Part shown: in pieces, positions 1 to 64,000 of the stretch
Layout of the letters: every line of letters begins with the position of its first letter
How positions within the stretch are numbered: position 1 is the stretch's first letter
DNA from: a virus
Direction: 5' to 3' (one strand)
Length of the DNA stretch: 64,000 nucleotides
Virus record (IMG/VR): IMGVR_UViG_3300027908_000020
Coordinates: 1 to 64,000 of that record
Position numbers and translations under genes: made by a program
The notes under the pieces: model-generated
Told to the model about the DNA's origin: nothing
Seen by the model: only the letters and a program-made list of their open reading frames with translations
Database searches by the model: none

Positions 1-36
1 AAATCCAAATCCAAATCCAAATCCAAATCCAAATCC
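1..36. repeat. Hexanucleotide tandem repeat (AAATCC)x6
   Basis: Six perfect copies of AAATCC open the window and probably continue upstream of it. In the reading frame that stays open to base 220 they encode alternating Asn-Pro. A 6-base unit keeps the frame, so copy-number change by slippage would lengthen or shorten the protein without breaking it. Confidence 0.9.
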
Positions 37-220
37 AAAAACAAAAAGCTATATTTATATTTCAAATTTAGATGATATCATAGATAACAATTGTCCCAAG
101 AAGAAAGTATTCTTAAATAGAATTAAATTATTTGTAGTTGAACAAATACATAAATATAGTTTATCGATTGATGACTCACAATGTGACCATGAAATCTCTA
201 AATTACTGTTGTTGAGGTAA
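2..220 (+). CDS. 3' end of a gene with an Asn-Pro repeat, function unknown
   Basis: The frame beginning at base 2 is open without a start codon until TAA at 218-220, so this is the C-terminal 72 codons of a gene that begins outside the window. It starts with six Asn-Pro dipeptides, followed by a Lys-rich stretch and an ordinary-looking mixed, probably helical tail ending in Leu-Leu-Leu-Leu-Arg. The next gene starts two bases after the stop, the tight spacing typical of this genome. The repeat is likely a flexible linker between a missing N-terminal domain and this tail. No family is recognised. Confidence 0.7.
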   Translation, partial: NPNPNPNPNPNPKTKSYIYISNLDDIIDNNCPKKKVFLNRIKLFVVEQIHKYSLSIDDSQCDHEISKLLLLR

Positions 221-222
221 GC

Positions 223-981
223 ATGAAAAAGGCCATACTACTTGCTGGCGGTACCGGTTCAAGACTACTTCCGTTTACAAAACTTATCAATAAGCATTTG
301 ATGCCAATTATCGATAAACCAATAATAGATTATCCTATCAATACATTGGTAGGGATGGGTGTTAAATACTTAACTGTAGTTCTTGGTGGTGCCAATTTTG
401 CACAAGTGGTGAATTATTTAGAAAATGGATCCAAATTTGGATTAAACATCAACTATGTTTTTCAGGGTGAGCCAAAAGGTATAGCAGAAGCTATTAATTT
501 GTGTCAGCCATATGTAGAAGATGAGGAAGCTTTCGCTGTGATCCTTGGGGACAATTTGTATACCAAGCCTATTAACTGGCCAACATTAGGCGGACCAGGA
601 GGGCATGATCCGTTCTCCGCAAAAATAACGCTCTATAGACATCCAGATTTATATAGGTTTGGTGTAGCATCTATTGACCAAACTAGAAAGATCGTTAGAA
701 TAGAGGAGAAGCCAAAGACTCTGGACGAGAGCTTAGAGAATTATGCTATTACAGGCTGTTATCAATTTAATAGAGATTATTTTAATTACTACAAAAACTT
801 AAAACTTAGCGCTCGTGGTGAGTACGAGATTGTTGATATTATTACACAGTATCTTAAAAATGGCGATTTACAATATTTTATTATTGATGGTTGCTGGTCT
901 GACGCCGGAACGTTTGAGTCCATTGAAGAAGTCAGAACTATGCTAAAATACCTTACTCCAGTTAAAAATGGAAATACATAA
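223..981 (+). CDS. Sugar-phosphate nucleotidyltransferase (RmlA-like)
   Basis: This 252-residue protein belongs to the NTP-transferase family that joins a sugar-1-phosphate to an NTP; glucose-1-phosphate thymidylyltransferase (RmlA) is the nearest known type. The nucleotide-binding signature LAGGTGSRLLPFT is at residues 7-19, followed by the conserved Lys and Pro of NKHLMPI near residue 27. A GDNLY motif near residue 108 is the usual metal/sugar-nucleotide Asp, and EEKPK lies near residue 161. It is slightly shorter than bacterial RmlA (about 290), losing C-terminal sequence. An RmlD-like reductase lies 1.3 kb downstream, suggesting a sugar-nucleotide pathway for virion or DNA decoration. The exact sugar and nucleotide cannot be read from sequence alone. 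Confidence 0.88.
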   Translation: MKKAILLAGGTGSRLLPFTKLINKHLMPIIDKPIIDYPINTLVGMGVKYLTVVLGGANFAQVVNYLENGSKFGLNINYVFQGEPKGIAEAINLCQPYVEDEEAFAVILGDNLYTKPINWPTLGGPGGHDPFSAKITLYRHPDLYRFGVASIDQTRKIVRIEEKPKTLDESLENYAITGCYQFNRDYFNYYKNLKLSARGEYEIVDIITQYLKNGDLQYFIIDGCWSDAGTFESIEEVRTMLKYLTPVKNGNT

Positions 982-1642
982 AACAATTAAAGATGATACT
1001 TTTAAGTTATCGTTAAATGATTCATATTCAGAATATTTTTCAAAAGCCCTTGGGTTTGCGACCAAATATTATAAAGAAGATATGGAGCGCATCTCATCGA
1101 CCAAGTTTGATGAATTGATGCCAGAATTTTTCTTCCGAGAGTATTGCTGGGTAGTCTGCACTAGTGGTTTTAATGCCAAGATAGTCAGTCGGTTCTTTCC
1201 TGAACTGATGGTAGTGGTGCGCCCATTGTTTAATGTAGTAGAATTCAATACAAAAGATGTTAACGCGCTTGACATTGCTATTAAGGCATCGGAGTTAATT
1301 AACAACAAAAGAAAAATAAAAGCTATTATAGACAGTGCATTCAAAATTGGCGAAAGTATAAATGAAACTGGATGGCTGATATATAGAAATACGAAACTAA
1401 ATACGCCAGATAAACTCGAAGAATTGCCGTTCATTGGACCTATAACACGCTACCATTTAGCAAGAAATATTGGCTTATTAGATTGTGTTAAGCCCGATTT
1501 ACATTTGAATCGTGCCGCGGAAAATTGGGGTTTCCAGAATCCGTTGGAACTATGTCAAGCAATTAAAACGAAATATAATATTCCATTAGGAATTATTGAT
1601 TTGGTTTTATGGTATGCATTGTCATCATTTGGAAGTAAATAA
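968..1642 (+). CDS. HhH-GPD-type DNA glycosylase-like protein
   Basis: The C-terminal half carries the helix-hairpin-helix plus catalytic-Asp arrangement of base-excision glycosylases: LEELPFIGPITRYHLA (about residues 151-166) as the hairpin, then KPDLHLNR, whose Asp is in the position of the catalytic Asp. The Lys used by bifunctional glycosylase/lyases in the hairpin is not seen, so a monofunctional enzyme is more likely. No Cys cluster for an iron-sulfur centre follows. The N-terminal half is unassigned. The gene overlaps the upstream nucleotidyltransferase by 14 bases. The role could be repair, or removal of a modified base in host or phage DNA. The fold assignment is fairly firm; the substrate is unknown. 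Confidence 0.7.
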   Translation: MEIHKTIKDDTFKLSLNDSYSEYFSKALGFATKYYKEDMERISSTKFDELMPEFFFREYCWVVCTSGFNAKIVSRFFPELMVVVRPLFNVVEFNTKDVNALDIAIKASELINNKRKIKAIIDSAFKIGESINETGWLIYRNTKLNTPDKLEELPFIGPITRYHLARNIGLLDCVKPDLHLNRAAENWGFQNPLELCQAIKTKYNIPLGIIDLVLWYALSSFGSK

Positions 1643-1665
1643 AGACCATAGAAATTTGGAACAAA

Positions 1666-2328
1666 ATGAATACGATGATGAAATCTAAAATTGCTAGCTA
1701 TATTGATGAATACAAAATTTGTAAAATCTGTGGGGCTCCAAACACGTATATTGTTACCAAGCACAAACAAGGTATCAAGAAGCCACGTGGAACAAAAAAT
1801 AATATCTCTATTCAAAATGAAAAAGTATTCATCACCGAAGAGGGTCCATACAAAATTTGGATCTCTGATGAGATTTTAGATATACAAAATAGCATCTATA
1901 CAATCAATGCCGTTAAAGATTATATTTTTGACCAAGTAATTTTCAGACTAGGATTAGTTTGTTCACGTTGTACACTACCTGATAAAGATGGTGATGACAG
2001 GGATGATGGTCTTAGTCCCAAGAAATCAATTAAAATGTTAACTCAATCGGATGACGATGAGGGCAAGTATTCTGATACAGAACCAGCGTTTCACTATGAA
2101 GCAGTATTTTTTGTAGATGTGGACCAAAAAACTCAAAATATCACCAGTGTAGTAATATCTAGTGAGTGGTTAGAGAATGATGAATTTTCAATAAACAAAA
2201 ATTATGCATTAAGTAGTACAAAGGTTATTAAAAAACAGCGGTCAATTCGATTGCCATTCATATATGATAAAGATTTCAAAGATTTCGATTTTACTAAATT
2301 ATTAGCTATTTCAAATTTATTAAAGTAA
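1666..2328 (+). CDS. Zinc-ribbon protein of unknown function
   Basis: A 220-residue protein with two separated Cys pairs, CKICGAPNTY near residue 19 and CSRC near residue 104, which could form one split zinc site. Between and after them lie acidic stretches (DKDGDDRDDG and DDDEG, about residues 109-130) and a C-terminal region of beta-strand-like sequence. The start at ATG 1666 is chosen; a second Met follows three codons later. It sits between the glycosylase and the RmlD-like reductase and overlaps the latter by one base (TAATG), so it is probably co-transcribed. No family is recognised. Confidence 0.7.
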   Translation: MNTMMKSKIASYIDEYKICKICGAPNTYIVTKHKQGIKKPRGTKNNISIQNEKVFITEEGPYKIWISDEILDIQNSIYTINAVKDYIFDQVIFRLGLVCSRCTLPDKDGDDRDDGLSPKKSIKMLTQSDDDEGKYSDTEPAFHYEAVFFVDVDQKTQNITSVVISSEWLENDEFSINKNYALSSTKVIKKQRSIRLPFIYDKDFKDFDFTKLLAISNLLK

Positions 2329-3194
2329 TGAAAACAGTAGTATTAGGAAAAGGCTATATTAGCGAGCATTTGCCATATATAAAATATGTAAATGCCATAA
2401 CACCGGATCCAGATTTTATCAAAAAAGCAGTTATTGATAAACATCATCCAGACGTCATTATTAATTGTATTGGAAGGACTGGCTCTCCAAACGTGGACTG
2501 GTGTGAGTCCAGCAAGGCCGAAACAGCATACGCCAACACACAGATTCCCATTGCATTGGCAGATGCAACTAAGAGAGCCGGAGTTAGACTAATTCATTTG
2601 GGCTCCGGCTGTATTTATTGTGGCAAATCTCCGCATGGAGATCGGGTGAAACACACCAAAGTTCAGGGCAATGTAATAAAACATCAGTTCCTGGATTCTG
2701 GCTGGAAAGAAACGGATTATGCAAATCCAAAATCATACTATGCTATGACTAAGTACGCAGCTGATTTAGCTATCGCACCAATGGATCATACAACAATTCT
2801 TAGATTGCGTATGCCAATCAGCGCTGATCCTAGCCCCAGAAATTTAATTACTAAACTTATCTCCTATAAAAAAGTTCTCGAGGAGCCAAATTCCGTAACG
2901 TTTATGCATGACTTAGTTCGTGCTATTGACTGGGTTATCAAAAACAATAAGACTGGTATATACAATGTTACGAGTTCTATGCCGATAACTCATAGTATGA
3001 TCTTAGAAGAGTATAAAAAGTACGTACCCACACACACGTATGAAAGTATTACTGAAGAAGAATTAAGCCAGTTAGTTGTTTCACCACGTTCTAATTGTAT
3101 ATTGAACAATAATAAAATTATATCAGAAGGATTTGAATTTACACCTACTATGACATCTATAAATATGTGTGTAGAAGGGTTTGTAAAAATTTAG
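2328..3194 (+). CDS. NAD(P)-dependent sugar reductase/epimerase (RmlD-like SDR)
   Basis: An extended short-chain dehydrogenase of 288 residues. The N-terminal Rossmann strand and loop VVLGKGYISEHL (residues 4-15) has a variant glycine pattern. IINCIGRTGSPNVDWCE near residues 45-60 resembles the cofactor-binding region of RmlD (dTDP-4-dehydrorhamnose reductase), HLGSGCIYCG (about residues 95-104) supplies the Ser region, and YYAMTKYAA (about residues 138-146) supplies the catalytic Tyr-x3-Lys. Together with the nucleotidyltransferase upstream it suggests synthesis of an activated deoxysugar. RmlB and RmlC are not in the window, so the host may supply them or the pathway may differ. Confidence 0.8.
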   Translation: MKTVVLGKGYISEHLPYIKYVNAITPDPDFIKKAVIDKHHPDVIINCIGRTGSPNVDWCESSKAETAYANTQIPIALADATKRAGVRLIHLGSGCIYCGKSPHGDRVKHTKVQGNVIKHQFLDSGWKETDYANPKSYYAMTKYAADLAIAPMDHTTILRLRMPISADPSPRNLITKLISYKKVLEEPNSVTFMHDLVRAIDWVIKNNKTGIYNVTSSMPITHSMILEEYKKYVPTHTYESITEEELSQLVVSPRSNCILNNNKIISEGFEFTPTMTSINMCVEGFVKI

Positions 3195-3202
3195 GAGAAA
3201 TT

Positions 3203-3427
3203 ATGAGTGATGGAAGAATTCATTTAGAACTTGAACCAAGGTTGGATGACTTTGGAAAAAAGTATTACGTAGCCAAGCTAAAGGGCCCATTTTTAATTGA
3301 TTGCAGTGAAAAAGCCGGTGGATCTGGTGGCGTTGCATTTATGATTTTCGTTTCTGAAGAAGGTAATGAGGAGCTGCAGATTTCTCAAATAACTGGCCCA
3401 AAGAGAGACCGAGATGAGCGAAAATAA
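3203..3427 (+). CDS. Small hypothetical protein
   Basis: A 74-residue protein. The ATG at 3203 is preceded at good spacing by TTAGGAGAAATT, a clear ribosome-binding site, so this start is preferred over a longer in-frame extension overlapping the reductase. The sequence alternates charged and hydrophobic residues like a small beta-rich domain and ends in a basic tail. No family recognised. It overlaps the next gene by 14 bases. Confidence 0.7.
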   Translation: MSDGRIHLELEPRLDDFGKKYYVAKLKGPFLIDCSEKAGGSGGVAFMIFVSEEGNEELQISQITGPKRDRDERK

Positions 3428-3701
3428 AATAAAACATTTCGAAACGCTTTGGGAGGAGGCAGAAAAGCTGTCAAGCGGAATGTACAAAGATATGCCAACT
3501 GACGAACTTATTAAATTTGTTAATGATTTACTAACAGGTTATAGCGAAGCTAGCCAAATAGAATCAAAAGAAATATCTGATTCCCTCAAAAATAAGCAAA
3601 TAGGCGAAATAGTATTTATTCTAACTGCATTGTCTCTTAGGGACAATATTAATGTGTATGCGGCATTGCAGGAGCAATGTGTGCTCCGTAATATCGGTTA
3701 A
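3414..3701 (+). CDS. Small hypothetical helical protein
   Basis: A 95-residue, apparently all-helical protein with no recognised family. Its ATG lies inside the end of the upstream gene (14-base overlap), indicating translational coupling. It is the last plus-strand gene before the minus-strand Dps-like gene, whose stop codon overlaps its own stop by a few bases, so the two transcripts converge here with no room for a separate terminator. Confidence 0.7.
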   Translation: MSENKIKHFETLWEEAEKLSSGMYKDMPTDELIKFVNDLLTGYSEASQIESKEISDSLKNKQIGEIVFILTALSLRDNINVYAALQEQCVLRNIG

Positions 3702-4534
3702 CGCTGTACCGAAGGTAAAGCCTTAGCTGGTGGCATTGAAAATCCAACGGCAATCATACTATTTTTCATATTCTCTGGAAGCACCTGCAAAGCATTAGCT
3801 TTGAAGTTGTTTTCCATTTTTTGTTGTAGTTCGGGCGCTATAGCTTTTGGCAATTTGGCATTAGCCATAATTTTTGGTGGTACGCTAGCCGTATCAATAT
3901 GAACAGTGATATCTCTTTCATTGTACTGCCCTTGTACATAGCTAAGCACTATTGCGTTCCACGTAGTTTGTAATTTGCTCAATAGGTCTTGTGGCACGGC
4001 GACTAGGCCTGCGCTGGCAGGAGCCGATTGTGCTTTCTTAAATCTTTTTAGCAAGTTTACTCTTGCTGCCATTTTACTATTCATCTCATCTTCTCCAGAA
4101 GCTGTTATTGCTTGCTTTAACAAGTACACTGCACCTTCGCGATTACTTGCAATCGCCATTATCATATCATCGAGACCAAGAGTCATCTTGCCCTCGTCCT
4201 TAATAGTATTGTAAAATTTCTCAGAGAAATCTAAAAACTTCTTTTCAATCTTGAGCGAGCCCTCGATCGGATCTCCAGAAGCAAAGTTTCCCATTATTTT
4301 ACCAATCATCTGGGCTTGTAAGTTCAAATCTAGTACATCGGTACCAAAAAGTCCCGTGAACTTTTCTGCTGCCAAATCTGCATCCTCAGTGGCCGATTTG
4401 TATATTCTTTCAAATAGCAAATGATTACCGTAGAAATTCTTACCCTTGGTTATCCAGTGATGATTTTGGTGAACTAAATAAATAGAGCGGATCAACGCTA
4501 CATAATAACAACAAAGCTCTTCTACTCTCTCCAT
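3698..4534 (-). CDS. Dps/ferritin-like protein with a C-terminal extension
   Basis: The N-terminal 140 residues look like a Dps (DNA-binding protein from starved cells) four-helix domain. HHW at residues 25-27 followed by GKNFYGNHLLFERIY matches the Dps helix-1 signature. The ferroxidase ligand spacing of Dps is reproduced: H26, H38 (+12), E42 (+16), D53 (+27) and E57 (+31). Known Dps proteins oxidise and store iron and protect DNA; here the role would be protection of phage or host DNA, or iron handling. At 278 residues it is about 100 longer than typical Dps; the extra C-terminal part is unassigned and includes Ala/Pro-rich segments. It is one of only four minus-strand genes and has a palindrome over its start region. 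Function is inferred from the motif pattern only. Confidence 0.68.
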   Translation of the reverse strand: MERVEELCCYYVALIRSIYLVHQNHHWITKGKNFYGNHLLFERIYKSATEDADLAAEKFTGLFGTDVLDLNLQAQMIGKIMGNFASGDPIEGSLKIEKKFLDFSEKFYNTIKDEGKMTLGLDDMIMAIASNREGAVYLLKQAITASGEDEMNSKMAARVNLLKRFKKAQSAPASAGLVAVPQDLLSKLQTTWNAIVLSYVQGQYNERDITVHIDTASVPPKIMANAKLPKAIAPELQQKMENNFKANALQVLPENMKNSMIAVGFSMPPAKALPSVQR

Positions 4535-4562
4535 ATTAACCCTATAAAATTATAGGTTAATA
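4534..4562. promoter_or_regulatory. Palindrome over the start of the Dps-like gene
   Basis: TATTAACC at 4534-4541 and GGTTAATA at 4555-4562 are exact inverse complements. The inner sequence continues the symmetry (CTATAA / TTATA) with one unpaired C. On the minus strand the element contains TATAAT and the AGGG that would be the ribosome-binding site of the Dps-like gene, ending at its ATG. It could be an operator or an RNA hairpin that masks the ribosome-binding site. The symmetry is seen; the function is inferred. Confidence 0.55.
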
Positions 4563-4568
4563 TTGATA

Positions 4569-5084
4569 TTAGAGCTTTACGATGGTATTTGCGCTGCGGC
4601 CATCAAGTTTATGCAGGTGCCGATGGTTTATGCTAGCTGCATAATTATAGTATATGACATCCTCCGGGGCGTCGTGGGATGTTAAAACATATCCAAATCT
4701 CCCATCGTACTTTCTAGTCCAATCGTCTTCTGCTTTGGGCCTAATATTTTTTAGAGACATTCCATCAAGAATAGGACAGTTTGTGATTATGTATTTGCTG
4801 AAATTAGTCATTTCAGCCTCAAAATATTTATTTCTGATTAATAAACTAGCTAATATCGTATATTTAGGGTTCTTACTATTCTCAATAGCAAACCTAAAAT
4901 CCTCTAATCTTGGAATGAAAATATGTGATTTTATAAAGTCTGTTAAGTTAACTAGTGAAAAATCTGTATAATCTATTTTAGATAGGAAAACTAATGTACT
5001 ATCTGGCTCCGAAAATTCTAATAGTTTATTATCCTGAATTGCATTATTATCGGCGATTGCTACGTAAACGGTTTGGAAGTTCAT
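4569..5084 (-). CDS. Hypothetical protein, minus strand
   Basis: A 171-residue protein with no recognised family. The N-terminus looks like a beta-strand (FQTVYVAIADN), the middle is helical and hydrophobic, and the C-terminus has a DDWTRKYDGRFGYV segment and a His-rich stretch (NHRHLHK). It is read in the same direction as the Dps-like gene, 34 bases upstream of it, so the two probably form one minus-strand unit transcribed from the divergent region at 5085-5205. Confidence 0.65.
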   Translation of the reverse strand: MNFQTVYVAIADNNAIQDNKLLEFSEPDSTLVFLSKIDYTDFSLVNLTDFIKSHIFIPRLEDFRFAIENSKNPKYTILASLLIRNKYFEAEMTNFSKYIITNCPILDGMSLKNIRPKAEDDWTRKYDGRFGYVLTSHDAPEDVIYYNYAASINHRHLHKLDGRSANTIVKL

Positions 5085-5205
5085 CTGACTTTAGGTTGAT
5101 CTGGCGATGCGAAACTTGTCGTCAAATCTTACGGGGGAAAGAACCTATGGAGATAGGGGGAAGATTCTCTGTGTGTCCCCCTAGGGCGGTGATATATGTC
5201 TAGCT
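5085..5205. promoter_or_regulatory. Divergent intergenic region with hairpin and TGATATAT box
   Basis: This 121-base gap separates the minus-strand pair from the plus-strand HU-like gene. AGGGGG and CCCCCT flank an 18-base loop around 5153-5182, making a G/C hairpin unusual for this AT-rich genome. TGATATATG at 5190-5198 matches a box found before several other genes in the window and ends 8 bases before the HU-like ATG. It probably holds the promoters for both directions. A short open frame with CETC and GGRF is present but is not convincing as a gene. Confidence 0.45.
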
Positions 5206-5511
5206 ATGGCAACTTCATCTGACAGATTGAAAGCCACCCTAAATCAAGAATTTCCTATTTCTCTCAAAGAGATTGAGCCTCTGATTGTAAGAGTGCACGA
5301 TAGATATCCATATTTAAGCAGTTATGAAATTACAATGATTGTCAAAACATTTTTTGAAACTATGCGTTATCTACTGTTAGTTGGTGAAACCATATCTTTG
5401 AATAGGTTAGCTTCGAATATCAAATTACTTAGTTTTAGTAAAATCATTAATGATAAGCGAGTATCAGCGACTAAAATAAAGTTAACGACCCCAAGAAAAA
5501 TGAAGAAATGA
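5206..5511 (+). CDS. Divergent HU/IHF-like DNA-binding protein
   Basis: A 101-residue basic protein with the layout of the HU fold: two N-terminal helices (roughly residues 18-52, with YPYLSSYEITMIVKTFFETM), then LLVGETISLNRLASNIKLL in place of the beta-arm lead-in of HU, then a short basic tail ending TPRKMKK. It is more divergent than the second copy at 6725 and lacks a clear Pro arm tip, so the assignment is moderate. HU-type proteins bend and compact DNA and are common in large phages. The TAG/ATG region upstream carries a TGATATAT box. The next gene overlaps its stop (ATGA). Confidence 0.5.
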   Translation: MATSSDRLKATLNQEFPISLKEIEPLIVRVHDRYPYLSSYEITMIVKTFFETMRYLLLVGETISLNRLASNIKLLSFSKIINDKRVSATKIKLTTPRKMKK

Positions 5512-5789
5512 TAAATAGTAAAGAAGATTTAACAGAATTCAAAACTAAACTCCAGGATGCTGCAAACGAAAAACTTTGTGAAATAATCGTCGCAAGTAAG
5601 TATCTAGGAATTATGAAAGAACAGGCCATCCTATGCATGGAAGAACTTGCAAGACGTCGAGCTAATGGAGATGTATTTGATTTCGAAAAACGTATCGAAG
5701 AAATGCATGAAAGTTTGCCAAAATATAAAATTAACATAAAAGAAATTCTGGCCCCATCAATGAATAAAATATTTGGAATCTTTAAATGA
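5508..5789 (+). CDS. Small hypothetical helical protein
   Basis: A 93-residue protein, predicted by eye to be almost entirely helical, with an ELARRRANGD segment (about residues 46-55) and a C-terminal hydrophobic tail. Its ATGA start overlaps the stop of the HU-like gene and its own stop overlaps the next start, so it lies in a tightly coupled operon. No family recognised. Confidence 0.68.
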   Translation: MINSKEDLTEFKTKLQDAANEKLCEIIVASKYLGIMKEQAILCMEELARRRANGDVFDFEKRIEEMHESLPKYKINIKEILAPSMNKIFGIFK

Positions 5790-6289
5790 ATCTAAAACTT
5801 CAAAAAGAAATTATTCATCATATCCTGCAAAAGCTTGGTTTATTTTTGGCCGGAGGCGTGCAGCCAGGGTTTGTTGCTAATTTGATAGATAATAACTATT
5901 TAACCAATAAGAAAATAGGGTTTGAGAACGAAGATAACAAGAAATATGAGAATCCTATTTGGGCCGCTACAACAAAGTTAGAGCCAGCAAAGGTCAAGGT
6001 TTTGATTGCAGATACTCATGAAGATATAGAAGAATACACAATAATATTTCAGATGGACATATTACCTGCGTATGCCCTTAGGCTATCTGCTGATGACAAT
6101 GATTTTGGAACACTCTTCGTTAACGTAAAAGATGACAAATGGATTCAGGCATCAATTGCAGTCCAGGCAAAATTTCTTTTTGGTATAGAAGGCCTTTCCG
6201 AAATCCCATTGACATGGGAGCGACTTGACGATTTTAAGGATATGTATAAACTTTTAATTCAGTTTTTGAATTTCTATGAACGTGAGTAA
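5786..6289 (+). CDS. Hypothetical protein
   Basis: A 167-residue protein of mixed alpha/beta appearance. A Gly-rich turn (LFLAGGVQPGF, about residues 19-29) follows an N-terminal helix; the centre contains strand-like hydrophobic runs (AKVKVLIAD, EYTIIFQMDILPAYALRLS). No catalytic motif is visible. Translationally coupled to the upstream gene through an ATGA overlap. Family unknown. Confidence 0.68.
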   Translation: MNLKLQKEIIHHILQKLGLFLAGGVQPGFVANLIDNNYLTNKKIGFENEDNKKYENPIWAATTKLEPAKVKVLIADTHEDIEEYTIIFQMDILPAYALRLSADDNDFGTLFVNVKDDKWIQASIAVQAKFLFGIEGLSEIPLTWERLDDFKDMYKLLIQFLNFYERE

Positions 6290-6294
6290 GACTA

Positions 6295-6744
6295 ATGCGT
6301 GGTAAAAGTATTGACACAGAATTTGTTGGAACATTTATTCAGGATTGTATAAAACAAGAAAAAACGACTCCGCCGGAAATTTGTGATGAGGCGATTCGTC
6401 AAATAAGTGTTATTGACGAGCAGCTCAAAATGCGAACCAAACTCACTGACGTTTTGAGTCATTTTAACTATAAGAAAAAGATTTCTGAAGCAAAGAAAGA
6501 ACTTTTATCATTTGATAGGATAGATAAATCTATTTGCAATGATATCTTTTCCTTGGTGAATGATGAGCCAGTAGCGATGGAAAATATCATGGCAACCTTT
6601 GCTAAATTTAATGATAAGTATAGACAAGATATTATCTTTACATTCAAGCAATTGCTTGAAGTCAAAGTGTTAAATCGCACAACGGAGAATGCCATTACAA
6701 GGGGTGAGTTATTTAACGATTTCAATGAATCAAAGATACAATAA
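6295..6744 (+). CDS. Hypothetical helical protein
   Basis: A 149-residue, charged and mainly helical protein with no recognised family. It begins five bases after the previous stop and overlaps the start of the HU-family gene by 20 bases, so it belongs to the same operon. The C-terminal half (FKQLLEVKVLNRTTENAITRGELF) resembles a winged-helix pattern in which a DNA-reading helix is followed by a turn, but this is weak. Confidence 0.65.
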   Translation: MRGKSIDTEFVGTFIQDCIKQEKTTPPEICDEAIRQISVIDEQLKMRTKLTDVLSHFNYKKKISEAKKELLSFDRIDKSICNDIFSLVNDEPVAMENIMATFAKFNDKYRQDIIFTFKQLLEVKVLNRTTENAITRGELFNDFNESKIQ

Positions 6745-7048
6745 AAGAAAATTATGGACTTTACTGATTAAAGAATTAAATCATTTTGTACATAGCTCTC
6801 ACATATATTCTGTGTTAAATATTCTTATTGAAGAAATGATTAGTGATTTGGTATCTGGTAAGAATATTAAAATAATTAATTTTGGTTCCTTTTCTCTTAA
6901 AGAACTCAAACCCAGAAGATATCTTGATCTTGCAACTAGACGATTTAAGATATCGGGCCCATCTAAAGCCTTGAGATTTAAAATCTCTAGAAATATTTCA
7001 AAATTTATCAATTCGGAGAAGATATGCGACAACGAGCAAGACCAATAA
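6725..7048 (+). CDS. HU/IHF family DNA-binding protein
   Basis: A 107-residue protein with a recognisable HU/IHF pattern: N-terminal helices, then LVSGKNIKIINFGSFSL (about residues 43-59), which matches the family's G-x-x-I-x-I-x-x-F-G-x-F signature, then KPRRYLDLAT with the PR of the beta-arm, and FKISRNISKFI as the closing helix. HU and IHF are dimeric proteins that bend DNA and assist compaction, replication or packaging. ATG 6725 is chosen because translation from the upstream TTG would only add residues that lie in the neighbouring gene's frame. This is the second HU-like gene within 1.6 kb. Confidence 0.82.
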   Translation: MNQRYNKRKLWTLLIKELNHFVHSSHIYSVLNILIEEMISDLVSGKNIKIINFGSFSLKELKPRRYLDLATRRFKISGPSKALRFKISRNISKFINSEKICDNEQDQ

Positions 7049-7419
7049 TTTTCGTTTGTAGTTCTGTTACGGTGGGCAACGAGCTTTTGTCCAAAATGGT
7101 AGAAGCGAAAAATATTGATGAAGCCTATTCACTTTTTGAACAAGAAAATGGCATAAAACCACAAATAGTGCTGGGTCCTTTCTATAAAAAAAGAACTGCT
7201 GTTCTAGATAAAAATTGCAATGTACAATTTAAACCAAATCAAAGCACACGAGGAATTCATAATGGGTGGCATGTGACAGTGATACCGCTATCTAATCCGC
7301 CTGATTCAGTTTATCTTTTATATGATAGAAGAGTAGATGGACAAAAAATTCCGAAACCGAATCTGAATATAGTAAAAATAAAGGAGCTTGAATCAAATGA
7401 GAAAAATATTTTTGAATAA
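7024..7419 (+). CDS. Hypothetical protein
   Basis: A 131-residue protein overlapping both neighbours (25 and 23 bases). It starts with a beta-strand (PIIFVCSSVTVG) and has a central segment with NGWHVTVIPLSNPPDSVYLLYDRR. No recognised family or catalytic motif. The overlaps argue that it is co-expressed with the HU-family and DksA-like genes. Confidence 0.62.
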   Translation: MRQRARPIIFVCSSVTVGNELLSKMVEAKNIDEAYSLFEQENGIKPQIVLGPFYKKRTAVLDKNCNVQFKPNQSTRGIHNGWHVTVIPLSNPPDSVYLLYDRRVDGQKIPKPNLNIVKIKELESNEKNIFE

Positions 7420-7750
7420 GATTAAGAGGATGCTTGAAGATGAGCGATCTGAAATAATTAATCGTACTAAACAAAGCTCTAACCTAGATATAGATATTGA
7501 TGGTGATGAGACAGACGAGATCCAAGGGAAAATATTAGCTCTCACTAATAATCAATTAATAGCTAGAGATAAAGAAAAATTGGTACGAATCGAAAATGCT
7601 TTTAGAAAAATTGCAGATGGTAGCTTTGGCGTATGTGAAGAGTGCAGTGATGAGATCTCTGAAAAACGTTTATTAGTAAATCCTGGGTTCATAACTTGTA
7701 TAAGTTGCGCCGAACGAATAGAGATGATGGAGAAGAGAAACAGGAGATAA
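7397..7750 (+). CDS. DksA/TraR-type zinc-finger protein
   Basis: A 117-residue protein with the DksA/TraR C4 finger: C-E-E-C, then 17 residues, then C-I-S-C, in the C-terminal third, preceded by a long helix with the usual acidic lead (DGDETDEIQ) and the conserved pattern ALxRIxxGxFGxC (here IENAFRKIADGSFGVC). DksA and TraR bind the RNA polymerase secondary channel and alter promoter activity with or without ppGpp; a phage version could redirect host transcription. The ATG at 7397 follows AAGGAG at good spacing and is chosen over the TTG nine bases upstream. It is shorter than E. coli DksA (151) and longer than TraR (73). Confidence 0.85.
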   Translation: MRKIFLNKIKRMLEDERSEIINRTKQSSNLDIDIDGDETDEIQGKILALTNNQLIARDKEKLVRIENAFRKIADGSFGVCEECSDEISEKRLLVNPGFITCISCAERIEMMEKRNRR

Positions 7751-7751
7751 T

Positions 7752-8336
7752 GTGAATACAATAATTACTGAGAAAACTGACGATGGCGAAGTTTCTTATG
7801 ATGTTTTTAGTAAACTTGTAGATCACAGAATATTATTTCTTTATGAATACATAGATGATAAAACTGCTGCCGATGTAGTTGCAACACTGTTGTACTTGGA
7901 TCGAGACAAAGAGCAAATTTCTCTCTATATTAATTCTGAGGGCGGTGATCCAAGAAGCGTTTTTATGATCTATGATATAATGAAAATGCTTAAATCTCCA
8001 ATTGCGACCTATTGTATTGGTTCGGCAATGTATGAATCATTATTAATTCTTGCAGCCGGTACTAAAGGGTTAAGACATGCTACAAAGAGTTCGACAATTT
8101 GTTTAAGCCAACTCGTTGTTGGAGATCATAGATACTCTAATATGTCCGATGCCGAAATCCTTTTACAACAAGCAAAAAGAAGCAATCTATCTTTTATAGA
8201 TGCATTGAGTTCTAACACGGGGAAGTCTACTAAAAAGTTAATGAAGGATTCTGAAAGACAGCTTTTCTTATCCGCAGCTGAAGCTAAAAAATATGGGTTT
8301 ATAGACAATATTATAGGGCCTAGCAAAGATGACTAA
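7752..8336 (+). CDS. ClpP-like protein with all three catalytic residues replaced
   Basis: A 194-residue ClpP fold: YINSEGGDPRSVFMIYD (residues 59-75) and the AAGTKG loop are typical. Aligned by spacing with E. coli ClpP, the nucleophile Ser is Tyr (Y94 in GSAMYES), the His is Ser (S119 in CLSQL) and the Asp is Gln (Q170 in ERQLFLSA), so this subunit should be proteolytically dead. It starts with GTG behind AGGAG. The next gene overlaps it by eight bases and encodes a copy with the triad intact, so the pair resembles the ClpP/ClpR active-inactive mixed rings of cyanobacteria and plastids. It may form a mixed barrel or act as a decoy for host ClpP. Confidence 0.85.
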   Translation: MNTIITEKTDDGEVSYDVFSKLVDHRILFLYEYIDDKTAADVVATLLYLDRDKEQISLYINSEGGDPRSVFMIYDIMKMLKSPIATYCIGSAMYESLLILAAGTKGLRHATKSSTICLSQLVVGDHRYSNMSDAEILLQQAKRSNLSFIDALSSNTGKSTKKLMKDSERQLFLSAAEAKKYGFIDNIIGPSKDD

Positions 8337-8889
8337 TAATAATCAGATACTCCCAAAGTATACAGAATGCTATGCTGCTCTGGCGAAAGAGCGCATGATT
8401 TTTATATCGGAAGATATTACCAAGGATACAGCATCATCACTATCTGGAATGTTATTATATTATGATTCAGAGAATGATGTAGATGATATTAGTATATATA
8501 TTAATACTAATGGTGGGGATACTCACGCTCTATCAAATATCTATGATGTTATGCAAATGATTAAGTCCCCAATAAAGACTATTTGCATAGGTAAAGCATA
8601 TTCTGCAGGTGCTGTAGTTTTAGCGGCAGGTACAAAAGGGAAGAGGTTTATCACAAAAAATGCTTCGGTTATGACCCATGGTATTCAATTTGCTTTCCCT
8701 AGTTCTCCTGACCAGAGAGATTCTGAAATTTATTTTAAATATTTAAAGGATCATAATGATATGATCCTTACAATTTTAGCCAAACATACGGGTCAAACTA
8801 TCGAAAAAATTCTTGAAGATTGTAAAAAAGATAATTATTTTGATGCCAAACAAGCATTAGAATATGGAATTGTAGACGAAATTATATAG
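8329..8889 (+). CDS. clpP: ClpP-like serine protease subunit, triad intact
   Basis: A 186-residue ClpP. The nucleophile is S92 in GKAYSAGA, the His is H117 in VMTHG (25 residues later, as in E. coli ClpP), and the Asp is D168 in KKDNYF. YINTNGGD is the oxyanion-hole loop region. ClpP forms 14-mer chambers that degrade unfolded substrates delivered by ClpX/ClpA-type AAA proteins; no Clp ATPase is visible in the window, so a host unfoldase or one elsewhere would be needed. It starts in the end of the inactive paralogue, giving coupled and probably equimolar expression. Confidence 0.9.
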   Translation: MTNNNQILPKYTECYAALAKERMIFISEDITKDTASSLSGMLLYYDSENDVDDISIYINTNGGDTHALSNIYDVMQMIKSPIKTICIGKAYSAGAVVLAAGTKGKRFITKNASVMTHGIQFAFPSSPDQRDSEIYFKYLKDHNDMILTILAKHTGQTIEKILEDCKKDNYFDAKQALEYGIVDEII

Positions 8890-8923
8890 TATTATTATAT
8901 AATAATCTGGCATTTGTTTCGAT

Positions 8924-10417
8924 ATGCCAGCTCCTCCAGCAGCCCCAGGAAAACCAAAAGATCCTTCTCAAATGAGTTTGAGAAGGCACAAGCGTCAGTG
9001 GAACACTGTCTATAAGGATTTTTCCCAAAAGATAAAAGCATTTAAAAATGGTTTAAACGGTAAGGGTGATACCAAGTTTCAACTTCCTCCGTCAGATATT
9101 AAGTTTCCATTTCCAAATGAAGTTGGTAATTTTCTTGATACTCTAGCTGCTGAATTTCAAGCTATGGTTAACGATGCCCATAGTATTATGCAGGAACAAG
9201 AAACCTATTCTCGTGTCAGAAGAAAAAGGAAGCCGAAGCCAGCCCCAACTGCAGAAGCTCCCCCAGTAACTCCAACTGGTCCTCCTGTAGAGGCTCCGGA
9301 GGCCGTTGTTGATACATTGTCTAGATTAGGTAGTGATTATGAAACTATGCTTGAGGTATATTCTTCGAGTAGACTCAGTAGGTTTTGGCAATACACAAAG
9401 GCTCCCTTCTCACGAAAACCTTATAACAAACAGCGTATTAGTCTTTTAAGTCTTTCTGCGGATTTATACTATCAACTTTTAGATTTCGAAAATGAAATTT
9501 TGTCGTTAAAGCTAAACAGTATTCCTAAGTCATTGTCTAGATATCAGGCAGCTCGCTACACTTTTGATTCAATTAGGTCTACAATTGTACGACTGGTTGA
9601 AGCTATGGAGGGAAAGAAGGACGAGAAAGGTAATTTACCTCCGTCACAAACACCACCTATAGTTTCAAACAACCCGACACCAAGTACTGATGTTCCAGAA
9701 TCACCAACACCCCCAAGTAACGATATTAAAAGAATAGAACAAAACCTGCATATCGTTCATAATATAGGTTTAGCATCTCAAGAAATTATGGAAATTCATC
9801 GAGTAATTCAAGATTATTATCAAGAGACTGATGAGCACACCAAGGCCATGTTTAAAGACCAGATATTAAAATCTTATCGTAAGATGATGAAATCGGTTGT
9901 TAATGAGGTTCAAAAGAGATTTGGGCCCGCTGATATAAAGAGTCCGCAGGACGTCATTAATCTCATAATGAAAAATCGTGCCGCAACAGCTAGTACTGCA
10001 GCTGATCAAATTGTTAAGGAAGGGCACAACCATATAACACGTTTTTTAAAGAGACAACTTATAAAAGCTCGATCATACAATCAAAGTGCTGGTCCACGAC
10101 TTGAAGTAGTTGAAACGTTAGAAGAAACTAAGAAACTTCTTAAGAAGTTTATGGACTATCTTGAAAAGGGTCTCGATCCAGAAGAACTTTCTACATATCT
10201 AGCAGCTCTAGATGAGAATTTTAAAACGATAAATAATCCGCTCTCAACATTAATCACAATGTATGAACAAGAATTTTACAAACAAGAAGGTAAAAAAGGC
10301 AAGGGAAGAAAAGGTAAAGGAAAAGAACCATTATCTCCTGATTCCGATCTTGACTCATTTACAGATGTCCTTCTAAAGAGAAAAGTTAAAAGAGACATTC
10401 AGAAAGGACTTCTATAA
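8924..10417 (+). CDS. Large Pro-rich, helical protein; possible virion protein
   Basis: A 497-residue protein with no recognised family. It has an Ala/Pro N-terminus, a basic helical region, a Pro/Thr-rich linker at about residues 102-127, a helical domain, a second Pro/Ser/Thr linker at about 236-262, and a long helical C-terminal region ending in a Lys/Gly-rich stretch (residues ~452-466) and a basic tail. The modular helices with Pro-rich linkers resemble the unassigned proteins near the portal in this window, which suggests a structural or internal virion role. That is an inference from style, not homology. Confidence 0.7.
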   Translation: MPAPPAAPGKPKDPSQMSLRRHKRQWNTVYKDFSQKIKAFKNGLNGKGDTKFQLPPSDIKFPFPNEVGNFLDTLAAEFQAMVNDAHSIMQEQETYSRVRRKRKPKPAPTAEAPPVTPTGPPVEAPEAVVDTLSRLGSDYETMLEVYSSSRLSRFWQYTKAPFSRKPYNKQRISLLSLSADLYYQLLDFENEILSLKLNSIPKSLSRYQAARYTFDSIRSTIVRLVEAMEGKKDEKGNLPPSQTPPIVSNNPTPSTDVPESPTPPSNDIKRIEQNLHIVHNIGLASQEIMEIHRVIQDYYQETDEHTKAMFKDQILKSYRKMMKSVVNEVQKRFGPADIKSPQDVINLIMKNRAATASTAADQIVKEGHNHITRFLKRQLIKARSYNQSAGPRLEVVETLEETKKLLKKFMDYLEKGLDPEELSTYLAALDENFKTINNPLSTLITMYEQEFYKQEGKKGKGRKGKGKEPLSPDSDLDSFTDVLLKRKVKRDIQKGLL

Positions 10418-10815
10418 TGAATTCTTGTTACATTGTTATAGCTGGTTCAAAATTTGAGGCTCTCGTAGCGTTGACACATGATGAGCAGGCAGTCGGTCTC
10501 ATGTATCGAGACCCGCCACTACCAGCAATGGTTTTCCCTTACCCAACCCAAAAAATAAATAAATTCTGGATGCAGAATACCAAGCAGGCGTTAGACATAC
10601 TATTTTGTCTTGATAGTAAGGTTGTTTCAATTTGTAAAGGCATGCCTTACTCTACTTCCATTATAGGCAGTGATACTCCATCGGATTTGGTTATTGAATT
10701 ACCGGCAGGTACCTGCGCCCTGAATGGTATTAAAGTAGGAGATTCGGCCCGCCCCCAATACTCTGTAGATTCCTTAATGAAACTCTTTATGATGAAGAGC
10801 GGCCTACAGATTTAG
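10417..10815 (+). CDS. DUF192 family protein
   Basis: A 132-residue protein with the marks of DUF192: an early GLMYRDP segment (residues 27-33), NKFWMQNTKQALDILFC (about 48-64) matching the family's FWMxNTxxxLDIxF, and a C-terminal GIKVGD. DUF192 is a small beta-rich domain of unknown function found in bacteria, archaea and phages. No signal peptide is seen, so it is expected in the cytoplasm. It overlaps the stop of the large upstream gene by one base and is followed by a short promoter-like gap. Confidence 0.82.
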   Translation: MNSCYIVIAGSKFEALVALTHDEQAVGLMYRDPPLPAMVFPYPTQKINKFWMQNTKQALDILFCLDSKVVSICKGMPYSTSIIGSDTPSDLVIELPAGTCALNGIKVGDSARPQYSVDSLMKLFMMKSGLQI

Positions 10816-10867
10816 ATTTTTTAACATTGTACATACTGACGCACCGCATTATGTTATTCTATGTAGA
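10816..10867 (+). promoter_or_regulatory. Short intergenic gap with promoter-like sequence
   Basis: A 52-base gap before the FtsK-like gene. TTGTAC near 10828 and TATTCT near 10855 are spaced roughly as -35 and -10 boxes, with the ATG of the FtsK-like gene only about 8 bases downstream of the second. A leader this short would give an almost leaderless message and no clear ribosome-binding site is present. Weak evidence. Confidence 0.3.
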
Positions 10868-11884
10868 ATGAATAATAGCGGAGCAAACCTAAATCAAATC
10901 TTGGAATTATTCAAGATTAAAGCTTCTTGCGTGAGCTTTAAAAAAGTACGTAACGTCACTCTTTATGATGTTTTACTAAATCCGGGAACCAGAGTCAGAG
11001 ATTTGCAAAAGTTTTCTGATGAAATATCCTTGGCGCTAAGAGCTAAAGCGAAACCAATGGTTCGTCCGATTCTAGAGCATGGTATTGTTAGGCTTGAAGT
11101 CATTGATGAGAATCCGCATAAGATATCATTTTTTGATGAATTCTTGAAAACTCATAAAACCGATGAGTCTATTCCTATGTATCTTGGTAGCTCTATAGAT
11201 GGAAATGACTTACAGTTTGATATCACAAAGAATCCTCATACATTAATTGCCGGTACAACTGGCTCCGGTAAGAGCACACTATTACATGTAATAGTTGCAA
11301 ATGCATTAGCTACACCTAATGTTAATGTATGTGTAATAGATTCAAAGAACGTAGAATTTGAGAGTTATAAACGTAATAAAAGAGTTTGCGTGGCAAACTC
11401 TTTTGAGGATGCGATTTCACTTTTGAAATATGTATACGACGAGATGGAGAATAGATATTCTATGATTACAGAATACTCTTTGTCATCGAATTATTTTACA
11501 ACACCTCGCTCTAATTTTGCTCAGTATGTATTTATCATTGATGAGTATGCTGATATGGTTATGCAGGATAAAGACAAAACGTTTCATAATCTTGTCTGTA
11601 AACTTGCACAAAAATGCAGAGCAGCTGGTATCTATTGCGTTCTCGCAACACAGCGTCCATCGGTTGATATCATTAGCGGCTCAATTAAAGCAAATTTCCC
11701 ATCCAGAATATCTTGCCAAGTTGCATCAGGAAGAGATTCTAAGGTTATATTAGATACAACTGGAGCAGAGCTATTGGCCGGAATGGGCGATGCTATTATA
11801 AAAAATTATAAATATAACTATCAGAGATTTCAGATAGCTTATACTAATCCAGAAGAGGTTTGTACATTTTATGCAGCAGAATAA
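10868..11884 (+). CDS. FtsK/SpoIIIE-like DNA translocase ATPase
   Basis: A 338-residue P-loop ATPase with the FtsK/SpoIIIE motor core: Walker A GTTGSGKST near residues 130-138, Walker B with VFIIDEYADM near 220, and the FtsK motif ATQRPSVDIISG followed by FPSRISCQV and DSKVILD near the C-terminus. The family pumps double-stranded DNA. It lacks the membrane domain and the C-terminal winged-helix gamma domain of cellular FtsK, and terminase supplies the packaging motor in this phage, so the role may be in genome segregation, conjugation-like transfer or processing of replicative DNA. The start has no clear ribosome-binding site but no better in-frame start exists. Confidence 0.85.
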   Translation: MNNSGANLNQILELFKIKASCVSFKKVRNVTLYDVLLNPGTRVRDLQKFSDEISLALRAKAKPMVRPILEHGIVRLEVIDENPHKISFFDEFLKTHKTDESIPMYLGSSIDGNDLQFDITKNPHTLIAGTTGSGKSTLLHVIVANALATPNVNVCVIDSKNVEFESYKRNKRVCVANSFEDAISLLKYVYDEMENRYSMITEYSLSSNYFTTPRSNFAQYVFIIDEYADMVMQDKDKTFHNLVCKLAQKCRAAGIYCVLATQRPSVDIISGSIKANFPSRISCQVASGRDSKVILDTTGAELLAGMGDAIIKNYKYNYQRFQIAYTNPEEVCTFYAAE

Positions 11885-13262
11885 TTCTCTATTTAAAATT
11901 GAAGATATAAGCGATTCTTACATAGAACTATTTGTTAGAGATTTTATGGATCGAAATATAAATGCAATAAATAATTTGTGTTTCAGCGTTTATGGAGAGA
12001 GCTCAAAATTATCTATTCTAGCTTTTCAGGAAATAATTTATTCAGAGTTAAAAAAAGCATGCTATTCGTTCGTAAATAACGATCATGATCCAGCATACAT
12101 AGACTCTTATATGTTTTCTTGCATTAGGAGAACAATAAAAAATTTAAATAATGAGGATAAATCCAGTATCTATGTTTGTCCTGCCTGCAAATATCTCAAC
12201 AGAATTGAAGTTCTTGAGATAAAAGGTAAAAAACTGGTTTGCAATTCATGTCGTAATCGGATTGTGTCCGTAACCAGTCAGTGGGAAGAAACGTTATTTA
12301 CTACCTTTTACGAACATGGCAGAAAAGGGTATAGATGCCCGGACTGCAATAATTTTATTCCAGAGGGTGGAGCTGATACTATCAGATGTCCTTACCCAAA
12401 TTGTTTTTTTGTTGGCGAGGCATCCAGCCTTAAATCCATGAGGCACCCATCCGTTAAAGTTAACTTGGAAATACCGTCCCTTAATAATCAAGAAATTAAT
12501 AGCAATAGATCTCCAGATACCGAGATTGTGATGCAAGATGATTTTAGGGGATACCTTAAAATTCTTAATGAAGTAATTGACTCTCAAATAAATCTTATTC
12601 ACTATAAGAGCAATGAGTCGACTATAAAAAATAAACTATGCATGTATCAAGCATTCAAAAATATTATAGATAGGTATCCAGAGGAGATGATATCTTATTT
12701 GATTTTCTTAAATAGAAATGTAAGATTACAGCATAAAATATTTCAAGAGTTCGTTAAACTTCTAGAAGATTGTTTACCGTTCTCATTTAAAAAAAATGGT
12801 AAACAATATGAAGTAAAAACTCTTACCGATGAAAACTTATGTATTTTTGATGGTACAAGTGAATTTACCGCTACGTTAGATGAGCACCATGAAATACCAA
12901 ATGGAACACAAGAACTTTACGTGGGTGGCAGAAAGGGCTCGTACTGCAGATCTTTCTACATAGGAAAAGTTCTTGATATCATTGATATAGATTCTCAGAA
13001 GTCCATACTAGATCAAATGAAGGAGTATACGTTTTTTAAAATTATAATGTCTGAAACTATTGAATCAGGACGAAAAGTGTTTGTTAGACATTTAAGAATT
13101 CCGCCCCACTATCAGATGGGAGGAATGGTCTACCTCAATAGAATTCGAAGGAATATTGTTGATAAAGCGTACTACGTGATCAATGGCAAGAAGAGAGCTA
13201 TAAAGAGAAATGAGAAAGCAATCGATAATCAAGCTGAAATGTGCCCAGACATTTGTATTTAA
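11871..13262 (+). CDS. Protein with two zinc ribbons, function unknown
   Basis: A 463-residue protein. After a helical N-terminal region it carries two consecutive zinc ribbons at about residues 103-185: CPAC with CNSC, then CPDC with a Cys pair spaced CPYPNC. The rest is mixed alpha/beta without recognised motif; the C-terminus is basic. The helical part before the first ribbon (IDSYMFSCIRRTIKNLN) is faintly reminiscent of sigma region 2, but this is too weak to call. Overlaps the FtsK-like gene by 14 bases and the next gene by 53. Confidence 0.68.
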   Translation: MQQNNSLFKIEDISDSYIELFVRDFMDRNINAINNLCFSVYGESSKLSILAFQEIIYSELKKACYSFVNNDHDPAYIDSYMFSCIRRTIKNLNNEDKSSIYVCPACKYLNRIEVLEIKGKKLVCNSCRNRIVSVTSQWEETLFTTFYEHGRKGYRCPDCNNFIPEGGADTIRCPYPNCFFVGEASSLKSMRHPSVKVNLEIPSLNNQEINSNRSPDTEIVMQDDFRGYLKILNEVIDSQINLIHYKSNESTIKNKLCMYQAFKNIIDRYPEEMISYLIFLNRNVRLQHKIFQEFVKLLEDCLPFSFKKNGKQYEVKTLTDENLCIFDGTSEFTATLDEHHEIPNGTQELYVGGRKGSYCRSFYIGKVLDIIDIDSQKSILDQMKEYTFFKIIMSETIESGRKVFVRHLRIPPHYQMGGMVYLNRIRRNIVDKAYYVINGKKRAIKRNEKAIDNQAEMCPDICI

Positions 13263-13665
13263 ATCAAGATGTAAGTTCTGTAAGAGTGGACCTAAGTATA
13301 TATTTTTCCTACTGAATAGATTTTTAGATGAGAAAAACATCGTAGCTATACTAAAATACTACAGTGATAATTTTCAGCTACCTCATGTGATTAATGACAA
13401 TCATTATATTGAGTCATCTATCAAAAATAGAGCATTTAGACCATCGTATATGTTTGATTTTAATACAACATACTTCCGAAAAATTACGCCTCCAAATTCT
13501 AAGTACGAAGCAAACAAAGATAAATTCACTTCTATTTTAGAATGTGAATGTGCCGCAACTACCTGGTCGTTCGTAGATTCTAGACGTAAGCATATTAGAA
13601 ATCGTAAAAATATTCGCACCGCACCCAAGCTTGATGTAAAATCTCTCTATAAGATAATGATCTAA
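13210..13665 (+). CDS. Hypothetical Cys-containing protein
   Basis: A 151-residue protein with a CKFC pair near residue 21 and CEC near residue 117, possibly a split zinc site, and a strongly basic C-terminal quarter (SRRKHIRNRKNIR). The only in-frame ATG overlaps the upstream gene by 53 bases and has a weak ribosome-binding site, so the start is uncertain. It abuts the phosphatase gene (TAATG). No family recognised. Confidence 0.6.
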   Translation: MRKQSIIKLKCAQTFVFKSRCKFCKSGPKYIFFLLNRFLDEKNIVAILKYYSDNFQLPHVINDNHYIESSIKNRAFRPSYMFDFNTTYFRKITPPNSKYEANKDKFTSILECECAATTWSFVDSRRKHIRNRKNIRTAPKLDVKSLYKIMI

Positions 13666-14447
13666 TGCGTAAATGGCGCCCGACTTTCCGTTGCCTATAT
13701 ATTATTCCTGAGATCCATGGGAATATGCAGAGTCTTGAAGTGATTCTCAATAGGGTTCTTCCTCTAAGAAAATTTAAGAACCAAGAAGACATTTTAGTAA
13801 TGCTTGGTGATTACATAGATGGTGAACAGGGTAGTGCCGAAGTAATCGATACCCTCATTAATATAAAAGAAGAATATAAAGAGCGCGCTATTTTCCTCAA
13901 AGGAAACCACGAGGAATCTTTTATCAGAGCAATGCTTGGTTCTGATTTTGATTTTAATTCATGGATGAATATGGGAGGATTATCTACGATCTCTAGTTAT
14001 GTAAAAAAGTATCATCCTAATGTAATACCATCAAATATATCTAGAAATAGATTATCTCAGATAGTACCGAAGGCTCATCTGGAATTTTTACAGTCTTTGG
14101 AAAATTTTAGAGTTCTTGATAACTACGTCTTTTTCCACGGAAGTTTTGATCATAATAAAAGCATAGCAAATAATAGTATAAACAATTTCATATTTGATTC
14201 TACTGCTAGCCGCTACGTAAAAGAATGTATTAACAAACGTATAGCTCCCGAATTTTTGGACGATTATATATTTGTCGGAGCACATAACTTTAACTCAGAT
14301 GAACTCTTTATTCACCCGAGATATTTTATGCTCGGTGGAACAGCACCGGCTCGACTTGTTGTGTTCGAGTTAAATTCTATGACAGCATGTGCAGCTACTC
14401 GTGGCAAGTCTAGAATTTACAAACACGATTTTAAGGTTTTCGAATAA
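13665..14447 (+). CDS. PPP-type metallophosphatase (calcineurin-like)
   Basis: A 260-residue calcineurin-like phosphoesterase resembling phage lambda and bacterial PPP serine/threonine phosphatases. Motifs in order are PEIHGN (residues 15-20), GDYIDG (about 47-52), GNHEE (about 77-81), FFHGSFD (about 160) and a C-terminal GAHN. In the first motif the usual Asp of GDxHG is Glu (E16), a conservative change at a metal ligand, so activity may be altered or retained. Proteins of this type remove phosphate from proteins or cleave cyclic or diadenosine nucleotides. The start codon overlaps the previous stop. It converges with a minus-strand gene at its 3' end. Confidence 0.85.
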   Translation: MRKWRPTFRCLYIIPEIHGNMQSLEVILNRVLPLRKFKNQEDILVMLGDYIDGEQGSAEVIDTLINIKEEYKERAIFLKGNHEESFIRAMLGSDFDFNSWMNMGGLSTISSYVKKYHPNVIPSNISRNRLSQIVPKAHLEFLQSLENFRVLDNYVFFHGSFDHNKSIANNSINNFIFDSTASRYVKECINKRIAPEFLDDYIFVGAHNFNSDELFIHPRYFMLGGTAPARLVVFELNSMTACAATRGKSRIYKHDFKVFE

Positions 14448-14832
14448 TTTTTCTTGCAGATTGCGATAAAGGAATAAATTCGTCTGCCAAATTTTCATAC
14501 AATTTCCATTGCCTATTTATAAGTTTATAGCAGGAATAATACGATGACCGACCTAAAGAGCAGTAGTAATTATTAGATGCATTTTTCAAATGTTCTGGAT
14601 ACAACGTATTACAGAAAAATATCCAGTCCCCTATGTTCTGAAAAGTAAAAAAGTCCTGGTTATATGTTGCTTCGGCATAAATTAAAGTAATACTTTCTTT
14701 AGAGTAATCAAAAGTCGAGTCCAGAAATTTATTGAAGATACTAGTTATGTAGGCACGAGTATCATCATCGCATCTCAGTGCCCCAAGTTGTTGATCAAAG
14801 AACGCATTTAGATTTTGATTTATGTTTTGCAT
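14431..14832 (-). CDS. Hypothetical protein, minus strand
   Basis: A 133-residue protein on the minus strand whose 3' end overlaps the end of the phosphatase gene by 17 bases. It is rich in Phe, Tyr and Asn with helical segments, has no recognised motif, and is read away from the intergenic region at 14833-14980. The ORF is long for a shadow and begins directly at that gap, which supports a real gene. Confidence 0.58.
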   Translation of the reverse strand: MQNINQNLNAFFDQQLGALRCDDDTRAYITSIFNKFLDSTFDYSKESITLIYAEATYNQDFFTFQNIGDWIFFCNTLYPEHLKNASNNYYCSLGRSSYYSCYKLINRQWKLYENLADEFIPLSQSARKIIRKP

Positions 14833-14980
14833 AAGTTTATTAGTTAAAAACGACAGAACCCTTTATTAAAAGGGCCAACAAAATACATCACTATAAATAC
14901 GATTATAGTGATACTAAGTATGCTAATTCAGATCTAAAGTAGAAATTAAATACAAAGACCACATTTGATAAGAAAATAAA
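14833..14980. promoter_or_regulatory. Divergent regulatory region upstream of topoisomerase
   Basis: This 148-base gap between a minus-strand gene and the topoisomerase gene contains two symmetric elements. CCCTTT/AAAGGG at 14859-14874 is a small hairpin with a 4-base loop. ATCACTATAA (14887-14896) and TTATAGTGAT (14903-14912) are a perfect 10-base inverted repeat around a 6-base spacer. The second contains TATAAATA (14892-14899), the T4 late-promoter core, so it could be a promoter within an operator. It lies 82 bases before the topoisomerase start. No gene is seen in the gap. Confidence 0.5.
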
Positions 14981-16753
14981 ATGAATAAAGCAAAAAAACT
15001 TGTTATCGTCGAGTCGCCAGCTAAAGCGGCAACAATAAAAAAGTATTTGGGAGAAGATTTTATTGTTATGTCATCTATTGGACATATTTGCGAACTTGCT
15101 AGCGGCGGGAAGTTTGGTATTGGCATTGATATTGATAATAAATTTAAGCCTCATTATCATTTAATAAAAGACAAAATAACATTATTGGATGAAATAATTC
15201 GTATAGCAGAGAAATCCGAAATTATTCTTTTAGCTACAGACGATGACCGAGAGGGGGAAGCCATATCTTTCCATTTATCAAGATATCTGTCATCAATAAA
15301 TAAACCAATTAAAAGAATTAAATTCAATGAAATAACAAAATCATCTATATTAAAAGCTGTAAATAATCTACAAGATATAGATACTAACCTAGTACGAGCC
15401 CAAGAGGCCCGCCGTATTCTAGATAGAATCGTAGGATTTATGGTTTCGCCGTTCCTTATTAATTATTACGGTCCAAATCTTTCTGCTGGTAGAGTACAAT
15501 CTGTAGCAGTGAGGATGATTGTAGATAGGGAGCGTGACATCGATAAGTTTAAGCCAGAAGAATATTGGAACATTCACGCGAAGTTCGCTACCCATAACGG
15601 CGAGACTTTTGAAACAAAAGCCAATACTCGTCCCAAGAATAAAGAGTCTACAGACTCATACCTTGAGGCTCTTAAGAAGCAGGAAGAATTTTATGTAACT
15701 TCTGTTTCTGCTCAGAAGAAAAAAGAAAAGCCATGCCCTCCGCTTACCACGGTAACACTACAACAGTATATGGCCAAGAAGTTTTCGATGGAGCCCGAAA
15801 AAACAATGAAGATTGCTCAGAATCTTTATGAAAATGGATACTGCACTTATATCAGAACCGATTCGACAAGAATCTCAGAAGAAGCAATAGAGTCAGTTAG
15901 AATTTGGATTAAAGAGCATTACGATTTACCAGAGAAGCCAAACCTATATACAACAAAAGATTCGGCGCAAGATGCGCATGAATGCATCAGGCCAACTAAT
16001 ATCAATACTCTTCCAGACAGTTCTATCCTAACTGGAGACGAAAGAAATGTGTATCGAGCAATATGGCAGCACTTTATTGCTTGTCAGATGAATCCAGCTA
16101 TTTGGAGCACGATGCACGTAAATATATGTGCTAGACATAACCAAAAAATATCCTTCAGTGTTTCTGGGAAGGCTCTAGACTATAAGGGATATCTTGAGAT
16201 TTTTGGAGATATTGATCCAGGAAAAATCGATATACCGAATCTTCATGAGAATGATATTCTAACTCTTGTTGGAGATGTTAAGTCAGAACAAAAATTTACC
16301 AAACCCCCTCCAAGGTATAATGATGCCTCTATAGTTGAAGAACTAGATTCAAAACAAATAGGAAGACCAGCAACATATGCTGAGATTATCAAGAAAATTG
16401 CTTCTAGAAATTATGTTGAGAAGCAAGGCTCTACCTATAGGCCCACAGAACTAGGTAAAAAGATTACTACAATACTAGTAGATTTGTTCCCATTTATGGA
16501 ATACAAATATACAGCTGAGATGGAAAAGAAACTCGACGATATAGCAAGTGGTTCTCTAGATCACCTAAATATGCTAAAAGATTTTTTTGGCCCCTTCAAA
16601 GAACAGCTTAGGCAGGCTTATATTGGTAATGGAAGTAGCGTTTGCGATAAGTGTGGATCGCCAATGATTCTAAGAATTAACTCTAAAGATCAAACAAAAT
16701 TTTTGGCATGCTCTGGCTATCCAAAATGTAGAAATACAAAAACTGTCTCATAA
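14981..16753 (+). CDS. topA: DNA topoisomerase I (type IA)
   Basis: A 590-residue type IA topoisomerase that relaxes negative supercoils by cutting one strand. The TOPRIM domain opens the protein (VIVESPAKAATIKKYLG at about 8-24; the DDDREGEA metal site near residues 86-93). RILDRIVGF and SAGRVQS follow, and the active-site Tyr is Y290 in TYIRTDSTRIS. One C4 zinc ribbon remains at the C-terminus (CDKC ... CSGYPKC). It is much shorter than E. coli TopA (865), having only one C-terminal zinc domain, but all core motifs are present. It would manage supercoiling of the replicating phage genome. Confidence 0.97.
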   Translation: MNKAKKLVIVESPAKAATIKKYLGEDFIVMSSIGHICELASGGKFGIGIDIDNKFKPHYHLIKDKITLLDEIIRIAEKSEIILLATDDDREGEAISFHLSRYLSSINKPIKRIKFNEITKSSILKAVNNLQDIDTNLVRAQEARRILDRIVGFMVSPFLINYYGPNLSAGRVQSVAVRMIVDRERDIDKFKPEEYWNIHAKFATHNGETFETKANTRPKNKESTDSYLEALKKQEEFYVTSVSAQKKKEKPCPPLTTVTLQQYMAKKFSMEPEKTMKIAQNLYENGYCTYIRTDSTRISEEAIESVRIWIKEHYDLPEKPNLYTTKDSAQDAHECIRPTNINTLPDSSILTGDERNVYRAIWQHFIACQMNPAIWSTMHVNICARHNQKISFSVSGKALDYKGYLEIFGDIDPGKIDIPNLHENDILTLVGDVKSEQKFTKPPPRYNDASIVEELDSKQIGRPATYAEIIKKIASRNYVEKQGSTYRPTELGKKITTILVDLFPFMEYKYTAEMEKKLDDIASGSLDHLNMLKDFFGPFKEQLRQAYIGNGSSVCDKCGSPMILRINSKDQTKFLACSGYPKCRNTKTVS

Positions 16754-16764
16754 CGAGGAATAAG

Positions 16765-18105
16765 ATGGCAAAATTAGAAGAATCAAAAAATCCATTCTCA
16801 TCCAATGAATTGGATTTACAAGAAAGCCTCACCAATGAAAGATTAAAACTTTTATCAAAGGTATTCCCTTCAAAGGAGCCATGTCTCCCAGCGATGCGAC
16901 CAAAAGATAGTTTTTTAGAATTAATGGCTTGGGCCCAAGAACAGGCCACGATTTATAAAGCTCCAGTCAGAGAATATAATAGATTTATTCATAATAAAAT
17001 TATTATGGATGGTCAGTTTATGCAATTCTGTGAGGAGAAAAAACTAAAAATTATTCCAATTCTAAAAGACTCATTTGTATCCTGGAGATCTGACCAGGGT
17101 AATGAAAAATTTTTCATGCAAGGAATGTTCGAGATTCGTAGCGAAAAACATTATTTCATTCATTGTGCCTTATTTCATAAGGGAAATCAAAATGAGGACG
17201 AAATAAGCTTCTTCATTTTAGTAGATAATGATAATTACGATAACTACATTAGTATTAGAAATGAATATGATGAGTGGTCTCTCAAGAGGGATCGTAGTAA
17301 TTTGCAAATAAGAGTTATAGATGGAGAAGATATTCCTTACGAGCGCGACATGAAATGGGATGATATTTTTCTTCCAAACGAGCTTAAAGATAATATTCGT
17401 CTTTCCATTGAGGGATTTCTCAAGTCTAAGCCAATTTATGAGTCTCGCAAAATTCCTTGGAAGCGCGGAATCTTACTTTGGGGTCACCCAGGTAATGGAA
17501 AGACTAGTCTAATTAAAACAATTATAAGCAATTATGATTTTAAGCCTGTCACGGTTCTTCCAGGTGCCAACGATGATGCTATACGAGATGCGTTTTCTTA
17601 TGCTCAAGAACAAAATCCGGCCCTCTTATATTTTGAAGATTTAGACTCTCTGCTACAAACTATTAATCTTTCATTATTTTTGAATTTGTTAGATGGCATT
17701 TCAACAAAAAATGGATTGTTAATCATTGCTACTGCTAACAGTTTGGAATCGCTTAAAGCAAATATAAAAGATAGGCCATCCAGATTTGATAGAAAATTTG
17801 AAATACCACTACCCGATAGTGCGATGTCTATAAAATATCTTAAAAAGTGGTTTGGATCTCTTATGAACGATAAAGAAACTAAGAAAATGGCCGATTATGT
17901 GAGTGAGCATAATTTTTCTTATGCATATATAAAAGAATTATATATTTCTTCTGTATATAATGCTATTGCTGATAACAGAGAGTCTCCAACATCTGCTGAT
18001 GTCGATAAGGCTTTGAGCCAATTAATGGAAGATAAGTTCCGGAAGAGTTCAAAAACTATTGGTATTGATAAGTATATCGATAAAAATTCTTCTAAGAAGA
18101 AGTAG
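16765..18105 (+). CDS. Classical AAA ATPase
   Basis: A 446-residue protein whose C-terminal half is an AAA module. Walker A is GHPGNGKTS (about residues 239-247), Walker B is LLYFEDLDS, a sensor-1-like IIATAN follows, and RPSRFDRKF supplies the arginine-finger region. The N-terminal half (about 200 residues) is unassigned and probably a substrate or adaptor domain. The arrangement resembles BCS1/YjoB-type AAA proteins that remodel proteins rather than DNA. The ribosome-binding site CGAGGAATAAG precedes the ATG. It is a candidate partner for the phage proteases in this window, but nothing in the sequence shows a ClpP-docking loop. Confidence 0.85.
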   Translation: MAKLEESKNPFSSNELDLQESLTNERLKLLSKVFPSKEPCLPAMRPKDSFLELMAWAQEQATIYKAPVREYNRFIHNKIIMDGQFMQFCEEKKLKIIPILKDSFVSWRSDQGNEKFFMQGMFEIRSEKHYFIHCALFHKGNQNEDEISFFILVDNDNYDNYISIRNEYDEWSLKRDRSNLQIRVIDGEDIPYERDMKWDDIFLPNELKDNIRLSIEGFLKSKPIYESRKIPWKRGILLWGHPGNGKTSLIKTIISNYDFKPVTVLPGANDDAIRDAFSYAQEQNPALLYFEDLDSLLQTINLSLFLNLLDGISTKNGLLIIATANSLESLKANIKDRPSRFDRKFEIPLPDSAMSIKYLKKWFGSLMNDKETKKMADYVSEHNFSYAYIKELYISSVYNAIADNRESPTSADVDKALSQLMEDKFRKSSKTIGIDKYIDKNSSKKK

Positions 18106-18124
18106 AGTTTGTTATATGTTATGT

Positions 18125-18148
18125 AAGGAGCGCTAAAGCGTTTATATT
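18125..18148 (+). promoter_or_regulatory. Distant Shine-Dalgarno with hairpin before bS21 homologue
   Basis: AAGGAG (18125-18130) is 18 bases from the ATG at 18149, too far for normal initiation. Between them lies CGCTAAAGCG (18131-18140), which can fold as CGC-TAAA-GCG and bring the ribosome-binding site within about 8 bases of the ATG. Such hairpin-shortened spacers are known for T4 genes. It could also be a site for autoregulation of the bS21 gene. The layout is seen; the role is inferred. Confidence 0.45.
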
Positions 18149-18523
18149 ATGAAAAGAAATAAGTCCCCTAAGAAAGTTGAAACGGAAGTAAAGACCTCTG
18201 GCCCGCCAGAGATGGATTGGTCATATTTTTCTCCACTTGAAGTGAAAGTTTATGGTAATTTTGATAAGGCATTCAAGGCATTTAGAGCTTTAGTTCAGTC
18301 AGAAAAGATTCTTTCTTTATACAAAGAGAAGCAATCATATGAAAAGCCATCCGAGAAGCGTCGCCGCAAGCATAGCGAGTCTATCAAGCGCACCCTTGAA
18401 CTTCAAACGAAACAAAAGAAGATTTTGTCCGGCGAATATGAGAAAGAAAAAATCAAAAAGCAGGCCGAAAAAGATAAGCGCAAAAGAGAACGCAATACTA
18501 AAAGCGATTCAGATTTAGGATAA
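18149..18523 (+). CDS. rpsU: Ribosomal protein bS21 homologue with extensions
   Basis: Residues 31-85 match small-subunit protein bS21. EVKVYGNFDKAFKAFRALV corresponds to its N-terminal strand/helix, and SYEKPSEKRRRKHSESIKR to the conserved YEKPxxxRKRK segment. Cellular bS21 is about 70 residues; here a 30-residue N-terminal and a 40-residue Lys-rich C-terminal extension make it 124. bS21 sits by the 16S rRNA 3' end and helps recognition of Shine-Dalgarno messages, and huge phages are known to carry such homologues. The ribosome-binding site is unusually placed and hairpin-assisted. Expected effect: replacement of host bS21 to favour phage mRNAs. Confidence 0.85.
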   Translation: MKRNKSPKKVETEVKTSGPPEMDWSYFSPLEVKVYGNFDKAFKAFRALVQSEKILSLYKEKQSYEKPSEKRRRKHSESIKRTLELQTKQKKILSGEYEKEKIKKQAEKDKRKRERNTKSDSDLG

Positions 18524-18531
18524 GGTAAGCA

Positions 18532-19023
18532 ATGGCTGGAGATAAAGAATTAGATCGAGAAGCGGCAGACGTAATTAAAAATCCTACAAGATCAGCACCA
18601 CCAGTTCGTTCCAGATATGAACCGGAGTATGTCAGATTGAATAAAGATCCGGTTTTTCAGCCTTCTGAAATGTATGCTTCCGTCGACGATGTACCTTTTG
18701 ATGAAGATGGTGATGTGGTAGATGTCCGAAGCGGACACATTATTGATAATAATGATTTTGTGAACTTTGGGTCGCAACCTTCCCCACTACCAGCTCGACG
18801 TGAGGAACCGGCCAAAGAAACATCGACACCAGAAATTGGTGAATATATATTGATGGTACTTGGTAAATTAATATCATTAGGCTCGCTTGAGATGATTGAA
18901 AAACGTGTTAAGGGAATTATCTATGGTGAGGACCTATCCTTTAAAGGGCTAGAAGTTGGACTAGATGATATCGTGGTTCTCAAGCGAGTTGCCCTTAAAA
19001 TTGGAGTATTTATAGATGGCTGA
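18532..19023 (+). CDS. Hypothetical acidic protein
   Basis: A 163-residue protein with a disordered, charged N-terminal two-thirds (Pro, Asp, Glu and Arg rich) and a C-terminal hydrophobic and possibly helical part (EYILMVLGKLISLGSLEMI). It is preceded by TAAGGTAAGCA, a usable ribosome-binding site, and overlaps the next gene by eight bases. No family recognised. Its position between bS21 and the beta-sandwich protein suggests a structural or scaffold role, but nothing confirms that. Confidence 0.62.
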   Translation: MAGDKELDREAADVIKNPTRSAPPVRSRYEPEYVRLNKDPVFQPSEMYASVDDVPFDEDGDVVDVRSGHIIDNNDFVNFGSQPSPLPARREEPAKETSTPEIGEYILMVLGKLISLGSLEMIEKRVKGIIYGEDLSFKGLEVGLDDIVVLKRVALKIGVFIDG

Positions 19024-19678
19024 TCAACCAAGAAAAGCCTCTGAGGTCGTTGTATCGATTGAAGATAAAGTTAATACTATTATTCAATCGATGAGCGTAT
19101 ACAATATGAACATCAAGTTAATTCTAGATCGTGTAAATAAGATATATAATTATATTGAACAAGGAAATGCTCAGGCACCAGAAACCCAGGTTGTTGGTCC
19201 TACTGTACCTCCCACACCACAATCAGATAAAGAAATTGTTCAAACATCTGCTGAACACGTCTTAACGGTGGCAGAAGAGCCATCATCCCTTAGACGTACA
19301 GCTCGTTCTGAGTCATATACGTCACCAAAGCCAGAACCACCAATTCAGGATATACATAGGAAGTCAGATCAGCCTGGTAGTTCGGAAAAGAAAGTTCCTG
19401 TCGTACAAAGAATAACAGATAGCAAGGGCAAAGATTTATTTATGGCTTATGTAAGTATCATGAATGACCAAAAAGAAGTTATACAAAAAACTAAGACAAA
19501 TGCTAATGGTAAATGGCAAGCTCATCTAAAACCTGGCAAATATTTTGTTGAAGTGATGAAAACTGATACGGCCACGAAAGAAGAAATCAAGGCCATGCAG
19601 GAATTATCTATCCCTAATGCAGACTCTGTTGTTACACTCCCAACTGCTATAATTAAAAGGCCTAAAGAGGCTTTGTAA
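19016..19678 (+). CDS. Protein with a C-terminal carboxypeptidase-regulatory-like beta-sandwich
   Basis: A 220-residue protein. The N-terminal 45 residues look like a helix (possibly coiled coil), residues ~55-125 are a disordered Pro/Ser/Glu linker, and the C-terminal 80 residues resemble a CarboxypepD-reg/Cna-B-type beta-sandwich: RITDSKGKDLFMAYVSIMN ... TNANGKWQAHLKPGKYFVEV. Such domains are common in phage tail and decoration proteins and mediate adhesion or stability. Overlaps both neighbours. The assignment is by pattern. Confidence 0.6.
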   Translation: MADQPRKASEVVVSIEDKVNTIIQSMSVYNMNIKLILDRVNKIYNYIEQGNAQAPETQVVGPTVPPTPQSDKEIVQTSAEHVLTVAEEPSSLRRTARSESYTSPKPEPPIQDIHRKSDQPGSSEKKVPVVQRITDSKGKDLFMAYVSIMNDQKEVIQKTKTNANGKWQAHLKPGKYFVEVMKTDTATKEEIKAMQELSIPNADSVVTLPTAIIKRPKEAL

Positions 19679-20007
19679 TGGATGGGTATGAAATTCAAGA
19701 TATTATCAACCGATTTGAAGCTATGGAACACCTGTTTGATGTTCAAGTTCATCTAAACCGTGAGATGGCAAATATTTTGGCAGAACTGGATGCTATGCCA
19801 GATATACCTGATATTGATGACTGGGTATCTTCTATATTAGACTTAGAAGCCAAAGGATTCAAGCTTCAGAATTTTAGAAGAATGTTCGAAATTAATAGAC
19901 AATATAACACAATAGTAGAAGAAAAAGATAAAACTGCTAGCCAAATTAAAGTTATCGTTATTGACAACTTGCTTGATAAAATTAAAGATGTACTAGATAA
20001 AGAATGA
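19678..20007 (+). CDS. Hypothetical helical protein
   Basis: A 109-residue, acidic, mainly helical protein without recognised family. It overlaps the beta-sandwich gene's stop (TAATG) and its own stop overlaps the methyltransferase start (ATGA), so it belongs to one operon. Confidence 0.65.
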   Translation: MDGYEIQDIINRFEAMEHLFDVQVHLNREMANILAELDAMPDIPDIDDWVSSILDLEAKGFKLQNFRRMFEINRQYNTIVEEKDKTASQIKVIVIDNLLDKIKDVLDKE

Positions 20008-20666
20008 AATTCCAAATTATTGTAGCAGATCCCCCGTGGAGCCTTTCTGACCAATTAAAAATGTCCTCTGTAAAACGGGGCTCCGCTGCAAATTATAATG
20101 TTATGACGGTGAAAGACATTTCTGCTTTACCCGTGGCCGATTTAGCCGATCCTAAAGGATGTGTACTTGCTTTATGGGTTCTTGGATCTATGTTAGAGGA
20201 GGGTATGACCGTAATGACCGATTGGGGCTTCACGCAGAAACAAGTCTTTGTGTGGGTTAAAACTAAGAAAAGATCTTCAGTAACCGATCTTTTGATACAT
20301 AATGCTATAAATTGGTTCGAAAATTTCATACCAGAGCAACTACTCGCGTTTGGGATGGGGCGTCTGTTTAGACAGACCCATGAAATTTGTTTGATCGGAA
20401 TCAATAATACGAAGATATATAGAAAATTACAGGACAAATCACAACGCTCAGTTTGCTTCGACGTTAATCAAGGTCATTCCATAAAGCCAGAAGCTTTGCA
20501 GGATAGACTAGAAATTATGTTTCCAGGCACACAAAGACTAGAAATGTTTTCAAGACGTAAGAGAGAAGGATGGGTTAATGTAGGTGATGAGGTATCAAAA
20601 GAAGATATTCTAACATCTATCTCTAAACTAAAGTTACTAAATGAAAAAGGTACTGCTACTAAATAA
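20004..20666 (+). CDS. MT-A70 family adenine N6-methyltransferase
   Basis: A 220-residue S-adenosylmethionine-dependent enzyme of the MT-A70 family. The catalytic D-P-P-W motif is at residues 9-12 (VADPPW), near the N-terminus as usual for this permuted class, and FGMGRLFRQTHE (about 113-124) plus HSIKPEAL near 155 match conserved positions. It would methylate adenine at N6 in DNA (or RNA). The start overlaps the previous stop, and the HNH gene that follows overlaps its last 26 bases, a tight pairing with a nuclease. Methylation could protect phage DNA from host restriction or from that nuclease. Confidence 0.9.
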   Translation: MKFQIIVADPPWSLSDQLKMSSVKRGSAANYNVMTVKDISALPVADLADPKGCVLALWVLGSMLEEGMTVMTDWGFTQKQVFVWVKTKKRSSVTDLLIHNAINWFENFIPEQLLAFGMGRLFRQTHEICLIGINNTKIYRKLQDKSQRSVCFDVNQGHSIKPEALQDRLEIMFPGTQRLEMFSRRKREGWVNVGDEVSKEDILTSISKLKLLNEKGTATK

Positions 20667-21156
20667 CACTTACGAAGTCCTTTCGTTCATTTCTGAACGA
20701 AAGGCTATTAAGCTTGTATGTAAGGACAAAGTTGATATAGTTGCAACTTGGCCAGATGTACAGATCCGTTTTGGTGGCAAAACTGTCAATTTTCCGTCCA
20801 TACTTCGTCTACGATATTACGTTAGAAAGAAGTATTCTCAACTCTCATTTTCAAGAAAAGCAGTTTTTAAACGAGATAGGTTTACTTGTCAGTACTGCTC
20901 AAAACTCTTAAAGTCCGGTCAGGTAACAGTAGACCACGTTATACCTAAAAGTATAGGTGGTCAATCGTCCTTTACCAATTGCGTTACTGCATGCTATAGC
21001 TGCAACAATCGCAAAGGTAGTAGAACACCTGAAGGCGCTAGTATGGAACTTATCAACAAGCCGGTCGCTCCAGCAGGATATATGCACTATATATCTGAAA
21101 ACGATCACTGGCATGCTGATTGGGATAAATTTTTCGGTGGCGAGAGAAAATTCTAA
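20641..21156 (+). CDS. HNH endonuclease, bacterial-type
   Basis: A 171-residue HNH nuclease. The domain has a first zinc Cys pair (CQYC near residue 80), the HNH core VDHVIPKSIGG, and a second pair CYSCNN with NRKGSRTPEGA. The N-terminal 70 residues (LLLNNTYEVLSFISERKAI) match a widespread bacterial HNH family whose function is unknown, not the homing type seen elsewhere in this window. It overlaps the methyltransferase gene by 26 bases, so the two may be a functional pair, perhaps restriction-like or host-DNA degrading. No activity is proved. Confidence 0.85.
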   Translation: MKKVLLLNNTYEVLSFISERKAIKLVCKDKVDIVATWPDVQIRFGGKTVNFPSILRLRYYVRKKYSQLSFSRKAVFKRDRFTCQYCSKLLKSGQVTVDHVIPKSIGGQSSFTNCVTACYSCNNRKGSRTPEGASMELINKPVAPAGYMHYISENDHWHADWDKFFGGERKF

Positions 21157-21180
21157 TCCGAAATAACCAATATCTTAATA

Positions 21181-21237
21181 TATAAATATAAATTGTTGAA
21201 TAGACAATTTTTTAAAGCCTTCAAAGGAGGTGATCTA
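21181..21237 (+). promoter_or_regulatory. TATAAATA promoter-like site and perfect Shine-Dalgarno
   Basis: TATAAATA at 21181-21188 resembles the T4 late promoter core and lies 50 bases before the small Lys/Ser gene. AAATTGT (21190-21196) and ACAATTT (21204-21210) form a 7-base AT hairpin followed by T residues. Next comes AAAGGAGGTGATC (21222-21234), a 13-base complement of the usual 16S rRNA 3' end, spaced four bases from the ATG. The match is longer than any other ribosome-binding site in the window, implying very strong translation. Confidence 0.6.
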
Positions 21238-21327
21238 ATGGCAAAGAAATCAACCAGCTCAAAATCCAAATCAAGCAAGTCTTCAAAGAAGTCTTCAGTG
21301 AAAAAGGGAAAAAAGAGCAGCAAATAA
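21238..21327 (+). CDS. Tiny Lys/Ser-rich basic protein
   Basis: A 29-residue ORF consisting of Met-Ala followed almost only by Lys and Ser, with one each of Thr, Val and Gly. It is too short for a normal gene search, but it has its own promoter-like box, a perfect extended Shine-Dalgarno and a strong terminator starting 22 bases after its stop, so it forms a complete single-gene unit. Such a polycation resembles histone H1 tails or protamine-like peptides and could neutralise DNA or RNA. Function is unknown; the gene model is well supported by its signals. Confidence 0.75.
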   Translation: MAKKSTSSKSKSSKSSKKSSVKKGKKSSK

Positions 21328-21348
21328 TAAATCTTAAGTGATTTTTAA

Positions 21349-21384
21349 GCGTGGTTCTCTAGCGGGAGCCACGCTTTTTATTTT
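21349..21384 (+). terminator. Rho-independent terminator
   Basis: GCGTGGTTCTC, a TAGC loop and GGGAGCCACGC form an 11-base stem with two G-T pairs, directly followed by TTTTTATTTT. It closes the transcript of the small Lys/Ser-rich gene. The strand is set by the T tract. Confidence 0.92.
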
Positions 21385-21427
21385 CGGGCATAATATAGGA
21401 TAGATATATAGATCCATAAGGTCCGAA

Positions 21428-22030
21428 ATGGTAAAGAATTATCCAGATAATTGCATAGTATGTGCCAACGAATTCAATACCGAAGAACTATTCTCAGTTT
21501 GTGCAGACGCTAATTATAAAATTTGTATTAAGTGTCTAGCTAAGTCGGACCCACAGGATGATTTTGCACAAGTTAGAAATATCGTTTCGAAGTATGTAAA
21601 ATTCTCCCAGATGGATGCTGAGTTGGCATCACCTGACATAAAGGTCGAACCTGGGGATACTTACATTCAAAAGGCGGTAGAACTTCTCAAGCGTATGAAT
21701 CCTAGTTATTTTGTAGGAGTACGCAAGATTGTAGCTGACATGGGTAAAGGATTAGGGCATGTAGCGTCCGGTCCTGGTCAAGACTCAGCCGTTATACATA
21801 TCAATCTTTCTCGTATCAAATCTGAGCTTCAAGCGAAACTTCCAAATGCCCCGCAAAATCAATTCGAGAAGGAATTTGTTCGCCAAATAGCCCTTACGAT
21901 TGCGCACGAAAAAGGGCACGTAGGGTCGTTTAAGCAAGAGTCCGGATTCGTAGGTGGTGAGTCGCCTGCCGAGTCAGAAGAATCGTCTATGATGGGAAAA
22001 GTAGATACGTATTACAATACTCTAAAATAA
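21428..22030 (+). CDS. Zincin-like protein with N-terminal zinc finger
   Basis: A 200-residue protein. The N-terminal 40 residues carry CIVC and CIKC pairs, a C4 zinc finger; further on, residues 160-164 are HEKGH, an HExxH zinc-protease motif on a hydrophobic helix (ALTIAHEKGH), with Glu-rich sequence after it that could hold the third ligand. Metalloproteases with HExxH use the Glu as base. Outside the motif no family is recognised, so protease activity is a hypothesis. It is preceded by GATATATAG at 21402 and by GGTCCGAAATG at the start, the same leader seen before the gene at 23014. Confidence 0.65.
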   Translation: MVKNYPDNCIVCANEFNTEELFSVCADANYKICIKCLAKSDPQDDFAQVRNIVSKYVKFSQMDAELASPDIKVEPGDTYIQKAVELLKRMNPSYFVGVRKIVADMGKGLGHVASGPGQDSAVIHINLSRIKSELQAKLPNAPQNQFEKEFVRQIALTIAHEKGHVGSFKQESGFVGGESPAESEESSMMGKVDTYYNTLK

Positions 22031-22177
22031 CTCAATAATTGTAATGTTCTTATTTTCTTCTTCTTTGTTTTTCTTTTCTAAAATTTCAAAATCTTTTTCG
22101 ATGTATAGAGGAATTTGTACTGGTTTAGTTTTTTCTTTCTTAATTATTTTATGAATGAAAGGGATATATAAACTCAT
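22022..22177 (-). CDS. Small minus-strand protein, 51 residues
   Basis: A 51-codon ORF on the minus strand, ATG at 22175-22177, stop at 22022-22024. It has GAGGAAAGC before the ATG at normal spacing and TATAAT (22193-22198, minus strand) about 16 bases upstream, so the signals are those of a real gene. The protein is mostly Lys, Glu and Ile, starting MSLYIPFIHK and ending ENKNITIIELF, likely a helical charged peptide. Its end overlaps the stop of the zincin-like gene by nine bases. It occupies almost all of the otherwise empty gap at 22031-22221. No family recognised. Confidence 0.6.
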   Translation of the reverse strand: MSLYIPFIHKIIKKEKTKPVQIPLYIEKDFEILEKKNKEEENKNITIIELF

Positions 22178-22221
22178 GCTTTCCTCACTTATATTATAGC
22201 AAATTATTGATGGAGTAATTT

Positions 22222-22437
22222 ATGTTTTGTCCCAGCTGTGCTAAGTTATCGATTTTAGTAACCAAACGAACCTGTATAAGATGCAAAGGTGAGATACTTA
22301 ATAATATTTCTTGTATTTGCGAGAACTGCGCTAAAGAGAAAAAAGTATGCTCAGTATGTCTTAAAAAATTATCAATAGATCAAAATGGACAAAATAAATT
22401 TAGAGTAAAGCCTTCTTGCCGTAGCTGTAGAAAGTGA
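22222..22437 (+). CDS. Small protein with four zinc-type Cys pairs
   Basis: A 71-residue protein with Cys pairs CPSC, CIRC, CENC and CSVC, plus a final CRSC, enough for two zinc sites. It resembles the short double zinc ribbons found in phage genomes but shows no diagnostic residues. ATG 22222 is preceded by GATGGAGTAATTT, a good ribosome-binding site. Its stop overlaps the region before the deformylase gene. Confidence 0.7.
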   Translation: MFCPSCAKLSILVTKRTCIRCKGEILNNISCICENCAKEKKVCSVCLKKLSIDQNGQNKFRVKPSCRSCRK

Positions 22438-22451
22438 TATATTGTCTAGGG

Positions 22452-22997
22452 ATGATTATTACTAATAATGAAGAAGCTCTTCGCGTTAAATGTGAAGATG
22501 TTAAGCCAGAGGAAGTTGGCGAGCTTATAGCTCTGTTAGAGCAAGAGCTAGAGCATTCAGCCAAGCTTGGTAGGCCAGGAATAGGTCTTGCCGCACCCCA
22601 AATAGGTATTGCCAAAGATATTGCTATTGTGCGGATTGATAATGTGTACAGAGTCGATCTTATCAACTGTAAAATTAAAGAACAATATGATCAAGCAATT
22701 TTCAAGGAGGAAGGCTGCTTATCTTTTCCAGGACGAATCGAAGATACGCTCAGGTACCAAGAAATTTACGTCGTTAATAATTTAGTTGCCCCACACTCCT
22801 TTCAAGCTGCCGGTCTGATGGCTGTTGTGTGCCAACATGAGCTTGATCATATTAACGGAATTCTCTTACCAGACATGGCAATTAAAAAATCAGTAGGAGC
22901 AAAACGCAAAACAGGTCCAAACGATCCATGCTTCTGCGGAAAAATTGATCCCATCACGAATAAACCAAAAAAGTATAAAAAATGCTGTGGAATATGA
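22452..22997 (+). CDS. def: Peptide deformylase with C-terminal SEC-C motif
   Basis: A 181-residue peptide deformylase. Motif 1 is GIGLAAPQIG (43-52), motif 2 is EEGCLS with C89 as metal ligand, and motif 3 is QHELDH with H129, E130 and H133. It removes the formyl group from nascent proteins at the ribosome. After the catalytic domain comes GPNDPCFCG and a KKCCG end (155-180), a SEC-C-type zinc motif as found at the tail of SecA; C160, C162, C178 and C179 are the ligands. ATG 22452 is chosen; an upstream GTG would start within the previous gene. Phage deformylases are known, but the SEC-C tail is unusual to my knowledge. Confidence 0.93.
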   Translation: MIITNNEEALRVKCEDVKPEEVGELIALLEQELEHSAKLGRPGIGLAAPQIGIAKDIAIVRIDNVYRVDLINCKIKEQYDQAIFKEEGCLSFPGRIEDTLRYQEIYVVNNLVAPHSFQAAGLMAVVCQHELDHINGILLPDMAIKKSVGAKRKTGPNDPCFCGKIDPITNKPKKYKKCCGI

Positions 22998-23013
22998 TAT
23001 ATGAGGTCCGAAA

Positions 23014-23253
23014 ATGGTTGATGAAAAGACAAAATCGAATAGTTTAACTGATCAAGATTATTTATTAGCTGAAGTTGTCGTTAAGGTTGCAGCTCTTGAA
23101 AGAATTTTGATTAAAGCTGGAATTACAAATTCAGAAGATCTTGTAGAAGAGATGAGAAAGATTTCGCAGGAAGTTATAACCTTCATGTCGTCCTTCGGCT
23201 CTAAGTCTGTAGAAAATATATTTGCACCGGACATAGATAAAAAGAAGAACTAA
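23014..23253 (+). CDS. Small hypothetical helical protein
   Basis: A 79-residue, helical protein of unknown family. TGATATAT lies at 22995-23002, just upstream of its ATG, and the leader GAGGTCCGAAAATGG resembles that of the gene at 21428. Its TAATG stop/start overlaps the thioredoxin-like gene. Confidence 0.65.
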   Translation: MVDEKTKSNSLTDQDYLLAEVVVKVAALERILIKAGITNSEDLVEEMRKISQEVITFMSSFGSKSVENIFAPDIDKKKN

Positions 23254-23546
23254 TGCTATTTCTAACATCTGATAAAGAATTCAAAGTAAATAATACTCCA
23301 ATTGTTTATTTCTTTTCTTCTGAAATGGTTTATCCTTTAGTAAAAACTGTATTTTCTTTACTTAATTTAATCGAACAAAATTATAATATAAGTGTTCTTT
23401 GCGTAGATGTAGACAGATTCAAAAATATTTCAAAACGAACCCAAATAACTGAGTTACCAACTTTTCTCATCTACAAGGGTGGAAAAGAAATTAAAAGAAT
23501 TACTGGTATGCCAAATTTTGACGACATGAAAAATATTTTTGAGTGA
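23253..23546 (+). CDS. Thioredoxin-fold protein lacking the CxxC motif
   Basis: A 97-residue protein with the thioredoxin layout: strand PIVYFF (residues 16-21), then SSEM (22-25) at the place of the CxxC active site, a helix, VLCVDVDRF, and ELPTFLIYKGGKEI with the conserved cis-Pro before a strand. Because both active-site Cys are absent, it should not carry out disulfide exchange; T7 uses host thioredoxin as a structural partner of its polymerase, so a binding role is possible. That is inference. Overlaps the previous stop by one base. Confidence 0.65.
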   Translation: MLFLTSDKEFKVNNTPIVYFFSSEMVYPLVKTVFSLLNLIEQNYNISVLCVDVDRFKNISKRTQITELPTFLIYKGGKEIKRITGMPNFDDMKNIFE

Positions 23547-23577
23547 GATATATATTGTATAGCAAGACGGAGATAAA

Positions 23578-23892
23578 ATGACTAACGAAAACGAAAAGAA
23601 GACACCAGAAGTTTCAGAACAACCAGCAGTTACAAGTCCAGCGGTTCCACCTACTGAGGCTGATTTGATTTGGGCCGAGATAAAGAACAAGCCAATCATG
23701 ATGTTCTCTCTGCCAGGCCAGAAGGTTTCTGATTATTGTAGGCCAGCACCAATCGATCCTACACGATGCTTTTTGCTTTATAAAGCAGGATCTGCTATAC
23801 CAGCTATCGAAGAGGCTGTGGGTTCAAAGTACTCATGTGAAGGCGTGGAAAAGTACATTATTGTATCGAGAAAAAAGCCAAATGCCTTTTGA
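23578..23892 (+). CDS. Hypothetical protein
   Basis: A 104-residue protein with a disordered Pro/Glu/Thr N-terminus (about 25 residues) and a compact C-terminal part. ATG 23578 follows CGGAGATAAA and is 25 bases after a GATATATA box (23547-23554). It overlaps the following gene by 11 bases. No family recognised. Confidence 0.62.
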   Translation: MTNENEKKTPEVSEQPAVTSPAVPPTEADLIWAEIKNKPIMMFSLPGQKVSDYCRPAPIDPTRCFLLYKAGSAIPAIEEAVGSKYSCEGVEKYIIVSRKKPNAF

Positions 23893-24331
23893 TGATAACA
23901 AAAAGCCAAAACCAAGAAAAACTGGATTAAAGATTAACAACGAGGGGTCCAACTTACCCCCACCGAAGCCATCTACTTCTGAAGCTTTTTCTCAAAAAGC
24001 AGATGCGGCCTTTATAAAAATTCAAGGCTACAAACAGAGGATGTGGGACCTCTCAGCAAAATTCAAGTCTTTTATTGAGGATAAAATTCTGCCACTCAAT
24101 AAAACCCTTGTCTCCAAAGATCTAGAGAATGAAGTACTACAGCAGTTAATTACTGTAGCATCTGAGATGAATGAGGATGATACTCAACCCGAAGGCTTGG
24201 GGTCAACTGCTCTGTGCATGCTCTTAATGAAAATGACTTTATTACAGCGCGACATAATCAATAGTCTCGCTTACGAGGTCGATAAGCTTAAGATGCAACT
24301 GCAGAAGCAGAGTAAGCCAGAAGACAAGTAA
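23882..24331 (+). CDS. Hypothetical helical protein
   Basis: A 149-residue protein with a basic, Pro-rich N-terminus and a helical C-terminal two-thirds that looks like a coiled coil. ATG 23882 is chosen because the longer in-frame GTG start lies well inside the previous gene. No family recognised. Confidence 0.65.
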   Translation: MPFDDNKKPKPRKTGLKINNEGSNLPPPKPSTSEAFSQKADAAFIKIQGYKQRMWDLSAKFKSFIEDKILPLNKTLVSKDLENEVLQQLITVASEMNEDDTQPEGLGSTALCMLLMKMTLLQRDIINSLAYEVDKLKMQLQKQSKPEDK

Positions 24332-24334
24332 TTT

Positions 24335-24505
24335 ATGATTACCAAAGATAAAATTCTGGATTTGATTTCTGAAGAGAAGGAAAGATATAGTACATATTCC
24401 CAGCTATGTTCCCACTACAAAGTAACCCCGGACCCGCTAGTATTGGCGAAGCATTCATCCAAGATCGAGACGCTGGATCTAATGATAAAGATTCAAAAGT
24501 CTTAA
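24335..24505 (+). CDS. Small ORF overlapping the primase zinc-domain gene
   Basis: A 56-residue ORF (ATG 24335, stop at 24503-24505) in a different frame from the primase fragment that follows. Its sequence, helical and Lys/Glu/Ile/Leu rich, looks like real protein, whereas the first 30 residues of the overlapping primase ORF look poor. Either this is a short gene with the primase starting inside it, or the two are joined by a frameshift near 24500. It begins only four bases after the previous stop, without a good ribosome-binding site. Confidence 0.45.
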   Translation: MITKDKILDLISEEKERYSTYSQLCSHYKVTPDPLVLAKHSSKIETLDLMIKIQKS

Positions 24506-25011
24506 TTAGAAAAGCAAATTCTGTAGATATTGTCTCAATATTTAGACAGTATGATCTTAAGATTGATGAGTACTTAACCAAATGTTTTTGTCCTTTTCCT
24601 TTCCACAGAGAAAGAACAGCATCTTTCAAGTATTATAAAGATACTAACAGCTTCTATTGTTTTGGCTGTAAGAGTGGAGGAGGCCCCGTAGAGTTTGTAG
24701 CACTCATAAGAAATGAGTCAAAAGATAAATCTGCGGCTCGAATTCTATCTAGATTTGATATAGATCCAACACAAGAAATCGCTTCAGATCATGCTGACTT
24801 CGTCAGCAGGCAACAGCTGTTTCTTGAGTTTTCAACATTGATTAGAAATTTCATATCGGACAACTTAGACGATAAATCCGCAGTTGACTACTGTGAAAAG
24901 GTGAGTCTGATATTTGACACAATCAACTTCAAGCATAATCTTGATAATGATGGACTAAAGTCTCTAATCTCTAAGTTGAAAATTAAGTTGGATCAATATA
25001 AATGTCAATAA
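24406..25011 (+). CDS. DnaG-type primase N-terminal zinc-binding domain (CHC2)
   Basis: A 201-residue protein whose residues about 32-100 match the CHC2 zinc domain of bacterial DnaG primase: ANSVDIVSIFRQYD, the CPFPFHRERTASF zinc segment, and FYCFGCKSGGGPVEFV. The first Cys-to-His spacing is C-x4-H rather than the usual C-x2-H. There is no TOPRIM domain here; the matching polymerase half is at 46164-46922. Together they form a split DnaG, the zinc part recognising the template and the other making primers. The start is uncertain: the only in-frame ATG (24406) lies inside the preceding ORF and the first 30 residues look unlike natural protein. Confidence 0.8.
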   Translation: MFPLQSNPGPASIGEAFIQDRDAGSNDKDSKVLIRKANSVDIVSIFRQYDLKIDEYLTKCFCPFPFHRERTASFKYYKDTNSFYCFGCKSGGGPVEFVALIRNESKDKSAARILSRFDIDPTQEIASDHADFVSRQQLFLEFSTLIRNFISDNLDDKSAVDYCEKVSLIFDTINFKHNLDNDGLKSLISKLKIKLDQYKCQ

Positions 25012-25319
25012 CAAAAATGTGGCGTAGGGGTGATCCCCGTTACACAATAAACAAACGCGATAACATTATTATACTTCGGCCACAAGTTCATGGCTGGATA
25101 GCTGGTACAGCTTTTGTAGATACAAAAGATGGTTGGTATATTCATACATCTTTCGATGACCATAAATCTATAGATAAATGGGATCCTGATTGGGCGTGGT
25201 GTTTTGCGCCAAAAATTGATTTCAACGAAGAAGAGGAAGAACGATTCCAAAAAATGGTGCAGGACATTTGTAAAGAATGCGGATATTTCCATCCTGGTGG
25301 AACTTGTATGGATTCTTAA
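25002..25319 (+). CDS. Hypothetical protein with C-terminal Cys/His
   Basis: A 105-residue protein with Trp-rich, probably beta, core (DGWYIHTSF, DPDWAWCFAP) and a Cys/His-containing tail (CKECGYFHPGGTC) that could bind zinc. It overlaps the primase gene by 10 bases. No family recognised. Confidence 0.65.
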   Translation: MSITKMWRRGDPRYTINKRDNIIILRPQVHGWIAGTAFVDTKDGWYIHTSFDDHKSIDKWDPDWAWCFAPKIDFNEEEEERFQKMVQDICKECGYFHPGGTCMDS

Positions 25320-25537
25320 CATTGGTGACCCAGTTAGGAAAAACAAGGCCCTAGAAAACGGAATATTTGGTAAGAGGGCGCACGGCGCCAAGTTATCATT
25401 TTCACGAGCTGAAAAAAATAAGACGAGAGTATGCTCTAGGGATGACATCTATGTCTAAGTTGGCCGTGAAATATGGTGTAAGTAAACGAACTATATTGTT
25501 TATCATTCATAATGAAAAATATATTTTTAAGGATTGA
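25320..25537 (+). pseudogene. Frameshifted helix-turn-helix gene fragment
   Basis: Two overlapping frames join across a run of seven A at 25412-25418. The upstream frame reads GKRAHGAKLSFSRAEK (25369-25416), and the other continues KKIRREYALGMTSMSKLAVKYGVSKRTI to stop at 25537. Removing one A yields one continuous pattern, AKLS...IRREYALG..SKLAVKYGVSKRTI, typical of the helix-turn-helix tail found on phage HNH nucleases and resolvase-like proteins. It is either a decayed homing-endonuclease remnant or a one-base assembly error in a homopolymer. No good start codon is seen for the upstream part. Confidence 0.5.
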
Positions 25538-25540
25538 GTA

Positions 25541-26746
25541 ATGTCCGTATCTGTTATTTTAGGAGATGTTCATCTTGGAAAAGGCCTCTCGATAGGTAAG
25601 CCAGGTATTGGGGCCGCTCTCAATAGCAGAATTGTTGACCAGTTGAATATACTTGAGTGGACGTTAGATAGAGCCATGGAATACATGGCAAGAAGCATCA
25701 TCATTACTGGTGATGTATTCCAAGATTCTAAACCGCATCCCACTATCATTGCACTCTTTATATCATGGCTAAAGAAATGTACAGATAATGATATTGATGT
25801 ACATATCATAGCTGGTAATCATGACATATTGAGGAGCGGACAGTTTTATATGTCCGCCCTCGATATCATATCTGCCGCTGATATTGAAGGTGTATACGTG
25901 TACAAGTACATGAGTACGCTTCATACCCCCGGCGTTTCATTTACATTAATTCCATTTAGGGATCGCAGGTCTTTCAACACAGATTCAAATGCTGAGGCCA
26001 TGCAAAATATACGTGCGGCCGTTCCATATGAACTTGCAAGCATCGAGGCTCACAACGCTAAAGTTGTTGTTGGGCACTTGTGTATCGAGGGCTCGATACC
26101 GGTTGGTGATGAAATAGATGATCTTGGTAATGAACTGTTCTGTCCGGTGGAAATGTTTGAAGGTTATGATTTTACATGGATGGGTCATGTACATAAGCCA
26201 CAGATTTTATCTAAAGATCCATATGTTTCACATATAGGGAGTATGGATTTGTCTGATTTTGGAGAAGCAGATCATACAAAAGTAATAGTAGTTTTTGATC
26301 CGAAGAAGAGTGAGCCTTATAAATATTTGGAAATTCCATCTCGTCCACTAAAACAAATATCGGTATCCGTGCCAGCAAGTAACTTAAGCACGACTGACTA
26401 TGTGCTTGGAGAACTTAAAACCAAACATAAAGATTTAAGCAAAGCAATTGTAAGCCTAAGCATCACTCTAAGTAGTCCAGATCTAGTGACTGTAGATAGA
26501 ACTCAGGTTGAAAGCTGCCTAACTGGTTTGGGGGCATTCCATATATCAAGAATAAGTGAAGAAAAGAAAGTATCCCTCATAAAGAAAAACTCAGCCAATG
26601 AGGTTATAGATAGCACTGTTAACGAGTTTACAGCTATAAAGATGTATGCAGACGTGAACGTGGATACAAAAATAAGGAATGATTTTATAACCCTTGCAAC
26701 CGCTATAGCTAAAGAGTGTTCTTCAGAATCTAAGGAAAGCAAGTAA
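25541..26746 (+). CDS. sbcD: SbcD/Mre11-like nuclease
   Basis: A 401-residue metallophosphoesterase nuclease. Motifs in order are GDVHLGKG (8-15), TGDVFQDSKPHP (about 56-67), AGNHD (about 90), GHLCIEG near 180 and the terminal GHVHKPQI with the metal His pair near 213. This is the order of Mre11/SbcD (gp47 of T4). It pairs with the ATPase encoded immediately after (26746), forming an SbcCD/Mre11-Rad50 complex that processes DNA ends and hairpins during replication and recombination. The C-terminal part is a typical unassigned cap. Start ATG follows a GATTGAGTA leader. Confidence 0.95.
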   Translation: MSVSVILGDVHLGKGLSIGKPGIGAALNSRIVDQLNILEWTLDRAMEYMARSIIITGDVFQDSKPHPTIIALFISWLKKCTDNDIDVHIIAGNHDILRSGQFYMSALDIISAADIEGVYVYKYMSTLHTPGVSFTLIPFRDRRSFNTDSNAEAMQNIRAAVPYELASIEAHNAKVVVGHLCIEGSIPVGDEIDDLGNELFCPVEMFEGYDFTWMGHVHKPQILSKDPYVSHIGSMDLSDFGEADHTKVIVVFDPKKSEPYKYLEIPSRPLKQISVSVPASNLSTTDYVLGELKTKHKDLSKAIVSLSITLSSPDLVTVDRTQVESCLTGLGAFHISRISEEKKVSLIKKNSANEVIDSTVNEFTAIKMYADVNVDTKIRNDFITLATAIAKECSSESKESK

Positions 26747-28893
26747 TGGAACCCATAAGGTTAGTACTAGAAAATTTCTGTAGTCATTCTAAGAGTGATA
26801 TTGATTTTACAGATTTTAATAGCGCTCTTATTATAGGAAAAATTAAAGGTAATGATAAGTTTTCTAATGGTTCAGGGAAAAGCACAATATTTGCTGCTAT
26901 CAAATATGCTATTTTTAATAGAACTGATTTCTCTATCCTTGATAAAATCGTTAGACATGGTTGTGATCACTGTCAAGTTATATTTGAATTTAAGTCTGAT
27001 TCATCTATTATATACAAAATTACAAGAAAGTATTCTAAAAGATCCGGAACAGATATTAGGTTAGCTAGAAAAAATGGGGAGACCTGGGAAGAAATTACTC
27101 AAAGAAAACCCTCGGAAACAGAAAAAGATATAGCCAAGATAATTAAGATTAATTATAAAACTTTTTGTAATTCTGTTTTATTTTCACAAAGAGATCTACT
27201 TGATGGGTTAGCGGCCATAACGCCAGGTGATAGGAAGAAGGCTCTAAAGGAAGCCCTACAACTAAATGTGTATTCTGTTTTTGAGAAGGTAGCCAAGAAG
27301 AAGGTTGCAGACATAATTAGAGAGATTGATATAGCTGAAACTATTCTTGGAACCGTTGGTGATCCCATTAAAGACATATCAGATATAGATATTAAATTAA
27401 TTGATATCGATAATTTTTTATCAGAAAAAAGCTCGCTATATTCTATTACAAAAGAGAAGCTGGAAAATGAAAATAAGATGTTCGCATCTCTTAATACAAA
27501 ATTTGAGTTGTTAGAAAAACAATCTTCTGAATCAGCGATCAAACAAAAACAGTTACAATCTGAGATTACAAGTTTAACTGCTGCTAGCACAGAATACGAA
27601 AAGAAGCTTGCCCTCCTAAAGAGAGAGGGTAAACAACTTGCTGAAGAAGTATCGGATTTGACAATAAAGATAAAGCGCCCTAGTAGTATTAATTTTGAAA
27701 AATTACAAAACGATATAATTGAGTTGTCATCTAGTGTTGTAGAAAAACTTGCTCTACAAAAGAATGTGGAAATGATTCTTAAAGATCTTGGTACTCCGCT
27801 GCCAAAAGATGGCATATGCAAGCATTGTAGGCAGCCAATTACAGACGAACATAGAAGAGCCTGTATGGAGCAGATAGATCAAGAGATAGAAGAATATTCG
27901 AAACAACAAATATCTCTTGATACAGAGATTAAAAATTTGCGTTTGCGAGAAAGTGCGCTCAACAAAGATAAATCTGCTTATGAACTTCATGAGAAAGAGC
28001 TTGTATCTTTTAGAAACTCTCTAGAGATAAAGAGAAAAGAAATTGAGCACAAACGAGCATTGTATACAGAATATACTGAATCTGCTGACAAAAATAAGGT
28101 ATCTTTAGATGATAAGAGCGCCCAATTCGATAAGCTCAAGAAAACGCAATTTATGCAAAGTGCTGATGAGTATACCAATCTAAAGACAGATATTAGTAAT
28201 GTTAAAACAAAAATCTTTTCATTCTCAAAAGAGATAGATGATATTTCTAAATTACTTTCATCATTATCAAATAATAAAGCCATTCTCCTTCATAAAAAAG
28301 ATGAGCGTACCAGTGACATAGAAAAGATTAAATCAATTAAAGAAAACATTAAGGTTCTCGAAGATAAGTTTTCATTGCATCAAAAAGTGGTTCAGGCGTT
28401 CGGAGCTGCCGGTATACCTGCGCTTATAACGCACACTATTTTAGATGATTTCCAGATTGAAACAAATAATCTTCTAACTCAGTTACGTCCTGGGTTGCAG
28501 GCTCAGTTCTCGGTCATTAAAGATAGGGACGATGGAGACCAAGAAGACACGCTTGATATAACGTATCTTCTTAACGGATATGAATTAGAGTACGATCAAT
28601 TGTCTGGTGCTCAGAAACTTATTGCATCCCTATGTCTAAAACTAGGCCTGGCTTCGGTCATTAAGAAAAGGCTGGGAACAGATATTAAATTACTTTTGAT
28701 TGATGAAGCAGATCAATCCTTAGATGATGGTATATTGGAAGCATTTGAAGATTCTATAAAGAAATTACAAAAAGACTTCAAGATACTTGTTATAACACAC
28801 AACAAAGAACTTAAAGAAAAATTTAGTCATGCAATTCTGGTAGAACAAGACGAGAACTTAGTTTCTACAGCAAAGGTTGTTAACACATGGTGA
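26746..28893 (+). CDS. sbcC: SbcC/Rad50-like ATPase
   Basis: A 715-residue SMC-like ATPase. Walker A NGSGKST is at residues 41-47, long heptad coiled coils run from about 170 to 560, a zinc hook CKHC (C358 and C361) sits at their centre, the ABC signature is LSGAQKLIASLCLKLG (about 623-638), and Walker B is LLLIDEADQSLDD (about 649-661). It is the partner of the SbcD-like nuclease, whose stop overlaps its start by one base. The coiled coils are shorter than in bacterial SbcC (over 1000 residues), as in T4 gp46. Confidence 0.95.
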   Translation: MEPIRLVLENFCSHSKSDIDFTDFNSALIIGKIKGNDKFSNGSGKSTIFAAIKYAIFNRTDFSILDKIVRHGCDHCQVIFEFKSDSSIIYKITRKYSKRSGTDIRLARKNGETWEEITQRKPSETEKDIAKIIKINYKTFCNSVLFSQRDLLDGLAAITPGDRKKALKEALQLNVYSVFEKVAKKKVADIIREIDIAETILGTVGDPIKDISDIDIKLIDIDNFLSEKSSLYSITKEKLENENKMFASLNTKFELLEKQSSESAIKQKQLQSEITSLTAASTEYEKKLALLKREGKQLAEEVSDLTIKIKRPSSINFEKLQNDIIELSSSVVEKLALQKNVEMILKDLGTPLPKDGICKHCRQPITDEHRRACMEQIDQEIEEYSKQQISLDTEIKNLRLRESALNKDKSAYELHEKELVSFRNSLEIKRKEIEHKRALYTEYTESADKNKVSLDDKSAQFDKLKKTQFMQSADEYTNLKTDISNVKTKIFSFSKEIDDISKLLSSLSNNKAILLHKKDERTSDIEKIKSIKENIKVLEDKFSLHQKVVQAFGAAGIPALITHTILDDFQIETNNLLTQLRPGLQAQFSVIKDRDDGDQEDTLDITYLLNGYELEYDQLSGAQKLIASLCLKLGLASVIKKRLGTDIKLLLIDEADQSLDDGILEAFEDSIKKLQKDFKILVITHNKELKEKFSHAILVEQDENLVSTAKVVNTW

Positions 28894-28896
28894 ATT

Positions 28897-29511
28897 ATGG
28901 ATATCATAAATAACAAAGCGGGGATTCAGTATTTATTTGCAATATCAGGCAAAGCCCGCGCCGGAAAAAATACTGTTGCGTCCCTAATGATTAAACATCT
29001 TGGTTATCCAGAAGATAAAACTAAAATAGTTGCTTTAGCAGATCCAATGAAACGAATAGTGAAATCCATGTTTCCAGAGGCTTCCGAAGAGTGTCTTTAT
29101 GGTCCAAGCGAGTTGAGGTCTACAATCATTGCTGATAAGTATTTTGACAAGAATGGCAAATCATTAACTTATAGGCAGGCTCTTATAGATCTAGGCGCAT
29201 TTGGACGCCAATATAATGGAGATATCTGGCTTAATTGTTTAGTCGAAGATGCAAGAAGCTCAACAGATAAATGGGCCTATATTGTTAGCGACGTAAGATT
29301 TATTAATGAATTCAAATTTCTTAAAGAAGCAGGATTTACGATGATTCGCGTTCTTAGGGATGATGCTGCTAGAATTGATGACATATCTGAAACCCAGCAA
29401 GAAATTATTCCAAATACAGATTTTCACTACGTAATAGATAATAATAGTTCTTTAAATGATTTATCGGAGAGCGTTAGATGTACCATCCTCCGAAATACTG
29501 GTATGATATAG
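28897..29511 (+). CDS. Deoxynucleoside monophosphate kinase
   Basis: A 204-residue P-loop kinase. Walker A GKARAGKNT lies at residues 18-26, and QALIDLGAFGRQYNGDIWLNCLVE plus VVSDVRF-like YIVSDVRFINE (about 129-139) match the phage dNMP kinase family (gp1 of T4), which phosphorylates deoxynucleoside monophosphates for DNA synthesis. It begins four bases after the SbcC stop. The predicted role fits a phage that controls its own nucleotide supply. Substrate range cannot be read. Confidence 0.85.
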   Translation: MDIINNKAGIQYLFAISGKARAGKNTVASLMIKHLGYPEDKTKIVALADPMKRIVKSMFPEASEECLYGPSELRSTIIADKYFDKNGKSLTYRQALIDLGAFGRQYNGDIWLNCLVEDARSSTDKWAYIVSDVRFINEFKFLKEAGFTMIRVLRDDAARIDDISETQQEIIPNTDFHYVIDNNSSLNDLSESVRCTILRNTGMI

Positions 29512-29532
29512 TTATAATATAGGATATATGTA

Positions 29533-29877
29533 ATGATCCCCGAAGAATCAAAGAAGCTATTTGTAGATAAGTATTCTAGTATAGGTACTGAGAAGTTCTA
29601 TAAATTTCTTTTAAATTACGCAGTCAATAGAATAATAACTAGCCGAGAAGATTCTCCATCACAGGGAGTTAAAAAGCAAGAAATAAAGGGTGCTAGTCCA
29701 GAGTTAGAGCTTATGGATTACCATGATAAATTTATGATTCTTTACCGAAGAGAGGGTGAAGGTGTATATCTTGAAATGGCTAAATTATTTAGAAAAGCAG
29801 CACACAAGATATATAGGATCATGTTAAAGAAAGAATTAATAGAAAAAAATGTAAGATTTCTAAACACAGTGGAATAG
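29533..29877 (+). CDS. Hypothetical helical protein
   Basis: A 114-residue protein, highly charged and helical in appearance, with no recognised family. TGATATAG and ATATAGGATATATG lie in the 20 bases before the ATG, similar to other promoter-like boxes of the window. It ends two bases before the next gene. Confidence 0.65.
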   Translation: MIPEESKKLFVDKYSSIGTEKFYKFLLNYAVNRIITSREDSPSQGVKKQEIKGASPELELMDYHDKFMILYRREGEGVYLEMAKLFRKAAHKIYRIMLKKELIEKNVRFLNTVE

Positions 29878-29878
29878 C

Positions 29879-30901
29879 ATGGCGATAATAAATATTACAA
29901 TTACTCCTTCCACTACAGAGGTTCAGCCAGGTATTCCGGCTACTATAATGCTATCTACTAACATACCTGCTACAATTTTTTATACTTTAGATGGTTCTTC
30001 TCCAACCACGTTCTCGCCCGTATATGTGGCACCGATATTAATGCCCTCGGGCCCCCTCTCTATAATTCTATCGGTTAATGCCTCTGACGGTACAAATAAT
30101 TCTGCTACGATAGTTCAGACATATACAACGAATCCAGACCAATTGTCAACAGATGCTGGCGCTCGGCTTCCTCATTCTGCGACAACAAATGTAAATAATG
30201 CATCCACAAATAATAGTTTGTTTCCATTCGGAACCAACAGTCCAAATCCAAATTTTCAGTATCTAAATCCTGCAGATGCTGGTTACACAGTAAATAACGA
30301 AGCTTTACCATCGACTCCAGCCGGATTTGATGGTGAGGGTAATCCAGCAGTATTCACTAACCAACCACTTAGCTACTACGAGTTTCAAGAAGTATATTCC
30401 ACATTGAATTGGCTCAATGAAGAAGAGCCTGGTGTTGGGAACTTACCTGGACAAACTCAGGTGGTTGCAAGCTCATTTCCAGTACAGTACAGCCCAGAAC
30501 GTTCTAGCACCTCTGACAAAATCTTTAATCCAAGAGCCCTTGTGATTTATCAGGATTCAACTACAGAAGATCCTACCAATCCAGTTGTTATCAATAGACC
30601 ATACATGTCATTGGAAAATCCAGAAACTGTACGTGATGGTAATTTACTTTACAATTCCACATTAGACAGTCCCCCAACAATGGGAGGTTTTGTGAATAGA
30701 TGGTATAATGCAAGAACTAATATGATGACGTATTACTATTATGATAACACTGTTGGTCGATGGATTATATCGACAACCCCATATTCACCAACTCAAAATG
30801 TTGGGGCGCTTCAAAATGTGGTGTTCGGGCGGAACTCTAAAGAGGGCGGAGGATCAAAATATTTCAAATGGGTTCCGTTTCTATACCGCACACTTATTTA
30901 A
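29879..30901 (+). CDS. Possible virion protein with chitobiase-C-like domain
   Basis: A 340-residue protein rich in Thr, Ser, Asn and Pro. Residues about 5-85 have the beta-sandwich pattern of the chitobiase/beta-hexosaminidase C-terminal (immunoglobulin-like) domain: ITITPSTTEVQPG ... ATIFYTLDGSSPT ... SPVYVAPI. The remaining 250 residues are Asn/Pro/Tyr rich and unassigned. Such domains decorate phage capsids and tail fibres and bind carbohydrate. It sits alone among replication genes, and about 110 bases without genes follow. Confidence 0.55.
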   Translation: MAIINITITPSTTEVQPGIPATIMLSTNIPATIFYTLDGSSPTTFSPVYVAPILMPSGPLSIILSVNASDGTNNSATIVQTYTTNPDQLSTDAGARLPHSATTNVNNASTNNSLFPFGTNSPNPNFQYLNPADAGYTVNNEALPSTPAGFDGEGNPAVFTNQPLSYYEFQEVYSTLNWLNEEEPGVGNLPGQTQVVASSFPVQYSPERSSTSDKIFNPRALVIYQDSTTEDPTNPVVINRPYMSLENPETVRDGNLLYNSTLDSPPTMGGFVNRWYNARTNMMTYYYYDNTVGRWIISTTPYSPTQNVGALQNVVFGRNSKEGGGSKYFKWVPFLYRTLI

Positions 30902-31013
30902 ACCTTTTACCTACCGCTACCGTATTTCCGGTCGACGTCATACGATGTAGTTTACAGATAGGCTCCGATAAATAGCTTGTCGAGTTAGCATCATTTGTTT
31001 ATTATTATCTATA
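30902..31013. other. Intergenic gap, 112 bases
   Basis: No ORF, tRNA-like fold or strong terminator is seen. CGGTCGACG at 30930 is a small hairpin-like symmetry without a T tract. The last 30 bases before the nuclease ATG are AT-rich (TTGTTTATTATTATCTATA) and are the likeliest promoter position. Confidence 0.4.
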
Positions 31014-31787
31014 ATGCCCGAATTATCGTTACGATTATCTGTTAGTAAATGTAAAACATATTCTGACTGCCAAAAAAAATATAAATTTGCATATATTGAT
31101 AAACTACCTCAAAAGGAATTTATTTTTCATACTTTTGGAAAATTCTTACATAAAGTGTTAGAAGATTTTCACCTTGAATATATAAATGGTTCAACTGAAA
31201 AATTTAGCACCGTAATGTCTAAGGTATTTAAATCTGCCAAATCGGAATTTAAATTATCTAGTGAAATGCAAAAAGAAGCTTATGAAATAATAAATGCTTA
31301 TTTAAAAAAAATATCTATTGAGGATGGCGAATCTAAAATTATTGCAGTCGAAAAAAAATTCGATTTTGCCATAACTGATAGAGTGATATTAAATGGTATG
31401 ATTGATAGAATTCAATTAGATGGTGATGGTATTTTGCATGTGGCAGATTACAAAACTACTAAGAATAAAAAATATCTTAAAAATGATTTTTTACAATTAC
31501 TTACGTACGCATACGTAATTTGGTCAGAAAATCAAGATATCGAAAAAGTTCGGGGCTCGTATGTTCTATTGAGACATAATTTTGAGTACATAACAAAAGA
31601 ATTTGTTAAGGACGAAATATTAGAAATAAAAAATAAATATGAAGATTATGCAAAACAGATCGAGGAAGAACAATTATGGAGGCCGAACCCGACACGGTTA
31701 TGTGAATATTGCTCATACTTAGATATTTGTAAAGAAGGAATTGCCGCTACTAGACCAAAGGTATCATATGGCGAATCATCCTGGTAG
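31014..31787 (+). CDS. PD-(D/E)XK nuclease of the RecB/Cas4 type
   Basis: A 257-residue nuclease with the PD-(D/E)XK core: GMIDRIQL (about 128-135) supplies the Asp and HVADYKTTK (about 144-152) the D-x-K. The N-terminus SVSKCKTYSDCQKKYKF with a Cys, and C-terminal CEYCSYLDIC, give the four-Cys layout seen in Cas4 and AddB type iron-sulfur nucleases. Members trim single-stranded ends or act in recombination. Its end overlaps the start of the HNH gene by 20 bases. Iron-sulfur binding is inferred from the Cys pattern. Confidence 0.85.
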   Translation: MPELSLRLSVSKCKTYSDCQKKYKFAYIDKLPQKEFIFHTFGKFLHKVLEDFHLEYINGSTEKFSTVMSKVFKSAKSEFKLSSEMQKEAYEIINAYLKKISIEDGESKIIAVEKKFDFAITDRVILNGMIDRIQLDGDGILHVADYKTTKNKKYLKNDFLQLLTYAYVIWSENQDIEKVRGSYVLLRHNFEYITKEFVKDEILEIKNKYEDYAKQIEEEQLWRPNPTRLCEYCSYLDICKEGIAATRPKVSYGESSW

Positions 31788-32493
31788 TACAAAAATTTGT
31801 ATTAATTGCTCAAAGATTAAAGAATTTTTAGAGTACCCAAAAGTTAAGGGTAAAAACGAAATCATTTATTTTAAAAATAAATGCAAACAGTGTTATAGTG
31901 AATATAATTCAAAATATTACATCGATAATTTAGAATATTTTGATTCACACAATAGAGAATATTGGGAAAATAATAGAGAAGAATTAGTTATAAGAAATAA
32001 ACTTTATAAATTGAACAACAAAGATAAAGTTGATGAAACTAGAAAAAAATATCGGGACAATAATAAAATTCATCTTAATGAGAAACGCGCTGAACGAGCT
32101 AAGTTTCTAAGAAAAACCGATCCAAGTTTTAAACTAAAAGAGATAGTTTCATCGACAATTAGAAGTGCTTTGCGTAAAGCTGGTTCTACTAAAAATGGCA
32201 ATTCTATTTTAGATGTGTTGCCATATACTATTGAGCAACTTAAGATTTATTTAGAATCCCAATTCGAGTCTTGGATGTCCTGGGAAAATTGGGGAGTATA
32301 TGATGCTACAACGTGGAAAGATGACGACACGACTACTTGGACTTGGCAGATAGATCACATAATTCCACAGGCCAACTTGCCATATGAGTCAATGTCTGAT
32401 GAAAATTTTCAAAAATGTTGGGCATTAATCAATTTGAGACCATATTCAGCAAAATCTAATGTATTAGATGGAGTTAAGAAATCAAGGAAGTAA
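31768..32493 (+). CDS. HNH homing-type endonuclease
   Basis: A 241-residue HNH nuclease. The N-terminus has a zinc segment CINC ... CKQC, the middle is a helical, charged region, and the C-terminus carries IDHIIPQANLPYES and CWALINLRPYSAKSN, the HNH core. ATG 31768 is chosen over a GTG start. It is AT-rich and Lys/Asn-rich compared with neighbours. A clear paralogue is at 34316, with trigger factor between them. Free-standing HNH genes of this sort are typical mobile elements in phages. The previous nuclease overlaps its start by 20 bases. Confidence 0.85.
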   Translation: MANHPGSTKICINCSKIKEFLEYPKVKGKNEIIYFKNKCKQCYSEYNSKYYIDNLEYFDSHNREYWENNREELVIRNKLYKLNNKDKVDETRKKYRDNNKIHLNEKRAERAKFLRKTDPSFKLKEIVSSTIRSALRKAGSTKNGNSILDVLPYTIEQLKIYLESQFESWMSWENWGVYDATTWKDDDTTTWTWQIDHIIPQANLPYESMSDENFQKCWALINLRPYSAKSNVLDGVKKSRK

Positions 32494-32494
32494 T

Positions 32495-33736
32495 ATGAAT
32501 ATTACGATGGAAGAAATAGAATATTGTAAGGTTGACGTTCACTATGAGTCAGATATTGAAACTATTATCTCGAAAAGAAGTGAAGTTGTAGCGAAATTTA
32601 AGGATGTTGCTGTACCAGGATTTAGGCTCGGACATGCTTCTCCCGAAGTTCTAAAAATCTATTTTAGAAAAGAGATAGACGAAGCTCTTCAGAAAGAGCT
32701 TGCTAATGATGCAGTTCAAAATACAATTTTCGAAAAAGGTATAAAGCCATTTGGGTACCCACAATTTAAATCCATTCATCTGGAAGGTAACAAATTCAAT
32801 TGTGATTTTACATTACATGTACAGCCAGCGTTTGAACTTCAACAGTATAAGGATTTTGAAATTCCTAAGCCAGCTGAAAAGATGAATGCGGTTGAGTTAG
32901 CGCAAAAAATTCTTCAAGATCTAAGAGTTAGATATGGCGAGACAACTCCATATGGAGAAAATGATTTTGTCCAAATTGGGGATAACGTGGTTATTAATTA
33001 TAATGGCACCGTTGATGAGCAGCCGGTTGACAGGCTTACGGCTTCTGGTGAACTTGTACAAGTTGGTAAAACGCCAATACCAGGATTCGATGATAACCTT
33101 CTCGGTATGAAGACCGGCGAAGAACGAGTTTTCTCATTAGTTATGCCTGCTGAGGTTACTGATAGTTTGGCCGGGAAAAATGTTACATTCAATGTAAAAC
33201 TTATCTTAGGATCAAAGGTTCAACCAGCACCATTGGATGATAGTTTAGCAAAGAAGGTTGGTTTTGAAAGTTTTGAAATCATGATGAACCATGCTAGCAG
33301 TACAGCTTCAAACAGGGTTCAGGAAACCACACGTAACCAGATTATGGATCAAGTATCTAAAAGATTGATAACTAATCATGAATTTAAAATTCCACATTGG
33401 ATTTCTTCGGCAGAAGCTCAAATGAGCGCCAAGAATAATGGAGAGAATTGGGAAGTTCTTTCTGATGTCCAAAAAGAAAGATATCTAGAGCACGCCGATA
33501 ATAGCATCAAACTATCTTTAGTCTTAGCAAAAATACGTGATGTGGAGCCAGAGGCTCAGCTAAGTGATGAAGAAGTATTTAAGATAGCAAAAGAGAATAT
33601 ATCTAAATTCTCGGATAAGCCTGAGGAAGTATTTGAAGGCATGTTTAAAAATGGGCATCTTCCAATTCTTTTTAACAGAATCAGAGACGAGAACACATTA
33701 GGCTTCATACAGAAGCATTGTACAATAATTGAATAA
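32495..33736 (+). CDS. tig: Trigger factor-like chaperone
   Basis: A 413-residue protein matching bacterial trigger factor (432 in E. coli) over its full layout. The N-terminal ribosome-binding domain has the signature loop VPGFRLGHASPEV (residues 40-52), corresponding to GFRKGKVP that contacts uL23 at the exit tunnel; here it is GFRLGH. The FKBP-type prolyl isomerase domain follows (about 150-235; VVINYNGTVDEQ, PGFDDNLLGMKTGEE). The C-terminal helical substrate cradle follows. It would fold or guard nascent chains at the ribosome. AAGGAAG precedes the ATG. To my knowledge trigger factor is rarely reported in phages. Confidence 0.92.
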   Translation: MNITMEEIEYCKVDVHYESDIETIISKRSEVVAKFKDVAVPGFRLGHASPEVLKIYFRKEIDEALQKELANDAVQNTIFEKGIKPFGYPQFKSIHLEGNKFNCDFTLHVQPAFELQQYKDFEIPKPAEKMNAVELAQKILQDLRVRYGETTPYGENDFVQIGDNVVINYNGTVDEQPVDRLTASGELVQVGKTPIPGFDDNLLGMKTGEERVFSLVMPAEVTDSLAGKNVTFNVKLILGSKVQPAPLDDSLAKKVGFESFEIMMNHASSTASNRVQETTRNQIMDQVSKRLITNHEFKIPHWISSAEAQMSAKNNGENWEVLSDVQKERYLEHADNSIKLSLVLAKIRDVEPEAQLSDEEVFKIAKENISKFSDKPEEVFEGMFKNGHLPILFNRIRDENTLGFIQKHCTIIE

Positions 33737-33744
33737 GAGGCATT

Positions 33745-34026
33745 ATGAGTAAGACTATTTTTCCAGATAAGTATCGTAAAAAAATTGAACCAGAGTTTCT
33801 AGATAATGTTAATGCTATGGATACAGAAGAGATTAAGAAAAGACTTCTGGAGCAAGAATCTGCTGTTTATGACGCAGAAAACGAAAAAGAAGAGGATAAG
33901 GAATTAACCGAGGCTCGTGAAAAGGTTAAGGAATTTTCAAAACCTTACAGAGAGAAGAAGGCACAAGCAACTGCAAAAATTAAATATTGCATGTTTGTGC
34001 TGGAAAATCGGGGAGTTAATCTTTGA
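33745..34026 (+). CDS. Small hypothetical charged protein
   Basis: A 93-residue, strongly charged Glu/Lys helical protein without recognised family. It follows the trigger factor gene by 8 bases with a GAGGCATT leader. Its stop overlaps the next gene's TTG start. Confidence 0.65.
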   Translation: MSKTIFPDKYRKKIEPEFLDNVNAMDTEEIKKRLLEQESAVYDAENEKEEDKELTEAREKVKEFSKPYREKKAQATAKIKYCMFVLENRGVNL

Positions 34027-34313
34027 CGGAAATCAAAAAAATTGTAACAAAGTCATGTTCAGCCTGCTCCAAGGGCCAAATATTATTACAATTTGATTTT
34101 CCGCTAGATATAGCACATAAACAATTTTTTGCGGATTCTAAGTTTATAGAATCGAAAGCCTATGCAGACCGGGGTATATTGTATGTGGAAGATGCTAATC
34201 TTGTCGCCATGGGGCCTTTTGGTTCTAATCGATTAAATATAAGATGTAAAACGAATTCTTGTGATGACAGCGTAGCAATTGTGGAAGGGATACTTCGGAA
34301 CATAAAAGGATAA
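34023..34313 (+). CDS. Small hypothetical protein with a Cys pair
   Basis: A 96-residue protein with CSAC near residue 12 and CKTNSCDD near residue 74, possibly one split zinc site. TTG is the only start that fits the frame; GGGAG lies 8 bases upstream. It ends just before the second HNH gene. No family recognised. Confidence 0.6.
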   Translation: MTEIKKIVTKSCSACSKGQILLQFDFPLDIAHKQFFADSKFIESKAYADRGILYVEDANLVAMGPFGSNRLNIRCKTNSCDDSVAIVEGILRNIKG

Positions 34314-34315
34314 TT

Positions 34316-34987
34316 GTGAAAAAATGTACTTCTTGTCAAATAGAGAAGGAATTTTCTGAATTTCGATTTAGAAAGGATCGAAATTCTTATATTGCAATTT
34401 GTCGGGTATGTGAAGCTTTTAAAAAAGCAGAGTATGCTAAAACCCATAAGCCACAACAAGCTATCTCAAGACATCTTTATTATTTAAATAATAAAGATAA
34501 AGAAAGAGAAAATAATAAAAAGTGGTTATTAGATAATAAATCTGAGAGGGCAAAGTATCATACTGAATATGAAAAGAAAAGAAAAGAGATAGACCCGTCG
34601 TTTAGAATTAGAGTTTCTGTATCAAAATTAATAAATAATTATTTTATATTAAATGGTCTAACGAAAGGTAATCTGTCTTTTTTAAAATTTGTTGGTTGGA
34701 ATTTAGAAGAATTGAAACAACATTTAGAGTCTCTTTTTGAGCCATGGATGAGTTGGAATAATTGGGGCAAATATAATCCAAAAGAATGGGATGATAACAA
34801 TACGTCTACATGGACATGGAACATAGATCATATAGTCCCACATTCAACATTTAAATATTCCTCAATGGAGGATGATGATTTTAAGAAATGTTGGGCTTTA
34901 AGTAATTTAAGACCTTTAAGTTCAAAACAAAATTTGCTTGATGGCTCTAAACGAACGAGGCACCAAAATGTCAATAAAGGACGTTAG
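34316..34987 (+). CDS. HNH homing-type endonuclease (paralogue of 31768)
   Basis: A 223-residue HNH nuclease with the same order as the gene at 31768: N-terminal zinc pairs CTSC and CRVC, a charged helical middle, then WNIDHIVPHSTFKYSS, CWALSNLRPLSSKQN. The shared strings (EPWMSWNNWGKY versus ESWMSWENWGVY, and CWAL.NLRP) show a common origin. GTG start with AAAAGGA at good spacing. The two copies bracket trigger factor and two small genes, which suggests spread of a mobile nuclease or a past duplication. Overlaps the M41 gene by 20 bases. Confidence 0.85.
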   Translation: MKKCTSCQIEKEFSEFRFRKDRNSYIAICRVCEAFKKAEYAKTHKPQQAISRHLYYLNNKDKERENNKKWLLDNKSERAKYHTEYEKKRKEIDPSFRIRVSVSKLINNYFILNGLTKGNLSFLKFVGWNLEELKQHLESLFEPWMSWNNWGKYNPKEWDDNNTSTWTWNIDHIVPHSTFKYSSMEDDDFKKCWALSNLRPLSSKQNLLDGSKRTRHQNVNKGR

Positions 34988-35621
34988 AAATCAATCATAT
35001 GATTATGAATTAATTGCCATGTCTTATCATGAGGCAGGTCATGCCATTTGTGCTTTAAGCAATTTCTTACAAGTCATTGATGTAAGTGTAATGACGCCCA
35101 AAACTAATATGGGGTACACTAATTGGTATATTTATGATGCCAATGATGTGAAAGATGAGGATTTGCGTAAAGTTCTTTTTATAGCTGAGGTTCAAGCACT
35201 CTATGCGGGGCTCTTAGCTGAAAAAATGTATTATAAAGATATCTGTGGCTCTGATGATTTTCCCATGCATTTGAGGGCTGGTTCATCAGAGGATACTACT
35301 ACGGCATCTTCTATAATAAGAAAAAATAATCTAGCCAAGTCTGGTAGACAAACTCATTTGTTCAAAAAACAAATGAAATGTGATGTTGAAGAATTTCTTC
35401 AAGAACATTGGGAAGAAGTAAAAATAGTTGCCCATGCTCTATACAAGAAGACGAGACTGTCACATGACGAACTCAAGTACCTACTAACCAGAAAGACCGA
35501 GTATAGGGATTTCTGGAAAGATAAGTTTAAGAAACTCAAGATCATACACAATGATAAAACTCCCCCACTGGAGGAAACTGTCAAAGACATAGTTCTTGAA
35601 AATGTAATATATAGTATATAA
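34968..35621 (+). CDS. Stand-alone M41 (FtsH-type) peptidase domain
   Basis: A 217-residue protein like the protease half of FtsH without its AAA ATPase or membrane segments. HEAGH is at residues 21-25 (zinc ligands H21 and H25, catalytic E22), followed by VSVMTPKTNMGYT, the counterpart of FtsH's VTIIPRG-x-x-GYT strand, and AGLLAEKMYY ... GSSEDTTTASSII (third-ligand Asp region). Without its own unfoldase it might act on loosely folded substrates or with a host or phage AAA partner. ATG 34968 has GAGGCACC upstream and is preferred to the in-frame ATG thirty bases earlier. Confidence 0.8.
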   Translation: MSIKDVRNQSYDYELIAMSYHEAGHAICALSNFLQVIDVSVMTPKTNMGYTNWYIYDANDVKDEDLRKVLFIAEVQALYAGLLAEKMYYKDICGSDDFPMHLRAGSSEDTTTASSIIRKNNLAKSGRQTHLFKKQMKCDVEEFLQEHWEEVKIVAHALYKKTRLSHDELKYLLTRKTEYRDFWKDKFKKLKIIHNDKTPPLEETVKDIVLENVIYSI

Positions 35622-35701
35622 TATTCAACTTCATTTGAACATGGTACAAGTACCATAGACCTTTCGTAGGCTGTATTAAATGTTGATAATACTGAGGAAA
35701 T
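35622..35701 (+). promoter_or_regulatory. Gap before the DNA polymerase gene
   Basis: 80 bases with no ORF. ATATATAGTATATAATATTC sits at 35608-35627, across the end of the upstream gene, and could be a promoter -10 region. GAGGAAATATG gives the polymerase a good ribosome-binding site. A short imperfect inverted repeat (GTACAAGTAC near 35645) is present without a clear role. Confidence 0.4.
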
Positions 35702-38700
35702 ATGACTGATTTTGTATCGTTGCATAACCATACCCATTTTTCAATTCTAAATTCATTAGTGTCTCCGAAAGAACTTTTTGTAAGAGCAAAAGAACTTGGA
35801 CAAAATGCTGTGGCAGTTACAGACTATGGCACGCTTTCGGGGGCGTGGGACTCTCTAAAAGTTTCCAAAGAAACAGGTGTAAAATTGATTATTGGTTGCG
35901 AGTTATATTTCGTAAACAATACTTCCCAGAAGGATGACAAACTTAGATACATTGTACTGATAGCTAAAAACCATCAAGGATACAGAAATCTACTTTCCAT
36001 TAATAAATATGGTTTTGAAAATTCCGCCATCGTAATGAAAAAAGTGCTTCCAATAATTGATTGGCCTGCGCTTGAAAAATATGCAGAAGGCCTAATCTGT
36101 TTAACTGGTTGTGGTAATGGGATAGTTGGGCAGCTCATCAATGATAAGAATTTTGATGAAGCTGAAAGCACACTTAAGCGGTTGTCCAAAATTTTTGGCT
36201 CCAACTTGGGGGTTGAAGTGCAAACACATAATTTAGCCAGAGGAGCTACTTATTATAGCGGTAGCGTTAATCAAGTATTTACAAATGCTCAACTTATTAG
36301 GTTAGCTAAGAAACTAGATTTACGTCTTGTACCAACTTCGAATTCACATTATTTAAAAAAAGATGAGTCTGATGTGCATGATGTTTTACTGGCCATCGCG
36401 GCTATGCAGCCGGTTTATTCTAATGCGCGAATTAAGTACAACGTATCTGATCTTTACTTAAAAAGTGGAGATGAGGTAAAAACTTTTTTTTCCAGAAATC
36501 ATGGTGAAGATTTTGCCAAAGAATTATGTGCCAATTCTATTTATTTTTCAGAACTTTGTGAGAAGCCAGATTGGATCGATCCAAAATTTTCTAATCCAAC
36601 TGGAAAAGAACTCCCCGTTTTCCCAGTAGAGAGGGAAGATGATTATTCTTTATTCAAGGACTGGATGTCCATTCATGAAGATTCGCAAAGGATAGATCAG
36701 GATAAGGCGTACCTAAGGTTTAGATGCGAGCAAGAGTTCAAAACCAAGGTAGCGCAAGATAGAGTTGCTGAGTATAAGGCACGTCTAGATGAAGAGCTAG
36801 ATGTTATCGAGTATCACGGTTTCTCTAGCTATATGTTAATCGTTGCTGATTATATTACTTGGGCCCGCCGTAATGGAATACGGGTTGGTTTGGGAAGAGG
36901 ATCTGTTGGTGGTTCACTTATTGCATTCTTGCTTGGCATCCACGGAGCTGATCCAATAAAGTATAAACTAATTTTTGCCAGATTCCACAACAAAGAGAAG
37001 TCATCTTTCCCTGATATAGATACAGATTTTTCTCCAGCTGGAAGAGATAAGGTACAGGAATACATTAGGCAGAAGTATGGTTCTGAACACGTTGCACACG
37101 TATCTAATATAAATACAATAACGCCTAAGGTGTTCGCGCGTGACGTTGCTAGGGCTTGTGAGTTTGGTGGCAGCAGACAGGCTGCAGTTGATATTGGCAA
37201 TAGTCTGGCTGATAGTATACCAAAGAAGATTGATGAAAAAGAAGTCAAGACTTTTGAAGAAGCTATCGAAAAAGCGCCACTATTTGGTGAATATGCTTCT
37301 AAGAGTTATCCTGAATTAAAGAAATACGCTGCTATTTGTGGGAAATATAGGGCGTGGGCAACCCACGCTGCCGGTCTAGTTATCTCACAAAGACCACTAC
37401 CAGGGTTTGTTCCTCTACGAAAAGATAAGGATGGAGCTATTGCGATTGAGTTTGATAAGGAGCGAGCTGAAGAACTTGGTCTCGTAAAGATGGACACTCT
37501 TGGTCTTGAGACTTTAGATATAATTGATGAAACATATCGTCTGGTAAAAGAAGCAGGAAAACCATTACCACCTGATCCCCCAAATTTTGAAGAATATGAT
37601 AAGGAGACTTATGATCTTATTTCAAAAGGGGATACATTCTGTGTATTCCAGTTGGGGACAAGTGCAGGCACGATTGATCTGTGCAGAAAAATAAGACCAA
37701 AATCAATCGAAGATATAAGCCATATCAATTCACTCGCCCGCCCATCCGCGCGCGATATTAGAGAAGGGTTTATAGCAGCTAAGGAAGGTCGTACAAAAGT
37801 CAAACTTTTGCATCCTTCTTTGAAGAGGGCGTTTGGTGATACATTTGGATTTGGTCTGTACGAAGAATCTCTAATGTATCTAGCGCAGGATGTCGCTGGC
37901 TGGAGCCTTCATGAAGCAGATCGTCTTCGTAAGCTAACAAAAGAAAAAGGTAAGAATCCAAAAAAGGTATTGCAGTGGAGAAGTGACTTTATTTCCGATG
38001 CTAAAAAAAATAATGACATCTCAGAAAATATTGCTATGAAAATATGGGATGAAGTTGTTGACAAGTTCCAGGGTTATGGTTTTAACATGAGTCACTCAAT
38101 TATGTATTCAATGATAAGTTATTATACAGCTTATTTGAAAGCTCATTATCCTGTAGAATTTTTATTGGCTAACTTGATGTCTGAACTAAGATCTAATGCA
38201 AAGGTATCTAAAGATAATATAGATAAGATAAAGCAGGAGCTTAGGAATCGTGGAATAAAGATTAATTCTCCTGATATCAATCAATCAGATATTGATTACA
38301 AAGTTCTGTCCGATGGTTCACTTCTTACTGGTCTGCAAGCACTAGCCTTCGTTGGTGATGATGCTATGAAAGACCTTGTAAGTAAAAGACCATTCAAGAG
38401 TTTTGATGATTTCATGCTGCGTGTTGATTCGCAAAAGGTAAAGACTAATCATGTACAAGCGTTAGCGGCAAGCGGATTTCTTGATAACTTTGGAATATCA
38501 AGGAAGGTAATGTATCTATATTGTTCTGATTATAAAAAGAAACTGCAGGTATGGCTTAAAAAGCATAATCCAGAATTTGATAAATTTGAATATCCCTGGC
38601 CAGTTGATAAAGAGTGGTCGCCATCAGAGCTGTATGCTTTGGAAAAATCTTACCTTGATGAAACATTCATATGTGGTAAAAAAGAAGCATATATGAATTT

Positions 38701-39220
38701 TTTCAGGCAGCGTTCATTTCTAGTAAAGGATATTCTTCTTATGAAGGATAGAGACCCAATTCCATCTGTGCGCGCTGAAATCAAAAGCGTGTTCGAGTTT
38801 AAGGTAAAGAAGGAAACTTCTAGGTACCTTGGTGAGAACATGATTAAGGCAACAATTGAAGATGAGGGAGGAGATCAGATAACTTTGACGGTGTTTCCGA
38901 ATAAGTGGAAAGATGTCAAAGCAAGGATGAGAGACCTCTACGGCAATAAATATAAGTTCGAGCCAGGATTAGCGGTTCACTTTTCTGGAACTCTTAATGT
39001 GTACGAGGACGAAATTGGTATCATATTAGAAAGCTTTTATGAAGCTGCTCCTCCTCCTCCCATGCCAAAAGACATGAAGCATAAAAAGATTTCTTTAAAG
39101 AAATCAAATAATGATTCTATCAAAAATATAGATTTGAATAGTACTGATAAAGTGATTGAAAATATAGAAGATGAACTATTTGATGAAGGTCTGATTGATC
39201 TAGATCAAGAAGATGACTGA
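35702..39220 (+). CDS. dnaE: DNA polymerase III alpha subunit (DnaE-type)
   Basis: A 1172-residue C-family replicative polymerase. The PHP domain starts the protein (HNHTHFS, AVTDYGTLSG). The palm carries GLGRGSVGGSL near 400 and the catalytic Asp pair in FPDIDTDF (D438 and D440), with D598 in VKMDTLGL. The FNMSHSIMYSMISY segment and an HhH-like region follow, and an OB-fold region lies in the last 200 residues. No proofreading exonuclease domain is seen. It replicates the phage genome, perhaps with host clamp; the C-terminus ends in an acidic tail. Typical bacterial DnaE is about 1160, so it is full length. Confidence 0.95.
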   Translation: MTDFVSLHNHTHFSILNSLVSPKELFVRAKELGQNAVAVTDYGTLSGAWDSLKVSKETGVKLIIGCELYFVNNTSQKDDKLRYIVLIAKNHQGYRNLLSINKYGFENSAIVMKKVLPIIDWPALEKYAEGLICLTGCGNGIVGQLINDKNFDEAESTLKRLSKIFGSNLGVEVQTHNLARGATYYSGSVNQVFTNAQLIRLAKKLDLRLVPTSNSHYLKKDESDVHDVLLAIAAMQPVYSNARIKYNVSDLYLKSGDEVKTFFSRNHGEDFAKELCANSIYFSELCEKPDWIDPKFSNPTGKELPVFPVEREDDYSLFKDWMSIHEDSQRIDQDKAYLRFRCEQEFKTKVAQDRVAEYKARLDEELDVIEYHGFSSYMLIVADYITWARRNGIRVGLGRGSVGGSLIAFLLGIHGADPIKYKLIFARFHNKEKSSFPDIDTDFSPAGRDKVQEYIRQKYGSEHVAHVSNINTITPKVFARDVARACEFGGSRQAAVDIGNSLADSIPKKIDEKEVKTFEEAIEKAPLFGEYASKSYPELKKYAAICGKYRAWATHAAGLVISQRPLPGFVPLRKDKDGAIAIEFDKERAEELGLVKMDTLGLETLDIIDETYRLVKEAGKPLPPDPPNFEEYDKETYDLISKGDTFCVFQLGTSAGTIDLCRKIRPKSIEDISHINSLARPSARDIREGFIAAKEGRTKVKLLHPSLKRAFGDTFGFGLYEESLMYLAQDVAGWSLHEADRLRKLTKEKGKNPKKVLQWRSDFISDAKKNNDISENIAMKIWDEVVDKFQGYGFNMSHSIMYSMISYYTAYLKAHYPVEFLLANLMSELRSNAKVSKDNIDKIKQELRNRGIKINSPDINQSDIDYKVLSDGSLLTGLQALAFVGDDAMKDLVSKRPFKSFDDFMLRVDSQKVKTNHVQALAASGFLDNFGISRKVMYLYCSDYKKKLQVWLKKHNPEFDKFEYPWPVDKEWSPSELYALEKSYLDETFICGKKEAYMNFFRQRSFLVKDILLMKDRDPIPSVRAEIKSVFEFKVKKETSRYLGENMIKATIEDEGGDQITLTVFPNKWKDVKARMRDLYGNKYKFEPGLAVHFSGTLNVYEDEIGIILESFYEAAPPPPMPKDMKHKKISLKKSNNDSIKNIDLNSTDKVIENIEDELFDEGLIDLDQEDD

Positions 39221-39234
39221 TATATACTATCGGT

Positions 39235-39399
39235 ATGAGATACTGCCCCAAATGCCTTGAAGATAAGCATGATGATGAATTTTCATCAGCAAAAGCTCGT
39301 TGGTGTAAGGCTTGCAAAAAAGAATATGATTCTAATCGTTTCATTCAAAATAGAGAAACTATTTTAGATGGTGTAACTAAAATAAGGCATAAAGGATAA
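39235..39399 (+). CDS. Small zinc-ribbon protein, 54 residues
   Basis: A 54-codon ORF between the polymerase and the gene at 39411. It has C-P-K-C near the start and C-K-A-C 17 residues later, a compact C4 zinc ribbon, then a charged helix. TGATATATAC at 39218-39226 sits 9 bases before its ATG, so the message would have nearly no leader; there is no clear ribosome-binding site. Its composition and Cys spacing support a real gene despite the small size. Confidence 0.6.
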   Translation: MRYCPKCLEDKHDDEFSSAKARWCKACKKEYDSNRFIQNRETILDGVTKIRHKG

Positions 39400-39410
39400 A
39401 TAGGAATAAT

Positions 39411-40067
39411 ATGCGCTGTAAATCATGTAAGGAAGATGTACCGCCTAAGTTCGTACATGCTATTTCGGTAAATGTTTGTCCGTTATGCGGACAAGAGATT
39501 ATGGATGCGAAATTGCAGTCAATTTTGAACGATCTTAAGTCTGCGATGGATAAAGCATCAGAATACTCTGAAGAGTCAGCTGATTGGCTATTCTCTAATT
39601 ACGGGCTGAAGAAGTGGGACCCAAATCAAATAAATAATGAAGCTTATTTTCAGGGAGGAAGCATTCTAACACCCACTCATCCAAAGCAGCAACTGCCAGG
39701 TTTTAGGTCCCCATCACCTGTTCGTCGTTCCGAGGATGAGGACTCAGATATGGAAGTGGAATCACCCGCTGAAGAAGTATCTATATTTGCCAAACGGGCT
39801 GGTCTCAAACCTTCAAATTTTAAGAAAGTTATAGAGCATATACAGGGTGCAGCGGATCCAACTGCATTCCACGGTCAAGACGATGAGTATGGCGAATTGG
39901 AGGGCATTGAGGAGCCATCTGCCCCTCTTGACGCCAGAGGCAAGAAGGAAATAATGTCAATCTTTAAAGAAGATGATGCCAAATCATTAGAACTTGAGAA
40001 ACTTAAAAAGTTCAGGTCGCAGGCCTCTGTCGCCGGGAATGGTGGCAAATTTTGGCGCTCATCATAG
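39411..40067 (+). CDS. Protein with N-terminal zinc ribbon, function unknown
   Basis: A 218-residue protein. Residues 3-26 form a zinc ribbon (CKSC, CPLC); a helical segment follows and then Pro/Glu/Asp-rich disordered sequence (about residues 90-130). The C-terminus is Lys/Gly/Ser rich. GGAATAAT lies before the ATG. It is the third zinc-ribbon gene in this stretch. No family recognised. Confidence 0.65.
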   Translation: MRCKSCKEDVPPKFVHAISVNVCPLCGQEIMDAKLQSILNDLKSAMDKASEYSEESADWLFSNYGLKKWDPNQINNEAYFQGGSILTPTHPKQQLPGFRSPSPVRRSEDEDSDMEVESPAEEVSIFAKRAGLKPSNFKKVIEHIQGAADPTAFHGQDDEYGELEGIEEPSAPLDARGKKEIMSIFKEDDAKSLELEKLKKFRSQASVAGNGGKFWRSS

Positions 40068-40077
40068 GTAGGTTAAT

Positions 40078-40422
40078 ATGGGCATTAAAATAATCGATAA
40101 TAAAAAAGTCGAAATGACCGAAACCGAAATTAGTATGTATCGAGATATTTGTAGATCTTATGATCGCCCAAATTTCAAAGGAGAAGATCTTTTCAAAGAT
40201 CTTTTTGAGACCGATGAACTAGGAAGAATTGTATATTTAAAGCCCCCATCTACCAGGCATACAAGTATGGAAGTTTTTTTATTTGTTGCAATTTTGATGC
40301 AGCATCAGCACATCAGATCTATGCACTTTCAGGTATCTAATATGTGTAAGCAAATGCAAGAAAAAATGAATGAATTAGACGCTCTAATGAGCTCAGTAAA
40401 AAAAGAAAAAGAAGCCGAGTAG
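40078..40422 (+). CDS. Hypothetical helical protein
   Basis: A 114-residue protein that is mostly helical, with a long C-terminal helix (QQ..MCKQMQEKMNELDALM) that looks like a coiled coil. No family recognised. It is followed by a short gap containing CACGC/GCGTG (40448-40465), a weak hairpin without T tract. Confidence 0.62.
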   Translation: MGIKIIDNKKVEMTETEISMYRDICRSYDRPNFKGEDLFKDLFETDELGRIVYLKPPSTRHTSMEVFLFVAILMQHQHIRSMHFQVSNMCKQMQEKMNELDALMSSVKKEKEAE

Positions 40423-40490
40423 TAAGTCGATATAAGCCGTTCAACACGCAAAAGTAGATGCGTGATTCTAGATGAACAAAAGAAGATAAA

Positions 40491-40913
40491 ATGAGTACGA
40501 ACAAAGCAGAATTTGAAGAATTAGTTGAGAAGTGTTTTGCTGAATTGAAAGCAGCCTCTCAAGACAAGTACGAAACGGATAAAGCCGAAAGAACGGCAGC
40601 TCTGTTTTTGCAAGCGCAAATGAAGCTTGCATTCTTTATTGAAGATATTGAAAGCGCTGCGCGCCATTCCAAATCTTTTATTGATAAAATTGAATCAGAC
40701 AAATACTTTGAAATCAAAGATGCGGCCGTTGGTAAAAAAATTACCGAAGCAGCTATGGAACATTCTGTAGCTCATGACCCTGTTGTCGTAGAGGCTAAAA
40801 AGGCTAACTCTAACGCAGAATCTGAGTTAAGGAAATACAATTATCTTATGGCTTCTCTAAAGGAAGGTCATATCTTTTTCCGTGGTATGGGCCGTAAAAG
40901 TTACATGGAATAA
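40491..40913 (+). CDS. Hypothetical helical protein upstream of RecA-like gene
   Basis: A 140-residue, charged, all-helical protein. It lies just before the RecA-like gene and may be a recombination mediator or accessory, but no homologous motif is visible. Start ATG follows AGAAGATAAA. Confidence 0.62.
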   Translation: MSTNKAEFEELVEKCFAELKAASQDKYETDKAERTAALFLQAQMKLAFFIEDIESAARHSKSFIDKIESDKYFEIKDAAVGKKITEAAMEHSVAHDPVVVEAKKANSNAESELRKYNYLMASLKEGHIFFRGMGRKSYME

Positions 40914-40932
40914 ATAGTAAATGGAGAATGCA

Positions 40933-41910
40933 ATGACTAAGCAAGCAGCGAAAACAGAATTAGGAAAGATAGACATAAATAAACTAGTGAGAGCAGCTCA
41001 AGAATCATATTCCAAAAAGGAAGCGGGATTAGCCAATCAACTATCTACAGGCAAGGGTCTCGTAAGACCAACGGAAGATAAAGACTTCGTACTATGGACT
41101 GGTGGCGATCACTGGTATCAGTTGACCCATCTCAAAGGAATTCCGTTCGGACGTATTATAGAAATCTCCGGTAAACCAGATTCAGGTAAGAGTACCCACG
41201 CGATGGCATTCATGAAATTCGCCCAAGATCAAGGAGTGCTTGTTGTTCTATGGGATGCAGAGAAGAAATTCTCACCATCAAGATTCGACAACAAGATTGG
41301 TGGTTGCTCAGACAATTTACTTGTTGTAAATACTAATAACATTCTAAATGGAGCAAAAGCTGTTGCCCACCTTGTTAATTCAGCCAAAGAATTAAACCCA
41401 GATGTAAAGATTCTAATTGTTTGGGATAGTGTTGGGGCATCCGTAAACTCAACCGAAGATAAAGATGATAGTGAGGATTATTCACAGCAACCAGGTGTTA
41501 CAGCAAAGGAAAATGCTTATACCATAAGAAAGTTCAACAAGTTAATCAACAAGTTTACAAACAGAGAAACTGGTGAAGAAACTGTTGCAGTTCTAGTTAT
41601 CAATCAGACATACGTTAATATTGGAAGCGTTGGCCAAACAGAGAAGGGCGGAGGCGAAATATATTACCTCTCTAGTGTAATTGTTCAGCTTTCTCGAAAG
41701 CAAGATTTGAACCGTGTAAAAGCTGGCGAGAAATACAAATATGGTATCGTAACCAGAGCCAAAGTTAAGAAGAATCATTTGTTTGATGGTGATGAGTGCA
41801 TTGCAGAAATGGATTTGGTTGTTTCGGCAGATGGTATTCATCTTGCAAAAGATGTAAAGAACTTCGACGATATCAAAGGCTGGAGTGCCAGCGAGGAAGA
41901 GGGAGAATAA
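40933..41910 (+). CDS. RecA/UvsX-like recombinase
   Basis: A 325-residue RecA-fold ATPase. Walker A GKPDSGKST lies at residues 80-88, WDAEKKFSPSRF follows (catalytic Glu), Walker B is ILIVWDSVGA near 155, and VLVINQTYVNIG (about 215) matches the L2/DNA-binding region with GGGEIYYLSSVI after it. It is closest in style to phage UvsX/RecA proteins that promote strand exchange and replication restart. ATG 40933 is preferred because GGAG sits at proper spacing; an earlier in-frame ATG lacks one. It is followed directly by SSB and other replication genes. Confidence 0.9.
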   Translation: MTKQAAKTELGKIDINKLVRAAQESYSKKEAGLANQLSTGKGLVRPTEDKDFVLWTGGDHWYQLTHLKGIPFGRIIEISGKPDSGKSTHAMAFMKFAQDQGVLVVLWDAEKKFSPSRFDNKIGGCSDNLLVVNTNNILNGAKAVAHLVNSAKELNPDVKILIVWDSVGASVNSTEDKDDSEDYSQQPGVTAKENAYTIRKFNKLINKFTNRETGEETVAVLVINQTYVNIGSVGQTEKGGGEIYYLSSVIVQLSRKQDLNRVKAGEKYKYGIVTRAKVKKNHLFDGDECIAEMDLVVSADGIHLAKDVKNFDDIKGWSASEEEGE

Positions 41911-41911
41911 T

Positions 41912-42238
41912 ATGCCTGATTTAACAATAAAACCGGCGTCATCGGTAGATGATCAAGGTGTACTTAGAATGCCAGAAATTAGAACTGGCAAAATAGTACC
42001 AACATATCTGGTAACAATAGAAGCAGGGAAGAAAGAACTACATTTCATTGCTACAAAATTTGATGAAACAAATACTTGTGGTAAATTCGTTGGTTTCTAT
42101 TGTACTGCAACAGAGGAAAAGATTGTCAGCAGCTACGATGAGATTATTAAAAGTACTGATAAGACAAACTATGTCGAGATCCAGATTCCATGGAACAGAA
42201 TACTGAGTGTACGCAGTTTGCTATACAAGCACAAATAG
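41912..42238 (+). CDS. Hypothetical small protein between RecA-like and SSB genes
   Basis: A 108-residue, apparently beta-rich protein starting from ATG 41912 with GGGAGAATAAT before it; the longer in-frame start would lie inside the recombinase gene. No family recognised. Confidence 0.65.
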   Translation: MPDLTIKPASSVDDQGVLRMPEIRTGKIVPTYLVTIEAGKKELHFIATKFDETNTCGKFVGFYCTATEEKIVSSYDEIIKSTDKTNYVEIQIPWNRILSVRSLLYKHK

Positions 42239-42247
42239 GAGATTAAA

Positions 42248-42580
42248 ATGGCAAGAATGAATAGAAGAAACGTAAGAACAGCTAACAGAGTCGCAAGAAT
42301 GAACATTGATCGGGATCTTATCGAGACCATTCAAACTAGAATTCAGACTCTTCTAGGTCGCAGAAATGGTTCATGGAATGGTACCATGACTGAACTCAAC
42401 CAAGCGATTACATCAGGATTAAGAAGGGCTACGCCAACTAACTGGCCAAAGACACCAAGCGTGTTGCGACGAGTTATCAACAGCGTAGTACCTGCTTTGA
42501 GAAGATCTGGTGTGCGAGTCCAGTTTGGCCGCACAACCGATCATTCAAGGACCCGTTTTGTTAGTTTTACACAAAACTAA
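42248..42580 (+). CDS. Small basic winged-helix-like protein
   Basis: A 110-residue, very Arg-rich protein. GSWNGTMTELNQAITSGL (about residues 41-58) and TPSVLRRVINSVVPALRRSGV (about 69-89) resemble the winged-helix domain found at the C-terminus of some phage primase/helicase proteins, and it may bind DNA. It sits between the recombinase and SSB genes. The fold assignment is moderate; the function is unknown. GGAGATTAAA provides the ribosome-binding site. Confidence 0.6.
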   Translation: MARMNRRNVRTANRVARMNIDRDLIETIQTRIQTLLGRRNGSWNGTMTELNQAITSGLRRATPTNWPKTPSVLRRVINSVVPALRRSGVRVQFGRTTDHSRTRFVSFTQN

Positions 42581-42636
42581 TACGTACTAGTAGTTAGATT
42601 CAAAAATAGTACACAGAAAATAAATAGGAGAATAAT

Positions 42637-43323
42637 ATGAATAAATATGGTGAACAGTCTTGGACTGATGTAGTTCTAAATTCGTCAGAAAAGAAAAACA
42701 GCAAAGATCTATTTTTGCGTTTGAACCCAGGCTCTAACGTCGTAAGGTTGCTTACCCTTCCATACGCTTATTATCAGCACAAGCATATGATAGATGGTGG
42801 GAAAAAGTTCGGATACAGAATCAACTGTTCCGATCCTGAGCACCGTACTAGTTGCCCAGTTTGTGAAAAGGGCGAGGATAAGGCCAAGCGTAGGTGGTTT
42901 CTTGGTGTAATCGATCGTAAGAACGATGCATACAAGATACTTGATATCGGTTTCTCTGTCTTCAAGGCAATTCAAACGCTTGCCAAAGATGATGACTGGG
43001 GCGATCCAAGTAGATATGATATCGATATTGTGGTCGATCCACATGGAGGTGCAACCGGTTACTACACAGTAGTAGCCAAGCCACCAAAGCCATTATCTGC
43101 TAGTGATTTGGTAAAGCGCGAAGAGAACAGCACGGAAGAGATTGCTCGTAGAGCAAGCCCTCCAACCCGTGAAAAGGTTCAAGAGAGATTGGACAAGATA
43201 ATGGAAGAAATCAATTCCGGCTCAAGTTCGTCCTCAGCTTCAGCTTCTGAAGAAGACTCAACAACTGATAGTGAGGAAGAATTTCCTGACTATGATAACA
43301 AGACCAAGAAAGCTCCTTTCTAA
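42637..43323 (+). CDS. Single-stranded DNA-binding protein, gp32-like
   Basis: A 228-residue protein with the T4 gp32-type order: basic N-terminus, a zinc segment C-x6-8-SCPVCEKGE near residue 67, RRWFLGVIDRKNDAYKILDIGFSVFK (core OB strand region), and GDPSRYDI followed by a Ser/Glu/Asp-rich acidic C-terminal tail (about 185-228) as in SSB proteins that recruit partners. It coats and protects single-stranded DNA during replication and recombination. A strong terminator follows 36 bases after its stop. Confidence 0.85.
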   Translation: MNKYGEQSWTDVVLNSSEKKNSKDLFLRLNPGSNVVRLLTLPYAYYQHKHMIDGGKKFGYRINCSDPEHRTSCPVCEKGEDKAKRRWFLGVIDRKNDAYKILDIGFSVFKAIQTLAKDDDWGDPSRYDIDIVVDPHGGATGYYTVVAKPPKPLSASDLVKREENSTEEIARRASPPTREKVQERLDKIMEEINSGSSSSSASASEEDSTTDSEEEFPDYDNKTKKAPF

Positions 43324-43358
43324 TCTTTTACCCTAGAGCTTAGTTTCCGCTGAGCAGC

Positions 43359-43400
43359 AAAAGAGATGTATTCTATACGAGTACATCTCTTTTGTTTTTA
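43359..43400 (+). terminator. Rho-independent terminator after SSB gene
   Basis: AAAAGAGATGTATTC (43359-43373) and GAGTACATCTCTTTT (43379-43393) form a 15-base stem with one G-T pair and a TATAC loop, followed by GTTTTTAT. It ends the recombinase/SSB transcript. The strand is given by the T tract, though the stem's own T run would also work from the other side. Confidence 0.9.
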
Positions 43401-43429
43401 TAGTGCGATATATATCCAATAAAGGATAT

Positions 43430-44041
43430 ATGGCAATAATTCTGGGTCTAGACATATCTACTACATGTATAGGGTGGTCAGTTATACAATATAAAAACCT
43501 TACCTATAATCTTATAGGTATAGGTTATTTTGAACCGATTAAAAACGTATCTAATGTTTTTGATGCGCATCCAAAGAAATTAAAAGATTTGGATAGCTTA
43601 GAGTTTCTTGATATGATCCAAATGTCAAAAAATATGATAACAGAATTACTTAGGAAGTACAACCCAGATAAAGTGTGTATAGAAGATTATATAAGATACA
43701 TGGCTGGTGGTTCCGGCGCAAATACGATTATACCATTAGCATGTTTAAATAGATCTATTTGTTCCTTAGTGTATGAATATTTTGATTTTGATAAAAAAAG
43801 AGTTTCTATTTGCAATGTCATGTCGATACGATCGCTAATTAAAAAATCTGCTAAATTATCGGAGCTGCCAAAAAAAGAAGAGCTGCCCCCAATTCTAGAA
43901 AAATTAATGGGTATTAAAGTGCCTATTCTATTGGAAGAATCTAAAAGAAACAAATCAAAGATATCTTCATTTACATATGACCAGTCAGATAGTATAGCTT
44001 GTTCGTATTACATTACTGCAAACAATAAAGAAAATAAATGA
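43430..44041 (+). CDS. RuvC-like Holliday junction resolvase
   Basis: A 203-residue RNase H-fold nuclease. Strand 1 is LGLDISTTCIGWSV (residues 5-18) with the first catalytic Asp, VCIEDYIRY near 84 supplies the Glu, and YDQSDSIACSYY near 190 supplies the last Asp pair, the order of RuvC-family resolvases. It would cut Holliday junctions before packaging. ATG 43430 follows AAAGGATAT; GATATATAT at 43407-43415 is a likely promoter box. Its stop overlaps the DnaJ start (ATGA). Confidence 0.83.
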   Translation: MAIILGLDISTTCIGWSVIQYKNLTYNLIGIGYFEPIKNVSNVFDAHPKKLKDLDSLEFLDMIQMSKNMITELLRKYNPDKVCIEDYIRYMAGGSGANTIIPLACLNRSICSLVYEYFDFDKKRVSICNVMSIRSLIKKSAKLSELPKKEELPPILEKLMGIKVPILLEESKRNKSKISSFTYDQSDSIACSYYITANNKENK

Positions 44042-45054
44042 ATAAAGTTGATGAAGCATTTAATATCTTGGGATTACCTCGTTCGGTACCAGAGGATGAG
44101 TTAAAAGCAAAATATAAAGAACTCGCTAAAAAGTTTCATCCCGATGTGTACAAGGAAGACCCAGAGAAGTTTAAAAAAATAAATGAAGCCTACCAGCTTA
44201 TTCAAGATTACAAAGCAAATCCATCCAAGTATGAGCGCAAACAGTTTCAACAAAATGATGTTGGTTTCCAGTATAACGAGATAAATCTACAAGATTTATT
44301 TAATAATTTTCATAATAATTTTACTACCGAAGATAATGAGGGCCCACGAAGAAGTCCAAATATTTCCGCTCCACCACCAACCATTAATATAAATATTTCT
44401 TTCAAAGAATCAATATTAGGTAATGAGAAACAAATAACGTATAAGAGATATTTGAAATGTACGATATGTAATGGTATTGGATTAGAATATGTTAATAACG
44501 GATGCCAATCTTGTAACGGATTTGGAAGAATTGTAGCCAATAACAAAGGAATGGTATTTTCTAAAGTTTGTACTAAATGTTATGGAAAAAATATCAAAAA
44601 GAATAAATGCTCGAACTGTAATGTTAAAGGTGTTATGGAGAATGATGTTGCAGGCACAGTTCAAATTCCCCCGGGCATTGTCAACGGAACAACTCTTCGT
44701 CTTGCCGCAGCTGGTCACTACATGGGTAATTCATTATTTGGAGATTCTTATGGCGATGTGTTTATACGAGTAACTGTAGATAAGGATCTTGAGCTTGAGT
44801 TAATGGGGTCAGATGTTGTAAGTCATGTAAATCTATCTTTACTCGATGCACTTATCGGATCCCATCAAGAAATAAAAACAGTACATGGTACCAGAAATAT
44901 AGCGATCCCAGCACTCACTAAAAACAAAGATGAATTGCGAATCCAAGATTGTGGTGTCAAAGGAACAACTGGGGTCCAAAGGGTTATATTAGATGTAAGG
45001 TATCCAGATGATACTAAAGCTCTTGTGGAGTGGTTAAAGAATAGTCAGAACTAG
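44038..45054 (+). CDS. dnaJ: DnaJ (Hsp40) co-chaperone
   Basis: A 338-residue DnaJ. The J domain is at residues 1-65 with the HPD motif at 34-36, an acidic/Asn linker replaces the Gly/Phe region, the Cys-rich zinc domain (CTIC, CQSC, CTKC, CSNC; about residues 141-200) has four Cys pairs, and the C-terminal substrate-binding domain follows with VQIPPGIVNGTTLRL and GDVFIRV. It stimulates Hsp70 (DnaK), presumably of the host since no DnaK is in the window. It is about 40 residues shorter than E. coli DnaJ. Its start overlaps the resolvase stop. Confidence 0.93.
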   Translation: MNKVDEAFNILGLPRSVPEDELKAKYKELAKKFHPDVYKEDPEKFKKINEAYQLIQDYKANPSKYERKQFQQNDVGFQYNEINLQDLFNNFHNNFTTEDNEGPRRSPNISAPPPTININISFKESILGNEKQITYKRYLKCTICNGIGLEYVNNGCQSCNGFGRIVANNKGMVFSKVCTKCYGKNIKKNKCSNCNVKGVMENDVAGTVQIPPGIVNGTTLRLAAAGHYMGNSLFGDSYGDVFIRVTVDKDLELELMGSDVVSHVNLSLLDALIGSHQEIKTVHGTRNIAIPALTKNKDELRIQDCGVKGTTGVQRVILDVRYPDDTKALVEWLKNSQN

Positions 45055-45062
45055 GAAAGATT

Positions 45063-45401
45063 ATGCCGTTTCTAATGAATTGTAATAATAGGGGTTGTGG
45101 TAAATATCAGCAGCCCTCACTCAACCTAAAAAGCAATGAAGTAATTTGTGGCGAGTGCGGGCAGATAATTGCTGGTGTCTCACATTTTACTAAAGTGCAG
45201 ATGAAAAGTTTGGGACAGACACTTAAACCGGCGAAACCAGCCTACTCAGTTAGATGCGAAAAATGTAAACAAGAAGCTTTACCAAAGCTAGATAAAAATC
45301 AGCTTGTCTGTTCATGGTGTAGTGAAATACTTAAAAATGTAAGTAAGCCATTTGAAATTCTGATAAGAAACGCAATTAAGAAAGGCGATGAAGAATTATA
45401 A
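45063..45401 (+). CDS. Double zinc-ribbon protein
   Basis: A 112-residue protein with two zinc ribbons: CNNRGC with CGEC, then CEKC with CSWC, separated by a basic segment. Known short proteins of this kind bind nucleic acids or RNA polymerase. Its start follows the DnaJ stop by 8 bases, and its TAATG stop overlaps the next start. Confidence 0.68.
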   Translation: MPFLMNCNNRGCGKYQQPSLNLKSNEVICGECGQIIAGVSHFTKVQMKSLGQTLKPAKPAYSVRCEKCKQEALPKLDKNQLVCSWCSEILKNVSKPFEILIRNAIKKGDEEL

Positions 45402-45958
45402 TGAAAGAGATTAAAATATCTAATGAACATTTTAAGTTCATTGAGAACCAGGCCCCCAAGTTAGATATTGGTGGCTTCTCTAATTTGGATAGAAAAGATT
45501 TAACTAAAGCTAGCAGACTTGATTATCAATATACAGGTTTGTATGGAGAGCTTGCATGGTACATGCATAGATATAATAGTTTTGATAAACTATCCAATCT
45601 ATTAGATTATAAATTTGAAGTATGCAGAAAAAATAATATTGGTGATTCAGGTTATGATGATAGTATTACTCATAATGAAAAAACTAGATTTGTTGATATC
45701 AAAACAACTCATATAGATGATGAGAAAAGAATTAAATATCTAAACCTTGTTATTCCTCCAAGAGAACTGCATGAGCAAATGATCTATATTTGCGCATTCT
45801 CTATTGGTAAAGACAGAAAAAATGTAGATAAAGTCATCTTGGCCGGTTGGGAAATAAACGAATGTATTACTGATAGATGGAAGTATGATTCTAATAAGTA
45901 TTGCGTTTCAGTTCCAAGGTTACGGCCTATGAAAGAGTTAGAAAAATATATAAGATGA
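45401..45958 (+). CDS. PD-(D/E)XK-like nuclease candidate
   Basis: A 185-residue protein with a pattern that fits the PD-(D/E)XK fold: YGELAWYM near 48 (Glu), GDSGYDDSI near 80 (Asp), and FVDIKTTHI near 96 (D-x-K). It resembles small phage endonucleases of unknown specificity. The pattern is convincing but divergent, so the call is moderate. Its stop overlaps the next start (ATGA). Confidence 0.6.
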   Translation: MKEIKISNEHFKFIENQAPKLDIGGFSNLDRKDLTKASRLDYQYTGLYGELAWYMHRYNSFDKLSNLLDYKFEVCRKNNIGDSGYDDSITHNEKTRFVDIKTTHIDDEKRIKYLNLVIPPRELHEQMIYICAFSIGKDRKNVDKVILAGWEINECITDRWKYDSNKYCVSVPRLRPMKELEKYIR

Positions 45959-46167
45959 AAATATGGTATAAAGCCGTTTGCGATGAACATAAAGAAATGG
46001 TTGATATGTTTGTGAATAACGTAGCTACTACTTATCATTATCTTCTAGATAAGGATGAAACCATTAACATATGGCTCAATTTACATTACGGTTGTAAATT
46101 ACGATTAATACATCATGATTTAGATTTGGACGAGTGTTTCAATAATGGGTACAGTTTTGTTAAATGA
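45955..46167 (+). CDS. Small hypothetical protein
   Basis: A 70-residue protein, with Cys, His and aromatic residues in the C-terminal half (LHYGCKLRLIHHD, CFNNGY), coupled to both neighbours by ATGA overlaps. ATG 45955 is chosen instead of a longer TTG start inside the upstream gene. No family recognised. Confidence 0.6.
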   Translation: MKIWYKAVCDEHKEMVDMFVNNVATTYHYLLDKDETINIWLNLHYGCKLRLIHHDLDLDECFNNGYSFVK

Positions 46168-46922
46168 ATTACTATAAAGATATAGTTGCATCTTGCAGGG
46201 ATTTGCTTTTGAATTTCCCGGAGGCCGCTCATGTTGCTGACTATGCAAGTAAGCGACTAACTGAGTCGGGACAAGATAAGTTCTCGTTCGGGTATTTCCC
46301 TAGTAACGCTAATCTCTCTGTATTAGAAGCTATCGTGGGTGAGGATAAGCTTGCTAAATCAGATTTGATTTATGATCGAATTTTGCAGGATGGCGCATCC
46401 ACCAGAAAGATACGCCACTCAAGTTTAGAGAATCATAATCTCGTAATGCCATACCGAGATGTGTATGGCAACATTATTGCTTTAGTCGGACGAACTATCC
46501 TTGGTGAAGAGGAAAGACAAGCCCAAAATATTCCCAAGTATAAAAATACATCCTTTGACAAAGGTAGCCATCTATTTGGATTATATGAAGCTAAAGAAAG
46601 CATTATAAAAACTAATACGGCCTACGTAGTTGAGGGACAGTTTGACTGCATTACTGCTCATGGTAAAGGTATGACTAATGTAGTGGCTCTTGGATCGTCA
46701 AATATGACTTTTGAGCAGTTTGCATTATTAACTAGATATACCAATAATCTCTTTATCTTATTAGACAATGATCAGGCTGGCCGAGCGGGAACAGAGAGAA
46801 TACTTAAATTCTACTCAAAATATGCTAATATAAGGCGCTCCATCCTCCCCAAAGGGTTTAAAGATATTGATGAATATCTAGCAGATAATGATGTTGAGTC
46901 ATTAATTTACACTCTTAAATAA
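46164..46922 (+). CDS. dnaG: DnaG-type primase catalytic (TOPRIM) half
   Basis: A 252-residue protein equivalent to the RNA polymerase core of DnaG primase, without the N-terminal zinc domain. NLVMPYRDVYGNIIALVGR precedes the TOPRIM motifs: E157 in VVEGQFDC and D201/D203 in LLDNDQAGR bind the metal ions, with GSHLFGLYEAK and GTERILK around them. The C-terminal helicase-binding domain of DnaG is absent. The missing zinc domain is encoded at 24406-25011, so primase appears to be split across two distant genes. It is the last of a run of ATGA-coupled genes. Confidence 0.9.
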   Translation: MNYYKDIVASCRDLLLNFPEAAHVADYASKRLTESGQDKFSFGYFPSNANLSVLEAIVGEDKLAKSDLIYDRILQDGASTRKIRHSSLENHNLVMPYRDVYGNIIALVGRTILGEEERQAQNIPKYKNTSFDKGSHLFGLYEAKESIIKTNTAYVVEGQFDCITAHGKGMTNVVALGSSNMTFEQFALLTRYTNNLFILLDNDQAGRAGTERILKFYSKYANIRRSILPKGFKDIDEYLADNDVESLIYTLK

Positions 46923-47006
46923 AATGGTTGATAGTTATCGGCATATAAATCAGTATTATTAAACGAAGAACTTATAATAAATGATATATAATTCTTCGGA
47001 GCCAAA
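46923..47006 (+). promoter_or_regulatory. Promoter-like gap before sigma-like gene
   Basis: 84 bases without an ORF of useful length. TATAATAAATGATATATAAT at 46972-46991 holds both a TATAAT and the recurrent TGATATATA box (46982-46990), 17 bases before the ATG, with TTCGGAG as ribosome-binding site. It probably starts a transcript of the sigma-like gene. Confidence 0.5.
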
Positions 47007-47450
47007 ATGGAGAGACGAAAGAACAGATCAGATTCATACCAACATTTAATTGTGGAGAGAATTGTTCCAAATGAAATGTTAGAATCCTTTTCAAATGAAG
47101 AGGGGGTGTTTAAGCGCTTGAACCCTTTTTCCTATAATGACGAAATAGCGGATTTAGAAGATCAGTTAAAGAAGGAGTTCTGGCGTATAGTAGATACTCT
47201 TCTTACTCCGAGACAAAGGGAAGTTATTCGATTGTATGCTGATGGATATACACAGATGGAAATAGCAAAGATGTTAAATGTTAATCAGTCAAGTATAACG
47301 AAAAGTTTGAATGGAAATGTAGATTATAAAAATGGCAAAAAGATTTATGGTGGAGCTAGAAAGAAGATTAGGAAAATAATAGAAAACGATGATAGAATTA
47401 AAGATATATTGAAACGAATTTCTGAATTGAGAGACGAGAATTGGCTATAA
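47007..47450 (+). CDS. Sigma region-4-like helix-turn-helix protein
   Basis: A 147-residue protein with a sigma-70 region-4/LuxR-type helix-turn-helix: LTPRQREVIRLYADGYTQME (residues 66-85) then IAKMLNVNQSSITKSL. No region 2 is seen, so it is not a full sigma factor. Proteins with only this part may act as activators or as divergent late sigma factors. It is a candidate reader of the TGATATATA or TATAAATA boxes in this window, but nothing connects them directly. Positively charged C-terminal third. Confidence 0.75.
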   Translation: MERRKNRSDSYQHLIVERIVPNEMLESFSNEEGVFKRLNPFSYNDEIADLEDQLKKEFWRIVDTLLTPRQREVIRLYADGYTQMEIAKMLNVNQSSITKSLNGNVDYKNGKKIYGGARKKIRKIIENDDRIKDILKRISELRDENWL

Positions 47451-47489
47451 GTTCTTGACTTTTCGTTGTCAACTGGTTATATTTCCCAT

Positions 47490-48317
47490 ATGCATTGCAC
47501 AATTTATTTATTAAGAGATAATACCAATAATATGATCTATATTGGCCAAACTTGGTTGTCATTAAAGAAAAGATTTGGGCCACGTGGCCTCGGCTATAAA
47601 AATTCTATTTATCTGTATGCTGCCATACAAAAACATGGCCACGAAAATTTCACATATGAAGTATTAGATACTTGTGAAGATCAGGAAACTGCCGATCTTC
47701 TAGAAGATAACTATATAACGCAATATGATAGCAGAAATCCTGATGTTGGATACAATCTTAAAGAAGGCGGAAGTGCTGGCAGACACTCTAATGAAACTAG
47801 AGAAAAAATGTCAAAAACAATGAAGAACAAAACTGATAAACTATCTCCCGAAGAATTGGCAAATAAGGTTAAATATATAGTTGGATATTGGGAAGGTAAG
47901 GAACGGGGTCCACATTCAGAAGAATGGAAAGAAGAAAATTCAACAAGAATGACTGAATGGCACGAAAATAATGTTCACCCAATGCTTGGCAAAACTCATT
48001 CGGAAGAAGCTAAGATAAAAATCTCGGAAGCAAGCAAGGGACATCCCGTTTCTGAAGAACAAAGAAAAGCTATTAGTAAAGCTCATAAAATGGACCCAGA
48101 AAGAGAACGTGCTATTATTGCTGCATATCAAAACCAGACCAATATCTCTGATATTGAAAAAGAGTTCGGAACCAGCAGAAGCAGCATCTATAGAATATTA
48201 GATAGGAATAATATTCCTCGGGCCGGAAACTTTACAAAGTGGACCGGTAAGAAACATTCCAAAGAAACTAAAGAAAAACAAAGCGATGCAAGAAAGCAAT
48301 TCTGGGAAAAGAAGTAA
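47490..48317 (+). CDS. GIY-YIG homing endonuclease
   Basis: A 275-residue protein. The GIY-YIG nuclease domain at the N-terminus has CTIYLLRDNTNNMIYIGQT, then LKKRFGPRG and AIQKHGHENFTYEVL, with DLLEDNYI (catalytic Glu). The C-terminal two-thirds has repeated DNA-binding motifs of the NUMOD type (HSNETREKMSKTMK, HSEEAKIKISEASKG, HSKETKEKQSDARK) and a helix-turn-helix (ISDIEKEFGTSRSSIYRIL). This is a free-standing homing endonuclease. ATG 47490 is chosen over a TTG further upstream. Confidence 0.92.
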   Translation: MHCTIYLLRDNTNNMIYIGQTWLSLKKRFGPRGLGYKNSIYLYAAIQKHGHENFTYEVLDTCEDQETADLLEDNYITQYDSRNPDVGYNLKEGGSAGRHSNETREKMSKTMKNKTDKLSPEELANKVKYIVGYWEGKERGPHSEEWKEENSTRMTEWHENNVHPMLGKTHSEEAKIKISEASKGHPVSEEQRKAISKAHKMDPERERAIIAAYQNQTNISDIEKEFGTSRSSIYRILDRNNIPRAGNFTKWTGKKHSKETKEKQSDARKQFWEKK

Positions 48318-48405
48318 TTTTTAAGTTTTAAGTTATTAATATTCATAATTTTTATGGCATTATTCTAGTATTTGTAATAGTCAAAGTTTAATTATTGGAG
48401 ACATA

Positions 48406-48882
48406 ATGCCCAAGTTTTCTGTAGATTATCTACAATTATCCAATTCTGTGGAGAAGAAGTTTTTCAAGCTGTCAGACGTTCAGCACCGGCTTGAGAAAAT
48501 AGGTTTTGATGTAGTTCGCTTCAAGGACGGAAATCCAGAAGAACTCTGGCAAATTCAAAATTCTGACGATGGTGATTACATAGTCGCTAGATATGAGTCA
48601 GAATCATCGGAAGCCCCTAAAACAGAAAAGACCGCCTCTTCCAATGCTTGGGAAGTGTTAGTTAGCGAAGCATCTGGCTATATAAACATATTCTATAAAG
48701 GGTTTCCGGTTGTGAAAGCCAGTCTTGCTCAAGTTGGAATCCAGAAAGATGACCTAGATACTCTCAAAAGATTTTTGCCAAGTAAGTTGAGCACAGATAA
48801 ACAATTCGCCCAGTCTTTGTTAAAGACCTTAAATACGACTGAGCGATACGAGTTATTGAGACTGTATCCGGAGCTATCCTAA
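48406..48882 (+). CDS. Hypothetical protein, structural-region
   Basis: A 158-residue protein with an initial beta-strand region and a C-terminal helical part. Its gene starts a run of virion-type genes after an AT-rich 88-base gap with GGAGACATA as ribosome-binding site. No family recognised. Confidence 0.62.
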   Translation: MPKFSVDYLQLSNSVEKKFFKLSDVQHRLEKIGFDVVRFKDGNPEELWQIQNSDDGDYIVARYESESSEAPKTEKTASSNAWEVLVSEASGYINIFYKGFPVVKASLAQVGIQKDDLDTLKRFLPSKLSTDKQFAQSLLKTLNTTERYELLRLYPELS

Positions 48883-48895
48883 TCACAGGTGTTAA

Positions 48896-50506
48896 ATGAG
48901 TCTTAATCAAATTAAAAAAGCAGCAGATTCTATATTAAAGCTGATCGAGGACAGCGAAAAAGTATCTTTACCTATTTTTGTTGCCAAGTTGGCTAAAGCT
49001 TCAGAGGCTTATCCAGAAGATTACACGATCGGCGCAATGGCTAACGTAGCTGCTAGAATGGCTGGTTCAAACAAGTTAGTTATTACCCGCGCCGAAGTAA
49101 AAGACCTATACAAGAGACTTTACTCCAGAAACACAAAGTTTGCTGAGCTATTTTCCAATGAACTTGGTGAAGTAGTTAAGCTTGCAGCTCCACAAATTTA
49201 CAATCGTGAAAACGACGATGAAAGCCTAAATATACTAAATAAAGCGTATGAGAAGCTTGTCGACCCAGCATTAGCAAATGCTCTCAATAGCGCATTTGGA
49301 AATAAGGCAAAGCCCTATACTTCAACTGCAGCTGACCAGGCACAAACAGTATGTTTGAATAGTCTGACGAGACATAAGCTTTCTGGACAGGTTGATGTTG
49401 TAAGTGGTCGCGAAGATGTTGTTATCTGCCGCGTTTCATTTGAAACACCAAAGGGGCAAACCTCTGTTTTCGTGCCAATAGAAATTGTGGCTGATAAAGC
49501 CCTTCTTCCATCGGTATTCGTTGGAAACAGTGGACCAGAAGATTTCACCAAAGAGAATTTGGTAAACTACGTCGTTGCTAATGTTGGTAAGAAGCTGGCT
49601 ATAAGTGATGCTGTTGTGCTAACTGCTATTGCCAATGTCAAGGATGGAGATGCCATCAGCAATGTAGACATCATATTGACCAAGCTCAATGCGGAGAAGG
49701 AATCTGCGGCTGATTTCTCACAAGGTCAGATTCTATTCCAGAGCATGGAACCAGAAGTTAAGAACCTTGAAGTTAGCGTACCATCATACAATGATCCAGA
49801 GATGCAATCCTTCGCAAGTCAATTTGAGACTCCGCTAGGACTTGCAAACTTTACGTTTGGTAAAGAGGCACTCGAAACCGCGAAGCGTGCAATCTTAAGC
49901 AAGTTAAGTTCATGTGGCGTAACAAACCCACAGATTTCTGTATTCGATATGTCTAGTGATTCGGTTGTTTATGCTATTTCAGCGAATGCTGGAAGAACAG
50001 CATTCCGCGTACCAATGAACATGAAGACCGGATTTACTCCAACCGTCATCATTTCAAATGGTATGGTAAGAGATTTCTCCCAAAAATCTGTTCAAGAATT
50101 ATTTGCGCTAGAAGCAACTGATTACAAGGCAGCAGCTGCAGCTTCTCCGCTATACCATCTAAAGGCATCTGAGCTAGTTGATGTTGTTAGACAAGCTGTC
50201 GTCGAACAGAACTATTCTAAGGCAGAAGATGCCTTGAATATCCTTGCAGAGCTGTCAGATGACAAAGCTTATCAGACAGCATTTGTGGCTTACACAAACG
50301 GTCTAAATGGTACTAAGCAAGCAGAATGCAAATGCAGCAGAGTTGTTAAGAATGCCTCAAGTAAGCATGCTCTCTGCGGACATACCGGTTTACCACTTCA
50401 CAAAGTTTATCAAGATAAAAATGGGGATTGTCATCCACTGTATAGAAAAGGTATGGATGATACTTATGAGGGCGCTTACTTCCTCAATTCAAAAATATTT
50501 TTCTAA
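48896..50506 (+). CDS. Large hypothetical protein, likely virion-associated
   Basis: A 536-residue protein. The N-terminal 110 residues are helical (SILKLIEDSEKVSLPIFVAKLAKA, TRAEVKDLYKRL), the middle is alpha/beta with many Val, Ala and Asp, and the end has a Cys/His-rich tail (CKCS ... CGHTGLPLHK ... CHPLYRK), which may bind zinc. Composition and position among genes near the terminase suggest a structural role. No family recognised by eye. Confidence 0.6.
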   Translation: MSLNQIKKAADSILKLIEDSEKVSLPIFVAKLAKASEAYPEDYTIGAMANVAARMAGSNKLVITRAEVKDLYKRLYSRNTKFAELFSNELGEVVKLAAPQIYNRENDDESLNILNKAYEKLVDPALANALNSAFGNKAKPYTSTAADQAQTVCLNSLTRHKLSGQVDVVSGREDVVICRVSFETPKGQTSVFVPIEIVADKALLPSVFVGNSGPEDFTKENLVNYVVANVGKKLAISDAVVLTAIANVKDGDAISNVDIILTKLNAEKESAADFSQGQILFQSMEPEVKNLEVSVPSYNDPEMQSFASQFETPLGLANFTFGKEALETAKRAILSKLSSCGVTNPQISVFDMSSDSVVYAISANAGRTAFRVPMNMKTGFTPTVIISNGMVRDFSQKSVQELFALEATDYKAAAAASPLYHLKASELVDVVRQAVVEQNYSKAEDALNILAELSDDKAYQTAFVAYTNGLNGTKQAECKCSRVVKNASSKHALCGHTGLPLHKVYQDKNGDCHPLYRKGMDDTYEGAYFLNSKIFF

Positions 50507-50508
50507 TC

Positions 50509-51042
50509 ATGCGGTTAAAAGATATTACAGATATACAATGTGCTAATATAATAGAATATTATCTATCTAATAATTCTACTAGAAAAACCGCAAAACAATT
50601 CAATATATCACAAACATTTGTGGTAAAGATTTTGAAAAAATTTAATATAAAAAAGGAAAGTAAAAATTCTAAATCTAAACAGTATGCCACGGAATGGCGT
50701 AATAATCATGGTCATGGCATAGATTATAGATTTAAGCATGGGAAAGGTAATGCTAAATATAGAGGCATAGATTTTAATCTTTCTCTTGATGAATATATGA
50801 AAATTATTTCAAATAAGTGTTATTATTGTGATGATAAATTAGGATCAACTACTAATACATCTGGTTTTAGCATAGACAGATTAAATAATGATATAGGATA
50901 TACTAAAGATAATTGTGTTTCTTGCTGTGGATTCTGTAATAAAGTTAGAATGCACCAATTAACACCAGAACAAACTAAAGCAGCTATTAGGGCAATTATT
51001 ATACATAATTCGTCATATGAAGAAGATAGCCATATTTGGTAA
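50509..51042 (+). CDS. HNH homing-type endonuclease with N-terminal helix-turn-helix
   Basis: A 177-residue protein. Residues about 8-40 are a helix-turn-helix (NNSTRKTAKQFNISQTFVVKIL), and the C-terminal half holds a zinc-stabilised HNH core like endonuclease VII: CYYCDDKL ... SIDRLNNDIGYTKDN ... CCGFCNKVR. It begins three bases after the large gene and ends before the next structural gene, as a hitchhiking nuclease. AT-rich. Confidence 0.88.
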   Translation: MRLKDITDIQCANIIEYYLSNNSTRKTAKQFNISQTFVVKILKKFNIKKESKNSKSKQYATEWRNNHGHGIDYRFKHGKGNAKYRGIDFNLSLDEYMKIISNKCYYCDDKLGSTTNTSGFSIDRLNNDIGYTKDNCVSCCGFCNKVRMHQLTPEQTKAAIRAIIIHNSSYEEDSHIW

Positions 51043-51051
51043 GGAATGTAC

Positions 51052-51759
51052 ATGAAATTATCACAAAAGCTTTTAATTGTAGCTAGCTGGTTAGAAGATA
51101 CTGATAACGATCTTTTGGTTAATGCAGAGTCTGAGCCAGAATGCTTAACGGTTGTAGCCAGCGCTCTTGTCCAGGCAGCCGAAGTGCTAAAGGCGAGTGC
51201 CGTAGAAGTTAGCAAAGTTGAAACAACTAACTTAACTCCAGAGGCTCTTGATGAAATGGCAGCTCTAGCTCAGGCATTTGACGAGTCTGATGATGAGTTA
51301 TTAAAGAAGCAAGCATCCGTTCTAGATGAGATTCTTCTTACACTTGCCGCTCCAAAGAACGCAGTTAACGAGCATAAAAAAGCCGAAGATGATAGAATCG
51401 AACAGTTAAAAAAAAAATACAAAAATACTAAAGAACGACAAGATGAACATATAAAAGTTTCTGATACAATAAAAGAAATTGAAAAAAGTCCGTATTACAG
51501 AGAATATCGCCCTCTAGAAGCCCCTCTCAGCACAAGAAGCTGCCCTGATCACCCAGGCGCGCTCGTCGCGAGAGTTGGTGAGCATACTTGGCAATGCATG
51601 CTCGATAAGAAAATTTATGACTATGAGACAGGGTTCACTACTCTAAACGGAAATAAAGTTCCAGGTGGGGCTGTAGAGAACCAAATCCCGATGCAGTGGG
51701 ACCAAGGGAGCCTGGTTTTCGACACTCGTGAGAGCAGACTAGGATTAGAGCGCAAGTAA
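51052..51759 (+). CDS. Hypothetical protein, structural-region
   Basis: A 235-residue protein with an acidic, Ala-rich helical N-terminal half and a C-terminal part with CPDHPGALV and WQCML, a possible zinc knuckle, and a basic tail. ATG 51052 has AAGGAA at good spacing, unlike the ATG six bases earlier. No family recognised. Confidence 0.62.
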   Translation: MKLSQKLLIVASWLEDTDNDLLVNAESEPECLTVVASALVQAAEVLKASAVEVSKVETTNLTPEALDEMAALAQAFDESDDELLKKQASVLDEILLTLAAPKNAVNEHKKAEDDRIEQLKKKYKNTKERQDEHIKVSDTIKEIEKSPYYREYRPLEAPLSTRSCPDHPGALVARVGEHTWQCMLDKKIYDYETGFTTLNGNKVPGGAVENQIPMQWDQGSLVFDTRESRLGLERK

Positions 51760-51778
51760 TCATGTTATATTAACATAC

Positions 51779-52531
51779 ATGAGTAAAAGCGTTGCATTAA
51801 AAATACTTGAACATCCTGATAAGGATGAGATAATATCTAAATTAGTTAGTAGAGTATCTATTAGTGATATTCATGAATGGCTTGAATCCAAATATATAAA
51901 TGTTGGAGAAGAAAAGTTTGTACTGTCAACAAAAGTACTGACATCATTCCAAAAAGATTATTTGGATGTTTATAACCTTATTCGTGAGGATCTCACAAAA
52001 ACCAAGATACAAAGGCTCTCTCCTGAGGAAGAGCTGAAACTAGACGTGCAGGGCAATCCCCAATACAGGAAATCATTAGAGAAATATTTAGATAATGAAT
52101 TAGATATCAAGATAATGACCAAGCGTGCTCTAGCGGCAATGGAGAGCCGTATTGAGCAAATGTTTGATATGATTCAGGATGATCCTGCCAATATTAAAAT
52201 AGATCGAACCCTAATAGAGTGGTTTAATACATTAATTTCTCTACTTGAGAAATATGATACTATTCAAAATGGTAATTTAGAACAAATAAATATTCAAAAT
52301 AATATAAATATACAAATACTCGATGAGCACATAAACGTTGTTTATAAAGTAATTAAAGATATTTTATCGAGACTAGACTATGATACTTCGCTTGCTTTCA
52401 TAGATATGTTTAATGAAGAAATGCAGAAAATTAAACCAATGCTTGAGAAGGAAGTACTGCCGGTAGAAGTCAGACTAACTGAAGCCAGTTTAATGAGCCA
52501 GACGATTTCCGCAAAATTAGAAAAGGACTAG
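51779..52531 (+). CDS. Hypothetical protein; possible small terminase-like HTH
   Basis: A 250-residue, charged helical protein. The N-terminal segment (EIISKLVSRVSISDIHEWLESKY) resembles a helix-turn-helix, as in small terminase subunits, and a long coiled-coil-like C-terminus follows. The large terminase lies 5.5 kb downstream. This is an inference from helix pattern and position only; no homologue is recognised. Confidence 0.5.
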   Translation: MSKSVALKILEHPDKDEIISKLVSRVSISDIHEWLESKYINVGEEKFVLSTKVLTSFQKDYLDVYNLIREDLTKTKIQRLSPEEELKLDVQGNPQYRKSLEKYLDNELDIKIMTKRALAAMESRIEQMFDMIQDDPANIKIDRTLIEWFNTLISLLEKYDTIQNGNLEQINIQNNINIQILDEHINVVYKVIKDILSRLDYDTSLAFIDMFNEEMQKIKPMLEKEVLPVEVRLTEASLMSQTISAKLEKD

Positions 52532-52562
52532 CCATTATAAGGTATTATAACATAAGGACCAC

Positions 52563-54308
52563 ATGAAGATGGCTTACCCAAATTACAATGAATTCATACC
52601 ACCTAGCCCATCATACGACCTGGGCAAGTGGATGAATGCAATGAAGGATATTTACATAAAGGTTCACCTCGGTGCCAACAAAAGCGAATCTATAAACGCC
52701 ATAACAAATGATTGGGACCATATGGAGAAGGTAAGTTTTCTCGATTGGATGAAGTACTATGAATCCGGTGACCAAAATAAATACAAAAAAGCCTACAAGA
52801 TGGCTCAGCATTCGTACTATGTAAATGATGCCTTAAATTATTTCGTTCCCAATCCTCCTAAGCCACCAAGTCCCCTCATGAATGTGAATGAGCAGATTGC
52901 TCAAGTTCCTCAGCAGGCAACACAAGCTATAACACAAAAACCAGCCGAAGTAAATCAAGAAGATAAAAGAAAGATTATTGAAGATCAGAGAAGAAAGATT
53001 CTTGGACGATTAAACTCGGCCGAAAAATTACTTAGCTCTCATCAAGGGCAAATCTTTGCTGGGCCAGATTTCGAAAGATTACTTAGTGCAATTTATGAAC
53101 TAAAAAAGCAAATCCAAACAGTTAACAAGATAACTCTATCAGCTCAGACTTGTGTAGATTTGATTGTTCGGCAGGCTAACATTTTACGTAGACAAGGGTT
53201 CCGGCAAGCTTCAGAATTTATGGTAAAGCTTGCACAGAACACTCCTGGTGATTTTAATATGAATCTGGGGGATGTACCAGCTGGTGGCAGTCAACCACAA
53301 GGTGGAGGAAATCTAGCAAATAATACTCCATCACCAGACAGCATGGAGAGTCCTCCTCCCGCTGGAATGGAGCCTGGTCCAGAAGATAGCAACGATCCTC
53401 TCAATGGTGGTATGGCCGGATTCATGTCCAACATGAGCGGCGGTGGTATAACTTTATTTGACAATGATAAAAAAGATAAAGCAAACGTTGACGATGATGC
53501 CAACATTGCTGAAGATGAAGTAGATTTGGGTGATGAGGACGATGTTCTTTTGGATCAGGAAGTTCTCCCAGATGACAATGAGTTAGTTGTTGAGGCTCAA
53601 GCTGCTCAACCAACACCACCTGTGCCAGATGCGGCTAAAGAACCGGTAGCTCCAGGTGCCGGAGGAGATTTACAGGTTGAATCACCACCAGAGAATGCTA
53701 CCCCAGATGCAGCTCAAGCTCCAGCCCCGGAAGCTAAGTCTCCAGCTCAGATGGATGCCGAAGAGGTCAAGAGCGATATTGATAATATCATAGACTCGGC
53801 GTTTGCTAATCTAACAGTTATGGATGTTATTAAGAAACTTGAAGATGTTAACAAGATCTTTAGAACCCGTGAAATAAGCAGGCAATTAGCAATCGTAGAC
53901 GTTATGTTAGGAAGAATGGGTCTAGCTCCTTATTTTCCACAGCTTGGAGAAGCTACAACTAAGCAACTTGAAGCAAATCAATATTGTCTCTCTCGTATCG
54001 AAGATATTTTATCCAAACTACGCGGCACACAACAAACTGGTGAAATTGATCTTACACATGAAGATCAGCCAAAAAATGAAGGAGCTACGCAGATTGCCCA
54101 AAATCTTGAACAATCCGAACAAAAAGATAAAGCCAAAAAAGAAATGAAGAGACAGCTCGAAGATAACCAAATGATGTCAAAACTAAAGCCACAGCCTGAA
54201 GTGGAAGGCGCTCCACAAGAACTAGCAGCCCAACCAACAGAGCTAGAAACTCCGGCTCCAGCAGATCAAGAAGCGGCCCCAGTACCAACCCCAAGACCAA
54301 CAAGATAA
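52563..54308 (+). CDS. Large acidic, Pro-rich virion-region protein
   Basis: A 581-residue protein, with a Pro/Asn N-terminus, a helical segment near 140-210, a long disordered, Asp/Glu/Pro/Ala-rich region (about 230-410), a helical segment (~415-480) and a Pro/Ala/Glu tail. Two Met starts six bases apart fit (52563 and 52569). Its ribosome-binding site is AAGGACCAC. No family recognised; the low-complexity composition resembles other proteins near the portal. Confidence 0.6.
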   Translation: MKMAYPNYNEFIPPSPSYDLGKWMNAMKDIYIKVHLGANKSESINAITNDWDHMEKVSFLDWMKYYESGDQNKYKKAYKMAQHSYYVNDALNYFVPNPPKPPSPLMNVNEQIAQVPQQATQAITQKPAEVNQEDKRKIIEDQRRKILGRLNSAEKLLSSHQGQIFAGPDFERLLSAIYELKKQIQTVNKITLSAQTCVDLIVRQANILRRQGFRQASEFMVKLAQNTPGDFNMNLGDVPAGGSQPQGGGNLANNTPSPDSMESPPPAGMEPGPEDSNDPLNGGMAGFMSNMSGGGITLFDNDKKDKANVDDDANIAEDEVDLGDEDDVLLDQEVLPDDNELVVEAQAAQPTPPVPDAAKEPVAPGAGGDLQVESPPENATPDAAQAPAPEAKSPAQMDAEEVKSDIDNIIDSAFANLTVMDVIKKLEDVNKIFRTREISRQLAIVDVMLGRMGLAPYFPQLGEATTKQLEANQYCLSRIEDILSKLRGTQQTGEIDLTHEDQPKNEGATQIAQNLEQSEQKDKAKKEMKRQLEDNQMMSKLKPQPEVEGAPQELAAQPTELETPAPADQEAAPVPTPRPTR

Positions 54309-54311
54309 TGA

Positions 54312-55217
54312 ATGAAGCTGAGAGATATCCTTGCTCTAATGTATAAGATACATAAGGATAGTGGCATATCTATGCCATATCTCACAGGTGGAGTTCCACG
54401 CGACAAAATTCTGGGATTGATTAGAGATGAAATTTCCGATCTAGACATTACAACTGGCGACGCATCGATACATAATTTAGCTAAAGAATTCTCAATATCA
54501 TTGGGACATCAGTATAGTATAGATTCAAAACAAATGGATGATGGACATACATCTGTGTATGTAGGTAATCTAAAAATAGATTTTTCATCGAATTTTGAAG
54601 TTCCAAGTGCGGAACAGATTCTAAAAAAACATGGCATTAAAAACCCAACAGATTTACAAAAAGAAGTGTTTAGTAGAGATTTCACATGTAATACTCTTCT
54701 GATGACACTTGACTTAAAAAAAATAAAAGATCCAACAAAACAGGGGTTCCCAGATATAAAAAAGAAAATACTGAAAACATGTTTAGACCCTGATATCACA
54801 TTAAGATATAATCCAAATAGAATAATAAGAGTCATTTATCTTGCATCTAAGTTGGGATTTGATGTTGACCCAGAAATAATAGAATGGGTATCTAAAAACA
54901 AAGACTTCGTAAGAATGTCTTCCGAAGGATACCTGGCAAAAAATCTGGATAAAGCTTTAAGTAAGGATCCTGACAGATCTGTTTATCTAATAACTAAAAT
55001 GAATCTCTGGGATACACTTCCAATAACAGATAGTCTATATCCATATTACGCCAAAAAATCAGTTATTAAAGGCGCACAATGGCGCACAAACTACGATTAT
55101 GGTGAAGGGCTATACATGAATCTTGATAAATATAAAAGCGTATCAGAGTTTAGAAGAAAACGAAGAAAGAACAGATTAAAGCAATTACGAAAACTAAAAG
55201 ATATGAAACTAAAATGA
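54312..55217 (+). CDS. cca: CCA-adding tRNA nucleotidyltransferase
   Basis: A 301-residue class II nucleotidyltransferase. LTGGVPRDKILG (24-35) is the GG-x-x-RD motif, SDLDITTGD (42-50) supplies the catalytic Asp pair D43/D45, VFSRDFTCNTLLM (about 117-129) is motif C, and NPNRIIRVIYLASKLGF (about 160-176) is the basic motif D/E segment. It adds or repairs the CCA end of tRNAs, or polyadenylates RNA (the PAP1-like sister family). A basic Lys/Arg tail ends the protein. Its location inside the virion gene cluster is odd. Confidence 0.85.
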   Translation: MKLRDILALMYKIHKDSGISMPYLTGGVPRDKILGLIRDEISDLDITTGDASIHNLAKEFSISLGHQYSIDSKQMDDGHTSVYVGNLKIDFSSNFEVPSAEQILKKHGIKNPTDLQKEVFSRDFTCNTLLMTLDLKKIKDPTKQGFPDIKKKILKTCLDPDITLRYNPNRIIRVIYLASKLGFDVDPEIIEWVSKNKDFVRMSSEGYLAKNLDKALSKDPDRSVYLITKMNLWDTLPITDSLYPYYAKKSVIKGAQWRTNYDYGEGLYMNLDKYKSVSEFRRKRRKNRLKQLRKLKDMKLK

Positions 55218-55741
55218 AATCAATAGATTATTTAGTTACAAAATATTCATATTATAATGGGAATCCAGATTATCTTGAGGAGTTTTCCCCGTTTCATGGA
55301 TACTATCAGCCTGGGCAGGCTGCTGGAGAAGCTTTAGATAAACAGCAAAACTATTCAGATTACTTTAATGATAAACAAAGAGATGGCAAAGAGTTTAAGG
55401 AATTTGAAGAATTTAGAAAAAAACGCAATAAAAAACTAAAAAGAATCAAGCAGCTTCAAAAGTTAAAGAAACTCAGGAAAATGAAAGAAGAAGAAATCCC
55501 AGAACAGGATAAAAAGGATGTGTTCGAACCTCATCCTTTTTATTCCTCTATGTATGGATATACAGGGTTTGAGGGCGCATATACTTCCCCTCTAGAGTAT
55601 TATTCGGGTAGTATAGCTGACGAGCCTGGGTCCCAAACAATAAACCCCTATAACAGTACCTGGCAACTCGCCAGCGATAATTCAGTCAAAATTATAATCA
55701 GATCTATGATTTTAAAAGATTTTTGCAAAAATGGGTCATAA
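55214..55741 (+). CDS. Hypothetical protein with basic helix
   Basis: A 175-residue protein. A Tyr-rich N-terminus (about 50 residues) is followed by a highly basic helical segment (residues ~68-95 with KKRNKKLKRIKQLQKLKKLRK) that echoes the basic end of the CCA enzyme, and a Tyr/Pro C-terminal part. Overlaps the CCA gene by four bases. No family recognised. Confidence 0.6.
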   Translation: MKSIDYLVTKYSYYNGNPDYLEEFSPFHGYYQPGQAAGEALDKQQNYSDYFNDKQRDGKEFKEFEEFRKKRNKKLKRIKQLQKLKKLRKMKEEEIPEQDKKDVFEPHPFYSSMYGYTGFEGAYTSPLEYYSGSIADEPGSQTINPYNSTWQLASDNSVKIIIRSMILKDFCKNGS

Positions 55742-55808
55742 CCTAACTATACATATTGCTGCATAACTAGTGCATTACAAAAGGTAGTTTTTAAACTTGA
55801 GGTCGTAA

Positions 55809-56711
55809 ATGGCATTGTATAAAAGTTCACAACTCATGTATGCTGATGATTTTATGAAAGATCTAGGCGATGAAGATGAGGTAGTTCTATATGAAGATAA
55901 ACCATCTGAAGAGGATGTTGTCGAACTACATTCTCCAGGTGAGGAGGAATCCTCTTCCCCAATGGAAATAACATTCAAGCTACCACCATTGCCAGGCTCC
56001 GATGCTGATATGCCACTTGAAGTTTCTACCGACGATGATATCGAAGTAGAAGAGGGCGGAGGAAAGAAAGATAAGAACGATCTTAAAGAAGATATAGAGG
56101 TCCAAGACCCATGGAATCCACAGAAGACTCACGGCGCAGATCGTATCTTTGAATGGTACCAAGATAGAATTAACAGTATCCCACGTCATAGCGGAAGAGA
56201 GATATCTGGTATTGAGCGAGTTATTGCTTACTTGCAGAGAATGGACAGAGAAATGTCCAAAGTAATTGCAAACGATTATGATGGTAAGGTTGACATCCAG
56301 GCTTTTGAAAACGCTCGAAGAGAAATTCATAGTGCAGTCGATAGATGTGAAAAAGCCCTCGACACCCTCAAGAAGTCTTTGAAAAAGGCTTTTGTACAAG
56401 AAGATGATCTGGTAAAAGAAGCACAGAAGTCAACTCATGTTGGTGGTATTATCGTAACAGTTCCAATATTTATCTCTAGATTAGCCCGTATCTGCATCAA
56501 CGGGATGGTATCTGCCGGACATGACATCGAAGATCTATATGGTCGTTTGGTTAAAAAATATGCCCTTGATGAGCGTGAACAAGCCGAACTTATGCAATTA
56601 CTTTTTGACATGGGTTTCCCACTCAGGAGAGACCGTGGTTTCAACACAAACGAGTTAATTGACCAGACCTCGTCTGATAATATGGACTGGGCTGCAAATT
56701 ATCCATCGTAA
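55809..56711 (+). CDS. Hypothetical acidic protein, virion region
   Basis: A 300-residue protein with an acidic N-terminal third (GDEDEVV, PGEEESS, DDDIEVEEGGG), a helical centre with RIEYLQRMDREMS-like segments, and a C-terminal domain with several hydrophobic helices. Position close before the terminase gene suggests a role in capsid assembly. No family recognised. Confidence 0.6.
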   Translation: MALYKSSQLMYADDFMKDLGDEDEVVLYEDKPSEEDVVELHSPGEEESSSPMEITFKLPPLPGSDADMPLEVSTDDDIEVEEGGGKKDKNDLKEDIEVQDPWNPQKTHGADRIFEWYQDRINSIPRHSGREISGIERVIAYLQRMDREMSKVIANDYDGKVDIQAFENARREIHSAVDRCEKALDTLKKSLKKAFVQEDDLVKEAQKSTHVGGIIVTVPIFISRLARICINGMVSAGHDIEDLYGRLVKKYALDEREQAELMQLLFDMGFPLRRDRGFNTNELIDQTSSDNMDWAANYPS

Positions 56712-56719
56712 GGATTCCC

Positions 56720-57325
56720 ATGCCGAGCAACAAATATTACGGAAGATCTGTTTCAACTATTTCTCGCGACAACGGTGGCGTAGAGCGTGGTGAACGTGGT
56801 CCATCGTGGTTCAACGATTTTGTATCTAATCTTGAAAAAAATAGCATAAAGTCTAAAAGAGATATTTCAATGTTGGAACAAATAAACAACATATTAGGAA
56901 ATAAGTCAAAGTATTCAAATGTTGAAGAAGCAGTTCTAGACATGCAAAAAAGAACTGGACTATTCGATTATCTTCAACACAAGCATGCAGAAACAAACGA
57001 ACCAGCGATTTTTTCAAAGGTTCCAGTGATGAAGACCTATATAGATAATTATGTTAAGGACCGTCCGGGTACTACGGTCGACGCTGTAGTTATGGACCTT
57101 GTTAAGTTTGGTCCGATCAAAGATCATCTTCCAGAAAGTCATGATGTTCCAGAGGATGTAAAGCGTTACATTAGTAATAAAATATCTGAAATCAAATCAT
57201 ACAACCCTAGAGGTGATGAAGAGAATATGCAGATAGGTAAGCTTGATTTGCACGTAGATGACAATACATCACAAGATAATGATCCATTTGCAAATTGCAT
57301 GCCGAATAAAGATAGTATTAAGTAA
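56720..57325 (+). CDS. Hypothetical protein upstream of terminase
   Basis: A 201-residue, largely helical and charged protein that ends six bases before the terminase gene, ribosome-binding site AAGGATTCCC. No family is recognised. Its position makes it another candidate small terminase or adaptor, without motif support. Confidence 0.6.
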   Translation: MPSNKYYGRSVSTISRDNGGVERGERGPSWFNDFVSNLEKNSIKSKRDISMLEQINNILGNKSKYSNVEEAVLDMQKRTGLFDYLQHKHAETNEPAIFSKVPVMKTYIDNYVKDRPGTTVDAVVMDLVKFGPIKDHLPESHDVPEDVKRYISNKISEIKSYNPRGDEENMQIGKLDLHVDDNTSQDNDPFANCMPNKDSIK

Positions 57326-57331
57326 ATTCAT

Positions 57332-60238
57332 ATGCCAGCTCAAGCCACAGATTTTATATTCGAAAAAATTAAAAATGCCCTGCTAAATATAGATCCTGTG
57401 GCGTTTTGCGAGAAGTACTTAAAACTAGATGGCAAACCGTTTCGATTGCATGGAAACGGGTACAAACCTTTTGCCGATATTTATCGTTATGTCGGTATCA
57501 AAGCGTTAGAAAAAGATTCAATACCAGTAATCATCGTTAAAGGACGTCAAGTAGGCGCAACAACAATGGCAGCGGCCCTTGAAATGTATTTCATGGGCTG
57601 TGGTCTTTTTGGGTCAACAGGTAAGCCACCAATAAGAATTGTTCATGCTTTCCCACAACTTGATTTGGCCTTTGCGTACACTAAGGTAAAGCTTAATGGA
57701 ATGATTAGTGATTCGGTTGTTCCAGAAGAACAGGTTCTTGCAAAAGGTATCAAGCCAAGAGCCTACATGCAATCGATGATTGATCCAGGATCACCAACAA
57801 ACGATTCTTTACAGTTCAAACAGTTTGTTGGAGGGAATCATATCTGGATTGAGTCAACCGGAATTGATGGTAACAGACTCAGAGGTAAACAGTTATCACT
57901 AGATACTGACTTACCAACACCACTAGGATTTATTAAACTACGTGATCTTAAAAAAGGAGATCGATTATTTGATGAACAAGGAAATATTTGTAATGTAATT
58001 AAATTACATCCGATAAATCTATCACCAGAATCTTATCGAATAACTTTCGATGATGGTACAAGCATAGATGCATGTGCAGATCATTTGTGGCTTACGTACA
58101 CAAGACGAGATCGTGCAGCAGCATGCAGATTTTTTAATCAAAAAAGCGATTATAAACCAAGACCAACAGTTAAAAAAACCAAAGAAATATTTGAAACTAT
58201 TAAAGTAAACAACGAAAGTAATCATTCTATACCTAATACTTTACCTTTGAATTATTCAGAAAAAGAGTTACCAATTGATCCATATTTATTTGGATTATGG
58301 CTTGGGGATGGTGATGGAAATGGTAGAATAGAAACGGCAGACCCAGAAATTCTTAATGATTATAATAATCATATTATACCATCATCAACTGGTAAATCAA
58401 AATCTGCCTCATACAGAGTAGCTGGACTCACAACGAAGTTAAGGAAGCTTGGATTATTATTAAATAATCATAAAAGAAAAAATAATATATATAAAAAATA
58501 TATACCAAATGATTACATGCTTGCTTCGTATGCGCAAAGACTTGCCCTTGTTCAAGGGCTTATGGATACAGATGGATTTTGTGATAAGAATGGCAGAGTA
58601 GAGTTTTGTTCCACAATATCAGAATTGGCGCATGATGTATTTGAATTACTATTAAGTTTAGGTATCAAAGCTCATATGTCAGAATCAGAAAGTTGGCTCT
58701 ATGACAATAAATGTAAAAATAGATTTAGAATTAATTTCGTTTCTAGGCTACCAGTATTTAGGCTAAAAAGAAAATTACATAATTTGAAAACAGATAATAA
58801 AGCTATTTTCATGAGTACACATAGGTATATTGTAGATGCGAAGAAGATAGACTCTGTGCCAATGAGATGCATAACTGTTGATAGTCCTAATCAATTATTT
58901 TTGATAACAAAAAAATTTATACCTACCCATAATACCGCTGATGTCCTTTTTTTCGATGAAGTTCAAGATATGCCAGCCTCTGCATTAAGCAATTCAACTA
59001 AGATTCTTGCCAAGGCCCAATATGGTTCGCAAGGTAATGGTATACAGGTTTATTTCGGAACACCAAAGCAGCGTGGCTCAGAATTCTGGACAATGTGGAA
59101 TCAATCATCTCAACAATATTATTATTTGGGATGTGATAAATGCAAGAAGCATTTTCCATTGTATACCCCAGGCTCCAATGATTGGGAAAACATTTGGCTC
59201 TACGGGTACATTGTTAGATGTACACACTGTGGATTCGAACAAGATAAACGTGATGCAGCTGAAAGAGGTAAATGGATTGCAACTAGAGATGCCTCCGACG
59301 CTAAGATAATTGGATTTCATATCAATCAGCTTTACATGCCTGAGTTTACAAGAGAGAAGATAATCTCCGAAAAGCCAGGTATTAGTGCCATTAATACAGA
59401 AAGAGCATATCAGAATGAAGTTCTTGGAGAGTTCTATCATGGTGAAGCAACAATAATAACTCCAGAACAAATCAGAGAATTATGTGGTGATCCTGAAAGA
59501 AAGTTTAGAGCTAGCATATCTACAGCAGAAGATTTGATGGTGTTCCTTGGAATAGATATCGGAGCAAGAAATGATTTAGAGCAATTGGTAGATTCTGAAA
59601 AAATTAAACCACAGGGCCAAAGCTATAGCACAGCTGTTGTAATTGCGATGACAGGGCCCAAACGAATGTCAATTGAATTTGCAACAAAATTCAAAAGAAA
59701 TGATCTTGCAAGTAAAAAGGGCTTAATTGATCAGGTTATGAGACAATATAATTGTAATTTAGCTGTGTGCGATATCGGATTCTCAAATGATTTAAGTGAA
59801 ATTTTACAAACAGAATATGGAGATAAGTTCTTATCATCACAATCATTACCACGTGTAAATGAACACATAAAATTTAATGATCAAACATTTCCAAAAATAA
59901 TTGCATTTGAAAAAGATTATTGGGTAGCAGATTTGTATGAGCAAATGAAAAAAGGAAACATAAGATTTCCGCTGGGTGATTATGAAAAAATTGCATGGCT
60001 TATACAGCATTGTACAAGTATGGAAATTAAACCAAGTATATCTAGAACTGGTGAAATAACTCCACATTATGTTAAAGGAAGTTCACCTAATGATGGATTT
60101 ATGGCTTTGCTTAATGCTTACATAGCATATAAATTTTATGTATCAGATGGATTTCAAATTAAACATCCTTTATCAATGACCGATAGCCAGGGAAGAAAAC
60201 CACCTGTTTTAAGTGGGTATCTACCGCGAATGAAGTAA
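57332..60238 (+). CDS. terL: Terminase large subunit, interrupted by an intein
   Basis: A 968-residue precursor: a 348-residue intein sits in a 620-residue terminase. VKGRQVGATT (residues 69-78) is the Walker A region, with Ala in place of the usual Lys of GK(T/S). TADVLFFDEVQDMP right after the intein is Walker B. YFGTPKQRG follows, then a zinc segment (CDKC ... CTHCGF) with DAAERGKWIATR, typical of phage TerL. The nuclease domain has FLGIDIGARND, AVCDIGF and SPNDGF. Terminase cuts and pumps DNA into heads. Extein joints are ...GNRLRGK / TADV..., which restores the LRGxTADVxFFDE pattern. Confidence 0.95.
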   Translation: MPAQATDFIFEKIKNALLNIDPVAFCEKYLKLDGKPFRLHGNGYKPFADIYRYVGIKALEKDSIPVIIVKGRQVGATTMAAALEMYFMGCGLFGSTGKPPIRIVHAFPQLDLAFAYTKVKLNGMISDSVVPEEQVLAKGIKPRAYMQSMIDPGSPTNDSLQFKQFVGGNHIWIESTGIDGNRLRGKQLSLDTDLPTPLGFIKLRDLKKGDRLFDEQGNICNVIKLHPINLSPESYRITFDDGTSIDACADHLWLTYTRRDRAAACRFFNQKSDYKPRPTVKKTKEIFETIKVNNESNHSIPNTLPLNYSEKELPIDPYLFGLWLGDGDGNGRIETADPEILNDYNNHIIPSSTGKSKSASYRVAGLTTKLRKLGLLLNNHKRKNNIYKKYIPNDYMLASYAQRLALVQGLMDTDGFCDKNGRVEFCSTISELAHDVFELLLSLGIKAHMSESESWLYDNKCKNRFRINFVSRLPVFRLKRKLHNLKTDNKAIFMSTHRYIVDAKKIDSVPMRCITVDSPNQLFLITKKFIPTHNTADVLFFDEVQDMPASALSNSTKILAKAQYGSQGNGIQVYFGTPKQRGSEFWTMWNQSSQQYYYLGCDKCKKHFPLYTPGSNDWENIWLYGYIVRCTHCGFEQDKRDAAERGKWIATRDASDAKIIGFHINQLYMPEFTREKIISEKPGISAINTERAYQNEVLGEFYHGEATIITPEQIRELCGDPERKFRASISTAEDLMVFLGIDIGARNDLEQLVDSEKIKPQGQSYSTAVVIAMTGPKRMSIEFATKFKRNDLASKKGLIDQVMRQYNCNLAVCDIGFSNDLSEILQTEYGDKFLSSQSLPRVNEHIKFNDQTFPKIIAFEKDYWVADLYEQMKKGNIRFPLGDYEKIAWLIQHCTSMEIKPSISRTGEITPHYVKGSSPNDGFMALLNAYIAYKFYVSDGFQIKHPLSMTDSQGRKPPVLSGYLPRMK
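57890..58933 (+). mobile_element. Intein with LAGLIDADG endonuclease inside terL
   Basis: A 348-residue intein. Its start is QLSLDT (Q at codon 57890), aligned with the C-L-x-x-D-T start of class 1 inteins, so the first residue is Gln rather than Cys or Ser. Block B is DACADHLWL with a His. LFGLWLGDGDGNG and LVQGLMDTDGFCD are two LAGLIDADG helices. The end is CITVDSPNQLFLI ... FIPTHN, then Thr as +1 residue. It interrupts terL directly before Walker B, a highly conserved site as expected for homing. Boundaries follow from extein homology. Confidence 0.9.
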
Positions 60239-60312
60239 TAACTGATAGTAAAAATGATAATGTTTTCCGTTTGATATATAGTATTTTACAAGTATAATAG
60301 TAGGGAGTTTTT
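60239..60312 (+). promoter_or_regulatory. Gap before portal gene with TGATATATA box
   Basis: 74 bases with no ORF of useful length. TGATATATA at 60272-60280 matches the recurrent box. AGTATAATAG near 60292-60301 contains TATAAT. TAGGGAG follows as ribosome-binding site for the GTG-starting portal gene. It is likely a promoter for the portal. Confidence 0.5.
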
Positions 60313-62157
60313 GTGCAACCTAAGCAAGCTAAGACGGAACAATTTTTTCAGAATAAGAATTTGCCACCACTAGTGTCCAATACAATGTACAAGAGTGTCT
60401 CAGATTTTCGTAAGGAGACATTAGCAACAGAAGTTGATAAAGGTATTTATCGAGATGGCTCGCCATCTGCCGCTCGCGAAGGTTTGACCCCAGCATCGTT
60501 TGTTACTTCTTCTGTTGGTCTCAAGAAGAACGCACAACTAATTACAAGTAGTGCCCCTGGTGCCCAATGGAGAGGTGGCAACGGCGAAGCCCTTAGACAG
60601 ACTCCGGAAGTTTATTCTCCGCTGTGGCTCAACAGTAATATGAATCTCCCTAGAGATAGGGCCACAATTAATGCGTGGTGTAGAAGTTTTTATGCGCTTG
60701 AGCCATTTGTACAGAATGCAATTAATCTTCATAGCACCTACCCAATCAGCAGGCTTAACATTAAGTGTGCAAACAAGAAAGTAGAAAAGTTCTTCAATGA
60801 AATGATTGAGGAAATTGATCTTATGAATACTTGCGTACAAGTTGCACAAGAGTTTTGGCTGCTTGGAGAGGCATTTGTTTATGCTGAGCTAGATGAACGT
60901 AATGCTAAGTGGAGTAGACTTATAATTCAGAATCCAGATTACGTAGTTGTAAAGCGCTCCGTAATTGCAAATGAGCCACTGATTATGCTTAGACCGGATG
61001 ATAATTTACGCAGAATCGTTTTTTCAAATAGACCATCTGATATTGAACAAAAAAAACAACTCAATGATACAATTGTAGAACATATCAAACGTGGAGAAAA
61101 TATTCCACTTGATAATTTCTACGTTTCTCATTTAGCAAGAAGAATTTCTCCTTATGAAGTCCGTGGAACTGGACTGCCAGTATGTTGTTTTCGTCAGCTT
61201 ATGTTATTTGATAAGCTTCGTGAATCAAAGTTTGCTCAGTCTGATAACATGATTAATCCATTAACGTTAGTTAAAATTGGTAGTGCTGATTATAAGCCAA
61301 CTTTCGCAGATTTAGAATCATGGAGAAATGTTTTTGAAGAAGCACAATACGATAAAGACTTTAAGATATTTACTCACGAAGGAGTAGCTGTAGAAAGAGT
61401 TGGATACAACCAGGGTATCTTTGACATATCAAATGATATTACCCAACTACTCAAAGAAGTTTTCATGGGTCTTATGGTGCCACAAGTTATCATGGAAGGT
61501 GGCGGAGATGTTTCGTATGCTAACGGAGGTATATCTTTGGATGTTCTTCGTCAGAGATACATGCAGTTTAGAAACATGATGGGTACTTGGCTCAGAAAAA
61601 AAATCTTTGCTCCAATCGCAAAGCTTAACGAGTTTTACGAATATGAAGAAGGCGAGAAGAAGTTAATTATTCCAGAAGTTGACTGGAATCATATGTCATT
61701 GTTTGATACATCTGATTATGTTAATGTTCTTGTCCAGCTTTCTGGAGAACAAAAGAAAGTATCTCAACAAACATTGTATCGCTCCCTTGGTTTAGAGTAT
61801 GAGGAGGAGCGCCGTAAGATTAGAAAAGAAGATATTTCTGACGCAATTCGTAAAAAGGAACTTATGTCTCTCGATAGAATGGCGCTTAATGAACTTCGCG
61901 CCATCACAGAAGAAGATGAGATTCCGGAAATTACAGAAACTCCGTTGCCCGGACAATCTCCATATATAGATCAGGCAGGTCAAATGCAGCCAGGTGGAGA
62001 TATGGGTGCAGGCATGGGCCCCGGTGGCCCCGGCGGACTCCCACCTTTGCCAGGCCTTGGACCCCCAGGCGGAGGAATTGGAGCCCCGACATCGCCACCA
62101 TCGCCCGGCGGGCCCCCTGCTGGTTCTGCACCGCCCGCGCCAGCCCCACCAGCTTAA
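60313..62157 (+). CDS. Portal protein
   Basis: A 614-residue protein identified as portal from position directly after terL and from sequence style: SPLWLNSNMNLPRDRATINAWCRSFYALEPFVQNAINLHS (helical entry), WLLGEAFVYAELD, an ISPYEVRGTGLPVC segment and VFMGLMVPQVIMEGGGDVSYANGGISLDVL, all typical of phage portal cores. Portal forms the dodecamer through which DNA enters and leaves the head. The start is GTG with AGGGAG. The last 80 residues are an unusual Gly/Pro-rich tail rich in GPGG and PPP repeats at high local GC. Family detail unknown. Confidence 0.8.
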   Translation: MQPKQAKTEQFFQNKNLPPLVSNTMYKSVSDFRKETLATEVDKGIYRDGSPSAAREGLTPASFVTSSVGLKKNAQLITSSAPGAQWRGGNGEALRQTPEVYSPLWLNSNMNLPRDRATINAWCRSFYALEPFVQNAINLHSTYPISRLNIKCANKKVEKFFNEMIEEIDLMNTCVQVAQEFWLLGEAFVYAELDERNAKWSRLIIQNPDYVVVKRSVIANEPLIMLRPDDNLRRIVFSNRPSDIEQKKQLNDTIVEHIKRGENIPLDNFYVSHLARRISPYEVRGTGLPVCCFRQLMLFDKLRESKFAQSDNMINPLTLVKIGSADYKPTFADLESWRNVFEEAQYDKDFKIFTHEGVAVERVGYNQGIFDISNDITQLLKEVFMGLMVPQVIMEGGGDVSYANGGISLDVLRQRYMQFRNMMGTWLRKKIFAPIAKLNEFYEYEEGEKKLIIPEVDWNHMSLFDTSDYVNVLVQLSGEQKKVSQQTLYRSLGLEYEEERRKIRKEDISDAIRKKELMSLDRMALNELRAITEEDEIPEITETPLPGQSPYIDQAGQMQPGGDMGAGMGPGGPGGLPPLPGLGPPGGGIGAPTSPPSPGGPPAGSAPPAPAPPA

Positions 62158-62196
62158 TAAAAGTCGAGTTGATTGTTTCTACAATCATATTCAAAT

Positions 62197-62763
62197 ATGA
62201 AATCCTGCAAATTTTGTAATGTTAAATTAACAGAGGCAAATAGCTGCCCATCAGACTGGATTAATTCATATAATATATGCAAATTTTGTAGAAATTTAAA
62301 TTCTAAACGGCGTGAAGCTAAAATTAGAAATAATAAAGAAGTATTAAACTTAATTATTTCTGAAAATCATTGTTGCATTGAGTGTAATCACATTTTAACA
62401 AAAGAAAATTGGGCAATTAATAATATTGCTCGTCACCGGTATTTATGCAATAGTTGTAAAAATTTAGAAAGTAAAAAACAAAGAGAATTATTTAAAATTG
62501 AAATAATTAGTGAATATGGTGGTAGATGCGCCTGTTGTGGCGAAACAGAATCTATATTTTTAAATATAGATCACATAGATAATAATGGTTCATCTCATAG
62601 AAAAGAATTATCTAAAAAAACTGGTCTTAAGATGACTGGTTCAAATTTCTATCGCTGGCTCAAAAAGCAGGGCTATCCAAAAGATAATTATCAAATTCTT
62701 TGCTTTAACTGCAATTTTGCCAAGCATGTACTAGGCAAATGTCCACATCAACAAAACATTTAA
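62197..62763 (+). CDS. HNH homing-type endonuclease
   Basis: A 188-residue protein with two N-terminal zinc pairs (CKFC, CKFC), a further CIEC and CNSC, and a C-terminal HNH-type core: CACCGETE, NIDHIDNNGSSHRKEL (the His-Asn motif) and CFNCNFAKHV. It sits between the portal gene and the next structural gene, a typical location for such mobile nucleases. ATG 62197 is chosen over a TTG upstream. AT-rich. Confidence 0.87.
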   Translation: MKSCKFCNVKLTEANSCPSDWINSYNICKFCRNLNSKRREAKIRNNKEVLNLIISENHCCIECNHILTKENWAINNIARHRYLCNSCKNLESKKQRELFKIEIISEYGGRCACCGETESIFLNIDHIDNNGSSHRKELSKKTGLKMTGSNFYRWLKKQGYPKDNYQILCFNCNFAKHVLGKCPHQQNI

Positions 62764-62822
62764 TTATAAATATTATCCAATATGTATAATTTAGCATTAT
62801 TTTGAAAAATGCAGGAGAATAC
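62764..62822 (+). promoter_or_regulatory. TATAAATA promoter-like site
   Basis: TATAAATA at 62765-62772 lies 50 bases before the ATG at 62823, the same distance as the copy at 21181 from its gene. GCAGGAGAATAC provides a strong ribosome-binding site. The 59 bases hold no ORF. Confidence 0.5.
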
Positions 62823-64000
62823 ATGGATAAGCTTGCTCAGGAACGAGGAATCTTTAATAAGCTTCGTGAAAAAGCCAACATAACTGGAAGGATTTTAGAA
62901 TCCTTAAACCCAGAATTTCACGATATGATGGCAAAATTGCGTGTTGCTGATGAAAAAATCCGCGAACATGCTGCTAACTCTAAGGATCTTATTCGATCTG
63001 CTAAGTCTTTAGTTCGTAGAAGAGATTATCTTTCTGCTTCTGTGAATCTTTCTGCTTTTCATGAGAGAGCTAGATATGTTGCATCAGAACTAGAACGATT
63101 CATTAAAGGAGTAGACTTAAAACACTATCAGTTTTTACTCGATCAATTCGATGATGAACAAAAAGAACAGCTGTTTGGTTATGATCCAAATGCCGAGTTA
63201 AAGCTAGGTGATGAAGCATTAGTCGACGATCTTCCAGAAATGACAGTTGAGGCTGCTCTAAAAAAACAAGCAGGACTATCAGACTGGTGGTTCAAGATTA
63301 CCGATCCAATTGCGGATTTAGCTCACAACGTTACACAACAACGCGGTATAGCTATGCGTGCTTTGGAGAAGAAGTTTTCTATTGCTTTCTTAAAGCAACT
63401 GAAAGGTTCTAGTAACGTCATGGTTACACGAGCTAATCAGTTTTTATCATTCATGATGAGGACATTTAAGAAGCTTGCTACCGCTCTTGCAAAACGTAAT
63501 GTAGACCAATATGTTACAGCATCTAAAGAATATATAAATAGATTTGCTAGATTTCATGATCAGTTCGTAAAGTTCTACCAAGCAAACATCGTTCCACTTA
63601 AAAAACATTACGATGAAATTACAGAGCAGGCTCGCAAAAAGGAAGAAGATAAAAGCAGAGGGCTTGAGGAGGGGGCTGAACAAAAGAGAAAGCCGCAAGA
63701 GCAGATTCCACAGATGCAGCAAGGTACTCCAAAGGTTCCATTCGAGAGACTTTACGAACCATCTCAACAACCAACTAGCGCTCCATCTATAGAACCACCT
63801 GGAATGCAGCAACCGCCAAAACAAAAAAGACCCTGGCCCCAACCTTCATTTGATTTTACAAAACCAGCCCCCCACCCAGTTGGTCCAGAAAAAGAAGAAT
63901 TTCCTCAGTTTAATTGGAGATCTAAGAAAGAAGACGACTCTAATCTTCCATTCGAACTAAAGCGTAGAAGAAGCCTTGATTTCTTTGACACGCTTCAAAA
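62823..64000 (+). CDS. 5' part of a long gene, likely virion protein
   Basis: An open frame of at least 392 codons from ATG 62823 to the window end without a stop, so the gene is cut off. The first 300 residues are strongly helical (FNKLREKANITGRILESLN, RHYxxFLDQFDDEQKEQLF-type segments) and the following ~100 are Pro/Gln/Lys-rich and disordered (KPQEQIPQMQQG, PSQQPTSAPS). The pattern matches the other helical plus Pro-rich genes near the portal, suggesting a head or internal protein. No family recognised. Reads from a TATAAATA box and good ribosome-binding site. Confidence 0.8.
   Translation, partial: MDKLAQERGIFNKLREKANITGRILESLNPEFHDMMAKLRVADEKIREHAANSKDLIRSAKSLVRRRDYLSASVNLSAFHERARYVASELERFIKGVDLKHYQFLLDQFDDEQKEQLFGYDPNAELKLGDEALVDDLPEMTVEAALKKQAGLSDWWFKITDPIADLAHNVTQQRGIAMRALEKKFSIAFLKQLKGSSNVMVTRANQFLSFMMRTFKKLATALAKRNVDQYVTASKEYINRFARFHDQFVKFYQANIVPLKKHYDEITEQARKKEEDKSRGLEEGAEQKRKPQEQIPQMQQGTPKVPFERLYEPSQQPTSAPSIEPPGMQQPPKQKRPWPQPSFDFTKPAPHPVGPEKEEFPQFNWRSKKEDDSNLPFELKRRRSLDFFDTLQ

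Follow-up and report, generated by a model that had tools for sequence, protein, structure and literature searches.

Trigger factor (TF) is a chaperone stationed where chains leave the ribosome. In E. coli, an added or excess amount of ribosome-binding TF is costly to the cell, and the ribosome-binding motif of the protein was published as GFRxGxxP (PMC11559001). The pocket of E. coli TF for proline-aromatic substrates was described as comprising F168, F177, I195, F198, F217, Y221, and F233 (PMC6166725). TF has also been linked to phages: the T4 ModB protein ADP-ribosylates host TF at Arg45, inside the docking motif (PMC3014915), while the plating of phage chi drops by more than 95% without the host tig gene (PMC10399903), indicating that TF can matter to phages. 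Besides, phages encode the ribosomal proteins bS21 and bL12 (PMC6375957), and huge phages encode translation factors (PMC7162821). TF is mentioned in the main text of neither of these two reports, and no report of a phage-encoded TF was found in the main texts of the open-access literature searched. Hence, ribosomal proteins and translation factors are known from phages, whereas TF is unreported in this literature.

The window analyzed here is a stretch of 64,000 nucleotides, being part of a 150,580-bp IMG/VR virus record that was searched for chosen families outside the window. It contains a gene for a TF of 413 amino acids, located in a replication and recombination module with the following features:

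31014 to 31787, plus strand: PD-(D/E)XK nuclease, the conserved upstream neighbor (PDDEXK_1, 1.9e-33)
about 31741 to 32493 (31768 to 32493 also given), plus strand: HNH-like homing-type ORF between nuclease and TF, without Pfam match, labeled HNH from reading the sequence
32484 to 32490, plus strand: Shine-Dalgarno-like AAGGAAG, 4 nt 5' of the ATG at 32495, read from the sequence
32495 to 33736, plus strand: phage TF, 413 amino acids (TIGR00115, Pfam, AlphaFold2, and PDB matches)
32495 to 32839, plus strand: N-terminal ribosome-binding domain, about residues 1-115 (Trigger_N; 1oms fold match)
32618 to 32635, plus strand: docking loop GFRLGH, residues 42-47 (GFRKGK, 43-48, in E. coli), from sequence and alignment
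32957 to 33223, plus strand: FKBP-type domain with an eroded pocket (FKBP_C; pocket residues by alignment)
33224 to 33733, plus strand: C-terminal substrate-cradle domain (Trigger_C)
33745 to 34026, plus strand: small conserved ORF of 93 amino acids, having a counterpart in 37 of the 44 related contigs, order kept
34023 to 34313, plus strand: small conserved ORF of 96 amino acids, having a counterpart in 41 of the 44 related contigs, order kept
35702 to 39220, plus strand: DnaE-type DNA polymerase III alpha, the conserved downstream neighbor (Pfam DNA_pol3_alpha, 4e-70)

The reading frame of the TF gene is open and starts at ATG 32495, the other candidate start, ATG 32468, falling within the upstream HNH-like ORF. 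The sequence-only reading had claimed a complete TF layout for this protein, and profile searches bear this out. Indeed, the TIGR00115 tig profile is matched over its full length with 199.2 bits (cut-off 180.2), and the three Pfam domains Trigger_N (73 bits, residues 1-139), FKBP_C (30.6 bits, residues 158-236), and Trigger_C (37.1 bits, residues 271-405) follow one another in order, each above its cut-off. In the same line, E. coli TF provides the top PDB sequence matches (phmmer, 3e-21 for 1w26), so that, as judged from these comparisons, a match to TF by chance is excluded. Among the phage relatives tested, the TIGR00115 scores range from 152.7 to 252.3, four of them (L010, L019, L015, and L007) standing below the cut-off. 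An AlphaFold2 model of the window protein, built with 12 phage sequences, reached a pLDDT of 88.6 and a pTM of 0.64, the latter value leaving the domain arrangement uncertain. With this model, the best Foldseek match was E. coli TF (1w26), followed by ribosome-bound TF (2vrh) at a TM-score of 0.67 by query length, and the ribosome-binding domain of E. coli TF on its own (1oms) was matched at about 0.80 by target length. Finally, the PHROG family phrog_26774, whose function is unannotated, matches residues 12-381, which means that TF-like proteins already lie without a name in a public phage library; the same model also matches in 12 of the 14 cellular genomes used as controls and is thus not clade-specific.

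The surroundings of the gene are those of a phage. The window also encodes a terminase, a portal, and the DnaE-type polymerase, and the gene order around TF is conserved: going upstream from TF, the first conserved gene is the PD-(D/E)XK nuclease in all 43 contigs having that flank, and on the downstream side DnaE follows at a distance of 1.8-5.1 kb in all 44 related contigs. The tig-clpP-clpX neighborhood of bacteria is absent, the nuclease and DnaE being the neighbors of TF in all contigs. As to the HNH-like ORF in the gap between nuclease and TF, a relative is present in L012 and none was seen at that place in the other 12 relatives compared; a second HNH-like ORF, on the other side of TF (34316-34987), is absent at that place in most relatives. 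A protein with a chitobiase/Fn3-associated domain (29879-30901) is likewise part of the replication module, as it is in 43 of 44 relatives; a domain of this kind is unusual in such a setting. Several genes carry intein-like inserts. DnaE is split by one into two ORFs in L007 (12182-17086) and L010 (12584-16636), and the terminase large subunit of the window (57332-60238) contains another, with LAGLIDADG_3 at residues 402-452; its stretch from about 110 to 559 matches parts of other phage proteins, some of which are not annotated as terminases. In records G017, G028, and G033, the portal matches form two separate segments of a single ORF (about 1000 amino acids), suggesting that an insert, for example an intein, interrupts the gene.

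Two scans address the distribution of this gene. The first one was anchored on DnaE and thus picked contigs without reference to TF, thereby providing the unbiased measure of its regularity. It yielded 11 contigs whose DnaE is 39-62% identical, plus many distant ones. All nine of the close-DnaE contigs with sequence upstream of DnaE carry TF just 5' of it; the remaining two, L018 and L020, start within about 200 bases of DnaE and are uninformative in this respect. Of the contigs with a distant DnaE, L021 was the sole one whose fetched flanks contained a TF-like match, and this match is divergent. The second scan, anchored on TF, gave 47 loci and, since it selects for TF, is silent on regularity. 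In total, the search of other huge phages, suggested by the sequence-only reading, led to 45 non-identical phage TFs, that of the window included, on IMG/VR contigs of up to 480,838 bp. Besides, relatives of the window portal are found in 20 of 21 large records at 54-74% identity, among them a 406-kb record at 74%. Given this portal and the conserved gene order, the window is placed by sequence comparison in a group of huge phages that have TF in their replication module. The initial impression of few phage examples therefore holds for the literature searched, where there are none, but not for this group, where the gene is regular. The protein of L021 (2462-3682) is a more distant TF-like phage protein, with 178.9 bits for TIGR00115, just below the cut-off, a long branch in the tree, and a docking motif reading IEKGQ where the others read FRKGK; one scan for further proteins of this type returned L021 itself as the sole match.

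Phylogenetic analysis against bacterial Tig, another check proposed at the outset, groups the phage TFs into one clade on a long stem, apart from every bacterial TF sampled, with a support of 100/100 in a tree of 54 rows (12 phage) and of 100 in a tree of 71 rows (45 phage). The TF nearest to that of the window is 53% identical to it and comes from a phage, while the best bacterial TF among 80 loci kept from a genome scan reaches at most 31%. Verrucomicrobiota adjoin the phage clade in one tree (96/93); as this link lies on a long stem and is not repeated in the second tree, which separates the phage proteins from all bacteria, no host is claimed. The phage TFs do not group inside one bacterial lineage, as a recent capture would, and the family looks like an old phage lineage. 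In addition, the close pair L012/L043 shows a dN of 0.096 for a dS of 0.75, indicating purifying selection on TF in this pair.

The docking loop of the window protein does read GFRLGH at residues 42-47, as first reported, and lies exposed in the AlphaFold2 model between helices 21-34 and 50-56. Numbered as in E. coli, residues G43 and R45 occur in 45 of 45 phage TFs, F44 in 42 (replaced by N, C, or Y in three relatives), and G47 and K48 in 41 each. With G43 and R45 invariant and F44 nearly so, the loop is, by this alignment, constrained across the phage family. Compared to the published motif, the window reads GFRLGHAS, having GFRxG and lacking the last P, P50 being found in 9 of the 45 phage TFs. 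The departure from GFRKGK had been considered functionally telling, a view that the relatives do not sustain. Position 46 is variable in bacteria, with Pro in 65 and Lys in 15 of 80 sampled TFs, although these statistics lean canonical because the bacterial scan partly used the pattern GFR[PKL]GK. K48 to H is the one change in the loop that falls outside the bacterial pattern, and His at this position is unique to the window among the 45 phage TFs: its closest relatives read GFRKNK (L181 and L182) and GFRKGR, and most relatives GFR[P/K]GKA. The loop change was therefore rejected as a key family-wide feature, and H48 kept as a one-lineage trait. As for docking on uL23, which was part of the same proposal, it is the likely mode of action of the phage TF since the family as a whole retains the residues used for docking.

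A feature missed by the earlier note, and new here, is the erosion of the prolyl-isomerase pocket. Of the six pocket aromatics F168, F177, F198, F217, Y221, and F233, a median of three is retained in the phage TFs compared to six in the sampled bacteria, as read off an alignment in which phage and bacterial proteins share about 21-25% identity. In the window protein, F177 is changed to V, F217 to M, and Y221 to V, Y stands at position 168, and F198 and F233 are kept, giving three out of six. Across the family, Y221 is replaced or gapped in 45 of 45 proteins, Phe at 177 appears in none of the counts listed, Phe at 217 occurs in seven, position 168 is mostly Tyr, and F198 and F233 are kept in 44 and 36 of 45, respectively. 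Conservation is also distributed differently between the domains: identity among phage TFs is highest in the N-terminal domain (mean of 47%, against 45% for FKBP and 39% for the C-terminal domain), whereas among sampled bacterial TFs it is highest in the FKBP domain (45%, against 35% and 34% for the N- and C-terminal domains). The C-terminal cradle remains full length, with a mean of 166 aligned residues compared to 173 in bacteria. This pattern is what would be expected if ribosome docking were kept and isomerase activity relaxed, and the FKBP-type domain is probably kept folded as a weak or dead prolyl isomerase.

Taken together, these sequence-based data make it reasonably probable that the gene encodes a phage-lineage TF working as a ribosome-docked holdase with impaired isomerase activity, in competition with the host TF or in its place. 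According to this model, the protein would use its conserved G-F-R loop to dock on uL23, next to the exit tunnel of the host ribosome, its N- and C-terminal domains would shield nascent chains, and it would compete with host TF or replace it during infection, while the FKBP-type domain would be retained as a folded part whose isomerase activity is weak or dead. Counting against this reading, the window protein has H at K48 and lacks P50, and three relatives lose F44. Moreover, in view of the cost of added ribosome-binding TF in E. coli, benign substitution is not a given, and since an excess is harmful there, the phage-encoded TF could likewise shift the balance of the cell. Replacement of host TF, already suggested by the sequence-only reading, is maintained as a proposal; the further suggestion that it steers the folding of virion proteins fits less well with a gene located in the replication and recombination module. 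Its clients may be replication proteins, virion proteins, or both, and, with the gene in a fixed place beside DnaE, they may be mainly replication proteins rather than virion proteins.

The same location fits an alternative that is judged unlikely, though not negligible, namely that the protein acts mainly off the ribosome, in the cytosol, where it would hold or help to assemble large phage complexes such as the replication machinery encoded nearby (DnaE, SbcCD, RecA-like), ribosome contact being vestigial. TF travels with the replication module and not with capsid genes, the order nuclease-TF-DnaE being found in 43 of 43 contigs, the loop is loosened in the window's own subclade (GFRLGH in the window, GFRKNK in its two relatives), and the distant L021 protein has lost the motif. 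However, invariance of G43 and R45 together with a best-conserved N-terminal domain would be unexpected if docking were vestigial.

Ribosome docking is shared by the model favored above and by a second, rather improbable alternative, in which extra TF would take over the cell by overload, occupying uL23 and throttling host protein synthesis, export targeting, or division, with folding being secondary. It finds some support in E. coli, where excess TF inhibits growth and protein synthesis via its N-terminal domain and docking motif (PMC11559001), and in the modification of host TF at Arg45 by T4 (PMC3014915). Nevertheless, a full-length cradle exceeds the needs of a blocker, and phages themselves need translation.

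A third possibility, a protease adaptor that steers degradation with phage tandem ClpP-type proteins and host ClpX, is very improbable. ClpP homologues, mostly as tandem pairs, are encoded by the window and by 15 of the 20 further TF-phage records, but the remaining five have no ClpP match, no ClpX above the cut-off was detected in any of the 21 records, and the ClpP-type genes of the window are about 24 kb away from TF, with further matches to families of head maturation proteases. In these 21 records, neither GroEL nor ClpX was found on the phage. The tandem genes themselves, at 7752-8336 and 8329-8889, are classed by PHROGs as head maturation proteases; by alignment, the catalytic Ser, His, and Asp are all retained in the second, and the first has Tyr and Ser instead of Ser and His, as a dead ClpR-like partner. 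It is conceivable, if doubtful, that a docking TF without isomerase activity, carried by this huge-phage lineage for a long time, replaces host TF during infection and forms, with this active and dead pair, a viral quality control for new proteins.

Finally, bacterial contamination or mis-assembly, which had been named as a possible refutation and is a real concern for "phage" records with tig (in seven of ten TF loci fetched from a collection of annotated phages, TF has bacterial clpP and/or clpX as a neighbor), can practically be dismissed here, given the terminase and portal within the window, the phage gene order conserved around 45 phage TFs on many independent contigs, the portal common to nearly all large records, and the distance from every bacterial TF kept. 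The annotated records were also discarded as further examples of phage TFs, seven of the ten being bacterial stretches and the other three short.

How does the phage TF compare with the systems described so far? It shares with bacterial Tig (TIGR00115; 1w26, 2vrh) the three-domain layout, predicted fold, length, and G-F-R loop, but differs from it by an identity of about 21-25% per domain, by the loss of Pro50 in most members, by its eroded pocket, and by a gene adjoining the nuclease and DnaE instead of clpP-clpX. Similarly to bS21, bL12, and the translation factors, it is the phage version of a ribosome-associated host component, for which substitution on the ribosomes of the host is proposed; TF, however, acts on the emerging chain and not in initiation or elongation. 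Phage control of host translation would thereby be extended to the moment when the chain leaves the tunnel, and the sequence data suggest that these uncultured huge phages take control of protein folding at its first step, on the ribosomes of the host. Besides, docking residues kept and an isomerase pocket lost across a huge-phage group make a natural test of the role of TF on the ribosome besides proline isomerization. T4 ModB and the phage TF are both aimed at the TF-ribosome docking motif, T4 modifying the host TF while the huge phage supplies its own. In the same line, chloroplast Tig2 (PMC11731035) is likewise a TF derivative with reduced domain function linked to ribosomes; Tig2 is truncated and lacks whole domains, whereas the phage TF keeps all three.
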